This document shows positions 1 to 64,000 of a stretch of 64,000 bases of DNA, piece after piece (the first letter of the stretch is position 1; every line of letters starts with the position of its first letter). The notes under the pieces were generated by a model that saw only the letters and a list, made by a program, of their open reading frames with translations, did no database searches and was not told where the DNA came from. The stretch is from Myxococcota bacterium (lineage in GTDB: Bacteria; Myxococcota_A; UBA796; UBA9615; JAKLKC01), in NCBI GenBank assembly GCA_023150875.1, contig JAKLKC010000006.1:62001-126000 (forward strand), in the 5' to 3' direction. A program made the translations under genes and the position numbers.

Positions 1-75
1 GTGGGTCATTGTTGGGTCGGCCTCGTACATCCGACTCGCCAGGCGGCGCTGCTCTGCTCGAGCTTTAGGCCGCAT
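1..75 (-). CDS. N-terminal fragment of an unidentified gene, cut by the window edge
   Basis: An ATG at 73-75 opens 25 codons with no stop up to the window edge; the peptide is rich in Arg and Ala and contains RRLASRMYEADP. A purine-rich GGAGGTGA lies 11 nt before the ATG, and a GTG in the same frame at 88-90 is an alternative start. The gene is on the same strand as the kinase just upstream of it. The stretch 1-180 is visibly less GC-rich than the rest of the window. Too little is visible to name a family; an N-terminal helix before a DNA-binding domain is only a guess. Confidence 0.35.
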   Translation of the reverse strand, partial: MRPKARAEQRRLASRMYEADPTMTH

Positions 76-138
76 TTTCCGGGGCTTCACCTCCGTTATG
101 CACACCCTCTACCCATTCCCGTGTCCCCTGGCGAGCGG

Positions 139-2019
139 TCACTTCCGAATTAGCCCGCGTTCCACTTCGCCTCGCCGCGGCCCTGGGAAGGGGAGTACGG
201 CGGGGGAGAGGCGGGAAAAGGCGTCTTGGATCCAGCCCCCCAGGTCCTCGTCCCCCCCTCCGCCCGGGGAGGAGGCTTCGAGGCTCTCCTCCGGCACCTC
301 GTGGAAACGTCGCGTCAGCGCCAGGCCCGACGGCGTCCTCCCCACGCAGCCGAGGCGGATCCAGCCCTCCACGACGGCCTCGGCCACCCTCGGCACTCCG
401 GCCGAGGCGCGGTAGAGCAGGCCCGCCGCCCTCGCCCTCTCCTCGGCCACCGCCGGCTCCCGGTCGAAGGGCGCGGCGACCTCCTCCGGCGTCCACGGCC
501 CGAGGGGGACGTGCCTCAGCCTGGGGGCCCCGCCGCCGCCACCTCCCGCGAGGCGGGGCGACTGGCGCGAACCCACCAGGAGGAGCACACGCGCGCTCCC
601 CCCGGCCCCCGCGCCGAACGCATCCACCAGGTGCGCCAGGATCTCCGCCGCCACGGGATCCGCCAGGTGCAGCTCATCGGCGACGAGGGCGACCGGGCTC
701 ATCTCCGCGACCTGGAGCAGCAGCCGGACGACGCCATCATAGGCGGCGAGCTTGCGCGCGGGCAGGCCCCTCGTGTCGGGGGGCGACATCCCACGCCCGT
801 GCTCCGTCGACGACGGGCTCCCCGCGAGGGACGCGACCAGCTCCCCGTATGTTCCGGCGTCGCCCCGCCCCTCCACCGCCTCCAGGAGCCGCTCCACCGC
901 CGGGCCGAAGGCGCCCGCGGGCCCGGGCAGGGGGACCAGTCCCGGCTGCCCCACCACCCGGAAGCCCCGCCTGCGGAGCGGCGCCAACCACGCCGACAGG
1001 AGCCAGGACTTCCCGATTCCAGGCTCGCCGCTGGTCCATAGGACCCAGGAGCGGCATCCCTCCACTTCGCGGGCGACGGGCTCCACCGCGGCGATCTCCT
1101 CCGCCCTCCCGATGGGGGGCAGTCGCCCGCCCGGGACGGGGCTCCTCCGCCGGGGTGCCCCCCCGCTCCCCGCCTCCGGCGCAAGGAGGCCCTCGTCCCG
1201 GAGCCCCGGGAGCACCGCCGCCGCGGACGCCGGGCGCCCCCGGGGGTCAAAGGCGAGGAGATCCGCGACGATCCGGTCCAGCGCCGGAGCGATCCCCGGG
1301 ACGCAGGCCCGGAGGGGGCGAGACGGCCCCCGCCGGCGGGCGGCGATCAGCTCCACCAGGTTCCGGGCGCGGAACGGGTGCACCTCGGCCAGGAGCAGGT
1401 GGAGCAGGACCCCGAAGGAGAACAGGTCGGCCCGGTGATCCGCGCGCCGCCCGAGCACCTGCTCCGGCGCCGCGTAACGCATCGTTCCCAGGATCACGCC
1501 GCTGCTGGTGGCGTCCTCCCCCACCTCGGGCACCAGGACCAGCCCGAAGTCCAGCAGCCGCACTTCGCCGGCCTCGTCCAACAGCACGTTGCCCGGCTTC
1601 AGGTCCCGATGGACCAGCCCCCGGTCGTGGAGCTCGGCCAGGGCGTCCAGGAGCTGCACGACGGGGCGGCGGACGCGGCACCAGGCTTCTCCCGGGCCCT
1701 CGTCACCGTCGGCGGGTCGCGCCTGGCGGACCGCGACGTCGATGCGCCGGCCCCGGACGAACTCCATGACCAGGTACTCGACTCCCCGCCACGTCCCCGA
1801 GCCGAGCCCCCGGACGACGTAGGGATGCCGCATGGACGCCAGGACCTGGAACTCCTGGCGGAACCTGCGGACCGCCCTGGGGGTGGCGGTGGTCAGGAGC
1901 TTGACGGCGACGTCGCGGTCCGAGTCCAGATCCCGGGCGCGGAACACCACTCCGTTCGCGCCCCTCCCCACCTCGGCGTCGAGTCGGTAGCGATCATCGA
2001 TGACCTCGCCGGGCCACAT
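139..2019 (-). CDS. Serine/threonine protein kinase fused to an AAA-type ATPase, probably C-terminally truncated
   Basis: The first ~265 residues form a eukaryotic-type (PknB-like) protein kinase: glycine loop GRGANG at 18-23, the ATP lysine in VAVKLL (K40), catalytic HRDLKPGN, DFG and the APE motif in YAAPEQ. A second domain (about 300-500) is an AAA/MalT-type ATPase with Walker A GEPGIGKS and a Walker B-like segment ALVADELHLADP. Such kinase-ATPase proteins in Myxococcota usually continue with long helical or TPR regions to 1000 residues or more. This one ends at 626 aa with an unrelated-looking tail after SRLSP, next to lower-GC DNA, so it is probably truncated. A signalling role is inferred from the family; the substrate is unknown. 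It starts at ATG 2017-2019. Confidence 0.85.
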   Translation of the reverse strand: MWPGEVIDDRYRLDAEVGRGANGVVFRARDLDSDRDVAVKLLTTATPRAVRRFRQEFQVLASMRHPYVVRGLGSGTWRGVEYLVMEFVRGRRIDVAVRQARPADGDEGPGEAWCRVRRPVVQLLDALAELHDRGLVHRDLKPGNVLLDEAGEVRLLDFGLVLVPEVGEDATSSGVILGTMRYAAPEQVLGRRADHRADLFSFGVLLHLLLAEVHPFRARNLVELIAARRRGPSRPLRACVPGIAPALDRIVADLLAFDPRGRPASAAAVLPGLRDEGLLAPEAGSGGAPRRRSPVPGGRLPPIGRAEEIAAVEPVAREVEGCRSWVLWTSGEPGIGKSWLLSAWLAPLRRRGFRVVGQPGLVPLPGPAGAFGPAVERLLEAVEGRGDAGTYGELVASLAGSPSSTEHGRGMSPPDTRGLPARKLAAYDGVVRLLLQVAEMSPVALVADELHLADPVAAEILAHLVDAFGAGAGGSARVLLLVGSRQSPRLAGGGGGGAPRLRHVPLGPWTPEEVAAPFDREPAVAEERARAAGLLYRASAGVPRVAEAVVEGWIRLGCVGRTPSGLALTRRFHEVPEESLEASSPGGGGDEDLGGWIQDAFSRLSPAVLPFPGPRRGEVERGLIRK

Positions 2020-2134
2020 CCTCGCTCGCCCCCCGCGGGCGCGAATCTACCGCATCGCCCGCGGGGGATCAAAGCTGGACGCCCCGCTGGCCGCGCCGGC
2101 CCCCTCCGCCACGACACGGGATCGTGGATGTGTA

Positions 2135-2235
2135 CGCGAACGCGGACCTGGACGTGGGCGTGCCCGTGGACGCGCCCGCGAGCGTGGACCTGGACGTGGG
2201 CGTGCCCGTGGACGTGTCCGCGAACGTGGCCGCGG
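2135..2235. repeat. 42-bp tandem repeat, about 2.4 copies
   Basis: Two near-identical 42-bp units (2135-2176 and 2177-2218) are followed by a partial third unit to about 2235; the core is ACCTGGACGTGGGCGTGCCC. The array lies in the 310-bp divergent gap between the kinase and the PHP-domain lipoprotein. All three forward frames are open through it, but none gives a convincing protein, so I treat it as a non-coding minisatellite. Apart from a -10-like element near 2298 nothing else is evident in this gap. Confidence 0.75.
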
Positions 2236-2294
2236 GCGGCACGACCTCACCCGCCGCCCGTCCCCGCCACCCGCGGCCACCCCCCGCTCCACCA

Positions 2295-2303
2295 TGCTAG
2301 ACT
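2295..2303 (+). promoter_or_regulatory. Putative extended -10 element (TGCTAGACT)
   Basis: TGCTAGACT lies about 26 nt before the chosen start of the PHP-domain lipoprotein, which would give a short leader of about 20 nt. The same 10-mer TGCTAGACTC recurs before the MopE-repeat lipoprotein at 39451. No clear -35 hexamer is visible. The call rests on recurrence and position only. Confidence 0.35.
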
Positions 2304-2329
2304 CCCCCGGCCCCCGGGGGATCCCCACG

Positions 2330-5300
2330 ATGCGCGCGCCCCTCCGCGCCCCCAGCTCCGCCGCCCTGCTCGCCCTGGCGGCCGCCTGCGCCGCCCCCCT
2401 CGCCTCGTGCGGCGGCGACGAGCCCGCCGCCCGCGCCTACCGCATCGAGACCCGCGACCAGTGGGTCGGCGGGCCCGCCGCGGACGCCTTCGAGGGCGAT
2501 TTCCTGTTGGAGAACGAACATATACGCGCCGCGGTGCTCTCCGCCCGCTGCGTCGAGGGCGCCGACGGTCAGGGGGAGGTCTGCGGCTCCCCCGGGCCCG
2601 GGGTCTACGGGGGCTCCCTGGTGGACCTGGACCTGCGGAGGCAGGACGCCCGCTACGCCTCCGGCCGGGGCAAGGACCAGTTCGCCGAGCTGTTCGACAC
2701 CGTGAACCTGGACGTGATGGCCACCCGCACGGTGAGCATCCTCGCCGACGGTTCCGACGGCGGGCCCGCCATCGTGCGGGCCGAGGGGCCGGCGGGGAAC
2801 TTCATCACCTACATCCAGCTCATCGGCGACCTGCTGTCCCTGGCGGACACCTGGCAGTTCACCGACTACATCCTGAAGCCTGGCGCCCCCTACGTCACCG
2901 TCCGGACCACCGCGGTGGTGTGGACCGGCGCCGGCCAGGAGGGGATCGAGCCTCCCCCGGATCCCTGCGGGTGGGCGCAGGGCGACCCCGGGCTCCCCTG
3001 CGACGCCACCGTCCTGCCTCCGGCCGACGGCGCCCTCTCCCTCCTGGACGGGCTCAACTCCCGGGCCCTCCAGTTCGGAGACTTCTTCCTGGCGGGGGGC
3101 GACGTGGACGTCTTCGCCCCCGGGATCGGCTTCGACGAGGACAAGGCCGTCGCCGCCGGCTTCGAGGCCGGCGAGAACAGCATCGTCACCCCCTTCGCCT
3201 TCCCCTACCTCGCCGCCGCGGGGGACGGCGTCTCGTACGCCGTGGGGACGGGGGGCACGATCTCGGTCCCCCTGTTCACCTCCTCCCAGACCGCCGTGTT
3301 CGGCGCCGCCGTCCCCGCCCCGGTGGACCAGTACGGCGAGCCCACCGACTTCCCCGAGGGCCAGGTCTACACGTACGAGCGCTTCGTGGGCGTGGGCAGG
3401 GGCGACGTCGGCTCCGCCCACGACGCGCTGATGCAGGCGTGGATCGACCGGGGGCTCGCCGTCCCCTACGGCACCGTCACCGGGCGGGTGATCGAGGAGG
3501 GCTCCCTCTCCGGCCTCTCCTCGGCCAACGTGCTGGCCTACCGGGACACCGGGGCGCCCCGGGACGGGGACGGACTCCCGCCCCTGGCGGACCTCTACAC
3601 CGCCTTCGGCACCGACCCGGGGGAGGACTCCGTCCCCGACGGCTCCTTCTCCGGACGCCTGCCGGTGGGGAGCTGGCTGCTCGTCGCCAAGGCCGAGGGC
3701 CGCCCCGCCTCCGCGCCGGTCTCGGCGACCGTCGCCGACGGGGCCACCGTGGAGACGGGCCTGGTGGTCCCCCGCACCGCATCCCTGTCGGTCTCCATCG
3801 TGGACGACCGCGGCCTCCCCCTCCCCGCGAAGGTCTCCGTCCTCCCCGCGGGGGGAGCCCCGGACCCGGGCCGCTCCGAGCTGGGGGACCACTACGTCGC
3901 CGGAGGCGTCAGCCGCGTGGTCTTCGCCCCCTACGGCGAGGCCGAGATCGACCTCCCCGCCGGCGACTGGGAGGTCGTCGTGTCCCGGGGGCCGGAGTAC
4001 GGCCTCTGGCGTGGCGCCGTCGAGGGGGGATCCCCCGCCGGGATCCCCATCGCCCCGGGCCGCCCCGTCCACCTGGACGTCGTCCTCCCCCGGGAGGTGG
4101 ACAGCACCGGCTTCATCGCCGCGGACCTCCACGTCCACGCCGCCCCCAGCCACGACGTGGGCGTGCCCCTGGACCTGCGGGTGGTCACCATGGCCTGCGA
4201 GGGGGTGGAGTTCCTCACCTCCAACGACCACGACGTGCTGACCGACTACCGGCCGGTGATCGACGACCTCTCCCTCAACCCCTGGGTCCAGGGCGCGGTG
4301 GGCCTGGAGACCACCACCATCGAAGTCGGCCACTTCCTGGGCTTCCCCCTGGCCATCGACTACGACAAGCCCCAGGAGGGCGCCTTCGACTGGACGGCCA
4401 TGAGCCCCTCCCAGATCGTCTCCGCCCTCCGGGCCCTGGGCGACCCCGGCGCCGACGAGAGCGTGGTCTTCGTCGGCCACCCCCGGGACGGGATCCTGGG
4501 CTACTTCGACCAGTACGGGGTCGATCCCTTCCTGGCCACCGAGTTCGGCCCGGTGCTGGTGACCTCCCTGCTGAGCTACGCCAACCCCCTCCTCAGCGAC
4601 ACCTCGTACTTCACCCTGGACTTCGACGGGCTGGAGCTGCTCAACGGCAAGCGCCTGGAGATCGTCCGGACCCCCACCCAGGAGGAGATGGACTGCTACG
4701 CCGCCCAGCAGGAGGGCGAAGCGGTGGAAGGGTGCGACGCCGAGGTGTCGATGTACGACATGCTGGCCCGGACCACCGACGAGCAGGCGCGCCTGGACGA
4801 CCTCTCCCAGCCCTTCTACCTGAACCGGGACCTCCAGGGTCAGGTGGACGACTGGTTCATGCTGCTGAACCTCGGCTTCCGCCACACCGCCCTCGGCAAC
4901 TCCGACACCCACTCCACCACCACCATCGAGTCGGGCTGCCCGCGCAACTACGTCGTGTCCGACGTGGACGACCCCGAGCTGGTGGACGCCCGGGACGTCG
5001 CCCTGGCCGTGAAGGAGCACCGCGTGGTGGCCTCCTACGGCCCCCTCGTGGACTTCTGGGCGGACGAGCCCGGCAACGGGATCGGCTCCGACGTCGCCGC
5101 CCAGGACGGCCAGGTGACCCTCCACGTGGAGGTCCAGGCCCCCAGGTGGATGGACGTGGACCGCGTGGAGCTGTACGAGAACGGGCGCATGGTCCGGGAG
5201 TGGACCGCCGCGGCGGGGGAGGTGGACCCCTCGGCGGTGTACAAGCTCCAGGCGGACCACACCGCCCACCCGGTGGGAGAGGACGGCGCGCCCGCCGACG

Positions 5301-5605
5301 CCTGGTACGTGGTGGTGGCCCTGGGCGAGGGGGACCTGTCCCCCATGTTCACCCCGGTGGACGTGCCCCCCATCCAGCTCAACGACGTCGTGGTCGGCGC
5401 CCTCTCCGGCCTCGACCTGGGCGCCATCCCCGTGGGGGACCTGGTGGGCCCGACCCCCCAGTTCCCCCGCCGCTTCCCCGTCCACCCCTACGCCCTGACC
5501 AACCCCATCTGGGTGGACGTCGACGGCGACCGGGACGGCGACGGCTCCCCCTTCGAGCCCCTCGGGAAGGTGCCGGGCTGGTTCCGGGGGACGCCGGAGG
5601 AGTAG
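2330..5605 (+). CDS. PHP/CehA-McbA-type metallohydrolase lipoprotein
   Basis: A 1091-residue exported protein. The start at ATG 2330 is chosen because it gives a lipoprotein signal peptide with lipobox LASC and the modified Cys at residue 27; GGGGGATC precedes the ATG. The N-terminal ~590 residues look beta-rich and carry repeated Asp/Gly segments. Around residue 597 a PHP-like metal site begins (ADLHVHAAPSHD, then TSNDHD), and the late motif SDTHS lies near residue 857. These signatures match the CehA/McbA family of metal-dependent hydrolases. The expected location is the cell envelope facing outward; the substrate is unknown. The gene stands alone, divergent from the kinase and convergent with malQ. 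Upstream in-frame ATGs would place a tail ahead of the signal peptide and are rejected. Confidence 0.85.
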   Translation: MRAPLRAPSSAALLALAAACAAPLASCGGDEPAARAYRIETRDQWVGGPAADAFEGDFLLENEHIRAAVLSARCVEGADGQGEVCGSPGPGVYGGSLVDLDLRRQDARYASGRGKDQFAELFDTVNLDVMATRTVSILADGSDGGPAIVRAEGPAGNFITYIQLIGDLLSLADTWQFTDYILKPGAPYVTVRTTAVVWTGAGQEGIEPPPDPCGWAQGDPGLPCDATVLPPADGALSLLDGLNSRALQFGDFFLAGGDVDVFAPGIGFDEDKAVAAGFEAGENSIVTPFAFPYLAAAGDGVSYAVGTGGTISVPLFTSSQTAVFGAAVPAPVDQYGEPTDFPEGQVYTYERFVGVGRGDVGSAHDALMQAWIDRGLAVPYGTVTGRVIEEGSLSGLSSANVLAYRDTGAPRDGDGLPPLADLYTAFGTDPGEDSVPDGSFSGRLPVGSWLLVAKAEGRPASAPVSATVADGATVETGLVVPRTASLSVSIVDDRGLPLPAKVSVLPAGGAPDPGRSELGDHYVAGGVSRVVFAPYGEAEIDLPAGDWEVVVSRGPEYGLWRGAVEGGSPAGIPIAPGRPVHLDVVLPREVDSTGFIAADLHVHAAPSHDVGVPLDLRVVTMACEGVEFLTSNDHDVLTDYRPVIDDLSLNPWVQGAVGLETTTIEVGHFLGFPLAIDYDKPQEGAFDWTAMSPSQIVSALRALGDPGADESVVFVGHPRDGILGYFDQYGVDPFLATEFGPVLVTSLLSYANPLLSDTSYFTLDFDGLELLNGKRLEIVRTPTQEEMDCYAAQQEGEAVEGCDAEVSMYDMLARTTDEQARLDDLSQPFYLNRDLQGQVDDWFMLLNLGFRHTALGNSDTHSTTTIESGCPRNYVVSDVDDPELVDARDVALAVKEHRVVASYGPLVDFWADEPGNGIGSDVAAQDGQVTLHVEVQAPRWMDVDRVELYENGRMVREWTAAAGEVDPSAVYKLQADHTAHPVGEDGAPADAWYVVVALGEGDLSPMFTPVDVPPIQLNDVVVGALSGLDLGAIPVGDLVGPTPQFPRRFPVHPYALTNPIWVDVDGDRDGDGSPFEPLGKVPGWFRGTPEE

Positions 5606-5637
5606 CGCGGCGACCCGCCCCGGGCCCGCCGGATTCC

Positions 5638-5686
5638 GTGCCCGCGCCCGTGCCCGCGCCCGTGCCCGTGCCCGAGCCCGTGCCCG
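5638..5686. repeat. Simple GTGCCC-type hexamer repeat
   Basis: About eight consecutive hexamers of the form GTGCCC, CGCCC or GAGCCC fill the gap between two convergent genes and touch the stop codon of malQ. A microsatellite of this kind can change length by slippage. No terminator hairpin with a T run is visible here. Confidence 0.7.
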
Positions 5687-7546
5687 TCAGCCCCTCCCCG
5701 CCCTCAGCGCCCCCATCACCCCCTCCACCCGGGGATCCGTCTCGATCTCCTCCAGGGGGATGGGGAGGGCGATGGACCAGTTGGGCCACTCGGTGGTGGT
5801 GCCGGGTACGTTGGGCCTCTCCTCGACGTGGAGGGCGTCGTCCAGGGTGGCGGTGACCAGCATCGACGGGGCCGAGGCCAGCAGGTGGTGGGCGGCCTCC
5901 ACCACCTCGCCCTCTGGGGCATCGTCGGGCACCCCCGTCCAGTCCCGGAGCCTGGCCCGGAGCTGCCGCGTGCCCTCGGCGTTGGGGTGCAGGCCCAACT
6001 CCTCCTGGGCCCTCAGGTCGGAGCCGTTCCACAGCCCCGCCACCGTGGGCAGGTCGTGGGTGGTCACGGCGGCCAGCACCTGGCGGGGCCAGGTCCTCGG
6101 GGGCTGGGGCTCGAACCACATCAGGCGATAGGACAGCACGCCCCGGGCCTGGAGCTCTTCCCTCACCCCGTCCTCGACGGTGCCCAGGTCCTCCCCCACC
6201 ACCCAGGCGCCCGCGCGCTCGCTCTCCAGGGCGAGGATGTCCAGCAGCTCCCGCGCGGGGTAGCGCACGTAGGCCCCGTCCCGGGCGCTCCCCCCGGGGG
6301 GGATCCAGAACAGGCGGAACAGCCCCATGACGTGGTCGAAGCGCAACCCCCCCGCGTGCCGGAGCCCGGCCCTCACCGTGCGGACGAAGGGCTCGAAGAG
6401 CTGGAGCCGCAGCCGCCACGGGTCGAAGGGGGGGAGCCCCCAGTCCTGCCCCTGGGTGTTGAACTCGTCCGGCGGCGCCCCCACCCTCACCCCGGAGGCG
6501 TAAGCGTCCTGCCAGATCCAGGCGTCGGCCCCCGCCGAGTCCGCCCCGATGGCCAGGTCCTGCACCAGGGGCACCTCGCGGCCCGCGGCGGCGAGCTGCC
6601 GGTCCATCAACCACTGGACCCAACGGTGGAAGCGCACCCTGTCCGCCCGCTCGGCGGCGAAGCGGGCCACCGCCGGCCCCCGGGGGTGGCGCAGCTCCGC
6701 GGGCCAGCGGGTCCACGGCCTCCCGTGGACCTCCGAGAGGGCGCAGAAGGTGGCGTAGTCCCGCAGCGCCTCCCCCTCGGCCTCCTCGTAGCCCTCCATC
6801 TCGGGCCCGATCCCCTCCCGGCACAGGGCCCACAGCGCCTCCAGGGCCGAGGACTTCAGGGCGCACACCGCGTCGCGGTCGATGCGGCGCTCGGCCCCCA
6901 GCGCCCTTCCCCGGGCGTCCAGGGCGGCGAGGTCGGCGCCCAGGTCCCGGGCCCCGGGCACCTCGGCGATCCGCAGGTAGAGGGGGTTCCGGAACACCCG
7001 GCTCCCGGGGTAGTAGGGGCTGGGCTCCACGGGCACGCCGGGGAGCGGGGCGTGCAGGGGGTTGAGCAGCACCAGCCCCGCGCCCTTTCCCCGGGCCCAT
7101 CGCCCCAGGCGGCGCAAGTCGGCGAGGTCCCCCATCCCCCAGCTCTCCCGGGAGCGGGTGGCGTAGAGCTGCACGGCCAGGCCCCACTCCCGCAGGTCCT
7201 CGGGCAGGTGGCACCGCCCCGGGCTCACGATGAGGCGGACGGTGCGGCCGAGGGCGGGCCGATGGATGTCGTGGTAGCCCAGCGGCAGGTCGGGGGGAAG
7301 GTCCCCCTCGCCCCGGAGGACCGCGCCGTCCTCGGTCCGCAGCTCGAAGGGCCCCTCCGCCCGGACCCTCTCCCCCCGGCGGACCACCCAGACGGGGTTC
7401 TCGTCCCCGAGGCCGGGGGGCGAGCCGCCGTCCGCCCCCATGACCGACAGGAAGGCCTCGGCGGTGGCGCGGGGAGTCTCGTGCCACCGTCCGGCGATGT
7501 CGTGGTAGCCGCGGGCAATGCCCCAGCGCTCGGGATCGGCGTGCAT
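5687..7546 (-). CDS. malQ: 4-alpha-glucanotransferase (amylomaltase)
   Basis: A 619-residue GH77 enzyme that transfers alpha-1,4-glucan chains during maltodextrin and glycogen metabolism in the cytoplasm. Family signatures are visible in order: RESWGMGDLADL, the YYPGSRVFRNPLYL segment, DEFNTQGQDWGLPPF, LRFDHVMGLFRLFWIP with the nucleophile Asp, VGEDLGTV with the acid/base Glu, and THDLPT with the third catalytic Asp. The start at ATG 7544-7546 follows a strong GGAGG site; further upstream codons do not resemble the family. It lies downstream of the porin gene on the same strand with a 179-bp gap, so co-transcription is possible but not evident. Confidence 0.93.
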   Translation of the reverse strand: MHADPERWGIARGYHDIAGRWHETPRATAEAFLSVMGADGGSPPGLGDENPVWVVRRGERVRAEGPFELRTEDGAVLRGEGDLPPDLPLGYHDIHRPALGRTVRLIVSPGRCHLPEDLREWGLAVQLYATRSRESWGMGDLADLRRLGRWARGKGAGLVLLNPLHAPLPGVPVEPSPYYPGSRVFRNPLYLRIAEVPGARDLGADLAALDARGRALGAERRIDRDAVCALKSSALEALWALCREGIGPEMEGYEEAEGEALRDYATFCALSEVHGRPWTRWPAELRHPRGPAVARFAAERADRVRFHRWVQWLMDRQLAAAGREVPLVQDLAIGADSAGADAWIWQDAYASGVRVGAPPDEFNTQGQDWGLPPFDPWRLRLQLFEPFVRTVRAGLRHAGGLRFDHVMGLFRLFWIPPGGSARDGAYVRYPARELLDILALESERAGAWVVGEDLGTVEDGVREELQARGVLSYRLMWFEPQPPRTWPRQVLAAVTTHDLPTVAGLWNGSDLRAQEELGLHPNAEGTRQLRARLRDWTGVPDDAPEGEVVEAAHHLLASAPSMLVTATLDDALHVEERPNVPGTTTEWPNWSIALPIPLEEIETDPRVEGVMGALRAGRG

Positions 7547-7725
7547 CTCGGACCCTCCTCCCTTCCCCACCGGGGGGCCGGGCGGGGGCGCCACCGCGGC
7601 GGCGCCCGCAAAAGCTAGTGCGCTCAGCCCGGGACACAAGGGCCCACAGCGGCGTCCGGAGCGGGTTCTTCCGGGGGGTGTGGCGGCGGCCGGCGGAGGG
7701 CCGCCCCCTCGCCGCGCCTCGGACC

Positions 7726-8898
7726 CTACAACGACGCCCGCGCCACCAGGATCACCGAGTCGTTGGGGGTCTCGGCGGACGCGGCCAGCTCCACGCGGTG
7801 GACGTAGTCGAGCTGCAGCCCGACGCGGCCCTCCCACAGGAAGACGTTCACCCCGCCCGCGACGTCCAGCCGGTCGCCGGCGTCCTCGATGGCGGTGTTG
7901 TCGTCGTAGCCGTCCACCCGCGCCGCCACCTCCAGGCGCCCGGGCACCAGCATGAACCCGAGCTGTCCATACCAGCCGAAGGACTCCCGCTCCGTGAGCA
8001 GTTCGGGGATCCCCTCGGTGTCGAAGGTGGGCACGGCCCGGGACCAGAAGGCCTCGCCCTGGAGCGAGAAGCGCCAGAAGCGCACGCCCAGGTCCCCCTG
8101 CACCGTGAGGGTGTCGGCTTCCAACTCCCACGCGTGGTTGGCCGCGCCGCCGATGGAGATCGCCGCCTTGGGCAGGGCGAAGTTGGACTCCCGGGCGTCC
8201 CACGGGGCGAGGAGGTCCACGCTGACGCGCCCCGCGACCCGGGGGCCGGGGTCCGCGTCACCGGTCCAGTCCCCGCCCCCGTTGAACACCCCCACGGCGT
8301 AGCGAAGCGCCCCTTCCGGTAGCACGCTCCCCACGGCCTTGCCCACCGCTCCCCCCACCACCAGCCCCGGCTCCCGGGGGGGAGCCATCCGCTCGGACGC
8401 CATGGCCCGCTCCCACAGGGCCAGGGCGAAGGAGGACGCCGTCGCCTGCCGGCCGAAGGGGACCCTCGTGACCCCCGCCTGGACCTGGACCTCCCGGGCC
8501 GGCGCGAACGCGACGTACGCCTCGCTGATCCCGGGGATCTCCGGCCTCGCCTCCAGGGCGTCGTACCGGTCGTCCCAGCCTCCGACGACGCTGACGCCGA
8601 GCAGGCCCTTGTACCAGGCCCGGATCCCGAGCCGCGCCCGGCGCACCGTGACGCCCTCCTTGTGGTCGGGATCGCCCACCACGATGGGATCGTTCCCCTC
8701 GGCGTCGTCCTGGTCGAAGGGAGTGGCCCAGATCTGCGCCTGCACCACGGGCCGCAGGGTGAGTCCCTCGGGCAGCTTCAGCCCGGTCTCGGCGGCGGCG
8801 GGCGTCGTCCCCCCATCCCCCTCCGCGAGGGCCCGGGCCGGGAGGCCGGCCGTCAGCAGGGCCGCGAGCAGGGCGGATCGGGCGGAGCGGCGGGACAT
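7726..8898 (-). CDS. Outer-membrane porin, phosphate-selective porin (OprO/OprP)-like
   Basis: A 390-residue exported protein. The N-terminus is a classical signal peptide ending near PARALA. The remainder is a string of amphipathic beta strands (for example VTVRRARLGIRAWYKG and REVQVQAGVTRVPFG), as in OprO/OprP-type and related diffusion porins. The pattern of a short N-terminal extension and then RRARLG after the first strands is typical of that family. Expected location is the outer membrane. The C-terminal residue is Leu, not the usual aromatic. A -10-like TATCCT lies on this strand at 8923-8928. Substrate selectivity cannot be read from the sequence. Confidence 0.75.
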   Translation of the reverse strand: MSRRSARSALLAALLTAGLPARALAEGDGGTTPAAAETGLKLPEGLTLRPVVQAQIWATPFDQDDAEGNDPIVVGDPDHKEGVTVRRARLGIRAWYKGLLGVSVVGGWDDRYDALEARPEIPGISEAYVAFAPAREVQVQAGVTRVPFGRQATASSFALALWERAMASERMAPPREPGLVVGGAVGKAVGSVLPEGALRYAVGVFNGGGDWTGDADPGPRVAGRVSVDLLAPWDARESNFALPKAAISIGGAANHAWELEADTLTVQGDLGVRFWRFSLQGEAFWSRAVPTFDTEGIPELLTERESFGWYGQLGFMLVPGRLEVAARVDGYDDNTAIEDAGDRLDVAGGVNVFLWEGRVGLQLDYVHRVELAASAETPNDSVILVARASL

Positions 8899-9118
8899 GG
8901 CATGCACCCCCAGGGCCGGGGCAGGATACCGGCGGACCGCCGTGGGCGTCAAACGTCCCTGCGCGCCCGCCGGGCCCGGGCGCCCGCGCGTGCGGTCCCG
9001 GTGGACATCCCGCCCGAGGACCCCTATCCTACCGCTCCCCCAGGGCGCCCGTCGGCGCGGGTGCGCCCCTCCCCTCCCCCCTCCCGTCCCCGAGGGCGCC
9101 GGCCCCGCGGAGGCCGCC

Positions 9119-10030
9119 GTGTTCGATCGCTTCCCCGCCCGCGTCATCACGCGGGCCTCGGACCTGGACTTCCGGCCCGTGGACGCCCCCGCCCGCGAGG
9201 AGCCCCGGCGGGTCTTGATGGCGTCCCCGACGTACTACGACGTCGAGTACGTGATCAACCCCCACATGGAGGGGAACGTCGGGAGGGTCGACCGCCTTCT
9301 GGCCCGCCAGCAGTGGGCCGCCCTGCGCGCCGTGTACGAGGGGCTGGGCTACCCGGTGGAGGTCATCGCCGGCGCCCCGCTCCTCCCGGACATGGTCTTC
9401 ACCGCCAATCAGAGCTTCCCGGCGCGCCTGCCGGACGGGGGGCGGGTGGTGGTGCTTTCCATCATGCGGAGCGCCCGGCGCCAGGCCGAGGTGCCCTGGT
9501 TCGAGGCGTGGTACCGCGGCCAGGGCTTCCAGGTGGCGCGCCTGGACGAGTTCCGGATCTCGGAGTTCGAGGGCGGGGGCGACGCCCTGTGGCATCCGGG
9601 CCGAGGCGTGATCTATGGCGGACACGGTTTCCGCAGCTCCATCGACGCCTATGGCGCCCTCTCGGGGCTCCTGGGAGTCCCGGTGCTGGCGCTGCGGCTG
9701 AACGACCCCCGCTTCTACCACCTGGACACCTGCCTCGCCCCCCTGGACGTCTCCACAGCCCTGTTCGTGGAGGAGGCATTCGACGCCGAGGGCCGCGATC
9801 TGCTCGCCGCGTGCTTCGACCGCCTGATCCCCGTCCCCATCCAGGAGGCGGAGCGGGGCCTGGCGGCCAACGGCCATTGCCCCGACGGCAGGCACTTCGT
9901 GGTCCAGGCGGGCAGCGTCGTCACCCGCGAGCGGGTCCAGAGGGCCGGCTTCGAGGTCCTCGAGGTCGATACGTCGGAGTTCCTCAAGAGCGGCGGGTCG
10001 GTCTACTGTCTCAAGACGATGACGGACTGA
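9119..10030 (+). CDS. Guanidino-group-modifying hydrolase, DDAH/arginine-dihydrolase-like
   Basis: A 303-residue protein of the amidinotransferase/arginine deiminase fold. Visible features are the entry strand YYDVEYVINPHMEGN, the substrate site PDMVFTANQSF, GGGDALW, catalytic His201 in FYHLDTCLAPLD, and the nucleophile Cys297 in SVYCLKT close to the end. The YDVEYVINPHMEGN and FTAN pattern resembles the arginine dihydrolase module of ArgZ/AgrE more than classical dimethylargininase, as I remember those families. A GTG at 9119 is chosen: GGAGG lies 5 nt upstream, and the later ATG at 9218 would cut the first beta strand. Arginine decarboxylase follows after 45 bp, so arginine or a derivative is the likely substrate. 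Confidence 0.78.
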   Translation: MFDRFPARVITRASDLDFRPVDAPAREEPRRVLMASPTYYDVEYVINPHMEGNVGRVDRLLARQQWAALRAVYEGLGYPVEVIAGAPLLPDMVFTANQSFPARLPDGGRVVVLSIMRSARRQAEVPWFEAWYRGQGFQVARLDEFRISEFEGGGDALWHPGRGVIYGGHGFRSSIDAYGALSGLLGVPVLALRLNDPRFYHLDTCLAPLDVSTALFVEEAFDAEGRDLLAACFDRLIPVPIQEAERGLAANGHCPDGRHFVVQAGSVVTRERVQRAGFEVLEVDTSEFLKSGGSVYCLKTMTD

Positions 10031-10075
10031 CGGGGCCCGAAACCAGGGATCGCAGGACGGGAGCTGTCACATACA

Positions 10076-11998
10076 ATGAGCCAGGCACGCAAGGAGGCGC
10101 GGTCTCCGACCGCCCGGGTGGACGAGGCCGCCGCCTACTACGAGATCGACAACTGGGGCGCCGGCTACTTCCGGGTCAGCGCCAAGGGCGAGATGTGCGC
10201 CCACCCCGACCAGAACGGCAGCGGCGTGTCGCTCCTGGACGTGGTGGGCCTCGCCCGGGACTCGGGCCTCCGGCCGCCGCTGCTGGTGCGCTTCCCCCAG
10301 ATCCTGCACCAGCAGGTGCGGCGGCTGAACCACGCCTTCGGCCGGGCCATCGACGAGTACGGCTACACGGGGCGATACCACGGGGTCTACCCCATCAAGG
10401 TGAACCAGGACGCCTACGTGGTCCAGGCCATCGTCGAGGAGGGGCGCAGGCACGGCTACGGGATCGAGGCGGGCTCCAAGCCCGAGCTGGTGGTCGCCCT
10501 GGCCCAGGACCTCCCCCCCGAGGCCCTGATCATCTGCAACGGGTACAAGGACCTCGACTACATCCGCCTGGCCCTCGCCGCCCGGGGCATGGGGCGCCAG
10601 GTCTTCCTCATCGTCGAGAAGCCGTCGGAGGTCACCCGGATCGCCGAGGCCGCCCGGGCGATGGACGTGCGCCCCCTCATCGGGATCCGCCTGAAGCTCC
10701 AGAGCCGGGGCTCCGGCAAGTGGGAGAAGTCCGGCGGGGCCGCGGCGAAGTTCGGCCTCACCGTGACCGAGCTGCTGGGGGCCATCGAACAGCTCCGGGG
10801 GGAGGGCATGCTGGACTGCCTCCAGCTCCTCCACTTCCACATCGGCAGCCAGATCACACAGATCCGCCGGATCCGCGACGGCGTGCGGGAGGCCGCCCGC
10901 GCCTACGCCAAGCTTCAGCGGATGGGGTGCGGCGTGCGCTTCCTGGACGTGGGCGGCGGCCTGGGCGTCGACTACGACGGATCCCGCACCAGCTTCGAGT
11001 CCTCGATCAACTACTCGCTGGAGGAGTACGCCAACACCGTGGTCTGGGCGGTGAAGGAGGTGTGCGAGAGCGAGGAGGTCCAGGTCCCCCACCTGGTCAG
11101 CGAGAGCGGGCGGGCGGTGGCCGCCTACCACTCCCTGGTGGTGCTGGAGGTCAGTCCCGAGGTCGCTCCCCCCCGGCCCCAGATCCCCGAGGTCCCCGAG
11201 GAGGACCACTCTCTTGTGCACCAGCTCCACGACCTGGCCAAGGAGATCACCCGCAAGAACTACCGCGAGTTCTACCACGACGCCACCGACCTCTCCACCG
11301 AGCTCGATTCCCTGTTCAAGCTCGGGTACATCAGCCTGGAGGAGCGCTCCCGCGCCGAGCGACTCACCAGCTTCCTGCATCAGCGGATCATCCACCACGC
11401 GCGGGAGGAGTCCCCCTTCCCCGAGGAGTTCGAGGCCCTCGAGGAGCAGCTCTCGGTGAAGTACGTGTGCAACTTCTCGGTGTTCCAGTCGGTGCCGGAC
11501 TACTGGGCGGTGGGGCAGCTCTTCCCGGTGGTGCCCCTGCACCGGCTGAAGGAGCCGCCCACGGTCAACGCCCAGCTCACCGACATCACCTGCGACAGCG
11601 ACGGGTGTATCAGCAAGTTCCCGGACGTGCGGGACGTGAAGGACTTCCTGAAGCTCCACCCGCTCCGGCCCGGCGAGCCCTACTACCTGGGGGTCTTCCT
11701 GACCGGCGCCTACCAGGACGTCCTGGGCGACTTCCACAACATGTTCGGCACCGTCGACGAGGTCATCGTGCGGGTCGACGAGGAGGGGGCCCCCCAGATC
11801 GACGCCTACATCAAAGGCCAGACCGCCCGGGACGTGCTGTCGCTGTTCGGCTTCGATGTCGCCGAGATGGTGGACGACTACCGCACCCGCATGAGGGATC
11901 AGGCCCGCCGGGGGGAGATCGACGAGTTCGCCGCCGAGGTGGCCATCGCCCAGTTCAGCTCCACCCTGGATTCCTACACGTACCTGCGGGGGGAGTGA
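10076..11998 (+). CDS. speA: Biosynthetic arginine decarboxylase
   Basis: A 640-residue PLP enzyme that converts arginine to agmatine, the first step of agmatine-route polyamine synthesis in the cytoplasm. The length and motifs fit SpeA: N-terminal YEIDNWGAGYF, the PLP lysine K108 in GVYPIKVNQ, HFHIGSQ, the glycine-rich LDVGGGLGVDYDG, and the C-terminal Cys motif ITCDSDGC. It starts at ATG 10076. It lies between the arginine-hydrolase-like gene (45 bp) and the DAHP-synthase-like gene (6 bp), so these are probably one transcript. No agmatinase or agmatine deiminase gene is visible in the window. Confidence 0.95.
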   Translation: MSQARKEARSPTARVDEAAAYYEIDNWGAGYFRVSAKGEMCAHPDQNGSGVSLLDVVGLARDSGLRPPLLVRFPQILHQQVRRLNHAFGRAIDEYGYTGRYHGVYPIKVNQDAYVVQAIVEEGRRHGYGIEAGSKPELVVALAQDLPPEALIICNGYKDLDYIRLALAARGMGRQVFLIVEKPSEVTRIAEAARAMDVRPLIGIRLKLQSRGSGKWEKSGGAAAKFGLTVTELLGAIEQLRGEGMLDCLQLLHFHIGSQITQIRRIRDGVREAARAYAKLQRMGCGVRFLDVGGGLGVDYDGSRTSFESSINYSLEEYANTVVWAVKEVCESEEVQVPHLVSESGRAVAAYHSLVVLEVSPEVAPPRPQIPEVPEEDHSLVHQLHDLAKEITRKNYREFYHDATDLSTELDSLFKLGYISLEERSRAERLTSFLHQRIIHHAREESPFPEEFEALEEQLSVKYVCNFSVFQSVPDYWAVGQLFPVVPLHRLKEPPTVNAQLTDITCDSDGCISKFPDVRDVKDFLKLHPLRPGEPYYLGVFLTGAYQDVLGDFHNMFGTVDEVIVRVDEEGAPQIDAYIKGQTARDVLSLFGFDVAEMVDDYRTRMRDQARRGEIDEFAAEVAIAQFSSTLDSYTYLRGE

Positions 11999-12004
11999 GA
12001 CGCG

Positions 12005-13027
12005 ATGCTCATCGTGCTGCGCCCCGACGCCACCCCCGAGCAGCAGCTCGAGGTGGAGTGGTACATCGGCAGCCTGGGCCTCACCGCGCACCCCATCCCC
12101 GGCACGGCGCGGACCGCCATCGGGATCACCGGCAACCAGGGCCCCCTGGACCCCGAGGCGTTCCGGCGCATGCCGGGGGTCGCGGAGGCCATCGCCGTGT
12201 CCCAGCCCTACCGGCTGGTCTCCCGGGAGGTGCGGCCCGACGACACCGTGGTCGACGTCGGCGGAGTGGCGGTGGGCGGCGTCGAGGTCGTGGTCTTCGC
12301 CGGCTCCGGGACCGTGGAGGACCGGGCCCAGACCCTGGAGACGGCCCGGGCGGTGCGGGACGCGGGGGGAGCGGCTTACCGTTCCAACGCCTACGTGTCC
12401 CCGGACCGCCCCTACGCCGGGGCGGGTCTCGGGGAGGCGGGCCTGGAGCTGCTGGCCGAGGCCAGGGCCGCGACGGGGCTTCCCCTGGTCACCGAGGTCT
12501 CAGAGGCCGCCGCCCTGGCCCGGATCGCCGAGGTCGCCGACGCCATCGAGATCGGCGCCCGCAACATGCTGAACGTCCACCTGCTCCACGCGGTGGCGGA
12601 GGTCCGCAAGCCCGTCATCATCCGGCGCGCCGTCGGCGTCACCCTGCGGGAGCTCCTCCTGGCCGCGGAACACGTCGTCTCCCGGGGGAACCCCCACGTG
12701 CTCCTGTGCGAGCGGGGGATCCGGACCTTCGAGACCGTCGTCGACTCCTTCGACATCAACGCCATCCCCACCCTCAAGCGCCTCTCCCACCTGCCGGTCC
12801 TGGCGGACCCATCCCGGGGGATCGGCGTCCACCACGGGGTCGCCGCCCTGGCCCGGGCGGCGGTGGCGGCGGGGGCCGACGGCCTCCTGGTCCACGTCCA
12901 TCCCCGGCCCCTGCACGCCCACGCCGACGCCGCCCCCTCCTTGGACCCCGCCCAGTTCGCCGAGCTGATGCGGGGAGCCGGCGCCGTCGCACGGGCGGTG
13001 GGGCGCGAGCTCGCGGGACCCGCCTGA
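12005..13027 (+). CDS. DAHP-synthase (type I beta)-like protein lacking metal ligands
   Basis: A 340-residue homologue of AroF/AroG-type 3-deoxy-7-phosphoheptulonate synthase with its N-terminal ferredoxin-like domain (MLIVLRPDATPEQ to PYRLVSRE) and a TIM barrel (EIGARNMLN, LLCERGIRTFE). It aligns almost without gaps to the Thermotoga enzyme, but key positions differ. The metal ligand Cys102 is Gly102 (FAGSGTVE), His272 is Arg271 (DPSRG), Glu298 is His297 (VHVHP), and only the last Asp (D308) remains. The phosphoenolpyruvate-binding Lys131 is Val and Arg133 is Pro (RSNAYVSPDRPY). Ordinary DAHP synthase activity is therefore doubtful. It begins 6 bp after speA and precedes aroA by 81 bp. It may be a regulatory, scaffold or new-function paralogue. 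Confidence 0.85.
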   Translation: MLIVLRPDATPEQQLEVEWYIGSLGLTAHPIPGTARTAIGITGNQGPLDPEAFRRMPGVAEAIAVSQPYRLVSREVRPDDTVVDVGGVAVGGVEVVVFAGSGTVEDRAQTLETARAVRDAGGAAYRSNAYVSPDRPYAGAGLGEAGLELLAEARAATGLPLVTEVSEAAALARIAEVADAIEIGARNMLNVHLLHAVAEVRKPVIIRRAVGVTLRELLLAAEHVVSRGNPHVLLCERGIRTFETVVDSFDINAIPTLKRLSHLPVLADPSRGIGVHHGVAALARAAVAAGADGLLVHVHPRPLHAHADAAPSLDPAQFAELMRGAGAVARAVGRELAGPA

Positions 13028-13108
13028 TCCGCGTGGGACGCACGGGACGATGGGCGACTCCGCGGCGGACTCCGTGACGGTCCGAGCCGACTCGGCGGAG
13101 GGGGATCC

Positions 13109-14437
13109 GTGCGGGTGGAGGTGAACCGCGCCTCGGGCTTCCGGGGCACGTTCGCCGCCCCCGGCGACAAGTCCGTGAGTCACCGGGCCATGATCCTGGC
13201 CGCGATCTCCCGGGGGGAGTGCCGGATCTCCTCCCTCGCCCCCGGGGCCGACGTGCGCTCCACCGCCGCCTGCCTCGCCGCGTTGGGTGTGGAGGTCCGG
13301 ATCGACCGGGGGGAGGCGGTGGTGCGGGGGACCGGACCGGGCGGTCTTCGTGCCCCCGCGGGCCCCCTGGACTGCGGCAACAGCGGGACCACGATGCGCC
13401 TCCTCTCGGGGATCGTCGCCGGCGCCGGCCTCCCGGCGGTGCTGGACGGCGACCCCAGCCTCCGCCGCCGCCCCATGCGCCGGCTGCTGGACCCCCTGCG
13501 GGCCATGGGCGCACGGGCCCGGGGCCAGGGCGCCGAGGTCGAGGCCGACGAGCGCGCTCCCCTCGTCTTCGAGGCCGGGGCGCGCCTGGTCGGACGACGT
13601 CACGCACTCCCCGTCGCCAGCGCCCAGGTGAAGTCCGCCCTCCTCCTCGCCGGGCTGTGGGCGGTGGGAGAGACCGTGGTCCGCGAGCCCGGCCGCTCCC
13701 GGGACCACACCGAGCGCATGCTGGAGGCCTTCGGCGTGCCGGTGTCCCGCGGTGAGGACGGCGCGGTGGGCGTGCTCGGCCCCGCGCCGCCCCTCGGGGT
13801 GCCCGAGGCGTTCCCGGTGCCCGGCGATCCCTCCTCGGCGGCGTTCCTGGTGGGCGCCGCCCTCTTGGTGGAGGGGGGCGAGGCGACCGTCACCGGGGTG
13901 TGCGCCAACGACACGCGGACGGGCTTCCTCCGCGTCCTCGCGCGGATGGGCGCGGACGTGCGACAGGTGGACCGTGGCTCGCGGGGGGGAGAGCCGGTGG
14001 CCGACCTCGTCGTCCGGGGCTCCCCCGGGTCCTTGCGGGGGACGCGGATCGAGCCCGACGAGGTCCCCTCCCTGGTGGACGAGGTGCCCCTGCTGGCGAT
14101 GGTGGCGGCGGTCGCCCGGGGTACCACGACGATCCGGGGCGCGGCGGAGCTGCGGGTCAAGGAGTCCGATCGGCTGTCCCAGGTCGCCCGGGGGCTGGCC
14201 GCCATGGGCGCCAGGGTGCGGGAGCTCCCCGACGGCCTGGAGATCCAGGGGGGTGCCCCCCTCCGGGGCGCGGACGTGGACGCCGCCTCCGACCACCGGA
14301 TCGCCATGAGCTTCGCGGTCGCCGGCCTCGCGGCCCACGGGGCGACCCGGATCCGGGGCGCCGAGTGGGCCGACGTCTCGTTCCCGGGCTTCTTCTCCCT
14401 GCTCGCCGCGGCGAGCGGCGGCGCGGTGCGGCCCTGA
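13109..14437 (+). CDS. aroA: 3-phosphoshikimate 1-carboxyvinyltransferase (EPSP synthase)
   Basis: A 442-residue enzyme that joins shikimate 3-phosphate and phosphoenolpyruvate in chorismate synthesis. Hallmarks are GDKSVSHRAMI near the N-terminus, CGNSGTTMRL, ASAQVKSALLLAGL, the RVKESDRL motif and DHRIAMSFAVAGL. The GTG start at 13109 follows GGAGGGGGA with good spacing. The stop overlaps the likely start of aroE. The upstream neighbour is the divergent DAHP-synthase-like gene. Confidence 0.95.
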   Translation: MRVEVNRASGFRGTFAAPGDKSVSHRAMILAAISRGECRISSLAPGADVRSTAACLAALGVEVRIDRGEAVVRGTGPGGLRAPAGPLDCGNSGTTMRLLSGIVAGAGLPAVLDGDPSLRRRPMRRLLDPLRAMGARARGQGAEVEADERAPLVFEAGARLVGRRHALPVASAQVKSALLLAGLWAVGETVVREPGRSRDHTERMLEAFGVPVSRGEDGAVGVLGPAPPLGVPEAFPVPGDPSSAAFLVGAALLVEGGEATVTGVCANDTRTGFLRVLARMGADVRQVDRGSRGGEPVADLVVRGSPGSLRGTRIEPDEVPSLVDEVPLLAMVAAVARGTTTIRGAAELRVKESDRLSQVARGLAAMGARVRELPDGLEIQGGAPLRGADVDAASDHRIAMSFAVAGLAAHGATRIRGAEWADVSFPGFFSLLAAASGGAVRP

Positions 14438-15396
14438 GCGTTCCCCTCGCCACCCCTCCCCGCGCCACCTACGCGGTGATCGGGGATCCCGTGGGCCACA
14501 CGCTTTCCCCGCGGATCTTCGCCTGGCTCTTCGCCCACCTGGCGCTGGACCGGCACCACTACACCGCCTTCCGGGTCCCCCCTCCGGAGCTGCCCGCCGC
14601 CCTGGCCCGGGTCCGCCGGGGCCTCCTCTCGGGACTGTCGGTGACCCTGCCCTTCAAGGAGGCGGTGATCCCCCTCCTGGACTCCGTCGACGCCCCCGCC
14701 CGGCGTTTCGGCGCGGTGAACTGCGTCGTGCGGGGGGACGACGGCCTCCTCACGGGGTACAACACCGACGCCCAGGGCTTCCGCCGAGCGGTGGAGCTGG
14801 GGGGGGGCCAGCTCGGTGGCGCCCGGATCGTGCTGCTGGGCGCCGGTGGAGCGGGGAGGGCCGCCGCCTTCGCGGCCGTGGCCCAGGGGGCGAGCCGGCT
14901 GGTGATCGCCAACCGCACGCGGGAGAGGGCGGTGCGCCTGGGCCTGGACCTGGTGGATGAAGGGATCGCCGTGCCCGACGGCCCCCTCCGGACGGCGTGG
15001 ACCGAGTCGGGGCGTCCTCCCTTGCCTCCGGGGGGGCCCATCCCCGCCCTGTGTCGGGTGAGCGTCGCCCCCCTCCACGCCAAGGCCCTCGCCCCCGCCC
15101 TGGCGGGCGCGGACCTGCTGGTGAACGCCACCAGCGTCGGGCTGTCGGATCCCACGTCGGATCCCCTGCCCCCGGGCTGCCGGCCGGAGCCCGGCGCCCT
15201 CGTGCTGGACATGGTGTATCGTCCCCTCCGCACGGCGCTGCTCCGCCGGGCCGAGGCGGAGGGCGCCATCGCCGTGGACGGCCAGTGGATGCTGGTGTAT
15301 CAGGCCCTGGAGCAGCTCCGCCTCTGGACGGGCCGCGCGGTGGACGACGGCGCGGCGGCGGCCCTGCACGCACACCTCGGGGGCAGCGGCCCGTGA
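14434..15396 (+). CDS. aroE: Shikimate dehydrogenase
   Basis: About 320 residues; NADPH-dependent reduction of 3-dehydroshikimate. Visible motifs: VIGDPVGHTLSP (shikimate binding), LSVTLPFKEAV with the catalytic Lys, GYNTDAQGF with the catalytic Asp, the cofactor loop GAGGAGRAAAFAA, and the late NATSVGL. The segment between the cofactor loop and NATSVGL is longer than usual. No ATG or GTG lies at the expected position. The best start is CTG 14434, which overlaps the aroA stop in a CTGA arrangement; a GTG at 14476 would remove the first strand. Translational coupling to aroA is likely. Confidence 0.9.
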   Translation: MSVPLATPPRATYAVIGDPVGHTLSPRIFAWLFAHLALDRHHYTAFRVPPPELPAALARVRRGLLSGLSVTLPFKEAVIPLLDSVDAPARRFGAVNCVVRGDDGLLTGYNTDAQGFRRAVELGGGQLGGARIVLLGAGGAGRAAAFAAVAQGASRLVIANRTRERAVRLGLDLVDEGIAVPDGPLRTAWTESGRPPLPPGGPIPALCRVSVAPLHAKALAPALAGADLLVNATSVGLSDPTSDPLPPGCRPEPGALVLDMVYRPLRTALLRRAEAEGAIAVDGQWMLVYQALEQLRLWTGRAVDDGAAAALHAHLGGSGP

Positions 15397-15411
15397 ACGA
15401 GAGGACGAGAC

Positions 15412-16353
15412 ATGGAGATCCGTGACAAGACCGTCGCCGTCACCGGCGCCACGGGGTTCCTGGGTCGATACATCTGCGACAGCCTGCTCCGCCGGGGGGC
15501 CCGGGTGCGGGGCGCCGTGCGGGACCCCCACCGGGTGCCCACCCTGGTGGCCCGCCGCGTCGAGATGCGGAGGTGCGACCTCGCGGACCGGGCCAGCCTG
15601 GCGGCGGCCTTCCGGGGCGCCGACGCGGTGGTGTCCAACGCGGCCCTCTTCGCCATCGGGAACACCTCCTGGGAGGCGCATCGATCCACCAACGTGCAGG
15701 GGACGCTGAACGTGCTCCAGGCCGCGGCGGACGCCGGAGTCCGGCGGGTGATACACGTATCCAGCGTGGCGGTCTACAAGGGGCGCATCCTCCAGGGCCC
15801 CCTGGGGGAGGACCACCCCCAGCTCACCGAGTCGGACCGGTCCCGGACCAACGCCTATGCCGTCAGCAAGGCCCTGAGCGAGCAGGCGGCGTGGGCTGCC
15901 GCCCGGGACCTGGGGATCGACCTGACCACCACCCGCCCCAGCACCATCTACGGCGCCTTCGACCCCAACATGACGCCCCGGATCCTGCGCTGGGTGGGCC
16001 GCCCCGTCGCCCCCGTGCCCGCGCTGGCGGTCCTCCCCCTGGTCTACGCCGGGGACGCCGCCGAGGCGGTGGCGGCGGCCCTCGCCCACGACGCCTCCGC
16101 CGGCCACGCCTACAACACCGCAGGCGATGCCCTCCCCTTCACCGCCTTCGTCGCCGCCCTGGCGGCCGCCGGCTACCCGGTGACTCCCCTGCGGATCCCC
16201 GTGCCCTTTCCCATCCGCATCCCCGTGGACAACCGCCGCGCCGCCCGGGACCTGGGCTTCCGCAACCGCCCCTTCGTCGACGCCCTGAAGGAGGTCCGCG
16301 CCCTGGAAGCCGCCGAGCGCCCCCCGGGGCGGGGGGGCGAGCGAAGTCGCTGA
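15412..16353 (+). CDS. NAD-dependent epimerase/dehydratase (extended SDR)
   Basis: A 313-residue Rossmann-fold protein with cofactor loop TGATGFLG at the N-terminus, HVSSVAVY (active-site Ser region) and the catalytic YxxxK in AYAVSKALSE. The substrate-binding half is about 130 residues, which is usual for extended SDRs acting on nucleotide sugars, sterols or similar substrates. It starts 15 bp after aroE with a GAGAGGACGAG purine stretch before ATG 15412, and is the last gene of the rightward run. The substrate is unknown; membership of an aromatic pathway cannot be inferred from the sequence. Confidence 0.85.
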   Translation: MEIRDKTVAVTGATGFLGRYICDSLLRRGARVRGAVRDPHRVPTLVARRVEMRRCDLADRASLAAAFRGADAVVSNAALFAIGNTSWEAHRSTNVQGTLNVLQAAADAGVRRVIHVSSVAVYKGRILQGPLGEDHPQLTESDRSRTNAYAVSKALSEQAAWAAARDLGIDLTTTRPSTIYGAFDPNMTPRILRWVGRPVAPVPALAVLPLVYAGDAAEAVAAALAHDASAGHAYNTAGDALPFTAFVAALAAAGYPVTPLRIPVPFPIRIPVDNRRAARDLGFRNRPFVDALKEVRALEAAERPPGRGGERSR

Positions 16354-16387
16354 AGGATCGGCGCTCGCGGCCGGGCGGGCGCCGGGG

Positions 16388-16972
16388 TCAGTCCACCCGG
16401 GTGGCGATACGGTTCATCCGGGCGTCCAGGTCCACCGACCCGCTGCCCCGCGGCCCGGAGTAGTGGACCCGGACGGAGATCTCCGCCCCCCGTTCGCGCC
16501 GGACGGCGACGTGGGTGGGCTGACCGGACTCCAGGCCCAGGGCGTCCAGCCCCTCCCGCATGGCGCCCGGGAGGCGCTCCCACTGGACCTCGTCCCGGGC
16601 GAACGTCCGGGCGTCCAGGTCCTCCCGGGCGGAGACCTGGATGGGCGCGATCCCCGCGACCTCGCCGTCCCGCCAGGAATAGCGGTCCAGGTGCCGGGGA
16701 TGGGCGGTGGTCCGGGCGTCCACGCTGGCGTGCCCAGGGTGCAGGTCCACCGCGGTGACCCGGAGGGGACTCCCCGCCTTCGCCTGGACGGCGTCCAGGA
16801 CCCGGGCGATCTCCCGCGAGTCGAAGACCGGACCGCACACGCCGTGCACGCGCCGGTTGTCGAAGTCCTCGGGGGTGACGGTCCCCCAGGCGCACCCGCA
16901 GGCGAGGGAGGCGACGAGGGCGAGGGCGCTCCCGCGGGGAACCCCTCCCCGGGGCGGACGCGCCGGGCTCAC
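16388..16972 (-). CDS. Putative lipoprotein of unknown function
   Basis: A 194-residue protein with a hydrophobic N-terminal segment ending in a Cys-rich lipobox-like stretch (ASLACGC), so it is probably exported and lipid-anchored. I do not recognise the mature part. It contains DSREIARVLDAVQAK and, near the end, alternating charged strands (AEISVRVHYSGPRGSG). The GTG start at 16972 overlaps the stop of the upstream membrane protein as GTGA, so the two are translationally coupled and probably act together. Confidence 0.7.
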   Translation of the reverse strand: MSPARPPRGGVPRGSALALVASLACGCAWGTVTPEDFDNRRVHGVCGPVFDSREIARVLDAVQAKAGSPLRVTAVDLHPGHASVDARTTAHPRHLDRYSWRDGEVAGIAPIQVSAREDLDARTFARDEVQWERLPGAMREGLDALGLESGQPTHVAVRRERGAEISVRVHYSGPRGSGSVDLDARMNRIATRVD

Positions 16973-17394
16973 CCGGCACTCCCCCCGGCCACGAGGCCGC
17001 GCAGGAGCAGGAGCCCGACCCCCAGCAGGCCGAGCGCGATCGCCACCGCGGTGGACAGGGCGAAGAGGGTCGCCAGGGTGGGCAGGACCTCCGCCCGGGT
17101 GGCACACCCCGCGGCATCGAGACACATCAATTCGCCCGATACATGGGTCTCGCCGGGCACGGGGTGGCTCACCCGCCGCACCACCACGGACTCCACCGTG
17201 CCCCCGGGGCAGACCACCGGCGCCGCCAGGCGGTGGGCCGCGGGGACGAGGGCCACCCCCGCCGTCGACAGCATCAGCGCCGCGAAGAACACCGCCCCGC
17301 CAGCCCCCAGCGCGACCTTCGCGATCCCCACGGACGCCGTCACGGGGCCCCACCGTCCCGCGGCGAGGGACCGCTCCCCGCCCCCGCCGAGCAC
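16969..17394 (-). CDS. Small two-helix membrane protein of unknown function
   Basis: About 141 residues with a hydrophobic helix near residues 24-55 (GGAVFFAALMLSTAGVALVP), a central non-membrane loop of about 50 residues with cysteines (VVCPGG, LMCLDAAGCA), and a second long hydrophobic helix near the C-terminus (AIALGLLGVGLLLLRG). The GTG at 17394 is the furthest upstream start; a GTG at 17343 is also possible. The loop probably faces the periplasm. The 4-bp overlap with the downstream lipoprotein suggests a pair. No family is recognised. Confidence 0.65.
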   Translation of the reverse strand: MLGGGGERSLAAGRWGPVTASVGIAKVALGAGGAVFFAALMLSTAGVALVPAAHRLAAPVVCPGGTVESVVVRRVSHPVPGETHVSGELMCLDAAGCATRAEVLPTLATLFALSTAVAIALGLLGVGLLLLRGLVAGGSAG

Positions 17395-17486
17395 CGCCCT
17401 CCACCGTCCGGCATCGCGTCACCTCCCGAGGCGTCCGGCGGCAGCATAGCCCGTCCGCCCCTTCCCGGTCACGGGCCTCGCCGATG

Positions 17487-17492
17487 TAGACT
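17487..17492 (+). promoter_or_regulatory. Putative -10 element (TAGACT)
   Basis: TAGACT, preceded by TG, lies about 42 nt before the small Cys-rich lipoprotein gene. The same hexamer occurs before two other exported-protein genes in this window. No -35 element is clear. Confidence 0.28.
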
Positions 17493-17533
17493 GGCGGCGG
17501 CCCCGGCGACCCCCCGGCGCCCGGAGGATCCCG

Positions 17534-17830
17534 ATGCCGTTCCCGCGCCTCGCCCCCCTCGCCATCCTCTGCGCCGCCGCCGCGGGGTGCGGGATCCCGG
17601 AGTGCGACCGCTACTGCGAGCAGCAGGCCGACTGCACCGAGGCGGACATCGTGGCCTCGGGCTCGGACTGGCAGGGGGAGACGGGCTATCCGGACCGCGC
17701 CGCCTTCGTCCAGGCCTGCCAGGACGTGTACCACGGGGAACTGGAGGCCAACGGCGGCGGCGCCGCCTACGCCTCGGCCCTGGACCAGGGCTGCGAGGCG
17801 GCCCGGGCGGCGACGTCCTGCGGGGAGTGA
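17534..17830 (+). CDS. Small cysteine-rich lipoprotein
   Basis: A 98-residue exported protein. The signal peptide ends in a lipobox (AAAAGC, Cys near residue 19). The mature part has an even spread of cysteines (CDRYCEQQADC, QACQDVYH, DQGCEAA, TSCGE), which probably form disulfides. The opening CDRYC/ADC pattern is common in small myxobacterial lipoproteins of unknown role. GGAGGATC sits ahead of ATG 17534. It is convergent with the pabA/trpG-type gene. Confidence 0.75.
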   Translation: MPFPRLAPLAILCAAAAGCGIPECDRYCEQQADCTEADIVASGSDWQGETGYPDRAAFVQACQDVYHGELEANGGGAAYASALDQGCEAARAATSCGE

Positions 17831-17849
17831 CGCGAGGCGACGGTCCACC

Positions 17850-18428
17850 TCAGCGGAAGCGGCCTTCCAGGAAGTTCCGCAGCAGGGTCTTCCCCTCGGG
17901 GGAGAGGATCGACTCCGGGTGGAACTGCACGCCCACGGTGGGGTGCCGGGTGTGGGCGAGGGCCATGACCTCGCCGTCGTCCCGGGTGCGGGCGGTCACG
18001 CGAAGGCAGGGGGGGAGCGAGGCCTCGACCACCGCCAGGGAGTGGTAGCGGCCCACCTCCATGGGGCGGGACACGCCGTGGAACAGTCCGGTCCCGTCGT
18101 GGTCCACGGCGGAGCCCTTGCCGTGCATCACCCGCCTCGCCCTCGCCACCCGCGCCCCGAACACCTCGGCGATGGCCTGGTGCCCCAGGCACACCCCCAG
18201 GATGGGCAGGCTCCCCGACAGCTCCCGGATGGCCTCCAGGGACACCCCCGACTCGCCGGGGCCCCCCGGCCCGGGGGAGATCACCAGTCCCGATGGCCCG
18301 TAGCGCCGGATCCCCTCCAGGTCGATGGCGTCGTTCCGCGCCACTTCGACCTCCGCCCCCATCTCGGCGAGGTACTGCACCAGGTTGTAGGTGAAGGAGT
18401 CGTAGTTGTCGATGACCAGGAGGGGCAC
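17850..18428 (-). CDS. pabA: Anthranilate / aminodeoxychorismate synthase component II (glutamine amidotransferase)
   Basis: A 192-residue class I glutaminase that supplies ammonia to a chorismate-using partner. Visible are IDNYDSFTYNL at the N-terminus, the oxyanion segment ISPGPGGP, the nucleophile Cys in GVCLGHQ, and the His-Glu pair in FHPES. TrpG and PabA cannot be told apart from this subunit alone, and no TrpE or PabB gene is in the window. The GTG start at 18428 follows GGAGG. It lies near aroC and aroA, in keeping with chorismate metabolism. Confidence 0.92.
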   Translation of the reverse strand: MPLLVIDNYDSFTYNLVQYLAEMGAEVEVARNDAIDLEGIRRYGPSGLVISPGPGGPGESGVSLEAIRELSGSLPILGVCLGHQAIAEVFGARVARARRVMHGKGSAVDHDGTGLFHGVSRPMEVGRYHSLAVVEASLPPCLRVTARTRDDGEVMALAHTRHPTVGVQFHPESILSPEGKTLLRNFLEGRFR

Positions 18429-18477
18429 GGGGACCTCCGCCTCCGCCGAGAGCGCGAGGCCGGCCGGGGGCGGGATC

Positions 18478-18894
18478 CTACCGCAGCCAGGCGGCGAGGC
18501 GCCGCCGGATCTCGTCCCGGGCGGCCCGGAACGCCTCCAGGCGCGCCTCCTCGTCCCCGCCCGAGGCGGCGGGATCCGGCAGGGGCCAGTGCAGCCGCTC
18601 CACTTCCCCCGGCACGAGGGGGCAGACCTCCTCGGCGCACAGGGTGACGATGGTGCCGACGCGGTCCATGGGGACCCCGCCCACCCCCTTGGAGCGGGCG
18701 GCGGAGGCGTCGATGCCGACCTCGGCGAGCACCCGGACCGCCAGGGGGTTCACGCGGGCGGGGTGGGATCCGGCGCTGTAGACCTCCACCCCCGGGGGCG
18801 CCAGCTCCCGGGCCAGGGCCTCGGCGAGCTGGCTCCGGGCGGAGTTGGCGACGCACAGGAACAGGATGCCCCGAGGCTTCATGGATGGACCCAC
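18478..18894 (-). CDS. arsC: ArsC-type arsenate reductase / low-molecular-weight protein tyrosine phosphatase
   Basis: A 138-residue protein of the LMW-PTPase fold. The P-loop is FLCVANSARSQ, with the nucleophile Cys and the Asn typical of thioredoxin-coupled ArsC in place of the Gly of tyrosine phosphatases. YSAGSHPA, SKGV and VTLCAEEVCP follow; the last holds the paired redox cysteines, and HWPLPDPA contains the acid Asp. These features favour arsenate reduction or a related redox phosphatase. No ArsR or Acr3 gene lies nearby. A GTG at 18894 or an ATG at 18882 may be the start. It is upstream of the pabA/trpG gene on the same strand. Confidence 0.83.
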   Translation of the reverse strand: MGPSMKPRGILFLCVANSARSQLAEALARELAPPGVEVYSAGSHPARVNPLAVRVLAEVGIDASAARSKGVGGVPMDRVGTIVTLCAEEVCPLVPGEVERLHWPLPDPAASGGDEEARLEAFRAARDEIRRRLAAWLR

Positions 18895-18903
18895 GCCCCG
18901 GCC

Positions 18904-19263
18904 CTACCGCGGAGCCGCGGACGAGCGGCCGTGCAAGGAGGGCTCCTGCATCCACCGCAGCCGCTCCTTGGGGTCGAACCAGGTCGCCGCCGTACCGTTC
19001 AGGACCGGGTGGCGCAGGAGGTCCGCGGTCCCCGGGCTGGGGACCCAGGGCTGGGGCGCGGCGGTGGGCCCGGTGGGCAGGTCCCAACCGAGGGCGGGGC
19101 GGAGGGCGGCCGGGACGCGGGGGAGGGGCCCGAGGACGGAGAGGCGGCTCCCGATCCCGGGGGCGGGCTCCACGACCGCCGCGGCCTCCTCCCCCCGCGC
19201 CTCGGGGAGCGCCGCGGCGGCCGCCACGGACCATGCGACAGCGACGACGACGTGCTTCACCAT
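18904..19263 (-). CDS. Small exported protein of unknown function
   Basis: A 119-residue protein with a clear signal peptide (MVKHVVVAVAWSVAAAAA, cleavage near EARG). The mature part is Pro- and Trp-containing with no recognised domain (LGWDLPTG, TWFDPKERLRWMQEP). The start at ATG 19261-19263 is supported by a strong GAGGAGG site. It ends 9 bp before the ArsC gene, so the two may be co-transcribed. Confidence 0.6.
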   Translation of the reverse strand: MVKHVVVAVAWSVAAAAALPEARGEEAAAVVEPAPGIGSRLSVLGPLPRVPAALRPALGWDLPTGPTAAPQPWVPSPGTADLLRHPVLNGTAATWFDPKERLRWMQEPSLHGRSSAAPR

Positions 19264-19307
19264 CGGCGATCCTCCTCGCGGCAAGGATGATACATGATCC
19301 GGGAGCT

Positions 19308-20513
19308 TCACTCCCGGGCCGAGACGCCCACCTCCACCACGAACGCCGTCTCCGGCGCGGCGAAGTCGTCCCGGCGGGTGAACAGGACGCCCGCCGCGTA
19401 GCCACCCGCCTCGAAGAACACGTCGTCGGGCGTCTCGAAGGACCCCCGCCGATCCGAGCCCAGGGGCCAACCGACGGCCACCGCGCAGTCGATCACGTAC
19501 CCCTCGGACCAGTCCCAGATCCACGCCGCGTCCGAGGCGGGCCGGAGGTAGAAGAGGGGAGTCCCGCACTGGAGCCACTCGCCACCGAGGCCCACGGCCT
19601 CGGGGGCGCCGCCGCCAGAGACCACCACGGGCTCTCCGGGGAGCACCTCGTGGGGCTCCGCCGCCACGTCCAGGCGGAGCCCGTTGGTGAACGGCGCGGC
19701 GGCGCGCGCCGGGGCGCACTCGCTCCCCCCCACCGACACCTCCACGTCCAGCACCACCGAGTAGCCGAACGAGGCGACCAGGGCGTCGGGGTCCAGGGCG
19801 AGCCCGGCGGCGCCCTCCACCGTGTACCTCCCCGCGGCCAGGGCGGGGCCGCCGTAGGGCCAGGTGAAGGCCAGGGACGCGCCGGGGGCGAGGCTGAGGG
19901 TGCCGGGGACCAGGCACTCGATCCCGTCGGACTCGGAGCCGGACCAGACCACGTCCGACGCCTCGTCCCGGACCGTGAAGACGGGGTACCCGCAGTTGTC
20001 CCACGGGGCCTCGATGACGGAGCCGCCGAGGTTCTCCAACGTCAGCTCGAAGGTCGGCGCGTCGCCGGTCGCCCAGGCACCCGTGCTCACCCCCACCGTG
20101 ACCGCCAGGGCCGGGGAGGGCGCACCCAGCACCACTTCCGCCGCGCCCCCTCCCGCCTCCAGCGCGTGGACCACCCGGCCCCAGGGAGCGGGGCAGGCCG
20201 CGGGGGGCGGCGAGGTGTCGTCGTCCGCGGTGTCGTCGTCCGCGGCGTCGTCGTCCGCCGCGTCGTCGTCCGCCGCGTCGTCGTCCGCCGCGTCGTCGTC
20301 CGCGGCATCGTCGTCCGCCGCGTCGTCGTCCGCCGCGTCGTCGTCCGCCGCGTCGTCGTCCGCCGCGTCGTCGTCCGCCACGTCGTCGTCCGCCACGTCG
20401 TCGTCCCCGGTGGCGTCGTCGTCGTCACCTTGGTCGGACGCGGCGCACCCTACTCCCAGCGACAGGGCGATGGCGAGCAGGGATGTCGGGTTCAGCAGGG
20501 ATCGGGGCGACAT
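19308..20513 (-). CDS. Lipoprotein with an Asp-rich repeat linker and BsuPI-like domains
   Basis: A 401-residue exported lipoprotein: signal peptide, lipobox LGVGC, then a 70-residue spacer of ADDDx pentapeptides, then two beta-sandwich-like modules. The first (TFELTLENLGG, DNCGYPVFTVRD, APGASLAFTW, AAGRYTVEG) matches the BsuPI/intracellular proteinase inhibitor pattern. The second half repeats the same order (NGLRLDVAAEP, LQCGTPLFYLRP). The acidic spacer probably holds the domain away from the membrane. AGGAGG precedes ATG 20511-20513, which decides the start over an ATG 13 codons upstream. The ligand is unknown; protease inhibition is only suggested by the domain name. Confidence 0.75.
   Translation of the reverse strand: MSPRSLLNPTSLLAIALSLGVGCAASDQGDDDDATGDDDVADDDVADDDAADDDAADDDAADDDAADDDAADDDAADDDAADDDAADDDAADDDTADDDTSPPPAACPAPWGRVVHALEAGGGAAEVVLGAPSPALAVTVGVSTGAWATGDAPTFELTLENLGGSVIEAPWDNCGYPVFTVRDEASDVVWSGSESDGIECLVPGTLSLAPGASLAFTWPYGGPALAAGRYTVEGAAGLALDPDALVASFGYSVVLDVEVSVGGSECAPARAAAPFTNGLRLDVAAEPHEVLPGEPVVVSGGGAPEAVGLGGEWLQCGTPLFYLRPASDAAWIWDWSEGYVIDCAVAVGWPLGSDRRGSFETPDDVFFEAGGYAAGVLFTRRDDFAAPETAFVVEVGVSARE
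20215..20424. repeat. 15-bp tandem repeat coding for ADDDx pentapeptides
   Basis: About 13 copies of a 15-bp unit built on GTCGTCGTCCGCCGC encode the Asp-rich linker of the overlapping lipoprotein gene. Copies differ only at single bases, for example CGCGG for CGCCG. Whole-unit gains or losses would keep the frame and change linker length. Confidence 0.85.
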
Positions 20514-20545
20514 GTGCGGGGTCCTCCTGGACGACGTCCCATGGC

Positions 20546-21685
20546 TCATGGCGGGCCAGTCCGCCGGGCCCTCTCGTGCCCGTCGGGCTCCCCCAGCAGG
20601 TGCAGGGAGCGCAGCGCCAGAGCGCTCAGCGCCACCGCGCCCCGCGCCGGGGGGCCAAGGAACGCCAAGGCATCGTACCCTCCGAAGGGGGACGGCGCCA
20701 CGCCCCGGGCAGCCGGCGCCTCCAGCACCCAGAGGACCATCCGGAGGTGGGTGAAGCGGTGCTCCACCCGGCCCCGCGCCTCCAGCGCCCCGCCCGCGAG
20801 GGCCAGGGAGCCCTCCGCCAGCCGAGCCGCGGCCTCCGGCGGGGCCTCTCCGGCCTCCAGATCCCCCCCGGGCAGCTCCCACAGTCCCCCCAGGAGTCCC
20901 CGGGGAGCGCGGCGGGCCATCAGGAGGGCACCGGAGGCGTCCCGGACCGCAAGGCCCACCCGCTCCACCTCCCGGGCGGGGGGTCTCGCGCGGGCCGACG
21001 GGATCTCCGCGACCCGCCCGAGGCGGAGCGCCCCGCAGCGGGCGGCCACCGGACAGGCGCCGCAGGCGGGGGAGCGGGGCGCGCAGGTCCGCGCCCCCAG
21101 CTCCATCAGCCCCTGGTTGAAGTCCCCCGGGGCATCGGTGGGGACCAGGGCCGCGGCGACCTCCCACAGGATGCCGTCCAGGGGGGGGCGGGACGGATCC
21201 CCCTCCAGGGCGAACAGGCGGCACAGGACCCGCCGCACGTTGCCGTCCACGATGGGCGCCGGACGGCCGAAGGCGATGGAGGCCACGGCGCCCGCGGTGT
21301 AGCGGCCGATCCCGGGCAGGGCCATCAGCGCCTCCACCGTGTCGGGGAAGACGCCTGCGTGGCGGCGCACCACCTCCGACGCCGCGGCGTGGAGGTTCCG
21401 GGCCCGGGAGTAGTACCCGAGCCCGGCCCAGGCCGCGAGCACGGAGTCGAGGTCGGCGGCGGCCAGGTCGGCGACGGTGGGGAAGAGGGCGAGGAACCGC
21501 TCGTAGTAGGGGATCGCCGTCTCCACCCGCGTCTGCTGGCACATCGCCTCCGAGAGCCAGATCCGGTACGGGTCCGTGGTGCGACGCCAGGGCAGGTCCC
21601 GGTGCCCTGCCCGATACCACGCCACGATGTATCGCCCGATCTCGGCCTGGAGGATCGGATCCGGCGCGTGGGATACGTGTCTCAT
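20546..21685 (-). CDS. mutY: A/G-specific adenine DNA glycosylase
   Basis: A 379-residue base-excision repair enzyme that removes adenine mispaired with 8-oxoguanine. Family features: LPWRRTTDPYRIWLSE with the catalytic Glu, the helix-hairpin-helix LPGIGRYTAGAVASIAFG, catalytic Asp in PIVDGNVRRV, the iron-sulfur cysteines CAPRSPACGACPVAARC, and a C-terminal NUDIX-like 8-oxoG recognition domain (GGLWELPGGDLE). The usual QQT motif is present as MCQQTRV. The start at ATG 21685 has no strong ribosome binding site. It lies 22 bp downstream of aroC on the same strand. Confidence 0.95.
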   Translation of the reverse strand: MRHVSHAPDPILQAEIGRYIVAWYRAGHRDLPWRRTTDPYRIWLSEAMCQQTRVETAIPYYERFLALFPTVADLAAADLDSVLAAWAGLGYYSRARNLHAAASEVVRRHAGVFPDTVEALMALPGIGRYTAGAVASIAFGRPAPIVDGNVRRVLCRLFALEGDPSRPPLDGILWEVAAALVPTDAPGDFNQGLMELGARTCAPRSPACGACPVAARCGALRLGRVAEIPSARARPPAREVERVGLAVRDASGALLMARRAPRGLLGGLWELPGGDLEAGEAPPEAAARLAEGSLALAGGALEARGRVEHRFTHLRMVLWVLEAPAARGVAPSPFGGYDALAFLGPPARGAVALSALALRSLHLLGEPDGHERARRTGPP

Positions 21686-21707
21686 GCGTCGCCGGGGGTC
21701 CTCGCCC

Positions 21708-22787
21708 TCATCCCACCTGGGCGCGGCGCCGGAGGGCGTGGTCCAGGAGCACCAGGGCGATCATCGCCTCCACCACCGGCACGGCCCGGGGGAGGACGCA
21801 GGGGTCGTGGCGGCCGGTGGCCCGCAGCTCCACCTCCTCGCCGGCGTCGGTGACGGTGCGCTGGGGCACGAAGACCGTCGCCACGGGCTTGAAGGCGGCG
21901 CGGACCAGGATCGCCTCGCCGTTGCTGATCCCCCCCTGGACCCCTCCGGATCGGTTGGTGCGGGTGCGGACCCGATCCCCCTCCATGTAGAAGCCGTCGT
22001 TGTGCTCGCTGCCCCGCATCCCCGCCCCGCCGAAGCCCGAGCCGACCTCGAAGCCCTTGCACGCGGGGATGGACAGGATCGCCCTCCCCAGGTCGGCGTG
22101 GAGCTTGTCGAAGACGGGCTCGCCCCAGCCGGGGGGCACCCCCCGGGCCACGGCCGCCACCACGCCCCCGACGGTGTCCCCTTCCCTCCGTGCGGCGAGG
22201 ATCGCCTCCTCCATCGACGCCGCCGCCCCGGGATCGGGGCAGCGGGTGGGGTGGGCGTCGACCTCGGCCTCCGCCACCGCGCCGGGGTCCACCTGGGCCT
22301 GGGCCCCCGCGATCCGGTCCACCCAGCCGACGACCTCCACGCCGAAGAGGTGCCGCAGCACCTCCCGGGCGACGGCGCCCGCGGCCACGCGGCCCACCGT
22401 CTCCCGGGCCGAGGCCCGGCCCCCTCCCCGCCAGTCCCGCGCCCCGTACCGGGCGTCCACCGTGTAGTCGGCGTGGGAGGGACGATACACGTGTCGCATC
22501 GACTCGTACGGTGAGGCGTCGGCGTCCCGGTTCCGCACCAGGAGGGCGATGGGGGTCCCCAGGGTGCGGCCCTCGAAGACCCCCGAGAGGACCTCCACCC
22601 GGTCGGCCTCGTCCCGCCGCGTGGTCAGGGGGCTCTGGCCGGGTCGGCGGCGGTCGAGCTGTCTCTGGATCGCCTCGGGCCCCAGGGGGATCCCCGGAGG
22701 ACACCCGTCGACCACGGCGCCCACCGCCGGACCGTGGCTCTCGCCGAACGTGGTGACGCGGAAGACCGTCCCGGTGGTGCTGGTCAT
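21708..22787 (-). CDS. aroC: Chorismate synthase
   Basis: A 359-residue FMN-dependent enzyme that converts EPSP to chorismate, the last shikimate step. Signatures: [13 protein letters not shown] at the N-terminus, [13 protein letters not shown], the central [15 protein letters not shown], and late [12 protein letters not shown] with the QRTVT segment. The length fits the bacterial family. The start at ATG 22787 gives [19 protein letters not shown], as expected. It is transcribed toward mutY and divergent from the dienelactone-hydrolase-type gene. Confidence 0.96.
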
Positions 22788-22935
22788 GGGGGGCTGTGCT
22801 CTCCCGTCCCCGGGGGCCCCCATCATCGCACTCGCCCCCGGCCGGGGCCATCCCCACCCGGGGCACGGGGGATGCTTCCCATCCGGAGGCCCGCCCGGGT
22901 CGGAGGGCGCTGGCGGGCGCGGGGGGAGGTGGACC

Positions 22936-23637
22936 GTGACGGAGCCGACGCGAAGGGACCGGGAGGAGCGCGAGGTGGTCGTGCCCGTCGGGTCCGTGGA
23001 GCTGATGGGGAGCCTCGGGCTCCCGGCGGGGGCAGAGGGGATCGTGGTCTTCGCCCACGGGAGCGGGAGCAGCCGGTTCAGCCCCCGCAACCGCCACGTC
23101 GCCTCGGTGCTGCGGCGGAACGGCCTCGGGACGCTCCTCTTCGACCTCCTCACCCCCGAGGAGGAGGCCGAGGACGCCGTCACGGCCCACATCCGCTTCG
23201 ACATCGACCTCCTCGCCACGCGCCTCGTGGGGACCGTGGACTGGGCGACCCGGGATCCCCGGACCCGGACCCTCGCCCTGGGGGCCTTCGGCGCCAGCAC
23301 GGGGGCCGCGGCGGCCCTGGTGGCGGCGGCCCTTCGCCCGGGCCGGGTCGCCGCGGTGGTCAGCCGCGGGGGCCGCCCCGACCTGGCCGGCTCCTACCTG
23401 CCCCAGGTGCGGGCGCCCACCCTTCTGGTGGTCGGCGCCCTGGACCTGCCGGTGATCACCCTCAACGAGGAGGCGCTCCGGCACCTCAAGTGTGCGAAGA
23501 GGCTGGAGATCGTCCCCGGTGCGACCCACCTCTTCGAGGAGCCGGGGACCCTCGACGTGGTCGCGGACCTCGCCGCGCGGTGGTTCCGGGACCACCTGGG
23601 TCGGGTGGCGCAGGCCGGAACCACCGGGCGCGCCTGA
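22936..23637 (+). CDS. Alpha/beta hydrolase, dienelactone-hydrolase-like
   Basis: A 233-residue cytoplasmic hydrolase. Visible are [14 protein letters not shown] (oxyanion region), the nucleophile elbow [13 protein letters not shown] with the catalytic Ser, [10 protein letters not shown] with the likely acid Asp, and [11 protein letters not shown] with the catalytic His. Proteins with the HGSGSSR-SPRN signature are often encoded beside, or fused to, a phosphoribosyltransferase; one lies immediately downstream in the opposite orientation, 15 bp away. The GTG start at 22936 follows GGGGGGAGG. The substrate is unknown. Confidence 0.82.
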
Positions 23638-23652
23638 CGGCGGGGCACCCGC

Positions 23653-24345
23653 TCACCCCCCGGGCGGCTGGGCCCCGGAGTCCGGACCCACGCACATGGG
23701 AGGCGGCGAGGGCCGCCGGACCCGGGCGAGGAGGTCCAGCACCTCCTCGTCGGTGACCTGCCGGAAGTCCTGGTACCACAGGCCGATGGCGATCAGCTCC
23801 GGGGGCTGGTACACGCACACCACCTCGTCCACCTCGGCGAGGAGCCGGGCCAGCGTCTGGGGCGCCGCGACCGGTACGGCGAGGACGACTCGGCCGGCCC
23901 CGAGCTCCCCGAGGGAGCGCACCGCGGCCCGCACCGTGCCGCCGGTGGCGATCCCGTCGTCCACCAGGATCACCGTCCTTCCCCGCACGTCCGGCGGGGG
24001 GAGGCCGCCCCGGTAGCGCCGTACCCTCCGCGCCAGCTCCTCCTCCTCCCTCGCCGTGGCCTCCTCGATGTCGGCGTCGGAGATCCCGAGGGTGTCGATG
24101 GTGCCCAGGTCCAGGTAGCGTCCGCCCCCCTCGGCGATGGCGCCGATCCCCAGCTCCGGCTCCCAGGGCGCGCCCAGCTTGCGCGCCACCAGCACGTCCA
24201 TCTCGGCGCCCAGCGCCCGCGCCACCTCGAAGCCCACGGGCACGCCGCCCCGGGGCAGGGCGAGGACCATGGGATCCGGGATGTCGCGGGGGGAGAGGAG
24301 CGCGGCGAGGCGCCGTCCCGCGTCCTCCCGGTCGCGGAATCGCAT
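23653..24345 (-). CDS. Phosphoribosyltransferase family protein
   Basis: A 230-residue PRTase-fold protein: LALPRGGVPVGFEVARAL near the N-terminus, an ARKLGAPWEPELGIGA segment, and the PRPP-binding loop VILVDDGIATGGTV. This is the type I PRTase subfamily commonly linked to a dienelactone hydrolase; no base specificity is assigned to it. The start at ATG 24343-24345 follows GGAGG. It is convergent with the hydrolase gene, with stop codons 15 bp apart. Confidence 0.85.
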   Translation of the reverse strand: MRFRDREDAGRRLAALLSPRDIPDPMVLALPRGGVPVGFEVARALGAEMDVLVARKLGAPWEPELGIGAIAEGGGRYLDLGTIDTLGISDADIEEATAREEEELARRVRRYRGGLPPPDVRGRTVILVDDGIATGGTVRAAVRSLGELGAGRVVLAVPVAAPQTLARLLAEVDEVVCVYQPPELIAIGLWYQDFRQVTDEEVLDLLARVRRPSPPPMCVGPDSGAQPPGG

Positions 24346-24453
24346 GGCGGATCCTCCGGGCCCGGAGGGGCGATCCGGCCGCCCGGTCGCCCGCGGGCCC
24401 TCCACGGCGTCGTGGACGCAAGCCGCGGGCCGCCCCGCGAAGCCTCGGCGCCG

Positions 24454-26745
24454 TCAGCCGGGCACGACGGCGAGCCGCGCCGCGGCCCGGGTGCGCGGCA
24501 GGTCCGAGAGGGCCGACAGGGCGCCCATCTCGCGCTGGACCAGGGCCATGTGCTCGTAGTTCCCGCAGTGGTGGCACGCCTTGTCGAAGAGCATCCCCCC
24601 CTTCACCGCGCCGTTCGGGTAGCGCTTGCGCAGCTCGACGTTGCCGCCGACGTCCCAGAGGGCCGCCACCTGTCGCAGGCGGTGGTACTCCTCCCCGAGG
24701 TAGACGTCGCGGAAACCGCGCCCGGCGCCCAGGTCCCCCACCACCTTCGGGTGACAGCAGAAGGAGAGGGTGCCGTCCACCCAGATCCGGGTGAAGAACC
24801 ACCCGACGTGACAGCCGGTCATCTCGTACTTGCGATAGGACCAGTCTCCGTCCTCGAAGTCGGCGCCCCGGTCCAGCTCCGGCCCGGGCCGCCCATCGAG
24901 CTGGATCTCGAGGTTCTCCAGCAGCTCGATCCCCGCCTCCGCGCAGATCCGCCGGGCCTCGGGCAGGTCCGCCACGATCCTCGCGACCTGCTCGTCGGAC
25001 GCCTGCATCACCCGCGTCTCGTCGTCGTGGGACAGGGTGAGCTGGAGCCGGATGTGATCGACCCCCATGCGGGCCCCCAGCTCTGCGGTGGGGACGACCT
25101 CGTCCCATGTCTCGGCACCCAGGACGTTGACCAGGTACACGCTGGGGAACGCCGCGCCCCGCTCCCGCTTCCGTCGCATGAACTCGGCGCCTTGTCTCAC
25201 CTGGAGGTCGAACTCCCCCTCGGGGCGGCCGGGGTGCACCGCGCGGTAGCCCCGGGGCGTGCAGGAGTGCATCGACCAGTAGACCCGGTCGCACTCGCTG
25301 TCCAGCAGGCGATCGACGGTATCGGCGTCCAGCAGGAGGCCGTTGGTGAAGAGGGTGGTGACGAAGCCCCTCCGCTTGGCCTCGCGGACCATGTCGAAGA
25401 TCCGGGGGTGGAGGAGGGGCTCCCCCGGTCCGTTGAACAGCAGGTCGTCCACGCTGTCCAGGGCCTGGAGCTCGTCCAGGAGGCGCAGGTAGACCTCGAA
25501 GTCCAGGCGGGTCCCGTTGCCCCGGTCCAGCTCCCTCAGCCGGTTGCGACCCACGAGGGGCGAGTAGGTGTAGCAGAAAGTACAGCGGTGCTGACACGCG
25601 GCGATGACGTCCACGTGGACCGTCTGGGGCCCCACCAGCGCACGGCGAGAGGCGACCCCCAGCAGGCGGAGCAGCAGCCGCTCCCGGGGGGGGTCGAAGC
25701 CCCCCAGGCCCCCCTCCAGGCGGGCGATGGACTCCAGCACGCCGGTGGACCCCAGGTCCAGCGCGAGCCCGGCGCCGGCGATGGCGCCGTTGACCTCAGC
25801 CACCCGCGCGGCGAGGCGGGCTCCCAGCCCCCGCAAGGGCTTCACCTTCAGGGGTTCCCCGGGGAGGGACTGCGGCGCCAGGCCCCGCTCCGCGAACGCC
25901 CGCGCCACCAGGCCCTCCAGGTCCGCCCAGTCGGCCAGGGCCACGGGGATGGGGGCGGCCCCGGCGGGCGGCGGTGGCGGCACGATCCCTCCCTCGATCC
26001 GGGCGTCACCGGCGGCCTGGGCCGCGCCGGGCTCGGTCAAGCCGGGGAGGACCGCCGGCGCCCGCTCGGGCCTCTCCATGGGCACCAGGCGGTCCGCCAG
26101 GGCGGTGCCGCGCAGGACGGCCATGACCCGGGGCGTGAAGCGATGGAGGGGCGAGGCCAGCCGGTCCCGGGGCACCCCCACGAAGTCGTGGGCGCAGAGG
26201 GCGCCGAGGGCGTGGAGCAGCTCGACCTCGTGACCGCCTCCGGCGGCGGCGCGCTCCACGGCCTCCAGGAGGGGGAGCAGATCGGGGTCCTCCAGCGCCA
26301 CCGCCACCCCGGCGGCGGACAGCGAGGCGGACAGCGCCCGGGCGAAGGCCAGGAATCGGGCCGGAAGCCCCGGGAGGGGACGCAGGTCCAGCCGGGGGAG
26401 CGGCCCCGGAGTACGCCGCAGGTGGCCCGCGGCGAAGGCGCAGACCGCGTCCAGTCGGTGGAACGTGTATCGGGTGGGGACCACCACCACCGCCACCTCC
26501 CCCGGGGCGGGACGGGACCCGGCGAGCCCTTCCAGGACAGGCTGGAGCCGGTGACCCGGCGGCGCGCGCCACCCGTGCTCCTCCTCGACGTCGGAGAAGA
26601 TCCGCGGCACTCCGGGGAGGGGATCGCCTTCGGGACGAGGCGCTGCGGCGAGACGGGCGCGCTCCACCAGACGACGGGCGTAGGCTCCGCGCTCCTGGAG
26701 CAGCGAGCCGAGCATCTCGTTCCCGGGAACGGGCGCGGTGGACAT
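24454..26745 (-). CDS. Large radical SAM protein with an uncharacterised N-terminal domain
   Basis: A 763-residue protein. Residues ~1-370 are a helical region I do not recognise (contains VVVPTRYTFHRLDAVCAFAAGHL). The radical SAM core starts with the [4Fe-4S] motif CQHRCTFC (C384, C388, C391), followed by NGPGEPLLHP and TLFTNGLLL. The end has SPASM-like cysteines (GCHVGWFF, LSFCCHPKVVGDLG, KACHHCGNYEHM). Iron-sulfur clusters and AdoMet radical chemistry are expected; the substrate is unknown. It starts at ATG 26743-26745, 65 bp after the 819-residue protein with a caspase-like core and on the same strand. That makes the latter a plausible substrate or partner. Confidence 0.8.
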   Translation of the reverse strand: MSTAPVPGNEMLGSLLQERGAYARRLVERARLAAAPRPEGDPLPGVPRIFSDVEEEHGWRAPPGHRLQPVLEGLAGSRPAPGEVAVVVVPTRYTFHRLDAVCAFAAGHLRRTPGPLPRLDLRPLPGLPARFLAFARALSASLSAAGVAVALEDPDLLPLLEAVERAAAGGGHEVELLHALGALCAHDFVGVPRDRLASPLHRFTPRVMAVLRGTALADRLVPMERPERAPAVLPGLTEPGAAQAAGDARIEGGIVPPPPPAGAAPIPVALADWADLEGLVARAFAERGLAPQSLPGEPLKVKPLRGLGARLAARVAEVNGAIAGAGLALDLGSTGVLESIARLEGGLGGFDPPRERLLLRLLGVASRRALVGPQTVHVDVIAACQHRCTFCYTYSPLVGRNRLRELDRGNGTRLDFEVYLRLLDELQALDSVDDLLFNGPGEPLLHPRIFDMVREAKRRGFVTTLFTNGLLLDADTVDRLLDSECDRVYWSMHSCTPRGYRAVHPGRPEGEFDLQVRQGAEFMRRKRERGAAFPSVYLVNVLGAETWDEVVPTAELGARMGVDHIRLQLTLSHDDETRVMQASDEQVARIVADLPEARRICAEAGIELLENLEIQLDGRPGPELDRGADFEDGDWSYRKYEMTGCHVGWFFTRIWVDGTLSFCCHPKVVGDLGAGRGFRDVYLGEEYHRLRQVAALWDVGGNVELRKRYPNGAVKGGMLFDKACHHCGNYEHMALVQREMGALSALSDLPRTRAAARLAVVPG

Positions 26746-26810
26746 GGGGCTCCCGCCCGGGATTGGAGCACGGGATCCCGGGGGGTGCAACCGCGGAGCG
26801 GAACCCCGGC

Positions 26811-29270
26811 TCAGGCGACGGGGAGTCGGACGAGGCGCTCCACGGGGGCGGGCGCGGAGGTCAGGTCCAGCTCGGCGGCGCGGCCGACCATGGGATCGCC
26901 GGAGGCGATGACCTCCCAGGCCAGGGGATCGGCCTTTCGCAGCTCCCCGCCGTCGCCGTCGCGCCCGACGAGCTGGGCGAGTCCGCGGAAGGACCCGTAG
27001 TAGTTCCCGGCGTCGTGGTCCGCGTCGCTGTTGCACCGGCGGACGACGGAGCGGGACAGCGGGGGCAGCGACAGCATGGAGAGGGCCGCGCCCCACAGGG
27101 CGTCGATGCGGTTCTGATCCGAGGGGAACTCCAGGAGCCCCGCCAGCAGGAGGAGCAGGGCTCCCCGACGCTGGAGGGGGCTGGCGAGGTCCCGCCCGGT
27201 CTCCAGGTGCCCGGTGTCCAGGGCGCGCCACAGGGCCTCGGCGGCCACCAGCAGGCGCTTCAGCTCCTCGGGGGCGTGGGCGAGCCAGGAGTGGAACATC
27301 ACGTCCACCGTCAGGCCGCCCGGGGCCAGGGGATCCGGCAGGTAGCGGCACAGGGCCGGGAGCCGCGGAAGGTCCTGCCGGGGGCCGTCCCGGCCGACGG
27401 GGACGTCCCGGGGCGGTTCCAGGTGGCTGTAGAACCCCGCCGCCTGGAAGGCGTAGAACGCCTCCGCCTGCCCCGGCAGGCCGTCCCAGATCTCCGAATA
27501 CTGGGTCACCCGGTTCATGCTGCCCGCCGCCCATCCCAGCCCCCGGGCCGCCGCGCCGCCCACCCTCGAGGCGGAGACGCCCGGGTCCCGGGGTCGTGAC
27601 GCATCGTCGAATTCTTGCGACAGCTCCACCAGTGTCAGGTCCAGGAACCCGTCGTAGTAGTCCGCCCTGCCGTCGTGGTTGACGTCCGTGTATCGCCCCA
27701 CCACCAGGGGGTGGGCGGGACCGACGAACTGCACGAACTCGGGGAAACGTGCCTGGACGTGGTGCCACTGGGCCTTGCGGATCCGCTCGTCGATGTCCCG
27801 GTAGCCCTCGCCGGCGCTCATGCCCCGGAGGATGGCGACGAAGCAGTCGAGCCCCTCGGAGGCGACGACCTTCCCGCCGGCGCCGGTGCGGAAGTACGTG
27901 GAGTCCCACGACGAGTAGACGTCGGCACCCGGGAACAGGCGGCTGATGGCGAACCGGGTGGTCAGCCCGGCACACTGGGAGTTGACCATCAGCTTGAAGC
28001 CGACCTGCCGCACCTGGGACAGGGACGCCTGCATGTCGAAGGCGCCGAGCTGGGCGTGGCGGTTGATCATCGTGCCGGCGAAGAACGCCTCGCCCATCTC
28101 GAAGTTCTCGTCCCGGGGGCTCGCCGCGCGGGCGAGCACCTGGATGGCCTCACCGGCGGGGGTGCGGAACGGTGCCTCGAAGGCGCGGTAGTGGGAGCCA
28201 CCCCAGCCCGGCGGCTCGGGGGCCCCCTCGGGGACGGAGATCTCCTTGAAGCCGTAGCGACCCGTCAGGATCTCGCACTCTCCGGCGTGGAAGTCGTGGG
28301 CGGAGGCCATGGCGAAGCGCCACGGTCCCGTCAGCTCGGCGTAGGGGGGCGACGTCCTCACCAGCGAGCGGAGCAGCTCCCTCACCCGGGCGCGGTGGGC
28401 CTCGGTCAACGCGGGGGCGCGCATCTGGAGGAGCTGGATGGCGTGGGAGCGCAGGGAGGGGAAGGCGGTGGCGTGGTCCGCCTCGGCGTCGATCAGGGCG
28501 AGGATCGCGGTGGCGGCGGCGTCCGCGGGCTCCCGGAAGTCGGGGTCCCGGAGCGACGTGGCGACGACGTGGGACAGCACTGTGAGACACGCGGAACGCG
28601 CCTGAGCCGCGCGGGCCGGGTCCCCGATCGCCTCGGCGCCCCCCACCCGGGCGTCCGACAGGACGGTGCCCACCTGGTCCAGCAGGCCCCGGGCCTGGCG
28701 CGCGTCCAGGCGCTCCGGGCGCTGGGGCTCGTCGGGGTGGAACGCGCTGGGGGGGAAGAGGCGCTCGAAGCTGGAGGTGCGCCGGGACGACACCCACCGC
28801 GCGGCGGTGACCAGGACGTCCAGGGCGGCCATCCCCGCGGGCGGCGAGGCCCCGGCGTGGGCTCCGAGGCGGCCGTCGGGGAAGAGGTGGAGGGGGGCCG
28901 CGCCGGCGAGGCCGGCGGTCAGGTCCAGTGGCACGGGCCGCTCGGAGGAGTCCACCTCCCCCTTGGGGACGGTCCCGAGGCCCCTTCCCCCGATCGCCCG
29001 CAGCGTGCGGCGCACGGCGCGGCGCCCCGGGAACAGCACCAGCGTGCGCCGGCCCTCGGACGCCCGGAGGGTCGCGAGGTCATCCCCACCGGGGAGGGCG
29101 TCCAGCAGTACGTGGTAGTCGCGGTCGCCCGCCAGCAGCAGGTGGACGCCCTCGCCCCCGCGCTCCGCCTCGAAGTGACGGGCGGCGTCGGAGCCGGCGG
29201 CGCGGACGGCGGCGGGCAGGTCCAACGTCCCTGCGGGTGAGAACAAACGGACGATCAGCGGGTTCGACAC
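26811..29270 (-). CDS. Large protein with a caspase/separase/CHAT-like core
   Basis: An 819-residue protein matching no family I can name with confidence. The region about residues 390-520 follows the order of clan CD cysteine peptidases: His405 in MINRHAQLGAF, a run of alternating residues, Cys433 in FKLMVNSQCAGLTTRF, then LFPGADVYSSWDSTYFRTG, and FVAILRGMSAGEGYRDI. The last two resemble the AVIG-W and alpha-helical LxxGxSxxEAL parts of CHAT domains. A DVNHDGRADYYDG segment near residue 545 looks like an EF-hand loop. The N-terminal 330 residues are unassigned. The GTG start at 29270 follows GGAGGGAG. No signal peptide is evident. Peptidase activity is an inference. Confidence 0.6.
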   Translation of the reverse strand: MSNPLIVRLFSPAGTLDLPAAVRAAGSDAARHFEAERGGEGVHLLLAGDRDYHVLLDALPGGDDLATLRASEGRRTLVLFPGRRAVRRTLRAIGGRGLGTVPKGEVDSSERPVPLDLTAGLAGAAPLHLFPDGRLGAHAGASPPAGMAALDVLVTAARWVSSRRTSSFERLFPPSAFHPDEPQRPERLDARQARGLLDQVGTVLSDARVGGAEAIGDPARAAQARSACLTVLSHVVATSLRDPDFREPADAAATAILALIDAEADHATAFPSLRSHAIQLLQMRAPALTEAHRARVRELLRSLVRTSPPYAELTGPWRFAMASAHDFHAGECEILTGRYGFKEISVPEGAPEPPGWGGSHYRAFEAPFRTPAGEAIQVLARAASPRDENFEMGEAFFAGTMINRHAQLGAFDMQASLSQVRQVGFKLMVNSQCAGLTTRFAISRLFPGADVYSSWDSTYFRTGAGGKVVASEGLDCFVAILRGMSAGEGYRDIDERIRKAQWHHVQARFPEFVQFVGPAHPLVVGRYTDVNHDGRADYYDGFLDLTLVELSQEFDDASRPRDPGVSASRVGGAAARGLGWAAGSMNRVTQYSEIWDGLPGQAEAFYAFQAAGFYSHLEPPRDVPVGRDGPRQDLPRLPALCRYLPDPLAPGGLTVDVMFHSWLAHAPEELKRLLVAAEALWRALDTGHLETGRDLASPLQRRGALLLLLAGLLEFPSDQNRIDALWGAALSMLSLPPLSRSVVRRCNSDADHDAGNYYGSFRGLAQLVGRDGDGGELRKADPLAWEVIASGDPMVGRAAELDLTSAPAPVERLVRLPVA

Positions 29271-29379
29271 GTCTCCCTCCCTCGGGCGGGCGCGGGGATC
29301 GCGGCGTGGGGGATCCCCGGCGCGGCGCCGGTGGGTGAGGGTAGCACGAGGGCCCCCAGCGGATCCGACCCGGCAGACC

Positions 29380-29889
29380 TCAGGGAGGAAGGACGCCCTC
29401 GGCCTTCAGGCCCTCCAGCGCCTGCCGGGCCGCGTCCTCCCCCCACCGCTGGCCGGCGGCCATGGACTCCTGGGTCACGGCGGGCAGGATGGCCACCAGC
29501 TTCCGGCCGACGGGGGTTCGGTAGAAGGTGACGAGCTCGCGCACGTCCTCGATGGTGAGGTGCCGCGCGTAGACGTCCACGACCTCCTCCGTCAGCCTCT
29601 CCATGTCGAGGCGAGCGCGGAACGCCTGCCAGAAACCCTCGGGGGCACCTGGGATACCCTGGGCCATGGACTGGATGAGCTGGTCGGCCACCTGGCTCGC
29701 CAGGGCCCCGGCGCCCGTCAGCTCCAGGAGATCCCGGATCTCGGCCCGCAGCGCCTCGTCGCCGGTGGGCGCGGCGGCGAGGCGGGGAGGACCGGAGGGG
29801 GGCGGCTGGCCCGCGCGGGCCTTGGGGGCGGCCCCGCCGTGGATGACCGCGGCGAAGAGGGCGATGGCGAGGAAGCGGGAGGAAGGCAA
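29380..29889 (-). CDS. Exported DUF2059-family protein
   Basis: A 169-residue protein with a signal peptide (cleavage near KARAGQ). The mature part is helical and ends with the DUF2059 signature IEDVRELVTFYRTPVGRKLV. DUF2059 proteins are periplasmic and of unknown role. The TTG start at 29889 is supported by CCGGAGG a few bases upstream; no ATG or GTG gives the signal peptide. It is 109 bp upstream of the caspase-like gene on its coding strand side, so it may or may not belong to that transcript. Confidence 0.75.
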   Translation of the reverse strand: MPSSRFLAIALFAAVIHGGAAPKARAGQPPPSGPPRLAAAPTGDEALRAEIRDLLELTGAGALASQVADQLIQSMAQGIPGAPEGFWQAFRARLDMERLTEEVVDVYARHLTIEDVRELVTFYRTPVGRKLVAILPAVTQESMAAGQRWGEDAARQALEGLKAEGVLPP

Positions 29890-30011
29890 GGGACCTCCGG
29901 GGCCGGACCGGGGGGAGGCGGCCGACCTGGAGGGATCCTACACCCGGACGGGGCGGGAGGGATCTCCGCCGGGGCGCCCGGCACCCGGCGGGAGCGAAAT
30001 GTAAAAGTGTT

Positions 30012-30059
30012 GGTGCCTGACACCCTGATTGGTGCCCACCCTGATTGGTGCCTGACACC
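30012..30059. repeat. REP-like palindromic repeat cluster (GGTGCCTGACACC)
   Basis: Two copies of the near-palindrome GGTGCCTGACACC (30012-30024 and 30047-30059) flank a shorter GGTGCCCACC copy, each followed by CTGATT or CTGATC. An AT-richer AAATGTAAAAGTGTT leads into the first copy. The cluster ends at the stop codon of the Wzt-type gene. Motifs of this type (GTGTCAGGCACC) recur as intergenic repeats in many genomes. Confidence 0.65.
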
Positions 30060-30063
30060 CTGA

Positions 30064-31281
30064 TCAGCCGAGGGTCCAGCGGGCCCGGAAGCCGGCGATG
30101 CCGGCGCCGTCGTGGCGGGACTGGGTCACGCGCAGCAGGAGGCGGCCCTGGCGGACGTCGTAGGGGGTGCCGGTCGCCAGGCTCCGGTACTCGTCGGGCC
30201 AGATCCCGAGGCCGATCCAGTACTCCCCCTCCAGCAGCTCGAACCGGTCGTAGGTGAGGGTCACGCGGAAGGCGCCCTCGACGGCGCCGATGTCGAGGCC
30301 GTGGCGGTACGTGTTGGATCCGTGGACCATCAGCCCGTCGTTCCGGTGGAACTGGACCCGGACCAGGGGGTTGGAGACCGGGCGCTCCGCGACGAGGTCC
30401 AGGACGATCTCCAGGGGCTGGCCGCAGGCGAGGTCAACCCCCTCGGGGTCCCGCTCGCCGTTCAGGGTGACGGAGGCGATGCGGACCTCCCCCGTGGGCT
30501 GCACCGGGGCCACCGGCGCCACGGCGAGTCCCTCCCCGATCCGGGAGCCGTCCCTCTCCACCCTCTCGACGTAGGCCCTCACCACCTCGTCGGGCGTGCC
30601 CTGGGCGGCGACGGAGCCCTGGTCCAGCCAGATCATCCGCTCGCACAGGGCGCCGATGTCCCGGATGGAGTGGGTCGCCACCACCACCGCGCAGCCTCGG
30701 GCCTTGAGCTCCCTCACCTTCGCCAGCGCCTGGCGCTGGAAGGAGAGGTCGCCGGCCGCCAGGACCTCGTCGATGACCAGGACGTCGAAGTCCAGGTGGG
30801 ACACGATGGCGAAACCGAGGCGGATCGCCATGCCCGTGGACCAGGTGCGGATGGGCCGGTCGATGAAGCGTTCCAGGCCGCTGAAGGCCACGATGGGGTC
30901 GAAGCGGCGGCGGACCTCGGCGGTGGGGAGGCCCTGGAGCTGGGCGCGGAGGTACACGTTGTCGCGCCCGCTCAGCTCCGCGTGGAAGCCGACGGAGGCG
31001 TCCAGCAGGGCGGCCACCTGGCCGACGCGCTCGATCCGGCCCTCGGTGGGGCGCAGGGTCCCCGCCAGCAGGCGGAGCAGCGTGGACTTGCCGCTGCCGT
31101 TGGCGCCGATGGCCGCCAGGGCCTGGCCCGACGCCACCGTGAACGCGACCCGGCGCACCGCCCAGAACGCGTCGGCGGGAGGCGCCGCGAACGGCACCAG
31201 GGCCTCGCGGATCCGGTGATGGGGGTGGCGGTGGATCCGGAAGCGCTTCGAGACCCACTCGCAGACGAGACCTCCGGCCAC
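30064..31281 (-). CDS. wzt: ABC transporter ATP-binding protein, polysaccharide export (Wzt-type)
   Basis: A 405-residue ATPase of the O-antigen/teichoic acid exporter class. The NBD has Walker A GANGSGKST, signature WSTGMAIRLGFA and Walker B VLVIDEVLAAGD. A C-terminal ~150-residue beta-sandwich (from about residue 250: ITLTYDRFELLEGEYWIG-like strands) matches the Wzt carbohydrate-binding domain that reads the glycan terminus. The partner permease is encoded upstream on the same strand, separated by the MORN-like gene. The expected substrate is a lipid-linked glycan or other envelope polymer. Confidence 0.9.
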   Translation of the reverse strand: MAGGLVCEWVSKRFRIHRHPHHRIREALVPFAAPPADAFWAVRRVAFTVASGQALAAIGANGSGKSTLLRLLAGTLRPTEGRIERVGQVAALLDASVGFHAELSGRDNVYLRAQLQGLPTAEVRRRFDPIVAFSGLERFIDRPIRTWSTGMAIRLGFAIVSHLDFDVLVIDEVLAAGDLSFQRQALAKVRELKARGCAVVVATHSIRDIGALCERMIWLDQGSVAAQGTPDEVVRAYVERVERDGSRIGEGLAVAPVAPVQPTGEVRIASVTLNGERDPEGVDLACGQPLEIVLDLVAERPVSNPLVRVQFHRNDGLMVHGSNTYRHGLDIGAVEGAFRVTLTYDRFELLEGEYWIGLGIWPDEYRSLATGTPYDVRQGRLLLRVTQSRHDGAGIAGFRARWTLG

Positions 31282-31394
31282 GGCCTGCCTATCCCCACCG
31301 CGGCGGGCGACGGGTCGCGGACGGGTGCGGGCGCGGAGGCCACGGCAGAACCGGCGCCCGAGCCTCCATGAGAGCGTGCCTCACCCGCGCCCCC

Positions 31395-32183
31395 TCACCC
31401 CTCGGAGCGCTTCGTCGGGTAGACCGCGAGGGTGACCGCCAGCCGGCCCTCCGCGTCCTTGCGGGGCGGGAGGACCTTCACCGTCACCCCGTCGTAGGGC
31501 CCCTCCCCAGCGACGAACTCGCACCGCTCCGTCGCCTGAGCGTCCCGCGGGGCCTGCCAAGGGTCCCCGCTCTTCCCGAGGACCGCGGCCACCGTCGCGC
31601 ACGTCGCCATCCCCCAGGTCGCGGCGTCGTCGGCGCCCCCGGATCGGGCCATGACGTTGACCCACGTACCCGCCTCGCCCTCCCCGCCCCGCTCGACGTG
31701 GGGGTCGAGGGCGAAGTGCTTCTTGCCGAGGGCCGTGGCGCACCACTCCCGTCCGAAGGTCCCCCCCTCGGGCGGCGCGGGCGCGCACTCGCTCCACGCG
31801 TCGGAGAACCCGTCCCGGGCCGAGGCCAGCACGTCCGGGAGGCCCTTCTTCAGGGCGGCGATCCGCAGGCTCACCTCCTGCAGCAGGGCCTCGTTCGTGG
31901 GGCTCTCCTTGCTCGCGCCCCCCTCGAAGGTGCCCGCGCGGACCACGAAGGCGCGGGGCGACGTCCGCACGAGGACGCCGTGCCCGTGGGGCCTGCCCCC
32001 CACGAACCCCCCCTCGTAGCGGTCGCCGTCGGCCAGCGTCGCCACGCCGAAGCCGTCCTGGCAGTCCCCCTTGCCGCACTCGGCCACGGCGGCCAGCGCG
32101 GGGAGCTGCCCGCCGTCCGCGGAGGCCGCGGCGAGGGCCATCGACGCCAGGAAGATCGGGAGTACCGCTGGGATGCCGGTCAT
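31395..32183 (-). CDS. Exported MORN-repeat-like protein
   Basis: A 262-residue protein with a signal peptide (cleavage near ASADGG). A short MORN-like stretch follows (GDRYEGGFVGGRPHGHGVL); the remaining ~190 residues are unassigned, with conserved-looking cysteines (SECAPAPP, EWCATALG, MATCATV). It sits between the Wzm- and Wzt-type genes on the same strand, so it may take part in polymer export or surface assembly. The ATG at 32181-32183 is chosen because it starts the signal peptide. Confidence 0.65.
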   Translation of the reverse strand: MTGIPAVLPIFLASMALAAASADGGQLPALAAVAECGKGDCQDGFGVATLADGDRYEGGFVGGRPHGHGVLVRTSPRAFVVRAGTFEGGASKESPTNEALLQEVSLRIAALKKGLPDVLASARDGFSDAWSECAPAPPEGGTFGREWCATALGKKHFALDPHVERGGEGEAGTWVNVMARSGGADDAATWGMATCATVAAVLGKSGDPWQAPRDAQATERCEFVAGEGPYDGVTVKVLPPRKDAEGRLAVTLAVYPTKRSEG

Positions 32184-32304
32184 GGTGACCCCGGGGATGA
32201 GCCCGGGGAAGCCGCGGGACCCACCGAGCAGGGAGGCTCGCCCCACCGGGGATCCGATGTCAAGGTCCGGCTCCCGATGCCCGGCGGCGCGCGCCCCCAT
32301 CGCC

Positions 32305-33108
32305 TCAGATCCACTCCCCCAGCTCGTCCCTCACGGCGCGGGACAGGGCCACGCCCAGGCCGAGGACCACCGCCGCGAAGGCCGCCGCGTAGAGGGCGCC
32401 CGTCGGCTCGGGCCAGCGGCCGATCAGGATCAGGTCGCGGTAGGCCTCGACGATGGGGACCATGGGGTTGAGGTCCACCAGCCACCTCATGGAACCGGGG
32501 ACGAGGTGGGCGGGGTAGACCACCGGCGTCGCGAAGAACCACAGGATCAGGGCCGCCTGCACCGCCGGCCCCACGTCCCGGGACATGGCGTGCAGGTGGG
32601 AGGTCACCAGGGCGAGACCGGCGTTCATGGCGAGCTGCACCGGGATCACCAGCGCCAGGGCCGGGGCGAGGCGGGAGGGCCCGGCCCCGTAGAGCCAGGC
32701 GAACAGCAGGAAGACCGCCAGCCCCACCAGGGTCTGGAGCAGCGACGAGAGGGCGATGGTCGCGGGCAGGAGGGGCGGCGGGATGGGGACCTGGAGCAGC
32801 AGGTTCCGCCGGTCGGTGAGGCTCGTGACCGCCCGGCTCACGGCGTCCTGCATCGCCAGCCAGGGCAGGAGGCCCGCCACGAGGTACACCCCGAAGCTCC
32901 CCTCCCCGGGCCGCGCCCCCATGCGGATCTCCAGCGTCAGCGAGAAGACCAGGATGTACACGCCGATGGAGACCAGGGGCAGGCCGACGGCCCACAGCAC
33001 CCCACCCAGGGAGCCGGCGAAGCGGGACGAGAGGTCCCAGCGGATCAGGTGGCCCACCGTCCGCCGGTGCAGCCACGCGGCCCACAGGGCGTGGATCGCG
33101 CCCCTCAC
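32305..33108 (-). CDS. wzm: ABC transporter permease, polysaccharide export (Wzm-type)
   Basis: A 267-residue ABC-2-type permease with about six membrane segments (for example GVLWAVGLPLVSIGVYILVF and TLVGLAVFLLFAWLYG) and the typical LNPMVPIVEAYRDLIL motif near the last third, which is characteristic of O-antigen and teichoic acid exporters. The GTG start at 33108 overlaps the stop of the upstream radical SAM gene in a GTGA arrangement, so the two are translationally coupled. It pairs with the Wzt-type ATPase two genes downstream. Confidence 0.9.
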   Translation of the reverse strand: MRGAIHALWAAWLHRRTVGHLIRWDLSSRFAGSLGGVLWAVGLPLVSIGVYILVFSLTLEIRMGARPGEGSFGVYLVAGLLPWLAMQDAVSRAVTSLTDRRNLLLQVPIPPPLLPATIALSSLLQTLVGLAVFLLFAWLYGAGPSRLAPALALVIPVQLAMNAGLALVTSHLHAMSRDVGPAVQAALILWFFATPVVYPAHLVPGSMRWLVDLNPMVPIVEAYRDLILIGRWPEPTGALYAAAFAAVVLGLGVALSRAVRDELGEWI

Positions 33109-34154
33109 GCCAGCGGCCTCAGGTGGGCCTCGGGGGAGGCGACCCGGAAGGGACAGGCGCGGCACGGCTCGGGGAAGGCGCCGCCGCCCCCGCCCCGGCT
33201 CGCCCGGCGGAAGGCCCGCGGCCCCTCGGAGTTCCACAGCGCCCGGACGTCCCCCTCCCCCAGGCGCCCCGCCGGCAGCCCGTACCGGCCGTTCTTGAAC
33301 GCCGAGGCGCAGCAGGCCCGGACCTCCCCGTCGTGGAGCACGAACAGGGTCTCGAAGGGCTGGCGGCAGCCGGGGTCTTCGTCCCCCGGGAGGGGGGGCA
33401 GGCGCAGGAACAGGCCGCGGCGGACCGCCCGCCGCCGGGCCTCCCCGAAGGCGCGGCGGGCGACGCCGGGGTGGCGGAACAGGCTCTGGTCCGCGAGGGC
33501 GGGGTCGTAGACCTTGATGTGGAAGGCGTGCACGCCGAGGGCCCCCCGGGCCGCGGCGAGGTCCACCAGGTCGGGGAGCTCCAGGACGTTGTCCCGCTGG
33601 GCCACGAAGTTGAGCTGGAGCTCGGGGCGGAACCCGCCGTGGCGGGCGCGCGCCCCCGCCATCGCCTCCATCCAGGCCAGGTAGGCCTGGAGGGGCAGGC
33701 CGCGCAGGGCCCGCAGCGTCTCGTCCCGGGCGCCGTCCATCGAGAGGATCACCCGGTCCAGGCCCGCCTCGGCGAGGTCGGCGATCAGCGCCTCCGTCAG
33801 CGCCGCCCCGCCGGTGGTGAGCACGCAGCGGCAGCCGAAACCCTTGACGGCGCGCACGATGGGCAGGAGCAGGGGGCCGTGGGTGGGATCGCCGTACCCC
33901 CCGAGGAGCACCTCTTCGGCCGCCTCCAGCAGGGGGGCGATCTCCAGCAGCGCCGCGGGGGGCGTGTCCCCCGGGCGGTTGGCCCGCCGGTCCCACACCC
34001 GGTGGCCGCAGGACCGGCAAGGCAGGGAGCAGCGGTTGGTGACCTCGAGCTGGACCACCCGGGGCAGGGCCGTCAACACCTCGGCGCCGTCGGACTGCTC
34101 CCTCGCCAGCAGCTCCGCGTTCCGCCTCTTCTCCGCCGACGCGCTCGGGATCAT
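33105..34154 (-). CDS. Radical SAM/SPASM-type enzyme
   Basis: A 349-residue protein. The [4Fe-4S] motif is CSLPCRSC (C42, C46, C49) after VVQLEVTNR. GGYGDPTHGPLL and VILSMDGARDETL are the usual second and third radical SAM motifs. The C-terminus carries SPASM-like cysteines (GCRQPF, VRACCASAFKNG, EPCRACPF) that could bind auxiliary clusters. The substrate is unknown. It overlaps the Wzm-type permease by 4 bp, and the other radical SAM gene ends 13 bp upstream, so three genes are coupled. ATG 34152-34154 is preferred over GTG 34178, which would overlap the upstream gene. Confidence 0.85.
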   Translation of the reverse strand: MIPSASAEKRRNAELLAREQSDGAEVLTALPRVVQLEVTNRCSLPCRSCGHRVWDRRANRPGDTPPAALLEIAPLLEAAEEVLLGGYGDPTHGPLLLPIVRAVKGFGCRCVLTTGGAALTEALIADLAEAGLDRVILSMDGARDETLRALRGLPLQAYLAWMEAMAGARARHGGFRPELQLNFVAQRDNVLELPDLVDLAAARGALGVHAFHIKVYDPALADQSLFRHPGVARRAFGEARRRAVRRGLFLRLPPLPGDEDPGCRQPFETLFVLHDGEVRACCASAFKNGRYGLPAGRLGEGDVRALWNSEGPRAFRRASRGGGGGAFPEPCRACPFRVASPEAHLRPLA

Positions 34155-34167
34155 GCCCCCACCCTCG

Positions 34168-36036
34168 CTACGGCCCACCCACCGGGATCCCCTCCTGGCG
34201 AAGCCAGCGCAGGAACTGCTGCACCCGCTTTCGGCGGAAGGAGTGGTTGTTGTAGCCCCGGTCGAACCAGCGCTCCCGGAACCCCGGGCCCCCCAGGGTC
34301 ACCCCCAGGCGCCCGGGCTCGGCGCCCAGGCGCGAGGCGGCCAGCAGCGGCACCGGCCCCACCCGGGAGACCCCGGCGATGGCCTCGCGGTGGGCCAGCA
34401 GGAAGTCCCGGGTGGCCTGGAGGTCGTCGTCGTCCGCCCCCGGAAGCCCCACCGACAGCCCCACCCGGCACTCGATCCCCGCCCCGTGGACCCGGTGGAT
34501 CAGCGCGGCGGCGGCGGCGGCGGTGAAGCCCTTCTCCAAGCGCTCCAGGTCGCCGTCCGAGGCGGACTCCAGGCCGACCTCCAGGGCGCGGCACCCCGAG
34601 GCCCGCAGGCGAGCCAGGAGCGCCGCGTCCAGCCCCTCCCGCACCGAGACCCGCCCCGTCCACCGCAGGGGCCAGGGCAGGGAGGCCACGGCGTCGGCGG
34701 CACCGGCGAGGGCCCCCAGGTCCGAGTCCAGGGCCAGGTCCTCGAAGCGGAGGTCGCCGACGCCGTAGGTCTCCACCAGGAAGGTCACCTCCCGGCCGAG
34801 GTGGGCGGGGGAGCGGGCGCGCGACGCCCGGGCACCGGCGAGGTCGGGGCAATGGAGGCAGCGGCGGTCGCAGCCACGGCCGAGAAGGACCGAGGCGGTC
34901 CCGAAGCGGGAGAGCCCCCACTCCGCGTATGTCGGGAACGGCAGGCGATCCAGGTCCGCCGGAGGCACCGGCCGGGCCACGCCGTCCACCCCCGCCCGCA
35001 GCCCGGGGCACGCCGCCAGGGGGCGGCGGGCGGCAAGGGCCCGGGCGGCGTGGAGCAGGGCGGGCTCGGCGTCGCCCGCGACGTAGGAGACCGCGACCCC
35101 GGACGCTGAGATCCGCTCCCGGCACTCGGAGTGGGCGGCGGCGGATCCGAAGCAGATCACCGGCCCCGGGGGGCGCGCCCGGTGGAGCAGGTCGGCGACC
35201 CACGAGGCGGTCCCCCGGGAGGCGCGGACCAGCACCGGGACCGCCGGGGCGGCGACGAGGCGCGCCGCGACCCCGGACGCCGTGGGGGCGGGTCGGCCCG
35301 GGATCCCCGCCCCGGCGTCCAGGACCTCCAGCTCCGCCCCCGCCAGCGAGAGGAGGGCGGCGACCGAGCCGCTCTCGGGACAGGGTCCAGCCCCCTCGGG
35401 CCTCGGGCCCTGCACCAGGACCAGGCGGAGCCCCCCGGGCAGGGGATCCGGCGGGCGGGGGGGCCAGGGGGCGGAGGGACGCGGAGGGCCGGGCGCCGGC
35501 CGACGCGAGAGCCTTTCCTCAGCACTCCCGGACACTTCCAGGAGGGGGGGCCCTCCCCCGGGGGGAGGGACGAGGCGGGGGACGCCGTCCCGGCGGCGGC
35601 CGATGGCCGGCTTCCATGCCGGGGCGCGGGCGGGGTCCGGCCACCCCCGCCCGAGGGCCACGCCCAGCGACGCGGCGCCGGGATCCGGGGCGACGAGGTC
35701 GCAGGCGGCGGCGAGGGCGGGGGGCACGGCGCCGGGGCAGGCGGCGACGATGGCCGCCCCCGGGGCGTGGGCGCGGAGCCAGAAGGCCAGGTCCGTCGCC
35801 GCCCGGACGCGGTCCTCCCGGGCGTCCACCAGGAAGGGGCCGGGGTGCAGCGAGAGGGCGGCGGCGGCGAGGCCCCGGGCCGGGGGCCCCGAGACCTGGG
35901 CAGCCACCAGCCCGGCGAGGGGATCCCCTCGCCAGCCGACCTCCGCGGCGCGCAGCAACCGGGCCTCCGCCGCGGGCGCGGCGGCGTCGGGCGCGGGGAC
36001 CAGGACCAGGACTTCGGGGGCGGAGGGGGCGGTCAT
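34168..36036 (-). CDS. B12-type radical SAM protein
   Basis: A 622-residue protein. The cluster motif CDRRCLHC (after LLGRG) lies near residue 390. SGCRALEVGLESASDGDLE and VGLSVGLPGADDDDL are typical of the B12-binding radical SAM (BchE/MiaB-like Elp3 fold) class. The N-terminal ~370 residues occupy the place of the cobalamin-binding Rossmann domain, but the DxHxxG-type motif is not obvious, so cobalamin use is uncertain. It is the first gene of a leftward set with a second radical SAM enzyme and an ABC exporter; it diverges from the sulfatase-fold gene across 89 bp. Confidence 0.82.
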   Translation of the reverse strand: MTAPSAPEVLVLVPAPDAAAPAAEARLLRAAEVGWRGDPLAGLVAAQVSGPPARGLAAAALSLHPGPFLVDAREDRVRAATDLAFWLRAHAPGAAIVAACPGAVPPALAAACDLVAPDPGAASLGVALGRGWPDPARAPAWKPAIGRRRDGVPRLVPPPGGGPPLLEVSGSAEERLSRRPAPGPPRPSAPWPPRPPDPLPGGLRLVLVQGPRPEGAGPCPESGSVAALLSLAGAELEVLDAGAGIPGRPAPTASGVAARLVAAPAVPVLVRASRGTASWVADLLHRARPPGPVICFGSAAAHSECRERISASGVAVSYVAGDAEPALLHAARALAARRPLAACPGLRAGVDGVARPVPPADLDRLPFPTYAEWGLSRFGTASVLLGRGCDRRCLHCPDLAGARASRARSPAHLGREVTFLVETYGVGDLRFEDLALDSDLGALAGAADAVASLPWPLRWTGRVSVREGLDAALLARLRASGCRALEVGLESASDGDLERLEKGFTAAAAAALIHRVHGAGIECRVGLSVGLPGADDDDLQATRDFLLAHREAIAGVSRVGPVPLLAASRLGAEPGRLGVTLGGPGFRERWFDRGYNNHSFRRKRVQQFLRWLRQEGIPVGGP

Positions 36037-36125
36037 GGACGGGCGCAGTGTAACGCCTTCCCGGCCGGGACGGGTCCCGGGGGCACGGCCGGGTCCGGAA
36101 ACCGCTAGGATGGCCGCGGTCCCCG

Positions 36126-37520
36126 ATGCCGCCGCCTACGCCCCCCGCCTCCCGCTCCGCCCTCGCCGTGCCGGCCCTGTCGGCGCTGCTGGCCCTCGTG
36201 GTCGGGGGGCGGATGCTCCTCCGTCCCCCCGCGGACGGCAGCCGGCTCCCCACCGGTCTCGACGTGGTGCTGGTGACCCTGGGCTCGGCCCGGACCGACC
36301 TGGTCGGCGATCCCGCGGCGCCGGGCCTCGCGGGGTTCTTCACGGAGTCCGTGCCCTGCGACCTCGCCCTGGCCACCGGCACCTGGACGACCCCCGCCCT
36401 CGCCAGCGCCCTGACCGGCCAGTTCCCCCGGACCCACGGGCTGGGCCCGGAGGGGACCTCCCTGCCCCCGGACAGCCCCACCCTCGCCGCCGTCCTCGCC
36501 GCCCGCGGCTACGCCACCGCCTCGTTCCTGGGGGAGTACGGCTACCCCCGGGGCTCGGGCCTGGAGCGGGGCTTCGGCACCGCCCTCTCGCAGCCCTCGG
36601 ACGGGGAGACGGTGCTCCGGGCCGGGGAGTGGCTGGCCTCCGTGCCCCGGGACCGCCGGGTGCTGCTCCACGTCCACCTGGGGGGCCTCGGCGTGCCCTA
36701 CGGGCCGTCGTCCGCCGATCCGGAGTACGTGGGGCCGCTGCGGGACCGGGAGATCGACCAGGGCTTCGTCGAGGGCACCGCCTTCGGGCGCTGGCATCCG
36801 CCAGGGCCTTACCCGGGCGCCGCGGGGGGGGAGCCGGTGGACCTGACCCCCCGGGACGCCGCCCACGTCACCGCCCGCTACCGCGCCCAGGTCCCCGAGC
36901 TGGACCGCGCCTTCACCGACCTGCTGGCGACCCTCGCCCGGGCGGGTAGGTCCCGCGCCCTCGTCGCCGCCGTCGGGCTCCACGGTGAGGGCCTCGGGGA
37001 GAGGGGCTTCTTCGGGCCGGGCTACGGACCCTACGAGGAGATCCTCCGGATCCCCCTCGCCCTCCGCTTCCCCCCGGGGACCGTCACCGTGCCCCGGATC
37101 GGGGCCGCCGACCTGGTGGACCTGGTGCCCACCGTCCTGGACGTCCTGAACGTCGATCCGCCCCCGGGCATCGAGGGACGCAGCCTGGTCCCCCTGCTGG
37201 AGGGATGGGCCCAGGGGGACCTCGCCCCCCACCACTTCGCCGGTGGGCCCGAGGCGGCCTCGGTCCGCACCCGGGACTGGAAGCTCGTCCGCCGCTCGGA
37301 GGCGGTGGGGGGGGAGCGGGAGCCGAAGGAGCTGTACAACCTCCAGGAGGACCCGGGGGAGCGGTGGAACCTCTACCGGCGGGACTCTCCCCTCGGCCCC
37401 GTCGGGAGGGAGCTCGAGGCCGCCCTCGGGCTCTACCTGGAGGATGGGGCGGCGGGAGCCGCCGCGCCCGGGGAGACCGAGGCGGCTTCGGAGTCCCGCG
37501 GCCGGGGCGCGTCCCCCTGA
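36126..37520 (+). CDS. Degenerate sulfatase/alkaline-phosphatase-fold membrane protein
   Basis: A 464-residue protein with one N-terminal transmembrane helix (AVPALSALLALVVGG) and a sulfatase-fold domain outside. Landmarks remain (TTPALASALTGQFPRTHG, EEILRIPLALRFP, VDLVPTVLDVLNV, ELYNLQEDPGERWNLY), but key residues are altered. The first metal Asp is Gly (VTLGSAR), the nucleophile position is Thr with the following Arg replaced by Leu, and the SDHGE metal motif reads GLHGE. Enzymatic activity is doubtful; a binding role is possible. A -10-like TAGGAT lies at 36106. It diverges from the radical SAM/ABC exporter set. Confidence 0.78.
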   Translation: MPPPTPPASRSALAVPALSALLALVVGGRMLLRPPADGSRLPTGLDVVLVTLGSARTDLVGDPAAPGLAGFFTESVPCDLALATGTWTTPALASALTGQFPRTHGLGPEGTSLPPDSPTLAAVLAARGYATASFLGEYGYPRGSGLERGFGTALSQPSDGETVLRAGEWLASVPRDRRVLLHVHLGGLGVPYGPSSADPEYVGPLRDREIDQGFVEGTAFGRWHPPGPYPGAAGGEPVDLTPRDAAHVTARYRAQVPELDRAFTDLLATLARAGRSRALVAAVGLHGEGLGERGFFGPGYGPYEEILRIPLALRFPPGTVTVPRIGAADLVDLVPTVLDVLNVDPPPGIEGRSLVPLLEGWAQGDLAPHHFAGGPEAASVRTRDWKLVRRSEAVGGEREPKELYNLQEDPGERWNLYRRDSPLGPVGRELEAALGLYLEDGAAGAAAPGETEAASESRGRGASP

Positions 37521-37578
37521 CCTTCCCCTGCGGGGGGGCGCCCCCGCGTGCAAGGACCCGCACCGTTCGGGAGGAGCC

Positions 37579-37809
37579 ATGGTGAAGCTCGAGGTCGTGG
37601 GAATGAAGGAGATCCAGGCCGTCTTCGACGTGATCGACGACATGGGGATCTCCCGTGAGGACGTGGAGATCCCCCTCACCCCCCGGGACCCGGGGGGCGT
37701 GTCGGTGGTCAAGGGGCGCCGCCTGCGGATCGTGATCCCCGAGACCGTCCCCGCCGAGGAGTGGTGCGAGGGGCTGGAGGACCTGATCCGGGCGGCCTAC
37801 GGGGAGTAG
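37579..37809 (+). CDS. Small conserved-looking protein of unknown function
   Basis: A 76-residue acidic cytoplasmic protein (MVKLEVVGMKEIQAVFDVIDDM at the start) with predicted strand-helix alternation and no signal peptide. A strong GGGAGGAG site precedes ATG 37579. It is 58 bp after the sulfatase-fold gene and on the same strand. I do not recognise a family. Confidence 0.6.
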   Translation: MVKLEVVGMKEIQAVFDVIDDMGISREDVEIPLTPRDPGGVSVVKGRRLRIVIPETVPAEEWCEGLEDLIRAAYGE

Positions 37810-37951
37810 CGGGACCGGGCACCCGCGACCGTCCCCGACGCCGCGAAGTCACCGCATCGTCGCTTGTCCCGGCCGGCCGGCGCGTGATAGTGGAATGCAG
37901 CCCTGGCTCCGGCGCGTCGGCCGGTGCCCCCCCGCGGACGAGGTCACGCCC

Positions 37952-39412
37952 ATGTCTACGCGCAAGCCGATCCCGCCCCCCCAGCCCGACTCCATCGATC
38001 GCCGCGTCGCCCTGAAGGGGCTGGCGGCCCTCGGGATCGCCCAGGGCCTGCCCCTGGGCGGGTGCACCCCCGGGGAGGAGCCCGAGGGGAGCCCCGACGA
38101 CGACTCGTCCCCGGACCCGAGCCCTGGCACCATCGACACCATCGTCATGGTGATGATGGAGAACCGCACCTTCGACCACTTCTTCGGCCACCTCTCGCTG
38201 GAGCAGGGCCGCGAGGACGTGGACGGGCTGCGGCCGGGCATGTCGAACCCCGACCTGGAGGGAGTCCCCGTCGAGCCCTTCTACCTGGAGGAGGCGTGCT
38301 CCCAGGACCCTCCCCACGGCTGGGACTCCTCCCACGACCAGTGGAACGAGGGGCTGAACGACGGGTTCGTGGAGCAGCACTCCGAGGACGTGGGGGCCGC
38401 GGAGGGGCGGAAGGTCATGGGGTACTACCGCGAGGCGGACCTCCCCGTCCACCACGCCATCGCCCGCTCCGGCGCCCTCTGCCAGAAGTGGTTCGCCTCG
38501 GTCATGGGCCCCACCTGGCCCAACCGGCTCTACGGCCACGCCGCCCAGTCCCAGGGGATGAAGTCCAACGACTTCCCCGACAACCCCGACGGCGCCTTCG
38601 GCTTCACCTGCCGGACGATCTGGGACCAGCTCACCGAGGCGGGGATCTCCTGGGCCTACTACTACTCGGACCTGCCCTTCCTGGCCCTCTTCGGCACCAT
38701 GGCCGAGGAGGCCACCGAGCACTTCCGGCCCCTGGAGCGCTACTTCGAGGACGCCGCCGCGGGCGCCCTGCCCCAGGTGGTCTGGGTGGACCCCGCGTTC
38801 TCGCTGAACGACGACCACCCGCCCCACCACGTCGGGCTCGGCCAGATGTTCGTGGCGTCGGTGTTCCAGGCCCTGGCCAGCTCCCCCCACTGGGAGCGGT
38901 CCCTGTTCGTGCTGACCTACGACGAGCACGGCGGCTTCTTCGACCACGTCTCGCCCCCCGCCGTCGCCGACGACCGGGCCGACGAGGGCTTCGACCAGCT
39001 CGGGTTCCGCGTGCCCTCGTTCGTCGCCGGCCCCTTCGTGAAGGAGGGCCACGTCTCGGAGACCGTCTACGACCACACCTCGTGGATCAAGCAGACCCAG
39101 CGGATGTTCGGGCTCCCGCCCCTCACCCTGCGCAACGAGGCGGCGAACGACCTCCAGGACCTCATCGACGAGGACCGCCTGGCCCGCAACGAGCCGCGGC
39201 CTGCCCCCAAGCTGCCGGTGGTGGAGGTGACCGAGGAGGAGCTGGACGCCGCCTGCCGGATCCCCATCGACGACGACCTGCACCGGGCCGCCGACCGGGG
39301 ATGGATCCCCGCCCACCTGGACCGCCGCAGCCTGCGCCGCCAGCTCCTCCAGGAGATCGGCGAGCGGGCGGAGCGGCTGGGGGTGGGGCGGATCGTGCGC
39401 CGGGGGGAGTGA
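37952..39412 (+). CDS. Exported phosphoesterase, phospholipase C/AcpA family
   Basis: A 486-residue protein. The N-terminus has a twin Arg and a hydrophobic stretch ending in a lipobox (LPLGGC), so it is exported, possibly via Tat, and lipid-anchored. An acidic DDDSSPDPSP spacer follows. The catalytic domain (PF04185-type) starts at VMVMMENRTFDHFFG with the metal Asn/Glu and ends with TYDEHGGFFDHVSPP; WPNRLYGH and WISWAYYYSD-like segments are also typical. It is likely to cleave phosphodiester or phosphomonoester bonds outside the cytoplasm. ATG 37952 is chosen because it begins the signal sequence; an ATG 19 codons upstream adds an unlikely tail. Confidence 0.88.
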   Translation: MSTRKPIPPPQPDSIDRRVALKGLAALGIAQGLPLGGCTPGEEPEGSPDDDSSPDPSPGTIDTIVMVMMENRTFDHFFGHLSLEQGREDVDGLRPGMSNPDLEGVPVEPFYLEEACSQDPPHGWDSSHDQWNEGLNDGFVEQHSEDVGAAEGRKVMGYYREADLPVHHAIARSGALCQKWFASVMGPTWPNRLYGHAAQSQGMKSNDFPDNPDGAFGFTCRTIWDQLTEAGISWAYYYSDLPFLALFGTMAEEATEHFRPLERYFEDAAAGALPQVVWVDPAFSLNDDHPPHHVGLGQMFVASVFQALASSPHWERSLFVLTYDEHGGFFDHVSPPAVADDRADEGFDQLGFRVPSFVAGPFVKEGHVSETVYDHTSWIKQTQRMFGLPPLTLRNEAANDLQDLIDEDRLARNEPRPAPKLPVVEVTEEELDAACRIPIDDDLHRAADRGWIPAHLDRRSLRRQLLQEIGERAERLGVGRIVRRGE

Positions 39413-39450
39413 CCCGCCCCCGGCGGCGCGGGGCGGAATTCCCGCACGGC

Positions 39451-39459
39451 TGCTAGACT
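39451..39459 (+). promoter_or_regulatory. Putative extended -10 element (TGCTAGACT)
   Basis: This TGCTAGACT is identical to the one before the PHP-domain lipoprotein (2295). It lies about 45 nt before the MopE-repeat lipoprotein start. No -35 is evident. Confidence 0.35.
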
Positions 39460-39503
39460 CCGCTGGACGCCGGGATCCTCGTCCCCGACGTCCCGGAGCC
39501 CCG

Positions 39504-40949
39504 GTGATGAACCGCGCCGCCCTCGCCGCCGCCCTGCTCGCCGCCCTCGCCGCCGCCGGCTGCAACCAGACCACCGTCGTCGACGCGCCCGACTCCCCGC
39601 CCGTGATCTCCATCGTCTTCCCCGCCGACGAGGCGGAGTTCGCCGAGGGCGAGGTCGTCACGTTCCAGGCCCGCCTGACCGACGACCGCGACCTCGCCGC
39701 CACGGAGATCTCCTGGTCCAGCAGCCTCGTCCCCGAGCCCCTGGACACCGCGCCCTCCGACGCCGACGGCGTGATCGAGTTCACGACGGTCGGACTGCCG
39801 CCGGGGCTGAACCTGGTCACCGTCCACGCCGTGGACGAGGCCGGGGGCTCCTCCCAGGACTCGGTGGCGGTGGCGATCCGGGCCCTGGAGGAGCTGGACG
39901 CCGACCGGGACGGGTTCGCCGCCAACGCCGGCGACTGCGACGACGCCGATCCGTCGATCTACCCCGGAGCCCCGGAGCAGGCCAACGGGGTCGACGACGA
40001 CTGCGACGGCACCATCGACGAGGGCACCGTCCTGTACGACGACGACGGCGACGGCACCACCGAGTTGGAGGGGGACTGCGACGACGGCGACGCCGCCACC
40101 GGCCCCGGCGCCCCCGAGGCGTGCGACGGCGCCGACAACGACTGCGACGGGATCGTCGACGAGGACACCCCGTGCAGCGACGACGATGGCGACGGCTCCT
40201 CCGAGAACGGGGGAGACTGCGACGACGGGGATCCGTCGGCGTACCCCGGGGGCAGCGAGGTCGCCGACGGCGTGGACAACGACTGCGACGGCCACGTCGA
40301 CGAGGACACCTGCGCCGCCGACTACGACGGCGACGGGTACTGCCCCGGCCGCGAGGTCGATCCCTCGTGCCCGGTGGAGACCTGCCTCGACGGGTCCGTG
40401 CCCGGGGACTGCGACGACGGGGATCCCTTCGTGAGCCCCTCCGGCGTGGAGACCTGCAACGGCACCGACGACGACTGCGACGGCACGACCGACGAGGAGG
40501 GGGCCGACTCCTGCTTCGAGTACTACGAGGACAAGGACGGTGACGGCTTCGGCGTGGGATCGCCCCGCTGCCTGTGCGCGTTCGAGGGGGACTTCCACGC
40601 CTTCCAGGGGGGAGACTGCTACGACTTCAACGGCGACGCCCACCCCGGCCAGCTCGCGTACTTCAACGCCCACCGCGGCGACGGGTCGTGGGACTACGAC
40701 TGCGACGGGGGCGAGGGCCTGGAGCTCGCCGACCGTTACGACGGGGAGTGCGGCTTCTTCGAGGGGGGCGACGTGTGGGGCTGCGCCGTCGTCGGCCAGG
40801 GCTGGAGGGACGGCGTCCCCCCGGACTGCGGCGACAGCGCCGACTGGATCGACTCCTGCCACGGCTGCGACCTCTTCGACTGGAGCTGCGCCTGCGGGAT
40901 CTACTGCTGCGACTACTCCGGCCCGACCCGCACCCAGGCCTGCCGCTGA
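39504..40949 (+). CDS. MopE-repeat (Asp/Cys calcium-binding) lipoprotein
   Basis: A 481-residue surface-type protein. The signal peptide ends in a lipobox (AAAGC). An Ig-like/PKD-type beta domain (about residues 30-130) is followed by at least four units of the MopE pattern DxDxDG...GDCDD.DP...PGAPE..NGVDDDCDGTIDE, which supplies paired cysteines and Asp ligands for calcium. The C-terminal ~130 residues contain further Cys-rich segments (SCHGCDLFDWSC). Such proteins are abundant in Myxococcota and are thought to be secreted or surface-exposed. GTG 39504 and ATG 39507 are adjacent possible starts, with GGAG upstream. Confidence 0.85.
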   Translation: MMNRAALAAALLAALAAAGCNQTTVVDAPDSPPVISIVFPADEAEFAEGEVVTFQARLTDDRDLAATEISWSSSLVPEPLDTAPSDADGVIEFTTVGLPPGLNLVTVHAVDEAGGSSQDSVAVAIRALEELDADRDGFAANAGDCDDADPSIYPGAPEQANGVDDDCDGTIDEGTVLYDDDGDGTTELEGDCDDGDAATGPGAPEACDGADNDCDGIVDEDTPCSDDDGDGSSENGGDCDDGDPSAYPGGSEVADGVDNDCDGHVDEDTCAADYDGDGYCPGREVDPSCPVETCLDGSVPGDCDDGDPFVSPSGVETCNGTDDDCDGTTDEEGADSCFEYYEDKDGDGFGVGSPRCLCAFEGDFHAFQGGDCYDFNGDAHPGQLAYFNAHRGDGSWDYDCDGGEGLELADRYDGECGFFEGGDVWGCAVVGQGWRDGVPPDCGDSADWIDSCHGCDLFDWSCACGIYCCDYSGPTRTQACR

Positions 40950-41039
40950 CGGCTCCCCCGGCGCGCCACCGGTGGTATCCTCCCCGCCGCGGCGGGGCCC
41001 GCCGGGACGCGGCGGCCCCGCGCCCGCCCCGGACCGCCC

Positions 41040-43226
41040 TTGAGCCTCCTCCACCGCCTGCTCCGCCTCGTCGGCGACGAGGAAGGCGCGCCCCCCGGCG
41101 GGCCGCCCCCCCCTCCCCTCCCCGAGGAGGCGGGGATCGACGTCGAGTCCCTGGTGGGGGCGTGGCGCGCGGCCCTGGCGGCGCGGGACGAGGGGGCGAG
41201 GCGCCTGGTCCGGGCCCTGCGGGAGGTGCCCGAGGGCGGGGCCGTGGACGTGGCGGGGCCCGTCGCGGGGATCCTGGGCGAGCTCCGGCGGGAGGTGGCC
41301 GCCCTGCGGGAGGAGGTGAGGCGGGGCGGGGCGATGGGCGCGGATCCCGAGGCGGCCCTAGCCCTGGAGGGGGAGGTCCAGCGGCTCCGGGAGGCGGAGG
41401 AGGCGGCCCTGGTGGATCTCGCCGCCGCCCGCGCCGCCGCCGAGGCGTCCGCGGCGGGGAGGGCGCGGTGGGAGGAGGAGGCCGCCCGGCGGGGGGAGGA
41501 GAGGGACGCCCTGGCCTCCAGGGTCCAGGAGCTAGCGGCGGCGATGGACCGCGCCGAGGCCGAAGCCATCGAGGCGCGGGACCGGGCCCGGGAGCTGGAC
41601 GAGGGGACGCGGCGCCTCCGGGCGGAGCTGGAGGCCGCCGAAGGGGCGAGAGCGGCCCTTGAGGAGGGTCTGGCGGCCGCGACGGGGGGCCTCCGGGAGG
41701 CGAGGGAGGCGGCCCTGGCCCGGGCGGGGGAGGCGCGCCGGGCCCGGGAGGAGGCCGAGGGGGCGAGGCGGGCGGCGGACGAGGCGAGGAAGGCGACGGA
41801 GGCGGCCCGGCGGGAGGCGGAGGGGCTCCGGGCGCGTGTCGCCGCGGCGGAGGCGGGGCGAGGCGCGAGCGGGGCCGAGGTGGAGGACCTCCGGAGGGAG
41901 AGGGACGAGGCGAGGGAGGCGCTGCGGGCCGCGGAGGAGGAGCGGGAAGCCGGCGACGCTCGCGTCGCCGCCCTGCGGCGGGAGAGGGACGACGCCCGGC
42001 AGACCCTGGCGGCCACGATGGAGGCGCTGGGGGCGGAGGAGGAGCGGCGGAAGGCCCTGGAGGTCCAGGCCGACGGGCTGCGGCGGGCGCAGGACGAGGC
42101 GGAAGCCCGGCTGGGGGTGGAGCGGGAGTCGCGGCGTGGGGCCCTGGCCGCGGCGGCGGAGGGCGAGAGGGACAGGGATCGCCTCGCCGAGGCGCTGCGG
42201 GTGGCGTTGAAGGAGAGGGACGCGGCGGCGGCGGCGGCCGCGGACGCGGGGCGCCACCGGGCGGAGGCCGCGGGTCGGGGGGAGGCCGCCATCCTGGAGC
42301 TGGACTCGCTCCGCGCCCAGGGGGAGCGGCTCCGCGCCGCGCGGGACGAGGCGGCGGGGGAGGTGGAGCGGCTCCGGGCCGAGCGGGACGAGGTGGCGGG
42401 GAGGGCGGAGCGCCTCCGGGCCGAACGGGACGCGGCGGCGGGGAAGGCGCAGCGACTCGGCGCCGAGCGGGACGAGGTGGAGGCGAGAGCGGAGCGCCTC
42501 CGCGCCGAGCGGGACGAGGTGGCAGCGAATGTGGAGCGCCTCCGCGCCGAGCGGGACGCGGTGGCAGCGATTGTGGAGCGCCTCCGCACCGAGCGGGACG
42601 AGGTGGCGGCGAGGGCGGAGCGACTCTCCGCGGACAGGGATGCCGCGACGGCGAGCGCGGAGCACCTCCGCGCCGAGAGGGACGCGGTGGCAGCGAATGT
42701 GGAGCCCCTCCGCGCCGAGCGGGACGCCGCGACGGCGAGCGCGGAGCGCCTCCGCGCCGAGCGGGACGCGGTGGCAGTGCGGGCGGAGCGGCTCCGCGCC
42801 GAGAGGGACGAGGTGGCGACGAGGGCGGAGCGGCTCGCCGGGGAGAGGGACGCGGCCCTGGCGAGGCTGGAGCCCGCCGCCCGGGAGCGGGAGGCCCTCC
42901 TCGCGCGGGTGGAGCGGCTCGCCCGGGAGAGGGACGCGGCCCTGGCCCGCTCCCCGCGGCAGGCTCCCGGAGCGCCTGCCGGTACCCCCGCCGCGACCGA
43001 GCCCCCCGCCGCCGGCTTCGGGAGGGTGCCCGAGGGCGAGGCCGTCCGCCGCCCGCCCCCTCCTCCCCCCGTCCGCCTGGGCCCGGCGACGGGACGCCCC
43101 GCCGAGCCTCCCCGCCCCTTCGACAACTCCACCGGGCGGATCTACACCGCCCGGAAGGACGTGCCCGACGAGCCCGCGGAGGAGGGCCTCTCCGACCGGC
43201 TGAAGCGGCTGATCGGGCGCAGGTGA
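41040..43226 (+). CDS. Long coiled-coil protein with 14-residue repeats
   Basis: A 728-residue protein built almost entirely of heptads rich in Glu, Arg and Ala (about residues 60-640). Fourteen 14-residue units of the form AERLRAERDEVAAR occupy residues ~442-637. The N-terminus (SLLHRLLRLVGDEEG) and the C-terminus (IYTARKDVPDEPAEEGL...RLKRLIGRR) are short conserved-looking caps. No enzyme domain or signal peptide is seen, so a cytoplasmic structural or tether role is likely. TTG 41040 is the only start codon upstream of the first heptads; its ribosome binding site is weak. The stop overlaps the SpoIID-type gene by 4 bp. Confidence 0.75.
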   Translation: MSLLHRLLRLVGDEEGAPPGGPPPPPLPEEAGIDVESLVGAWRAALAARDEGARRLVRALREVPEGGAVDVAGPVAGILGELRREVAALREEVRRGGAMGADPEAALALEGEVQRLREAEEAALVDLAAARAAAEASAAGRARWEEEAARRGEERDALASRVQELAAAMDRAEAEAIEARDRARELDEGTRRLRAELEAAEGARAALEEGLAAATGGLREAREAALARAGEARRAREEAEGARRAADEARKATEAARREAEGLRARVAAAEAGRGASGAEVEDLRRERDEAREALRAAEEEREAGDARVAALRRERDDARQTLAATMEALGAEEERRKALEVQADGLRRAQDEAEARLGVERESRRGALAAAAEGERDRDRLAEALRVALKERDAAAAAAADAGRHRAEAAGRGEAAILELDSLRAQGERLRAARDEAAGEVERLRAERDEVAGRAERLRAERDAAAGKAQRLGAERDEVEARAERLRAERDEVAANVERLRAERDAVAAIVERLRTERDEVAARAERLSADRDAATASAEHLRAERDAVAANVEPLRAERDAATASAERLRAERDAVAVRAERLRAERDEVATRAERLAGERDAALARLEPAAREREALLARVERLARERDAALARSPRQAPGAPAGTPAATEPPAAGFGRVPEGEAVRRPPPPPPVRLGPATGRPAEPPRPFDNSTGRIYTARKDVPDEPAEEGLSDRLKRLIGRR
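42363..42950 (+). repeat. 42-bp tandem repeat, 14 units, coding for paired heptads
   Basis: Fourteen consecutive in-frame 42-bp units run from the codon at 42363 to 42950. Each encodes two heptads around RLRAERD; units vary at a few positions (VAAN, ATAS, VATR). The regular length and in-frame period suggest expansion by unequal crossing-over or slippage under selection for the coiled coil. Confidence 0.85.
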
Positions 43227-44605
43227 GGCCGCCGCCCCCAACCCCGCCCCCGCTCCGGACACCGGCGAAACGGGCGAGCCCGCCCCGGCCCCTGTTGGTC
43301 CTCCCGGGGGCCGGACCGGGCGGCCGGACGCTGCGCCTGCGCCTGCGCCCCGGCCGGGTGGCGGCCCTGCTGGCCATCCTCGCCGTCCTGGCCATGGGCG
43401 CGGGCGCGGCGCTGGCGTGGGTCTCCGCCGGGGACTCCGCCGCCCTCGCCGACGAGAACCGGGGCCTGCGGGCGGCGCTGGCGGCGCTGAACGACCGCCT
43501 GGGCCGGTGGGAGGGAGGCGCTTCGGCTCCCCGGGGCCCGGTCGGCCCGGACGCCGGGGTCGCGCCGGGGGGCGTCCCGCCCCGGATCCGGGTGGCGGTG
43601 GCGAGGGACGGGTCGGCCCTGGCGGTGGCGGCCCCGGGCCTGAGCTACGGCGGGACGGCGATCGGAGGGGGCGAGGTGGTGGTGGAGCGCCGCGGGGACG
43701 CTCTGGCCCTCCGGGGGGGCGGTCCCCTCGCCGCCGGGACCCCCTTCGCGTCGGCGTCGGGACCGGTGCGGGTGGCGGGCCAGGCGGCCCCCGGGGATGT
43801 GGCGTTCCACCCCACCGCCGACGGCGGCCTGGTGGCGGTGGCGGAGGTGGAGATCGAGCGCTACGTCGCCGGCGTGCTGGCGGCGGAGATCCCCAGGGGC
43901 TGGGAGGCCGCGGCGCTGGGGGCCCAGGCGGTGGCGGCCCGCACCTACGCCCTGTGGCGCCGGGCGGGGGCCCCGGGCCCCTTCGACGTGGAGGGCACGA
44001 CGGCGGACCAGGTCTTCAGCGGAGAGGAGCCCGAGGCTTGGGCGACGGCGGCGGCGGCGGCGACCCGGGGCATGGTGCTCGTCGACCGGGGCCGTCCCGC
44101 GGCGGCCTACTTCCACGCCGCCTGCGGGGGGAGGACCGAGGACGCCCGGGCGGTGTGGCCGGACCGGGAGGCCCCGTCGTTCCCGCCGGTCCTCTGCGGC
44201 CGCTGCGCGCGATCCCCCTTCGCCTCGTGGACGGTGACGGTGGACGCCGGCGAGCTGGGCGCGGCCCTCGCCCCGGCGGGCCTCGGACCGGGCCCCACGA
44301 CCGGACTGCGGGTGGCGGGCGAGACGGCCACCGGGCGGGTCGCGGAGGTGGTGGCGACCGCGGGGGGCCGGGAGGCCCGGATCCCCGGCAACGAGCTGCG
44401 GCGCCTGCTGGGCTACGGCCGCCTCCGCTCCACCTCGTTCGCCGTCCGCGCCGACGGGCCCGCCTTCACCTTCAGCGGCACCGGCGCCGGCCACGGCGTC
44501 GGCCTCTGCCAGTGGGGAGCCCGGGGCTTCGCCCGGGAGGGCCTGGAATGGCAGCGGATCCTGGCGGTCTACTACCCGGGCCTGGAGCTCCGGCGGGCGT
44601 ACTGA
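43223..44605 (+). CDS. SpoIID/LytB-domain protein
   Basis: A 460-residue protein with an N-terminal transmembrane helix (AALLAILAVLAMGAGAALAW). The SpoIID domain (from about residue 120) has VEIERYVAGVLAAEIP, ALGAQAVAARTYAL, the ACGGRTEDA segment and the C-terminal GHGVGLCQWGARGFAREG motif. SpoIID is a lytic transglycosylase that acts on stem-less glycan strands of peptidoglycan during spore engulfment; homologues in non-Firmicutes are less studied. The GTG start at 43223 overlaps the stop of the coiled-coil gene. A role at the cell wall with the neighbouring GH18 protein is inferred. Confidence 0.9.
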   Translation: MRPPPPTPPPLRTPAKRASPPRPLLVLPGAGPGGRTLRLRLRPGRVAALLAILAVLAMGAGAALAWVSAGDSAALADENRGLRAALAALNDRLGRWEGGASAPRGPVGPDAGVAPGGVPPRIRVAVARDGSALAVAAPGLSYGGTAIGGGEVVVERRGDALALRGGGPLAAGTPFASASGPVRVAGQAAPGDVAFHPTADGGLVAVAEVEIERYVAGVLAAEIPRGWEAAALGAQAVAARTYALWRRAGAPGPFDVEGTTADQVFSGEEPEAWATAAAAATRGMVLVDRGRPAAAYFHAACGGRTEDARAVWPDREAPSFPPVLCGRCARSPFASWTVTVDAGELGAALAPAGLGPGPTTGLRVAGETATGRVAEVVATAGGREARIPGNELRRLLGYGRLRSTSFAVRADGPAFTFSGTGAGHGVGLCQWGARGFAREGLEWQRILAVYYPGLELRRAY

Positions 44606-44651
44606 GCGGTCCGCCTCCCCCTCGGCGCCCTCCCGCGCTATGCTCCGCCCC

Positions 44652-46157
44652 ATGGCAGGACGAGGGACGACGCGGACCTGGATCGCCGCCCTGGGGCTGG
44701 CGTTGCTGGCCGGCCCCGCGGGCGCGGAGGAGGCGCCGTCGGTCCACCGCGACGCGATGCTCCGGCACTGGAACGATCCGCCCTTCAACGCCCGGACTCC
44801 GCCTACCCCCCCTCCCTCCCCGGCACCCAGGGGGATCTCCTCCACCCGGGTCTTCGGCTACCTGCCCTACTGGTCGGACGACTACCTGCCCCTGCGTTGG
44901 GACGTCCTCACCGACGTCGCGTGGTTCGCGCTGTCCCTGGGCACCGACGGGCGGATCGAGAGCGAGCACGGCTGGGGAGAGGAGGGCAGCTTCGCGTTCG
45001 TGGAGCACGCCCGGGCCCAGGGCGTGCGCTCCCACCTGACCGCGGCCCTCTTCGGGGGCTCGGAGCTGGAGGATCTCTTCGCGTCCCCCACGGCGCCGGG
45101 GACGGCCATCGCCTCCATCCTCGACGCCGCCGAGCAGGTGGGGGTGGACGGCGTCAACGTGGACTTCGAGGGGCTGCCCTCGGGGAACCGCGACGACTTC
45201 GTGGACTTCGTCGTCGAGTTCAGGGCCGAGACCCTGGCCCGGGGGATGGAGCTCTCGCTGGCGATGCCCGCGGTGGACTGGGGCGGCGCCTTCGACTACG
45301 ACGTGCTCGCCGAGAACACCGACGGCCTCTTCATCATGGGTTACGGCTACCACTGGAGTGACGGCGATCCCGGCCCGGTCGCGCCTCGGGACGGGGGAGG
45401 GATCTGGGGCGCCTACTCGCTGTCCTGGACCATCGCCGACTACCTGGAGTGGGGAGGCGAGTGGAACCGGGGGAAGATCGTCCTGGGCCTGCCCCTGTAC
45501 GGCTACGACTGGCCCAGCGCCTCCCACGCCGTGCCCGGCGACGCCACCGGGACCGGGACGGCGGTGACCTACGCCGCCACCGGGGCGGGCGCGCCCGGCG
45601 ACCTGTGGGACGCCACCACCAGCACCCCCTACCGGCTCTACGACGACGGCGGGGCACGGCAGCTCTGGTACGACGACGCCACCAGCGTGCTCGCCAAGGC
45701 GGAGCTGGTGCCGGAGCACTCCCTGGGCGGAGTGGGCTTCTGGGCGCTCGGGTACGACGGCAACGACCCCGCCCTCTGGGATCCCCTGGCCGCGCTCCTG
45801 GAGGAGCCGAAAGAGGACGACGAGGAACCCGGCGACGACGACTCGGCGAGCGAGGAGGCCGAGGGCCCCGTCCCCCGGGGGGATGCGCTCGTGCCCGCGG
45901 GCGGGGAAGATCCTCCCCCTTCCCCCCGGGGCCCGGATCCCCCCGCCGCGAGCGAACCGTACCAGGGCTGCCGGTGCGCCGCGGAGGGTCGCGGCGTTCC
46001 GCCGGCCTGGGGATCCCTCCTGCTGGCGCTGGCGGCCCGCCGCCGCGGCGGCGTCCGCGCCGTCGGCTGGGGGCGAGGGGCCGCCCCTACTTCCGCTCCA
46101 GCCACCGCATGGAGAAGACCTCCTCCACCAGGTCCACGCCGAACTTCAGCTCGGTGA
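44652..46157 (+). CDS. Exported GH18-family hydrolase with a MYXO-CTERM-like tail
   Basis: A 501-residue protein. A signal peptide (AALGLALLAGPAGA) is followed by a GH18 barrel (about residues 60-380): FGYLPYWSDDYLP, the catalytic motif DGVNVDFEG (D166, D171, E173), LSLAMPAVDWGGAFDY, GLPLYGYDWP and GVGFWALGYDG. The N in DGVNVDFE is as in YaaH-type cortex-lytic GH18 enzymes. Then an acidic linker (EDDEEPGDDDSASEE) leads to GCRC, a short hydrophobic stretch and ARRRG, resembling a MYXO-CTERM anchor. About 30 more residues run past the Arg cluster into the 3' end of the opposite gene. ATG 44652 begins the signal peptide. Confidence 0.85.
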   Translation: MAGRGTTRTWIAALGLALLAGPAGAEEAPSVHRDAMLRHWNDPPFNARTPPTPPPSPAPRGISSTRVFGYLPYWSDDYLPLRWDVLTDVAWFALSLGTDGRIESEHGWGEEGSFAFVEHARAQGVRSHLTAALFGGSELEDLFASPTAPGTAIASILDAAEQVGVDGVNVDFEGLPSGNRDDFVDFVVEFRAETLARGMELSLAMPAVDWGGAFDYDVLAENTDGLFIMGYGYHWSDGDPGPVAPRDGGGIWGAYSLSWTIADYLEWGGEWNRGKIVLGLPLYGYDWPSASHAVPGDATGTGTAVTYAATGAGAPGDLWDATTSTPYRLYDDGGARQLWYDDATSVLAKAELVPEHSLGGVGFWALGYDGNDPALWDPLAALLEEPKEDDEEPGDDDSASEEAEGPVPRGDALVPAGGEDPPPSPRGPDPPAASEPYQGCRCAAEGRGVPPAWGSLLLALAARRRGGVRAVGWGRGAAPTSAPATAWRRPPPPGPRRTSAR

Positions 46158-46851
46158 ACACGATCACCGTGCGGGATCCCTTCTTGAGGGCGTCCGCGAT
46201 CTCCATCCGCGCCGGGAAGCGGCGTCCGCCGGGGTACTCCCTGATCTCCGACATCGTCCAGGTCTTGAGCAGCATCCCCGACAGGGCGTACAGCTCCTGC
46301 TTCAAGGGGATGTACAGCTCCTGGTCGATCCACGAGACTCGCTTCGGGTAGGTGAGGGACGGGTCCCGGGCGGTCATCTCCAGCTTCCACACCGGCCGGC
46401 CGTCCACCACGTCCTCGCCGGTCACCTTCGCGTCGTAGCGCTCCCGCAGCGCCGAGGCCGACAGCATGTCCTCGTAGGACACGTCCGATCCCATCATGCC
46501 CTGGCGGAGCATGTGACCGGAGATCTTCTGGGTGCGGTCGATGCTGGGGAGGTAGGTCCACATCTCTTCCCCCAGCTTGAGCATCCGGGTGCCCTTGTCC
46601 CGGGCGGGGGACAGGTACTCCATGGCCGAGTCGCTCTCCCCCCGGCCGTAGCTGACCATCGAGTAGGAGCGGGTGCGCTTGCCGCTCTCCACCGTCATCG
46701 TCATCGTCGCCGTGCGGGTCTCGTACACCAGGTTGGCGTCGATCTTCGACAGGATGGCCTCCGCCGTGGGGAGCCCCGCGGCCCGGGCCGGGGGAGCCGC
46801 CCACAGCGAGGCGAGGAGCGCGAGGAGGGGCGCGAGGAGGACGGCTCGCAT
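46087..46851 (-). CDS. Periplasmic LolA-like outer-membrane lipoprotein-sorting protein
   Basis: A 254-residue exported protein: signal peptide (LLALLASLWAAPPARA), then a LolA-like half-barrel with the usual AEAILSKIDANLVYETRTATMTM start, MWTYLPSIDRTQKI and GSDVSYEDML. These match the outer membrane lipoprotein-sorting family found downstream of LolC/E-type permeases. It probably accepts lipid or lipoprotein from the permeases encoded just upstream. The gene starts 4 bp after the permease stop codon with GAGGTGAT before ATG 46851. It is the last gene of the TetR-headed operon. Confidence 0.85.
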   Translation of the reverse strand: MRAVLLAPLLALLASLWAAPPARAAGLPTAEAILSKIDANLVYETRTATMTMTVESGKRTRSYSMVSYGRGESDSAMEYLSPARDKGTRMLKLGEEMWTYLPSIDRTQKISGHMLRQGMMGSDVSYEDMLSASALRERYDAKVTGEDVVDGRPVWKLEMTARDPSLTYPKRVSWIDQELYIPLKQELYALSGMLLKTWTMSEIREYPGGRRFPARMEIADALKKGSRTVIVFTELKFGVDLVEEVFSMRWLERK

Positions 46852-46854
46852 GGA

Positions 46855-48099
46855 TCACCTCTCGTGGCGCATGGCGGCCACGGGCTGGATGGAGGCGGCG
46901 CGCAGCGCGGGGAGGGCGCTGCCCACCACCGCCATCGCCAGCCCCAGGAAGAAGCTGCCCACCATCGTGCCCGGGGTCAGGCGGGCGTAGAGGGTCGCCG
47001 AGATGGGGAGCTGCTCGCTGAAGTTGGACGTGAGCTGCTCGCTCAGGGTGAGGCCGTGGTGCGAGAGCCACCACGCCGGGAGCGAGCCCAGGGCCACCCC
47101 CACGATCCCCCCGAGGACGGCGATGGCCGCCGCCTCCCCCACGAACAGGGCCACCGCGCCCGCCCGGGTCAGGCCCATCGCCCGGAGCACCCCCACCTCC
47201 CGGGTCCTCTCCAGCACCGACATCATCATGGTGTTCCAGACCCCGAGGCCGGCGAGGAAGACCACGATGAACACCAGGAACCCCTGCACCGCCCCGATCG
47301 TCTTCACCATGCCCGCCCAAGGCTCGCGGACCGTCCACGGCTGCACCGTGAGCCCCGCGGCGGCGGGCAGGGCGGAGATCCCGGCGGCGATCCCGGGGGC
47401 GTCGTCGTGGTGGCCGCCGTAGATCAGCACCTCCGTCGCGCCCTCGGGGATGTCCGCGAGCCAGCGCATCTTGGGGAGGGGCAGGAAGACCTGGCGGTCC
47501 AGCAGGGCGTTGCCGCCCCGGGTGATGCCCACCAGCGTCCCCTTCACCGGCGACAGGGATCCGTCCTGGGTGGTCCCGAGCACGACGACCTCGTCGCCGA
47601 GCCGGGCGCCGGCGCGCCGGGCGAGGGTGGCCCCCAGCACCAGCTCGTCCGCCCCCTCCTCGAACCACCTCCCCTCGGCGAGGCTCGCGTCGGCGTCCAT
47701 GCGCTCGGTGAACCACTCCCTGGGGGCGCCTACGGCGAGGCCGAAGACGTCGCCGATCTCGTCCCCGACGGTGAGGGTGACGCCGGCGGTGATCCGGGGG
47801 TAGATCCCCAGGACACCCGGCGCTCCCCGGGCCTGCTCCACCAGGGGGCCGGTGTCGGGGATGTTCTCGTAGAGGGGCATCAGGGCCTCGCGAGCGGCGA
47901 ACTCGGGAGCGACCACCCGGACGTGTCCCGAGGCGTCGGTGCCCTGCTCCAACATCTGCGAGAAGATCCCCTCGACCCACGCCAGGGCCACCACCAGCAG
48001 CGAGGTCCCCGCCACCACCATCCCCGCCGTCAGCAAGGTGCGGGTGGGCTTGCGGGTGGCGTTGCGGGCGGCGAGGCGGACGAGCGAGGATGACCTCAT
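46855..48099 (-). CDS. FtsX/LolC-E-type ABC transporter permease (second of pair)
   Basis: A 414-residue permease: an N-terminal helix (TLLTAGMVVAGTSLLVVALAW), a ~230-residue periplasmic domain, and three C-terminal helices (GFLVFIVVFLAGLGVWNT, VALFVGEAAAIAVLGGIVG, MVGSFFLGLAMAVVGSALPALRAA). ERTREVGVLRAMGLTRAG before the helices is the typical FtsX/MacB coupling motif. It overlaps the preceding permease by 4 bp (ATGA) and works with the LolD-like ATPase. Confidence 0.9.
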   Translation of the reverse strand: MRSSSLVRLAARNATRKPTRTLLTAGMVVAGTSLLVVALAWVEGIFSQMLEQGTDASGHVRVVAPEFAAREALMPLYENIPDTGPLVEQARGAPGVLGIYPRITAGVTLTVGDEIGDVFGLAVGAPREWFTERMDADASLAEGRWFEEGADELVLGATLARRAGARLGDEVVVLGTTQDGSLSPVKGTLVGITRGGNALLDRQVFLPLPKMRWLADIPEGATEVLIYGGHHDDAPGIAAGISALPAAAGLTVQPWTVREPWAGMVKTIGAVQGFLVFIVVFLAGLGVWNTMMMSVLERTREVGVLRAMGLTRAGAVALFVGEAAAIAVLGGIVGVALGSLPAWWLSHHGLTLSEQLTSNFSEQLPISATLYARLTPGTMVGSFFLGLAMAVVGSALPALRAASIQPVAAMRHER

Positions 48100-49322
48100 G
48101 CTGCCCTCACGGCCTCGGCGGGGGCCATCCGGGAGGCCGACCGCGCGGGCCAGGCCGAGGCCAGCAGGGCCACGGCGACGGAGATCAGGACCGGCGCCAC
48201 CAGCATGGCGGGATCGAACCGGGCGTAGAGCCAGGTGGAGAACTGGATGTTCCCCCCCATCCCCTTGGCCCCCATCTCCGACAGGTCCAAGGGGTGGACC
48301 GAGAACCACCACGCCCCCGCTCCCCCGAGGCCAGCCCCCAGCAGCCCCGAGACCACCCCCATCAGCCCTCCCTCCATCAGGAACAGGGCGAGCACGCCGC
48401 GCCGGCTGAGGCCCATGGCCCGCAGGGTGCCGATCTCGCGCACCCTCTCGTGGGCGGCCATCAGGATGGTGTTGGCGATCCCGAAGGAGCTCATCAGCAG
48501 CAGCACGCCGACGAAGGCGTCCAGCGCCCGGCGCCGGATCTTCTGCATCCGCAGCAGCTCCCGGGTCTCCTCCTCCCAGGTGACGACCTCGAACCCGTCC
48601 CCCAGGGCGGGGGCCAGGGCCGCCGCCACCGCCGGGGCCTCGTCCCGGTGGGCGAGGCGGACGCCGAAGTGGGAGGGCCGGGGATCGGCGATCAGCCCCG
48701 CGACGAGGGCGTGGGGCACGTAGGCGGAGACCTGGTCGATGGCGATGTTCCCCGTGGAGACGATCCCCGAGACCGGGACCTCCAGGGCGTTCAGCGCCCC
48801 GGCGTGGGTGCGGGTCTGGAGCACCACCCGGGTCCCGGGGCCGATCCCCAGCATCGCCGCGGCGCCGGCCCCCAGGAGGACCCCGTCCTCGGCGGTCGCC
48901 GGCACCTTCCCGTCCACCTTCCACGTCTCCCGAGGGAAGACTTTGACGTCCTCCACGGGGTCGAAGCCGATCCCCCGCAGCCGCAGCGAGTCGGCCCCCG
49001 CCACCAGGGTGGCGACGAAGAGGGTGCGGGGCACCGAGGCCCGGGCCCGCTCCTGGAGGACGGCCCGGGCGGGCTCCGGCAGGTCCAGGAGCACGTCCAC
49101 GGGGTGGCTGAGCCCCTCGTCCGGGTAGTCTGCGGCGCGGATCAGGACGTGCCCGGTGAGGCCGTCCTCGGCGGAGCGCACGATCCCCTCCTCCACGCCC
49201 CCCACCATGGCCTGGCCCAGGACGAGGTAGAAGACGCCCACCACGATGGCGGAGGTGGACAGCACGGTGCGGCGGGCGTTGCGGACCAGGTTCCGCAGGG
49301 CCAGGCGGAGGAGGAAGCTCAC
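48096..49322 (-). CDS. FtsX/LolC-E-type ABC transporter permease (first of pair)
   Basis: A 408-residue permease of the same architecture as its neighbour: N-terminal helix, large periplasmic domain and three C-terminal helices, with HERVREIGTLRAMGLSRRG as the coupling motif. The GTG start at 49322 overlaps the LolD-like stop by 4 bp. The two permeases are diverged paralogues and probably form a heterodimer, like LolC and LolE. Confidence 0.9.
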   Translation of the reverse strand: MSFLLRLALRNLVRNARRTVLSTSAIVVGVFYLVLGQAMVGGVEEGIVRSAEDGLTGHVLIRAADYPDEGLSHPVDVLLDLPEPARAVLQERARASVPRTLFVATLVAGADSLRLRGIGFDPVEDVKVFPRETWKVDGKVPATAEDGVLLGAGAAAMLGIGPGTRVVLQTRTHAGALNALEVPVSGIVSTGNIAIDQVSAYVPHALVAGLIADPRPSHFGVRLAHRDEAPAVAAALAPALGDGFEVVTWEEETRELLRMQKIRRRALDAFVGVLLLMSSFGIANTILMAAHERVREIGTLRAMGLSRRGVLALFLMEGGLMGVVSGLLGAGLGGAGAWWFSVHPLDLSEMGAKGMGGNIQFSTWLYARFDPAMLVAPVLISVAVALLASAWPARSASRMAPAEAVRAA

Positions 49323-50029
49323 CTCCCCTCCCCCGCCCGGGGCGCCGGGGCCGCGCGGACCTCGTCCCGGGCGATCCGCCCGTCGTGGAGGAACACCGTC
49401 CGGCGGGCGTGCTCCATCACCATGGCGTCGTGGGTGGAGAAGATGAACGTCGTCCCGTGCTTCTCGTTGAGCTCCCGCATCAGCTCCAGCACCTGGGCGC
49501 CGTTGGCGGAGTCCAGGTTGGCGGTGGGCTCGTCGGCGATCACCAGGGCGGGCTTGCGGACCAGGGCCCGGGCGATGGCGACCCGCTGCTGCTGGCCCCC
49601 GGAGAGCTGGTTCGGGCGGCGACCCTCGAGGCCCGTCAGGCCCACCTCGGCCAGGGCCTGCCGAGCCCTCGCCCTCCCGTCCCCGCCTCCCCCGAGCTGG
49701 ACCGCCAGCTCGACGTTCTCGACGGCGGTGAGCACGGGGATCAGGTTGAACGCCTGGAAGATGAACCCGATCCGCTCCGCCCGGAGGTGGGCCAGGGCCC
49801 GATCCGAGAGGCCGGCGGTGGGGCGCCCCTCGATGAGGACCTCACCCTCGCTGGGCTGGTCCAGGCAGCCCACCATGTTGAGCAGGGTGGTCTTGCCCGA
49901 GCCCGAGGGCCCGACGAAGACGGTGAACTCGCCGGCCTCGATGACGAGGTCGATCTCCCGGACGGCGTGGACCTTCGCCGGCCCGCTGCCGTAGGTCCGG
50001 CTGACGCCTCGAAGCTCGCAGATGGGCAT
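49319..50029 (-). CDS. lolD: ABC transporter ATP-binding protein, LolD/MacB type
   Basis: A 236-residue ATPase with Walker A GPSGSGKTTLLN, Q-loop IFQAFNLIPVLTAVENVE, signature LSGGQQQRVAIARAL and Walker B LVIADEPTANLDS. The NLIPVLTAxENVE segment is typical of the LolD/MacB/FtsE group. A GAGGTGA site precedes ATG 50027-50029. It energises the two permeases downstream. The exact cargo (lipoprotein, lipid or hydrophobic compound) is not shown by the sequence. Confidence 0.92.
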   Translation of the reverse strand: MPICELRGVSRTYGSGPAKVHAVREIDLVIEAGEFTVFVGPSGSGKTTLLNMVGCLDQPSEGEVLIEGRPTAGLSDRALAHLRAERIGFIFQAFNLIPVLTAVENVELAVQLGGGGDGRARARQALAEVGLTGLEGRRPNQLSGGQQQRVAIARALVRKPALVIADEPTANLDSANGAQVLELMRELNEKHGTTFIFSTHDAMVMEHARRTVFLHDGRIARDEVRAAPAPRAGEGR

Positions 50030-50046
50030 GGTCACCTCGGGATCGT

Positions 50047-51378
50047 TCAGAAGCTCACCCGCGTCCACACGGTGAGCGTCGCGTCGGAGAAGAGCCCGGA
50101 GAGGTCGGCGGTGACCGCTCCCAGGGGGGCGCCGAGGTCGGCGGAGATCACCAGGTCCTCGGGGGCGGGGCGGAACTCGCCGCCGCCCCCCCACAGGCGC
50201 AGCGGCACCTGGGCCGAGGCGGAGATCTCCAGCCAGCCCAAGGGCAGGACGGTCAGGGTGGGCACCAGCAGGCCCGTGCCGTCGGAGAGGTTCTGGAGCC
50301 CCATCAGGCCGAGGGACACCTCGGGCAGGAACCGCATCGTCGCCCCGAGGAGCAGGTAGTCCCGCCCCCGCAGGGAAAGGGCGAAGGGATCGGCCGGGCC
50401 CGCCTCGAAGGCTTCGGCGGCCCCGGGCACGGCGCAGGTGGGGGCCTCGATCCCCCCCGAGATCCCCGAGAGGGCGGCGCCCTGGTCCTCGTCCCCCGGA
50501 CCGGCCCCGGCGCCGTTCCGGTAGTACTGACCGAGCACCACCAGCCCGTCCAGCACGGGAAAGGAGTAATCGATCCCGGCGGCGATCCGCTCGTGGACCC
50601 GGTCCTCGCCGGAGGAGGCGAGGTGCAGGGCCGCCTCCACCCAGAAGCCCACCCCGAGGGTGCCCCGCACGTCCAGCCCGACGAGGCCGTCCCCCTCGCC
50701 GCCCTCGCCCCCGTCGCTGCGCCAGGCCCCCGAGACCGCCAGGTCCACCGCCTTCAGGGTGATCCGCGCCCGGCCCGCGGCGCGGAAGGCGTCGAAGGCG
50801 TCGCTGGTGGCGAGGACCGCCGTGAGGTCGGCGTTGCCGGGCAGGGCGACGGAGGCCCGGGCGGCGTTGAGCCCCCGGCGGGGCCGCCACGGCTCCCCCA
50901 GCAGCAGCTCGGGGAACGGATCGGTGGGGTTGAGGAAGGTGGCCGAGCCCCAGTGGATGGACTGGCGCCCGATCCTGAGGTCCACCTTGGGCAGGTACAC
51001 GTCGAGGTAGAGGCGGTCGACGTCCAGGTAGTCGTCGGCGTCGTCGATGCGGAGCAGGCGGTTTCGGGGCTCGGTCCACTCGCAGCCGGCGAGGTCGAGC
51101 AGGGGGCCGAGGTCGCTGCCCTCGAGGGCGGCCTGGACCTCCTCGCCGGTGTCCCGCCCCTGGGCCAGGCCTGCCTCCACGGTGGCCACCAGGCGCACGC
51201 GGTCCCCGATGGGGGCCTCGAAGGTGGGCCTCGCCCTCTCCACGAGCTGCCAGACGGTGCCGTCGGCGCCGATGAAGAAGGAGGCGCGCACCTCGGCGAA
51301 TCCCCTCGCCTCCTGGGCGCCGGCGGCTCCCGGGGCGCCCAGGGCCAGGACCAGGACGGCGAGGGCGACGGACCTCAC
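50047..51378 (-). CDS. Outer-membrane beta-barrel protein of the lipoprotein/ABC operon
   Basis: A 443-residue protein with a signal peptide (ALAVLVLALGAPGAAGA) and then repeated amphipathic strands ending in the aromatic C-terminus TRVSF, as for outer-membrane barrels. Segments such as YLDVDRLYLDVYLPKVDLRIGRQ and WGSATFLNPTDPFPE resemble barrels (DUF1302-like) encoded beside Lol-type transporters. The GTG start at 51378 overlaps the TetR stop. It may provide the outer-membrane end of the path. Confidence 0.8.
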   Translation of the reverse strand: MRSVALAVLVLALGAPGAAGAQEARGFAEVRASFFIGADGTVWQLVERARPTFEAPIGDRVRLVATVEAGLAQGRDTGEEVQAALEGSDLGPLLDLAGCEWTEPRNRLLRIDDADDYLDVDRLYLDVYLPKVDLRIGRQSIHWGSATFLNPTDPFPELLLGEPWRPRRGLNAARASVALPGNADLTAVLATSDAFDAFRAAGRARITLKAVDLAVSGAWRSDGGEGGEGDGLVGLDVRGTLGVGFWVEAALHLASSGEDRVHERIAAGIDYSFPVLDGLVVLGQYYRNGAGAGPGDEDQGAALSGISGGIEAPTCAVPGAAEAFEAGPADPFALSLRGRDYLLLGATMRFLPEVSLGLMGLQNLSDGTGLLVPTLTVLPLGWLEISASAQVPLRLWGGGGEFRPAPEDLVISADLGAPLGAVTADLSGLFSDATLTVWTRVSF

Positions 51379-52046
51379 TCGGGGTCCTTCCGGGAGGGGG
51401 CGAGCCCCTCCACCAGGCTCTCGACGAGGAGGGCCGCGGAGCGCGCCGCCGACAGGCCGAGGCGACCGGCGTTGCCGACCAGGGCGCTGACGCCGCCCAG
51501 CAGCCCCACGAGCATCCGGGCCCGATCCCCAAGCTCGGCCTCGGACCATCCCCTCTCGGCGGCGATGGGGTCCAGGATCCAGCGGGCGAACCCGACCTGG
51601 TCCTCCTCCATGCGGGCGCGGATCCCGGGGTCCAGATCGGCGAAGACGTGCTGGAAGTCGGCGTCCCCCCGGGTGAGGCGGGAGATCAGCGGCATCTCAC
51701 CGGCGAGGCCGAAGGCGAGGTCCAGGAAGGTCCGCAGCCGCTCCCGGGGGGGGAGCGCGGCGTCGAAGACCGGCCTCATGCGCTCCAGGTACCGGGACTT
51801 CTCCAAGGCGACGGCGTGGAGCAGCAGGTCCGCCTTGCTCTTGAAGTGCAGGTAAACGGTGCCCTTCGCCACCCCGGCCTGCCGGGCGATGTCGTCGACG
51901 CTGGCCTTGCGGTAGCCGTGCCGGACGAAGTGCTCCGTCGCGGCGGCCAGGATCCGCCGCCGGGCGCGCTCCCGCGGGTCCTCCGGATCCCCCCGGCCGA
52001 CCCACTCGGCCAGGGACCGCTCCACGGCGTCGAAGTCCCAAGACAT
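51375..52046 (-). CDS. TetR-family transcriptional regulator
   Basis: A 223-residue repressor-type protein. The N-terminal helix-turn-helix is clear: ILAAATEHFVRHGYRKASVDDIARQAGVAKGTVYLHFKSKADLL order of motifs, from about residue 32. The C-terminal ligand/dimer domain is not diagnostic. It heads the operon (beta-barrel, LolD-like, two permeases, LolA-like) and its own promoter overlaps a palindrome, so it probably represses the whole operon and senses a lipid, membrane stress or xenobiotic. There is no ribosome binding site before ATG 52044-52046. Confidence 0.92.
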   Translation of the reverse strand: MSWDFDAVERSLAEWVGRGDPEDPRERARRRILAAATEHFVRHGYRKASVDDIARQAGVAKGTVYLHFKSKADLLLHAVALEKSRYLERMRPVFDAALPPRERLRTFLDLAFGLAGEMPLISRLTRGDADFQHVFADLDPGIRARMEEDQVGFARWILDPIAAERGWSEAELGDRARMLVGLLGGVSALVGNAGRLGLSAARSAALLVESLVEGLAPSRKDPE

Positions 52047-52048
52047 GA

Positions 52049-52072
52049 TGACCAGATACGCTCATCCGGTCA
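52049..52072. promoter_or_regulatory. Palindromic operator candidate for the TetR regulator
   Basis: The half-sites TGACCAGA (52049-52056) and TCCGGTCA (52065-52072) form an inverted repeat with one mismatch per arm and an 8-nt centre. A third half-site (TCGGTCA, 52074-52080) overlaps the -35 box. The palindrome covers the -10 and most of the spacer, as expected for a repressor-binding site. Confidence 0.6.
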
Positions 52073-52081
52073 GTCGGTCAA
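52053..52081 (-). promoter_or_regulatory. Predicted promoter of the TetR-headed operon
   Basis: On the minus strand TTGACC (52081-52076) and TATCTG (52058-52053) are separated by exactly 17 nt, close to sigma70 consensus. The expected transcription start, about 7 nt past the -10, falls on the A of the TetR start codon, so the message should be leaderless. This agrees with the missing ribosome binding site. Confidence 0.6.
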
Positions 52082-52109
52082 GGGAGGCGGGGCGAGGCCG
52101 GCGACCGCG

Positions 52110-53435
52110 TCACGGATCCGGGTTCCTCACCGCCTCCGCGACCCGCTCCGCGACTTCGTGCAGCTCGGCCCGGACGACGCGGGTGGACCCGAGGCGCTCC
52201 TCCGCCGGGTGGCCGTCGGCGCCCCCCGCCAGGATCAGGGCCTCGGGCGCGTAGGCGTCGACGAAGCTCCGGGCGGAGCGGCTGAGTGAGGCGCGGCGCC
52301 CGGCCTTGACCTCGACGGCGACGAGCCGCTCGCCCCGGGCCAGCACGAAGTCCATCTCCGCGCCCCCCTTGGCGCGCCAGTAGTGGATCCCCCAGTCCAC
52401 CGGCAGGGACTTGAGCAGCTCGCCGAACACCCAGCCCTCCGCGAGGGCGCCGCGGTCGGGGCGCCGGGAGGGGTCCGCCTGGAAGGCCCCGAGGGCCGCG
52501 TTCCGCAGCCCCATGTCGACCATGTGGACCCGCGCGGCGTGGGTGATCTCGGCGCGGCGCCCACCGGCGAAGGCGGGGATGAGGCGGACCACCCAGGTCT
52601 CCTCCAGCAGCTCCAGGTACTCCCGGACGGTGGAGGGGGCGATGCCCAGGAGCGAAGCCCACTCGGAGAGGTTGACCCTCTGGCCCACCTGCCCCGCGGC
52701 GAGCTGGATCAGCCTGCGGAATGCCTCCGGGCGCTGGATCCGGAAGCGGTCCGAAGCGTCCCGGAGGACGAACGCCTCGAGGAGCTCGGAGAGCTCGGCG
52801 GCGGGCTCGGGATGGGACCACACCCCGGGGTATCCCCCGTACACCATCTGGCGGGCGGCGACCTCGCGGGCGAGCTGGGCCCGGGCCGCGGGGACCGCGG
52901 GCGCCCGCCGGTCCAGGACCTCGCCGAGGGAAAGCGGCAGGATGCGCCGGCGGACCGCGCGCCCCGCCAGGCTCTCCCGGGTCCGGGCGGCCAGGTGGTA
53001 CGACGACGACCCGGTGACGAGCACATCGAGGCCCCGGGAGGCATCGATCAGGCCCTTCACGACGAGCCCGGCCTCCTCCAAGTGCTGGGCCTCCTCCAGG
53101 AACAGCGTGCGGACCTGGGGGAACTCCCGGTCGAGGTCGTCCATCATGCCGCCGGGGGATCGGGCCCAGGCGCGGACGCGCTCCTCCTCGCAGTTGAGGA
53201 ACAGGACCGTCTCGGGGGGGCGGTCCGCGAGGAGGGACCACACGAAGGTGGACTTCCCGGCCTGTCTCGGCCCGACGATGAGCTTGGCCCGCCGCCGGTC
53301 GTCGAGTCCGGTCCTGTCGACGCGCCGAGGCACGAACGGGTCCGGGAGGCGGCGGCGCACCTCCACCGCGAACCGCTCCGGGTCCCGGAACCAGGGGTTG
53401 AGCGCCAGCAGGCGCTCCCGGATCACCGTGTCCAT
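52110..53435 (-). CDS. AAA-family ATPase with DUF4143 domain
   Basis: A 441-residue protein of the common AAA_14/DUF4143 group. Walker A is GPRQAGKSTFVW, Walker B region TLFLEEAQHLEE, sensor-like LVTGSSSYHLAAR, and RRRILPLSLGEVL, VYGGYPGVW and the DUF4143 C-terminal part with KGGAEMDFVLARGERLVAVEVKA (a PD-(D/E)XK-like fold segment) follow. The function of this family is not established. AGGAGG precedes ATG 53433-53435. It is probably a mobile-gene-type insertion: its upstream DNA is AT-richer than its surroundings and carries an inverted repeat. Confidence 0.88.
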   Translation of the reverse strand: MDTVIRERLLALNPWFRDPERFAVEVRRRLPDPFVPRRVDRTGLDDRRRAKLIVGPRQAGKSTFVWSLLADRPPETVLFLNCEEERVRAWARSPGGMMDDLDREFPQVRTLFLEEAQHLEEAGLVVKGLIDASRGLDVLVTGSSSYHLAARTRESLAGRAVRRRILPLSLGEVLDRRAPAVPAARAQLAREVAARQMVYGGYPGVWSHPEPAAELSELLEAFVLRDASDRFRIQRPEAFRRLIQLAAGQVGQRVNLSEWASLLGIAPSTVREYLELLEETWVVRLIPAFAGGRRAEITHAARVHMVDMGLRNAALGAFQADPSRRPDRGALAEGWVFGELLKSLPVDWGIHYWRAKGGAEMDFVLARGERLVAVEVKAGRRASLSRSARSFVDAYAPEALILAGGADGHPAEERLGSTRVVRAELHEVAERVAEAVRNPDP

Positions 53436-53513
53436 GGGCCTCCTCGGTCCGGCGGCGGTCGTGGCGGGCGATGGGGATCGTAGTGCGAATGACCTGGATG
53501 ATCTAGGATGCGA

Positions 53514-53540
53514 TCACCGATTAGCAAGGTTTATCGGTGA
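53514..53540. promoter_or_regulatory. Inverted repeat upstream of the AAA/DUF4143 gene
   Basis: Perfect 8-bp arms TCACCGAT (53514-53521) and ATCGGTGA (53533-53540) surround 11 nt. They lie about 80 bp before the AAA/DUF4143 start codon in an AT-richer stretch. It could be an operator or a remnant of an insertion boundary; no T run supports a terminator. Confidence 0.45.
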
Positions 53541-53615
53541 CAACATGCCCGATTTCCCAGGTTGATGGGCGGAGTCGAAAGGAACGCTGGAGGGGAAGCG
53601 CGCGGGGGCGCAGCG

Positions 53616-54167
53616 CTAGAGCACCGCGCGGGCGACGAGGGAGAGGCGTTCGGAGCAGGCGGTGCCGTCGGCGCCGGTCAGGACGACCTCGACGTCGATG
53701 GGGGTGCCGTCGAACTCCTCCAGGGGGGCGACGGTGACGGTGTCGAGGACCACGGAGCGGCCGTAGCGCTCGAAGGCGCCGTCGGCGCCGTCCTCCTCCA
53801 CGGGGAGCAGGCCGATCCGCACGGGATCGGACCAGTCGATGGGGGTCCCGTCCAGGTAGACCACGAAGTCCAGCCAGGGGTTGGCGTCGTCGAAGTGGAC
53901 GGGGTCGCCGGGCTCGATGCCCGTCGCCCGGACGCTGGCGAAGACGTGGAAGCCCCCCTGGGCACCGGCGTACACGTCGATGGGATCGCCCTCCTCCAGC
54001 GGCGCGTAGGCGTCGATCCCCGTCCCCAGGGCGCAGGAGGGCTCGGGGGCCTCCGGCGGCGCGCCGCACCCCCACGCTCCCAGCGCGGCGGCGGCGAGGC
54101 CCGTCCGCCTTGCGAAGGCTACGGCGGGGCGGGGATCCGGGCGGTCTGCGAGGCGGGATGGAGTCAA
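53616..54167 (-). CDS. Putative lipoprotein of unknown function
   Basis: About 183 residues with an N-terminal hydrophobic stretch and lipobox (LGAWGC). The mature part has alternating strands (DPIDVYAGAQGGFHVFASV, DFVVYLDG, VVLDTVTVAP, PIDVEVVLTG) compatible with a beta-sandwich, and a single Cys pair (SCALG, ACSERL). No family is recognised. TTG at 54167 is chosen because GGAG lies a few bases before it; the TTG 11 codons upstream lacks one. Confidence 0.6.
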   Translation of the reverse strand: MTPSRLADRPDPRPAVAFARRTGLAAAALGAWGCGAPPEAPEPSCALGTGIDAYAPLEEGDPIDVYAGAQGGFHVFASVRATGIEPGDPVHFDDANPWLDFVVYLDGTPIDWSDPVRIGLLPVEEDGADGAFERYGRSVVLDTVTVAPLEEFDGTPIDVEVVLTGADGTACSERLSLVARAVL

Positions 54168-54254
54168 GGGGCTCCGGGGCGGCGGGGCGCGCGACTCCAA
54201 CCGTCGTCGAGCCGAGGGGGGGCGGTCAAGGGCGATCCGGTGCCCGTTCCAGGG

Positions 54255-56705
54255 TCACAACATGGGCAGGAGCTTCTCCAGGACCGCGGCGACCCCCTTC
54301 TTCTCGTCGAAGCCCACGCTGCGGCTGCGGATCACGCCGTCCCGGTCGATCCAGAAGGCCGTCGGCAGCCCCCGGGTGTCGAAGCGCCCCATCAGGTCGC
54401 TGCCCGGATCGGCGATCAGGGGGAAGTCCAGGCCGAGCTGCTTCGCCATGGCCCGCCCCTTCTCGGTGTCCCGGTCCACGTTGATCGCCACCACCTCCAG
54501 GCCCTTCGCCCGGTGCTGGCGGTAGACCTCCTGGAGGGCCGGCAGCTCGGCCCGGCAGGGGGCGCACCAGCTCGCCCAGAAGGTGAGGATCGCCGTCTTG
54601 CCCCGGAGCGAGGCGGAGTCGAAGGTCCGCCCGTCGAAGGTGGTCCCGGTGAACGCCTGGAGGCGATCGCCCACCTTCCCGCCGGAGTGGCGATCCGCGT
54701 CCAGGTCCGGCGCGGCCTCCCCGCCGGAGCAGCAGCGGAAGCCCAGGGCCGCGTCGGTGGTGGTGTCGGGGGCGACGTCGTCCCGCCAGAAGAAGCATCG
54801 GGCGGCGTCGCCGGAGTAATAGGAGCCGCCCACCACCCCCGCCTTGTCGGGGGTGGTGCCCACCCACTCCTTCACGTTGCCCACCATGTCGTACAGGCCC
54901 GAGGGCGTGCGGCACTCCGGGTGGACGCCGGTGGCCAGGGGGCGGGGATCGTCCTTCTTGCGGGAGTCGGCGCAGCGGCCTGGGGAGTGGTAGTCGCCGT
55001 ATCCGAACGCGGGCGCGTCGGTGATCTCGTCGTGGACCGATCCGTTGCCGTTTCCGTCGGCGATCAGGGTGCCCGCGCAGGCGCTCATCCACTCCTGCTG
55101 GGTGCACAGGCGCTTGCCCGCGGCCTCGCAGGCGGCCTTGGCCTGGTACCAGGACACGCCCCGGGCCGCCTCCACCCCCGCCACCGACATCGCCTTGCCC
55201 CCCTCCACGGACGCCTCGAAGGTGTCGATGGCGTACTCGCCGCCCGGGCCGGCGAGGCGGACCATGGGCGGCGCCTTCACCGGCGGACCCACCGTCTCGG
55301 GGGTCAGGGCCACCTCGAAGTCCACCCGGTCCTGGCCGGCGAGCTCGGCGTCGATCACCGCCGAAAGCACCTCCACCGGCTGGGCGCCCACCAGCTTCCG
55401 CCCGTTCACGAAGATCGCCGGGGTGCCGGTCACCCCCAGCGCCCCGGCGACCCGGGTGTCCTCCAGGACCACCTCGCGGGAGCGCGGCGAGTCCACGCAG
55501 GCGTCGAAGCGAGCCAGGTCCAGGCCGGCCCGCCCCGCGTGCTCCCGCAGGTCCCGGGGCTTGAGGCGCGTGTTGTTACGGTACATGAGGTCGTACAGCT
55601 CCCAGAAGCGCCCCTGCTCCTGAGCGCACACCGCCGCCCGGGCCGCCCCGCAGGCGTAGGGGTGGAGGTCCTTCTTGATCTCGGTGGCGTTGCAGGCGCC
55701 GTGCATGGGGAAGTGGCGGAAGGCGACCCTCACCTTCCCGGCGTACTTCTCGCGCACCGCCTCGATGTTGCCCGTCAGCTTCTTGCAGAAGGGGCACTGG
55801 AAGTCCTCGAAGAGCACCAGGGTGACGGGGGCCTTCGGGGGGCCGATGGTGGGCGTGGTCGCGGCGAGGGGGACCTCCTGGCGGTCCCCCGCGAGGCGGA
55901 CCTTGCGGACTTCGGCCTCCCCTCCCAGCTTCGAGGCGTCCACGGGAGATCCGGAGTCGGGCAGGGGCGCGACCTCCCCGGGCGCGCCCCCGCCGTCCGT
56001 CTCCTCCACCGCCGCCACGGCCGCCGCGGCGATCAGCGCCCGCTTCTGGTCCACGGCGGCGCCGACGGCGAGGGCGGTCAACAGGAGCGCCGCCCCCGCG
56101 AGGGCGGAGACGGTGCGGGACTCCCTCCGGGCCTCGGGGGCGAGGTGGGCGAGGTTGCCCAGGAACGAGCGCCCCGAAGCCCACCACGAGAGGCCCAGCA
56201 TCCCCGCGTTCACGGCGTAGAGGGACATGCAGAAGAGGCAGTAGGCCCCGATCACCGCCGTCGAGACCCAGGCCAGGGCCGCGGAGTACAGCACCGAGGC
56301 GATGCCGAGGGCGAAGATCCGCGACCAGGCCGCCTCGCTCTGGCGCCACCAAAGCATCAGCAGCGACACAAGGTAGACGGGGACGGCGAAGGCGGCGATG
56401 GGCACGCCCAGCAGTTCGGACCACTCGCTGGCGTTGACCGCGTCGCAGTTGAACAGCTCCGAGACGTTGCACAGGGCGCTGCCCGACTGGCCCCCGTACA
56501 TCACCACGTTGTGGTGGTCCACCAGGTAGATGGAGACGCCGGTGCCCAGCAGCAGCAGGGCGCTCAGGACGGGCGCGGCGACGCGGCGGCGGCCCTCGAG
56601 GCCCGGAGCCCCCGTCGGCGGTCCCGCGGTGGGGGGCTGCGGCGCCCGAGGCGCCTCACGGCCCGCCTCCCTTCCCCCGGACCGGGGGCCCTTCTTCTTC
56701 GCCAT
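54255..56705 (-). CDS. Four-domain thiol-redox fusion: VKOR, DsbA, SUMF1-like and TlpA domains
   Basis: An 816-residue membrane protein. Residues ~44-185 are a vitamin K epoxide reductase domain with four to five helices, loop cysteines C79 and C87, and active-site CLFC (C156, C159). Residues ~285-475 are a DsbA-like thioredoxin with CPFC (C304, C307) and a TGTPAIFVNG cis-Pro loop. Residues ~490-655 resemble the SUMF1/formylglycine-generating-enzyme fold (GVSWYQAKAACEAAGKRLC, YDMVGNVKEWV, LGFRCC); only one Cys of the catalytic copper pair seems kept. Residues ~660-816 are TlpA-like with CAPC (C714, C717). VKOR-DsbA fusions make disulfides; a TlpA partner suggests reduction or quality control. 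It starts at ATG 56703-56705. Confidence 0.9.
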   Translation of the reverse strand: MAKKKGPRSGGREAGREAPRAPQPPTAGPPTGAPGLEGRRRVAAPVLSALLLLGTGVSIYLVDHHNVVMYGGQSGSALCNVSELFNCDAVNASEWSELLGVPIAAFAVPVYLVSLLMLWWRQSEAAWSRIFALGIASVLYSAALAWVSTAVIGAYCLFCMSLYAVNAGMLGLSWWASGRSFLGNLAHLAPEARRESRTVSALAGAALLLTALAVGAAVDQKRALIAAAAVAAVEETDGGGAPGEVAPLPDSGSPVDASKLGGEAEVRKVRLAGDRQEVPLAATTPTIGPPKAPVTLVLFEDFQCPFCKKLTGNIEAVREKYAGKVRVAFRHFPMHGACNATEIKKDLHPYACGAARAAVCAQEQGRFWELYDLMYRNNTRLKPRDLREHAGRAGLDLARFDACVDSPRSREVVLEDTRVAGALGVTGTPAIFVNGRKLVGAQPVEVLSAVIDAELAGQDRVDFEVALTPETVGPPVKAPPMVRLAGPGGEYAIDTFEASVEGGKAMSVAGVEAARGVSWYQAKAACEAAGKRLCTQQEWMSACAGTLIADGNGNGSVHDEITDAPAFGYGDYHSPGRCADSRKKDDPRPLATGVHPECRTPSGLYDMVGNVKEWVGTTPDKAGVVGGSYYSGDAARCFFWRDDVAPDTTTDAALGFRCCSGGEAAPDLDADRHSGGKVGDRLQAFTGTTFDGRTFDSASLRGKTAILTFWASWCAPCRAELPALQEVYRQHRAKGLEVVAINVDRDTEKGRAMAKQLGLDFPLIADPGSDLMGRFDTRGLPTAFWIDRDGVIRSRSVGFDEKKGVAAVLEKLLPML

Positions 56706-56765
56706 CCTCTTGATCTCCCTTGGTATTCGGGGAGGGTCCGGACGCCCCCTCCCCCGCTCCGACCC

Positions 56766-58139
56766 TCAACGGCTCCGGCCGCGAGGATCCTTCCCCGCCG
56801 CGGCACCCGGAGCCTCCAGCGGCGTGACCTCCACCGGCCGCCCCACCCCCCTTGCGACCACCAGGCGGGCCGGCCCTCCCCGGGACCGCAGCACCGCGAA
56901 GGCCCCCTCGGTGCCGCAGTCGGCGACCTTCCGCGCCGCCGGCTTCCCCCGCTTCCCCAGGTCGTACCGCACGATCTCCTTGTTCCCCGCCGCCAGCACC
57001 TCCAGCTCGAGGTCGCCGTCCAGGTCCACCGCCTCGATCCTCAACACCGCGTACATGCCGGGGCGCTCGTCGATCCGTTCCGGCGGCGGCACCTTGCCCG
57101 CGCCGTCCCAGCGCCAGCGGTTGAGGCGGTAGCGGGCGACCTTCCCGTAGTCCTGGTGCCAGCCGTCCCCGAACCACAGCTCGTCGCGCCCGTCCCCGTC
57201 GGTGTCGGCGGCCACCGCCGCCCTCACCCCCCGCAGGGTCGGGACGGCGACCCGCGCCTCCCCGCCGTCCATCCACACCGAGAGGTCCCCGTCATCCCCC
57301 ACCGCGTCGCCGTAGACACGCCCCAGGACGCGATCGGGCCGCTCGTCGCCGTCCAGGTCCGCCATGAACGCCGTCGTGCCCATGCGGGAGCGCCAGCGCG
57401 CGTCCCACCCCTCGGCCGCTCCCAGGCGGCGGGCGTAGGTGACGGTGTCGTACTTGCCCTCGAAGGCCGTGACGTGCAGCTCGGGGGACGGCGCCCGGGA
57501 CAGGGAGATCGAGGCGACCTGCTGCCGATCCCCGGCCAGGTCCCCCAGGAGCCGGCCCGAGCAGAGGCCGCCCCCCGGGGCGGCGGCCCACGCCTCCACC
57601 GACGCCTTCGCCTGGAAGGCCCCCCGCCCCATCCCCCAGCCCAGGATGGCCTCCTCCCTCCCGTCGCCGTCCCGGTCGGTGCGCAGGAAGGCGTTGGGGG
57701 CGCCGGGAGCCGGGGCCTCCGCGAGCACGTCGAACCGACCGTCTTCCCGGGGGCGCAGCCAGCGGAGCTGGCCCGCGGCGACGCACAGGAGCAGGTCCTC
57801 CCCGGGGGCCTGGAGGGCGGCGGAGCGGACCTCCTCGCAGGCGGGCGCGTCGACAACAGCCGGCGGGTCCCCCACGGGCAGCGCCGAGGTCCGCGCATCG
57901 GGGAACCAGGCGCAGGGGCCACCCGAAGCGGGATCGGCGCCGCGCACCCCCGGGACCGGGGTCGCCGTCGATGGCGGCAGCCCTCCCCCGGACGCGGGGC
58001 CCGCCACCGGGCCGTCGAGCCGCACTTCCACCGCGGCGGGAGGGCGCGGAGCCTCGCCGCCGCAGGCGGGGACGATGGCCGAGGCGGGGGCGAGCAGGAG
58101 CGGGGCGAGGCGGAGGCGCTGGGGACGAGGGGGCGGCAC
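56766..58139 (-). CDS. FG-GAP/VCBS-type lipoprotein
   Basis: A 457-residue protein. An N-terminal hydrophobic segment ends in a lipobox (AIVPAC). At least five calcium-loop repeats follow (RTDRDGDGREEAILGWG, ADLDGDERPDRVLG, ADTDGDGRDELWFG, VDLDGDLELEVLA), as in FG-GAP/VCBS beta-propellers. It is 60 bp upstream of the four-domain redox fusion and on the same strand. A GTG at 58139 is chosen because it starts the signal sequence; no strong ribosome binding site is seen. Confidence 0.78.
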   Translation of the reverse strand: MPPPRPQRLRLAPLLLAPASAIVPACGGEAPRPPAAVEVRLDGPVAGPASGGGLPPSTATPVPGVRGADPASGGPCAWFPDARTSALPVGDPPAVVDAPACEEVRSAALQAPGEDLLLCVAAGQLRWLRPREDGRFDVLAEAPAPGAPNAFLRTDRDGDGREEAILGWGMGRGAFQAKASVEAWAAAPGGGLCSGRLLGDLAGDRQQVASISLSRAPSPELHVTAFEGKYDTVTYARRLGAAEGWDARWRSRMGTTAFMADLDGDERPDRVLGRVYGDAVGDDGDLSVWMDGGEARVAVPTLRGVRAAVAADTDGDGRDELWFGDGWHQDYGKVARYRLNRWRWDGAGKVPPPERIDERPGMYAVLRIEAVDLDGDLELEVLAAGNKEIVRYDLGKRGKPAARKVADCGTEGAFAVLRSRGGPARLVVARGVGRPVEVTPLEAPGAAAGKDPRGRSR

Positions 58140-58307
58140 GGCGGGCAGTCTATCACCGCGCCCCGGCTGGGGAGGCCGAAACGGGCCGCCCGCGACGCCG
58201 CCGGGACCGCTCGCGGCCGGCCCGCGACCGCTCGCGCGGGAACCGCTCGAATGGGTGCCGGCCAGGGGCCAGGGTGGAGGTCGAACCCCCCGTCTGGGAG
58301 CCCCTCC

Positions 58308-59825
58308 ATGGACCTCGCCCGCCGCCTCCGTGACCACCTCGCCCACCCCGCCGCCACCCGGATCGCCCCCTCGCTGCCTCCCCCCATCCGGGGGCGCCCG
58401 GAGCCCCGGCGGGTGCTGCTGGTCAACCCCTTCTACGCCAAGGACCGCCACGCCAGCTTCGGCAAGCACGTCCTCACGCCGTCCCTGGCCCTGACCAGCC
58501 TGGCGGGGGCGACGCCGCCCGGCTGGACGGTGGAGATGTGGGACGAGAACCTGCTCCAGGGGCCGCCCCCCTCGGGCTTCGTGCCCGAGGTGGTGGGGAT
58601 CACGGTGCACCTGACCTTCGCCCGTCGCGCCTACGCCCTGGCGGACTGGTTCCGCGCCCGGGGCAGCGCCGTGGTGATGGGGGGGCTGCACGCCCTGTCC
58701 TGCCCCGAAGAGGTGGCCGCCCACGCCGACGCCGTCGCCATCGGCAACGGCGTGCCCCTGTGGCCCCGGATCCTGGCGGACGCCGCCGCCGGCCGACTGG
58801 CGCCCCGCTACGAGGCCGGCTACGAGGACTACGCCCGGGATCCCCTGCCGGACCGGAGCGTCCTCCCCGAGTGGGGCTTCCTGACCCCCCACTCGGTCAT
58901 CGCCACCCAGGGCTGCCACAACCGCTGCGACTTCTGCTACCTCAGCACCGGGGACGCCCGGATCCGTTACCAGACCCGGCCCGTGGAGGCCATCGCCGAC
59001 GACCTGCGGGCGAGCGGCTCGCCCTACGCGGTGTTCGTGGACAACAACCTGGGCAGCAACCGCCGCTACCTGTCCCGCCTCTGCCGGGCGCTGGCGCCGC
59101 TGGAGCGGATCTGGAGCGCCGCGGTCACCATCGACGTCACCGACGACGAGGCCCTGGTGCGGGAGATGGCGCTGTCGGGCTGCACGGGGGTCTTCGTCGG
59201 CTTCGAGAGCCTGACCGACGCGAACCTGGCGGGCGCCGGAAAGCGTACCCCCCGGACCGACGACTACGCCCGCCGTGTGGAGGTCCTGCACCGCCACGGG
59301 ATCCAGGTGAACGGCAGCTTCGTGCTGGGCTTCGACCACGACGACGCCGGGGTGTTCGAGCGCACGGCGAGGTGGGTGGAGGAGAACCGCCTGGAGTGCG
59401 CCACCTACCACGTCCTGACCCCCTACCCGGGCACCCCCCTGTTCCGGCGCATGAAGTCCGACGGGCGGATCCTCCACGAGGACTGGGATCTCTACGACAC
59501 CGCCCACTGCGTGTTCCGGCCGGCCCGCATGAGCCCCGGGGAGTTGGAGCGGGGCTACGCCTGGATGTACGACGAGACCTTCTCCGACGCGGGGATCTGG
59601 AGGCGCCGCCCCCGGGACCCCGCCGCCGTCCCCGCCTACCTGGCGATGTCCTACCTCTACAAGCGCCTCAACCCGGTCTGGCCCCTGCTGATCCGCCACC
59701 GCCTCACCCACGCCGCCTGGAGCCCCCTGGTGGAGCTGACGCGACGGCGCCACCTGGCCTTCCGGCGCCGCCTGGCGGCGGAGGGCGAGGCCGCCTTTGG
59801 GGTGCCGTTCCGGACGGGGGTCTAG
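58308..59825 (+). CDS. B12-binding radical SAM protein (HpnJ/BchE-like)
   Basis: A 505-residue protein. A cobalamin-binding-like N-terminal domain (RRVLLVNPFYAKD, EVVGITVHLTFA, AVVMGGLHALSC) precedes the radical SAM core with CHNRCDFC (C203, C207, C210), a following YLSTGD, VFVDNNLGSN, GCTGVFVGFESL, NGSFVLGFDHDD and TPYPGTPLF. The order matches lipid- and hopanoid-modifying B12 radical SAM enzymes (HpnJ/HpnH/BchE class) that act on unactivated carbon. GGGAG lies before ATG 58308. It diverges from the FG-GAP lipoprotein gene. The substrate cannot be named. Confidence 0.88.
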   Translation: MDLARRLRDHLAHPAATRIAPSLPPPIRGRPEPRRVLLVNPFYAKDRHASFGKHVLTPSLALTSLAGATPPGWTVEMWDENLLQGPPPSGFVPEVVGITVHLTFARRAYALADWFRARGSAVVMGGLHALSCPEEVAAHADAVAIGNGVPLWPRILADAAAGRLAPRYEAGYEDYARDPLPDRSVLPEWGFLTPHSVIATQGCHNRCDFCYLSTGDARIRYQTRPVEAIADDLRASGSPYAVFVDNNLGSNRRYLSRLCRALAPLERIWSAAVTIDVTDDEALVREMALSGCTGVFVGFESLTDANLAGAGKRTPRTDDYARRVEVLHRHGIQVNGSFVLGFDHDDAGVFERTARWVEENRLECATYHVLTPYPGTPLFRRMKSDGRILHEDWDLYDTAHCVFRPARMSPGELERGYAWMYDETFSDAGIWRRRPRDPAAVPAYLAMSYLYKRLNPVWPLLIRHRLTHAAWSPLVELTRRRHLAFRRRLAAEGEAAFGVPFRTGV

Positions 59826-59942
59826 GAGCCCCGAAGCCCCGCGCCGTGGCGACGAGGGAGTCGATCGCGGGCACCTGGCCTGTTGCCTGGGACGGGCGGT
59901 GGGCGGTGGCCTGGGCTTCGGCAGTTTCACCAAATGGGCCAC

Positions 59943-60058
59943 CTTCACTGTGCAGTGAAGTCCATGCGTTTAGGATTCGACGCCGGCCCGCCCCGACCTC
60001 CCCATGCCCAATCGACTGGACTTCACTCGGACATCAAGTCGTGCTATTTAGTGAAGTC
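59943..60058. other. Cluster of TTCACT/AGTGAAG inverted repeats in a 1-kb non-coding stretch
   Basis: CTTCACTG-TG-CAGTGAAG (59943-59960) is a perfect 8-bp inverted repeat. GACTTCACT (60019-60027) and AGTGAAGTC (60050-60058) form a second, with perfect 9-bp arms. The DNA is less GC-rich than the neighbouring genes. The region 59826-60837 otherwise holds no complete gene: only a helix-turn-helix-like remnant and the two 254-bp repeats. Confidence 0.5.
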
Positions 60059-60223
60059 GTGCCCCGCCGCTCCCCCCAAGATCCGCTCCCGAGTCGAGTC
60101 CCGGCCGCCCTGGCGGCGGCCCTCGGAGTCGAACCCGGGGAGGTCTTCCGCGAAGATCGGGACCCCGCAGGCCCGGCTTTCATCCTCGTCTGTTCGGGGT
60201 ACCGATTCGTCACACGGTGGAGT
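60059..60223 (+). pseudogene. Possible remnant of a small helix-turn-helix-type gene
   Basis: A GTG at 60059 opens 55 codons with a plausible peptide (VPAALAAALGVEPGEVFRED, then FILVCSGYRF) that resembles the end of an XRE-like helix-turn-helix. The frame then enters the first 254-bp repeat, where it no longer looks like protein. If real, the gene was cut by the repeat. The upstream AGTGAAG arms would then be its operator. This is a weak call. Confidence 0.3.
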
Positions 60224-60477
60224 GGGCCCAAGCGGCCAGGCAGGGAACTACGAAACACGCGAAAGGCGCGAAACAAGACCTTTCGCGTGTTTCGCGCATT
60301 TCGTAGTTTCAACATGCCCATCCGCTCGGCACCCACAACTCCGGGCCTCCCACCTCTTCTCTCTGCGTTCTCTGTGGGCCCCGGACGGGCCGCTCTGCGC
60401 CTCTGTGGGCGAGCCCAGGACGGCGAGCCATTTACGACGGCTGGCAGCCGTCACGAACCGCCCTGGGTGGCAGCCGG
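60224..60477. repeat. 254-bp direct repeat, copy 1
   Basis: Starts GGGCCCAAGCGGCCAGGC and ends GGGTGGCAGCCGG. It is almost identical to copy 2 and exactly the same length. The first part (60246-60308) is a nested hairpin: arms AACTACGAAA/TTTCGTAGTT outside, AAACACGCGAAAGG/CCTTTCGCGTGTTT inside. The second part has CTCTGCGTTCTCTGTGGG and GCCTCTGTGGGCGAG, resembling a different, widespread intergenic motif. Confidence 0.85.
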
Positions 60478-60547
60478 CTCGAGTGTAGGATGGTGTCCGG
60501 GACGCATCGGGCACGGACACGGATCCCACCCCGATCTGCACCGGATG

Positions 60548-60801
60548 GGGCCCAAGCGGCCAGGCAGGGAACTACGAAACACGCGAAAGGCGCGAAACAG
60601 GACCTTTCGCGTGTTTCGCGCATTTCGTAGTTTCAACATGCCCATCCGCTCGGCACCCACAACTCCGGGCCTCCCACCTCTTCCCTTTGCGTTCTCTGTG
60701 GGCCCCGGACGGGCCGCTCTGTGCCTCTGTGGGCGAGCCCAGGACGGCGAGCCATTTACGCCGGCCGGCTGTTGTCACGAACCGCCCTGGGTGGCAGCCG
60801 G
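60548..60801. repeat. 254-bp direct repeat, copy 2
   Basis: The second copy, 324 bp from the first, with only scattered substitutions (for example ACAGGACC for ACAAGACC and TTCCCTTTGCG for TTCTCTCTGCG). The hairpin is at 60570-60632. The 70-bp spacer between copies is unrelated to the repeat. No open reading frame or transposase is associated. Confidence 0.85.
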
Positions 60802-60837
60802 ATAGGGATGGTTGCCTGCACCCGGAAGGGGAAACCG

Positions 60838-62264
60838 ATGCGGATGTGCTACTTCGCGGCCACCCTGATCCTGCTGGCCACGGCGTGTACCTCCCCCGCC
60901 GAAGACGGCTTCACCGCGGATGCGCCCTCTGGCGAGGGCGAGACGGATCTGGTCAAAAGGACCGGGCCCTCGATGATGGCCTGTCCGCGACCCACGACGG
61001 CATCGTGCTGATCGTGATCGACACATGGCGCGCCGACGCATTCGTCAACGACCTGATGCCCGCCCTCACCGCCTACGGCGAGGGCGGTGTCGTCTTCCGA
61101 AACGCCTACTCGTCGGGCAACTGGACCCTTACGGGGACGACCGGCATCCTCGCGGGAACCGTGCCATCCGAGCACGAGCTTCTGAGCCAGTATCCGGAGG
61201 TCGGGGAGTACGGTTGGCTCCAGGACGACATCCTGCTCCTCCCGGACGTCCTCGAGTACCGGAGCTACCAGGTCAGTAATAACTGGATTGCGGCATGCGG
61301 CGGCATCGCCGAGCGCTTCGATGTGGACCTCAACCCTCCCCCGCTGGGGATGACCCTCGAAGAGCTGGTGGACGAAGAGGTCGTTTCCCAAACGACTCCC
61401 GCCATCATCGCGGACATCCTGGGCGAGGACAGAGTGTACTTCGTCCATTACCAGTTGCTCACACCCCACTTCCCATACTGCATCGAAGGAGTAGATACGG
61501 TCGTCAACGGGTTCGAGATGTGCGTGGACACGGAACCTCTCTCGGACGAGGAGCTCGCGCAACTCCAAGCGGACTTCCAGATCGCCCACGCGGCGGATCC
61601 GGACTCGTTCCTGGAGGGCATGCGGGCGCTCTACGACGAGCAGGTCCGCCAGGCGGACGAGTTCGTCGCGGGGATCGTGGAGCAGTACCGGGCCGCCGAC
61701 CTGCGCCCGCTGTTCGTAGTCACGTCCGACCATGGAGAGGCATTCCTGGAGCACGACAACCTGTTCCACGGTGACGACCTGCACCAGGAGCAGGTAGCCG
61801 TCCCGCTGATCATGTGGGGCCCGGGCGTACCGCGCGCGCCCGCCGTCGAGACGGTGGTATCCACCGTGGACATCTTCCCCACCCTCCTGGACTTCGCCGA
61901 GACCGTGTGGGAGAGCGACCAACTCATCGGCCGCAGCCTACGACCGCTAATGCACGAAGACGCCGAGACGCTGTCGAGAGCACAGTACGAGTACTTCGCC
62001 TTCGACCAGGAGACCCAGCAGATCGCCCTCTTGTCCGGAATCACGGCTTCGGTTCCAATCGAAGAGGGGACATGGACCCTCATGGAAGAACGAGGGGACC
62101 CGGTCCTCGGGTTCGAGCCCAAGCTCTTCGACCAGATGGCCGATCCGGGGCAGGTCGAGGATCTGGCCGAGGACCCATATTTCTCCGGAGTGCTCGATAC
62201 GCTGTCCGAACTCAACGTGGTGTTGCCCCACACAGAGTGGGAGGATCGCTGGTACGGCTTGTGA
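60838..62264 (+). CDS. Lipoprotein sulfatase/alkaline-phosphatase-superfamily hydrolase, with an apparent frameshift
   Basis: About 475 residues when joined. Reading from ATG 60838 (site GGAAGGGGA) gives a signal peptide with lipobox LATAC and an acidic spacer (APSGEGETDLVK). The frame is then lost at the A run 60955-60958. The -1 frame continues with HDGIVLIVIDTWRADAF (metal Asp), GNWTLTGTTGILAG (Thr at the nucleophile position), VTSDHGEAFLEH (metal Asp-His) and VDIFPTLLDFA. One missing A would restore a single protein (VKKDRALDDG). The metal site is complete, unlike in the sulfatase-fold gene at 36 kb. Base composition is less GC-biased than its neighbours, as in acquired DNA. Confidence 0.78.
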
Positions 62265-62581
62265 GAAACTGCCTGTACGACAGTCCGCAGGGCAGCGGCA
62301 TCGAACCTGGCGGCGATCCATTCCAGACGTACCCGGGGGCGCAGTGGCGGGACGACCTCATCTCGCCGTGGCGAGACGCAGGCGCCTCCGCCTGGACTTC
62401 CACCCACCAGGAGCTTTACGACGCGGTTCTCGACTGCCACGTCGCCTCGGACCACGCCTACGACGTCCTCTGGGATGAACAATACTGGGAGTCCTGCGGA
62501 CTCGTCCCGCTCATCGGGGCGGTCGAGGCTGCCCGGACCGAGCCCGAGGACGTCGCGATCCCGAGCGCGCAGGCGCGATGA
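62261..62581 (+). CDS. Hypothetical small protein coupled to the sulfatase gene
   Basis: A 106-residue acidic, Trp-rich frame (TYPGAQWRDDLISPWRD, SDHAYDVLWDEQYW) starting at a GTG that overlaps the sulfatase stop (GTGA). No domain is recognised. The overlap and sensible composition favour a real gene or the N-terminal piece of a broken one: the next codons in another frame encode an FG-GAP repeat. Confidence 0.45.
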   Translation: MRNCLYDSPQGSGIEPGGDPFQTYPGAQWRDDLISPWRDAGASAWTSTHQELYDAVLDCHVASDHAYDVLWDEQYWESCGLVPLIGAVEAARTEPEDVAIPSAQAR

Positions 62582-62864
62582 CCCTTGGATTGCCGACATG
62601 GACGGCGACGGGTGGTCCGATGTCGTCATCGGGAGCCCGTGCCCCGACGACCATGCCGGCCGGACCTGGCTGGTGTCCGGTGGGGCGCTCTCCCAAGGCC
62701 GCACCGTGGACGAGGACAATCCGGGCGCCGTGCTCGTCACCATCCACGGCCAGGTCCCGGGAGGGCTGAGCGGGGACGCCGTCGGCGCCATCCCGGACTT
62801 GGACGGCGACGGCCTCCCCGAGATCGCGATCGGCGCACCCGGCTATCCATCGGCGGCGTGGTAG
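62576..62864 (+). pseudogene. FG-GAP repeat gene fragment
   Basis: One and a half calcium-loop repeats are legible (ADMDGDGWSDVVIGSPC, IPDLDGDGLPEIAIGAPG) and then the frame stops at 62864. An FG-GAP protein normally has seven such units, so this is a fragment. It could have been joined to the 106-residue frame just before it by a lost frame. It faces the larger FG-GAP gene on the other strand. Confidence 0.5.
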
Positions 62865-62983
62865 CGCCCCGCGGGCGTCGAGGAGCGGCGCGCAGGGCCC
62901 CCCGCGCCCTCCGGTCCGTCACGAGGCCGTCGTCTCCTCTCTGCGACTCGTCGACATCGGACCGTGACGGGCGGACCGCCCCG

Positions 62984-64000
62984 TCACAGGTCGGGATCGG
63001 AGACGACGTAGACCGTCGAGCCGGCGCCGGCGCCCGCGACCAGCTCCGGTCGGCCGTCTCCGTCGAGGTCGCAGCGGGTCTGCACCGAGCTGCCGAGCTG
63101 CCCGTGGTCGTAGATCGGGTCGCGGAGCAGCTCGGCATCCGCGGAGTCCAGGTCCAGCCCATCCGCCACGGGACCGCGAAACAGCATCACCCGCCCGGCG
63201 AAGAGGCCCAGGTCGTAGCTGGCGCCGTAGGCGCCGAGGAGCACGTCCGACAGGCCGTCGCCGTCGAGGTCTCCTCCCCCGAAGTAGCGGCCGAGGCCGT
63301 CCAGGATCTGGGCGTAGGCGCGGTCGGGGACGTCGGCCAGGTACGTCTCGCCCTCCAGGGGGCCTCGGACCAGGTAGACCGCGCCCTCCAGGAACTCACC
63401 GTGCCCCGGGGCGCCCACCAGCAGGTCGGTGTACCCGTCTCCGTCCACGTCCCCGGCCGCCGCCACGGCGGAGCCGGCCTCGTCGCCCTCCTCCTCGGCG
63501 AGCAGGACGGCCCCGACGCCCCCGCCCACCTCCATCGGGCCCGCGAACGGACCGGGGGCGACGAAGGCCGCGCCCCCGCCGCCGCCCAGGTCCCCAGGGG
63601 CGCCGATCAGCAGGTCCCCGTAGCCGTCCCCGTCGGCGTCCCCGAGGGGGGCGATGGCCGCGCCGAAGGAAGTGGCGTGATGGCTCAGGGCCGACTCGCG
63701 CACGACAGCGGGCGCGCCGGCGAGAGACCATGTCACGCCGGGGGGACCGTACAGGACGGACACGGCACCGTACCCATCCCCCGGAGCGCCGATGGCGAGG
63801 TCCCCATATCCGTCGCCGTCGAGGTCGGCCGCGGCCACCGCGGCGCCCGCCTCGTCATAGGCCGAGGCACCGATCAGGACCGCGTCCGCCGCCTCGATCC
63901 CCCGCACTCCTACGGCGGGGCCGAGGAAGACGTGGACCGAGCCCGCGTCGGCCCCACCGGCGTCGTCGCGGGGCAGGGCGACCGCCAGGTCATCGATCCC
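62984..64000 (-). CDS. FG-GAP repeat protein, 5' end beyond the window
   Basis: At least 338 codons are open to the window edge. Five to six repeats of the form DLDGDGYGDLAIGAPGD separate ~50-residue spacers (for example DADGDGYGDLLIGAPG, DVDGDGYTDLLVGAPG, DLDGDGLSDVLLGAYG, DLDGDGRPELVAGAGA), which is the integrin-alpha-type beta-propeller with calcium loops. The reading continues past the GTG at 63907 with LAVALPRDD and VHVFLGPAVG, so that codon is internal. It is probably secreted or surface-exposed; the signal peptide is outside the window. Confidence 0.85.
   Translation of the reverse strand, partial: GIDDLAVALPRDDAGGADAGSVHVFLGPAVGVRGIEAADAVLIGASAYDEAGAAVAAADLDGDGYGDLAIGAPGDGYGAVSVLYGPPGVTWSLAGAPAVVRESALSHHATSFGAAIAPLGDADGDGYGDLLIGAPGDLGGGGGAAFVAPGPFAGPMEVGGGVGAVLLAEEEGDEAGSAVAAAGDVDGDGYTDLLVGAPGHGEFLEGAVYLVRGPLEGETYLADVPDRAYAQILDGLGRYFGGGDLDGDGLSDVLLGAYGASYDLGLFAGRVMLFRGPVADGLDLDSADAELLRDPIYDHGQLGSSVQTRCDLDGDGRPELVAGAGAGSTVYVVSDPDL

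Follow-up and report, generated by a model that had tools for sequence, protein, structure and literature searches.

The gene P0001, which lies next to aroA in the window (the whole stretch of 64,000 nucleotides from a Myxococcota bacterium analysed here), encodes a homologue of the type I-beta DAHP synthases that has lost catalytic residues while its fold, as predicted, is kept; this is the combination that defines a pseudoenzyme. The explanation that we favour, tentatively and at close to an even chance, is that an ancestral aroA-linked enzyme has turned into a non-catalytic regulatory or scaffold pseudoenzyme. The shikimate pathway is entered through DAHP synthase, whose allosteric control by bolt-on domains is a textbook example. 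An inactive copy that is nonetheless maintained would show control moving from the enzyme into a separate pseudoenzyme.

The open reading frame of P0001 is complete (340 codons, from ATG to TGA). Its product has a ferredoxin-like regulatory domain (FXD or FL; PF18152) followed by a DAHP_synth_1 TIM barrel (PF00793, 153 bits), which is the architecture of the FL subtype. A near-gapless alignment with the type I beta enzymes had been claimed from the sequence alone, and the Thermotoga maritima DAHP synthase (PDB entry 1rzm) indeed aligns with P0001 from end to end with an E value of 6.6e-72 and one single-residue gap. The AF2 model of P0001 is confident (pLDDT 94.2, pTM 0.88), and the comparison with the T. 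maritima enzyme that had been proposed as a check gives a match at an E value of 2e-40, so that the predicted fold is that of the Thermotoga protein. The barrel of the model has an r.m.s.d. of 0.9–1.8 Å to the type I-beta barrels of PDB entries 1vs1, 3pg8 and 1zco. The scores against the curated NCBIfam models fall below their cut-offs, at 251.1 versus 267.75 for TIGR01361 and, marginally, at 334.6 versus 335 for NF006421. P0001 is an annotation trap, as its overall similarity would get it named a DAHP synthase. Identity as a KDO8P synthase was considered and rejected (TIGR01362 scores 83 versus 314, and the motif of the FKASFDKANR region is absent); PDB entry 2nxg, which we take to be an engineered KDO8P synthase intermediate, is among the structure matches of the model.

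Residue roles in the active site were taken from the equivalent metal, PEP and E4P residues of DAHP synthases listed in PMC6362186, according to which every reported DAHP synthase is a metalloenzyme. Three of the four metal ligands are lost in P0001 and the Asp alone remains. Alignment to 1rzm bears out the residues that the sequence-only reading had placed opposite Thermotoga Cys102, His272, Glu298 and Asp309, namely Gly102, Arg271, His297 and Asp308, and likewise its replacement of Lys131 by Val and of Arg133 by Pro. Thr134 is also replaced, by Asp, and the KPRT motif, which binds PEP and E4P, reads VSPD. The same reading had an RRG strand turned into RRA; RRA is what P0001 has, but the canonical strand is K207-R208-G209 and not R-R-G, so that the changes are Lys207 to Arg and Gly209 to Ala. 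The PEP site is otherwise recognizable: Arg126, Arg186 and Arg237 are retained and the change at Lys207 is conservative. Glu164, Ala185 and Arg208 are also retained.

Table 1. Features of the P0001 locus and the related DAHP synthase-family genes discussed in the text; coordinates without a prefix are those of the window.
Feature	Location	Strand	Evidence or remark
speA, arginine decarboxylase	10076..11998	+	Ends 6 bases upstream of the P0001 ATG
P0001, type I-beta DAHP synthase homologue, predicted non-catalytic, 340 aa	12005..13027	+	ORF, domains, alignment, model
Ferredoxin-like regulatory (FXD/FL) domain of P0001, residues ~1–68	12005..12208	+	PF18152, 53.9 bits versus cut-off 27
Metal ligand Cys102, now Gly102	12308..12310	+	Alignment
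KPRTS substrate loop, now V131-S132-P133-D134-R135	12395..12409	+	Alignment
K207-R208-G209 strand, now R-R-A	12623..12631	+	Alignment
Metal ligand His272, now Arg271	12815..12817	+	Alignment
Metal ligand Glu298, now His297, within the His-rich stretch HVHPRPLHAHAD (297–308)	12893..12895	+	Alignment
Fourth metal ligand, kept: Asp308 (Thermotoga Asp309)	12926..12928	+	Alignment
aroA, EPSP synthase	13109..14437	+	PF00275, 348 bits; starts 81 bases downstream of P0001
aroE, shikimate dehydrogenase	14437..15396	+	Start codon uncertain, abuts/overlaps aroA stop
P0003, CM-type DAHP synthase	G000:C130, L155:9813-10856	+	All catalytic DAHP synthase residues present
P0002, CM-type paralogue with dead barrel	G000:C105, L156:9000-10097	-	Residue comparison
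P0004, FL + dead DAHP synthase barrel + prephenate dehydratase + ACT, 620 aa	G204:C233, L234:5307-7166	+	

To place these losses among the relatives, a pattern-based scan of genome_contigs was made with one genome per species. Among the 80 FL-type relatives that it returned from 84,980 species, the losses of P0001 occur in none, and the nearest departure is in Aquitalea. The Aquitalea FL-type enzymes (L087, L088, L089, L091 and L093) have Ala for the Cys and Asp for the Glu and keep the His, the Asp and the KPRT loop; their metal use is possibly altered. The class and a 379-genome sample of the phylum were also searched and gave relatives up to 52% identical. The phylum matches came from 170 genomes, and of these our reading covered the top 30 FL-type loci, the CM-type loci and 40 lower-ranked ones. 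The FL-type relatives read, about 110 in number, are canonical with one exception, a module in the genome G204. A close relative of P0001 was found neither in the species scan nor in the class or phylum sample, and P0001 is present in one genome only. Homologues sharing Gly102, Arg271 and His297, for which a search had been advised, turned up in part: among those read none has the whole set, but Gly102 alone recurs in the G204 module. A search of the open PMC subset for inactive DAHP synthase paralogues gave nothing relevant.

The extent of the change was quantified in an alignment (A1) of 52 rows, P0001 and 51 canonical relatives, which has 72 near-invariant columns. P0001 has lost 21 of these, compared with a mean of 2.6 and a maximum of 7 for the canonical relatives. 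Thirteen of the 21 lost columns lie within one residue of the ligand residues, versus 11 of the 51 that are kept (Fisher p = 0.0014), and at a distance from the ligands 40 of the 48 near-invariant columns are kept. Chance is excluded as the source of the losses by the column counts together with the clustering at the ligand residues. In the tree P0001 groups with the canonical FL-type enzymes of its phylum (support 99/87, and 95/82 in a second tree), and its terminal branch is long (1.1–1.3 versus a median near 0.4).

P0001 sits in what looks like an ancestral aroA-linked slot. The gene order is speA, P0001, aroA, aroE, and the tight spacing with speA and aroA that had been noted from the sequence holds (Table 1). 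Canonical FL-type DAHP synthase genes lie within a few kilobases of aroA in many phyla, so the link between P0001 and aroA looks ancestral; in G016, a genome of the same class, such a gene directly adjoins aroA. A speA gene near a DAHP synthase gene was seen in no other fetched locus. Upstream of speA, the 3′ part of an open reading frame at 8339–10030 on the forward strand resembles, by eye, an N,N-dimethylarginine dimethylaminohydrolase/amidinotransferase, and the run would thus join arginine/agmatine and shikimate genes.

The genome of the window (G000) carries four PF00793 genes, which are P0001 and one each on contigs C130, C66 and C105. The gene on C130, P0003, is of the CM type and is the sole canonical DAHP synthase of the genome. 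The sequence-only reading had asked whether a normal DAHP synthase lies elsewhere and had named its absence as the finding that would speak against lost function; since the genome carries P0003, this objection falls away. With its key residues gone and P0003 present, the loss of DAHP synthesis by P0001 is well supported. The CM domain of P0003 is degenerate, with the equivalents of K39 and R51 lost (the roles of these residues are described in PMC5526877). The gene on C105, P0002, has lost 30 of 109 near-invariant columns; its barrel lacks the equivalents of the Cys, the His, Lys131, Arg186, Lys207 and Arg237, and in its CM domain one catalytic Arg, R29, is replaced by Phe. The P0002 gene is intact and its model is fair (pLDDT 86). 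The gene on C66 is presumably kdsA and adjoins a kdsB-like gene, both being named by reading the sequence. Neither a type II DAHP synthase nor an AroH chorismate mutase was found in this genome, and the only CM_2 domains found in it are those of P0002 and P0003.

P0001 would have become redundant once P0003 sufficed, and could be a remnant that is drifting within an expressed operon, so far without a frameshift or a stop; we consider this unlikely, though by no means negligible. The second PF00793 gene without an active site, P0002, and the long terminal branch are in keeping with a remnant, and an open frame means little at such a GC content. The sequence-only reading had argued that the gene is intact and so is not decaying. 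The frame is indeed intact, but the argument is weaker than stated, because in this GC-rich DNA the antisense strand at P0001 is also open, with frames of 252 and 612 codons. Better evidence against decay comes from the GC3 of P0001, which at 0.96 equals that of speA and aroA, and from the conserved regulatory domain. Drift was tested with P0001's own clade as the baseline, comparing variable-column identity with that between canonical subgroups. The FL domain has an identity to the clade of 0.498, with 0.475 expected (ratio 1.05), and the barrel has 0.414, with 0.513 expected (ratio 0.81). The test of drift, at the rate that the lost conserved columns imply, gives p = 0.0056 overall, p = 0.004 in the FL domain and p = 0.096 in the barrel; the FL domain thus cannot be explained by drift at that rate, whereas for the barrel alone drift is not rejected. 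With an FL identity as in true enzymes and a reduced barrel identity, the regulatory domain looks fully constrained and the barrel looks changed, chiefly at the active site. The full conservation of the FL domain, the near-invariant columns kept away from the ligands and the confident fold all speak against a remnant, whereas the lowered identity in the variable columns of the barrel fits one and counts against a regulatory role as well.

P0001 could alternatively catalyse a new reaction or act on a new substrate, perhaps another phosphorylated compound; this we find doubtful, and regard as a minority view. Such a substrate is possible because the pocket is strongly basic (Arg126, Arg186, Arg207, Arg208, Arg237 and Arg271) and the His-rich stretch could hold a metal. 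This stretch contains His297, His299, His304 and His306 besides Asp308, and His297, His306 and Asp308 would form a putative rebuilt metal site. Two of these histidines, His297 and His306, are new; at position 306 most of the 51 relatives have Leu, Trp, Arg or Lys. The substitutions at 131–135, 271 and 297 are not conservative but radical, in a pocket that keeps three PEP-site arginines and Glu164 and has Arg for Lys207. Set against this, the new residues are common to no relative found; moreover, His299 is invariant and His304 is common in ordinary enzymes, so that the cluster may be partly accidental. It is very improbable that P0001 remains a DAHP synthase, or a related PEP aldolase, with a metal-independent or rearranged site of the kind possible in KDO8P synthases. 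In favour of this are the retained Asp308 and PEP arginines, the existence of metal-free KDO8P synthases with Asn in place of the Cys and the related changes of the Aquitalea enzymes at the Cys and the Glu. But in P0001 His272, Glu298, Lys131, Arg133 and Thr134 are gone as well, Lys131, Arg133 and His272 are invariant in 51 of the 51 relatives in A1, and a canonical enzyme is encoded elsewhere in the genome.

The exceptional module in G204, a genome from another family of the same phylum, bears on the pseudoenzyme reading. Its protein, P0004, resembles P0001 in being an FL-type module without the metal ligands and in having the identical change of Cys102 to Gly. It has lost 22 of the 72 near-invariant columns, and 15 of these losses are common to P0001 (6.4 expected, p = 4e-6). 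It differs in its fusion to prephenate dehydratase (PDT) and ACT domains, in the loss of all four metal ligands (the residues are Gly, Leu, Gln and Gly) and in its overall sequence, which is 39% identical. Lys207 is also missing from P0004, as are other residues of the PEP site that are retained or conservatively changed in P0001, so a common function of the two proteins need not be assumed. P0004 is the sole PF00793 gene of its genome, which has a type II DAHP synthase. The closest canonical relative of P0004 is without the PDT fusion, and no FL–DAHP synthase–PDT fusion was found in the other genomes of its class. P0001 and the G204 module could have arisen independently or from a shared dead ancestor, and the data accommodate either (AU p = 0.28).

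For a pseudoenzyme we infer the following history. P0001 would descend from its lineage's aroA-linked FL-type (type I-beta) DAHP synthase and would no longer make DAHP, catalysis having probably been taken over by P0003. It would have retained the fold, the amino-acid-sensing FL domain and the greater part of the PEP-phosphate pocket. An aromatic amino acid would bind to the FL domain, PEP or another phosphorylated ligand might bind in the basic pocket of the barrel, and the partner would be an enzyme of the aromatic pathway, either P0003 or one encoded by a neighbouring gene, such as AroA. What P0001 has kept, its FL sensor and PEP-site arginines, and the covalent link to PDT in G204 suggest a regulatory or scaffold role, which the conserved FL domain and the fusion, as indirect support, make plausible. 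The regulatory domain of P0003 is degraded, and this may leave room for control in trans. Mixed tetramers with P0001 are uncertain, because the active DAHP synthase is of the CM type and not of the FL type. The parsimonious reading is that an FL-type enzyme can lose catalysis yet stay if the flux passes through another DAHP synthase. It is possible, if somewhat unlikely, that the phylum has on more than one occasion made redundant FL-type DAHP synthases into non-catalytic sensors of aromatic amino acids for other pathway enzymes, acting in trans in G000, where P0001 neighbours aroA, and in cis in G204, through the PDT fusion. If so, two dead paralogues, P0001 and P0002, would control the single CM-type DAHP synthase of G000.

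Compared with known systems, P0001 is like the FL-type enzyme of T. maritima, TM0343 (PDB entries 1rzm, 1vr6 and 3pg9), in its domain order, length, predicted fold, FL domain and several PEP-site arginines, and canonical relatives of the TM0343 type are often linked to aroA, as P0001 is. Unlike TM0343, it is without the metal ligands Cys, His and Glu and without the KPRT loop. P0003 has the barrel family in common with P0001, but has every catalytic residue of a DAHP synthase and an N-terminal domain of a degenerate chorismate-mutase type rather than an FL domain. P0002 is like P0001 in that catalytic residues are lost from an intact gene; it differs in its CM-type N-terminal domain, in the positions lost, which are partly others, and in lacking PEP-site arginines that P0001 keeps. 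Dead paralogues that control catalytic kin or a partner are found in plants, as with PDX1.2 (PMC6829848) and TSB-like (PMC12727527). These belong to families unrelated to P0001, and regulation was shown for them by experiment; by analogy, P0001 may likewise be a dead paralogue that persists because it controls a catalytic relative or partner.
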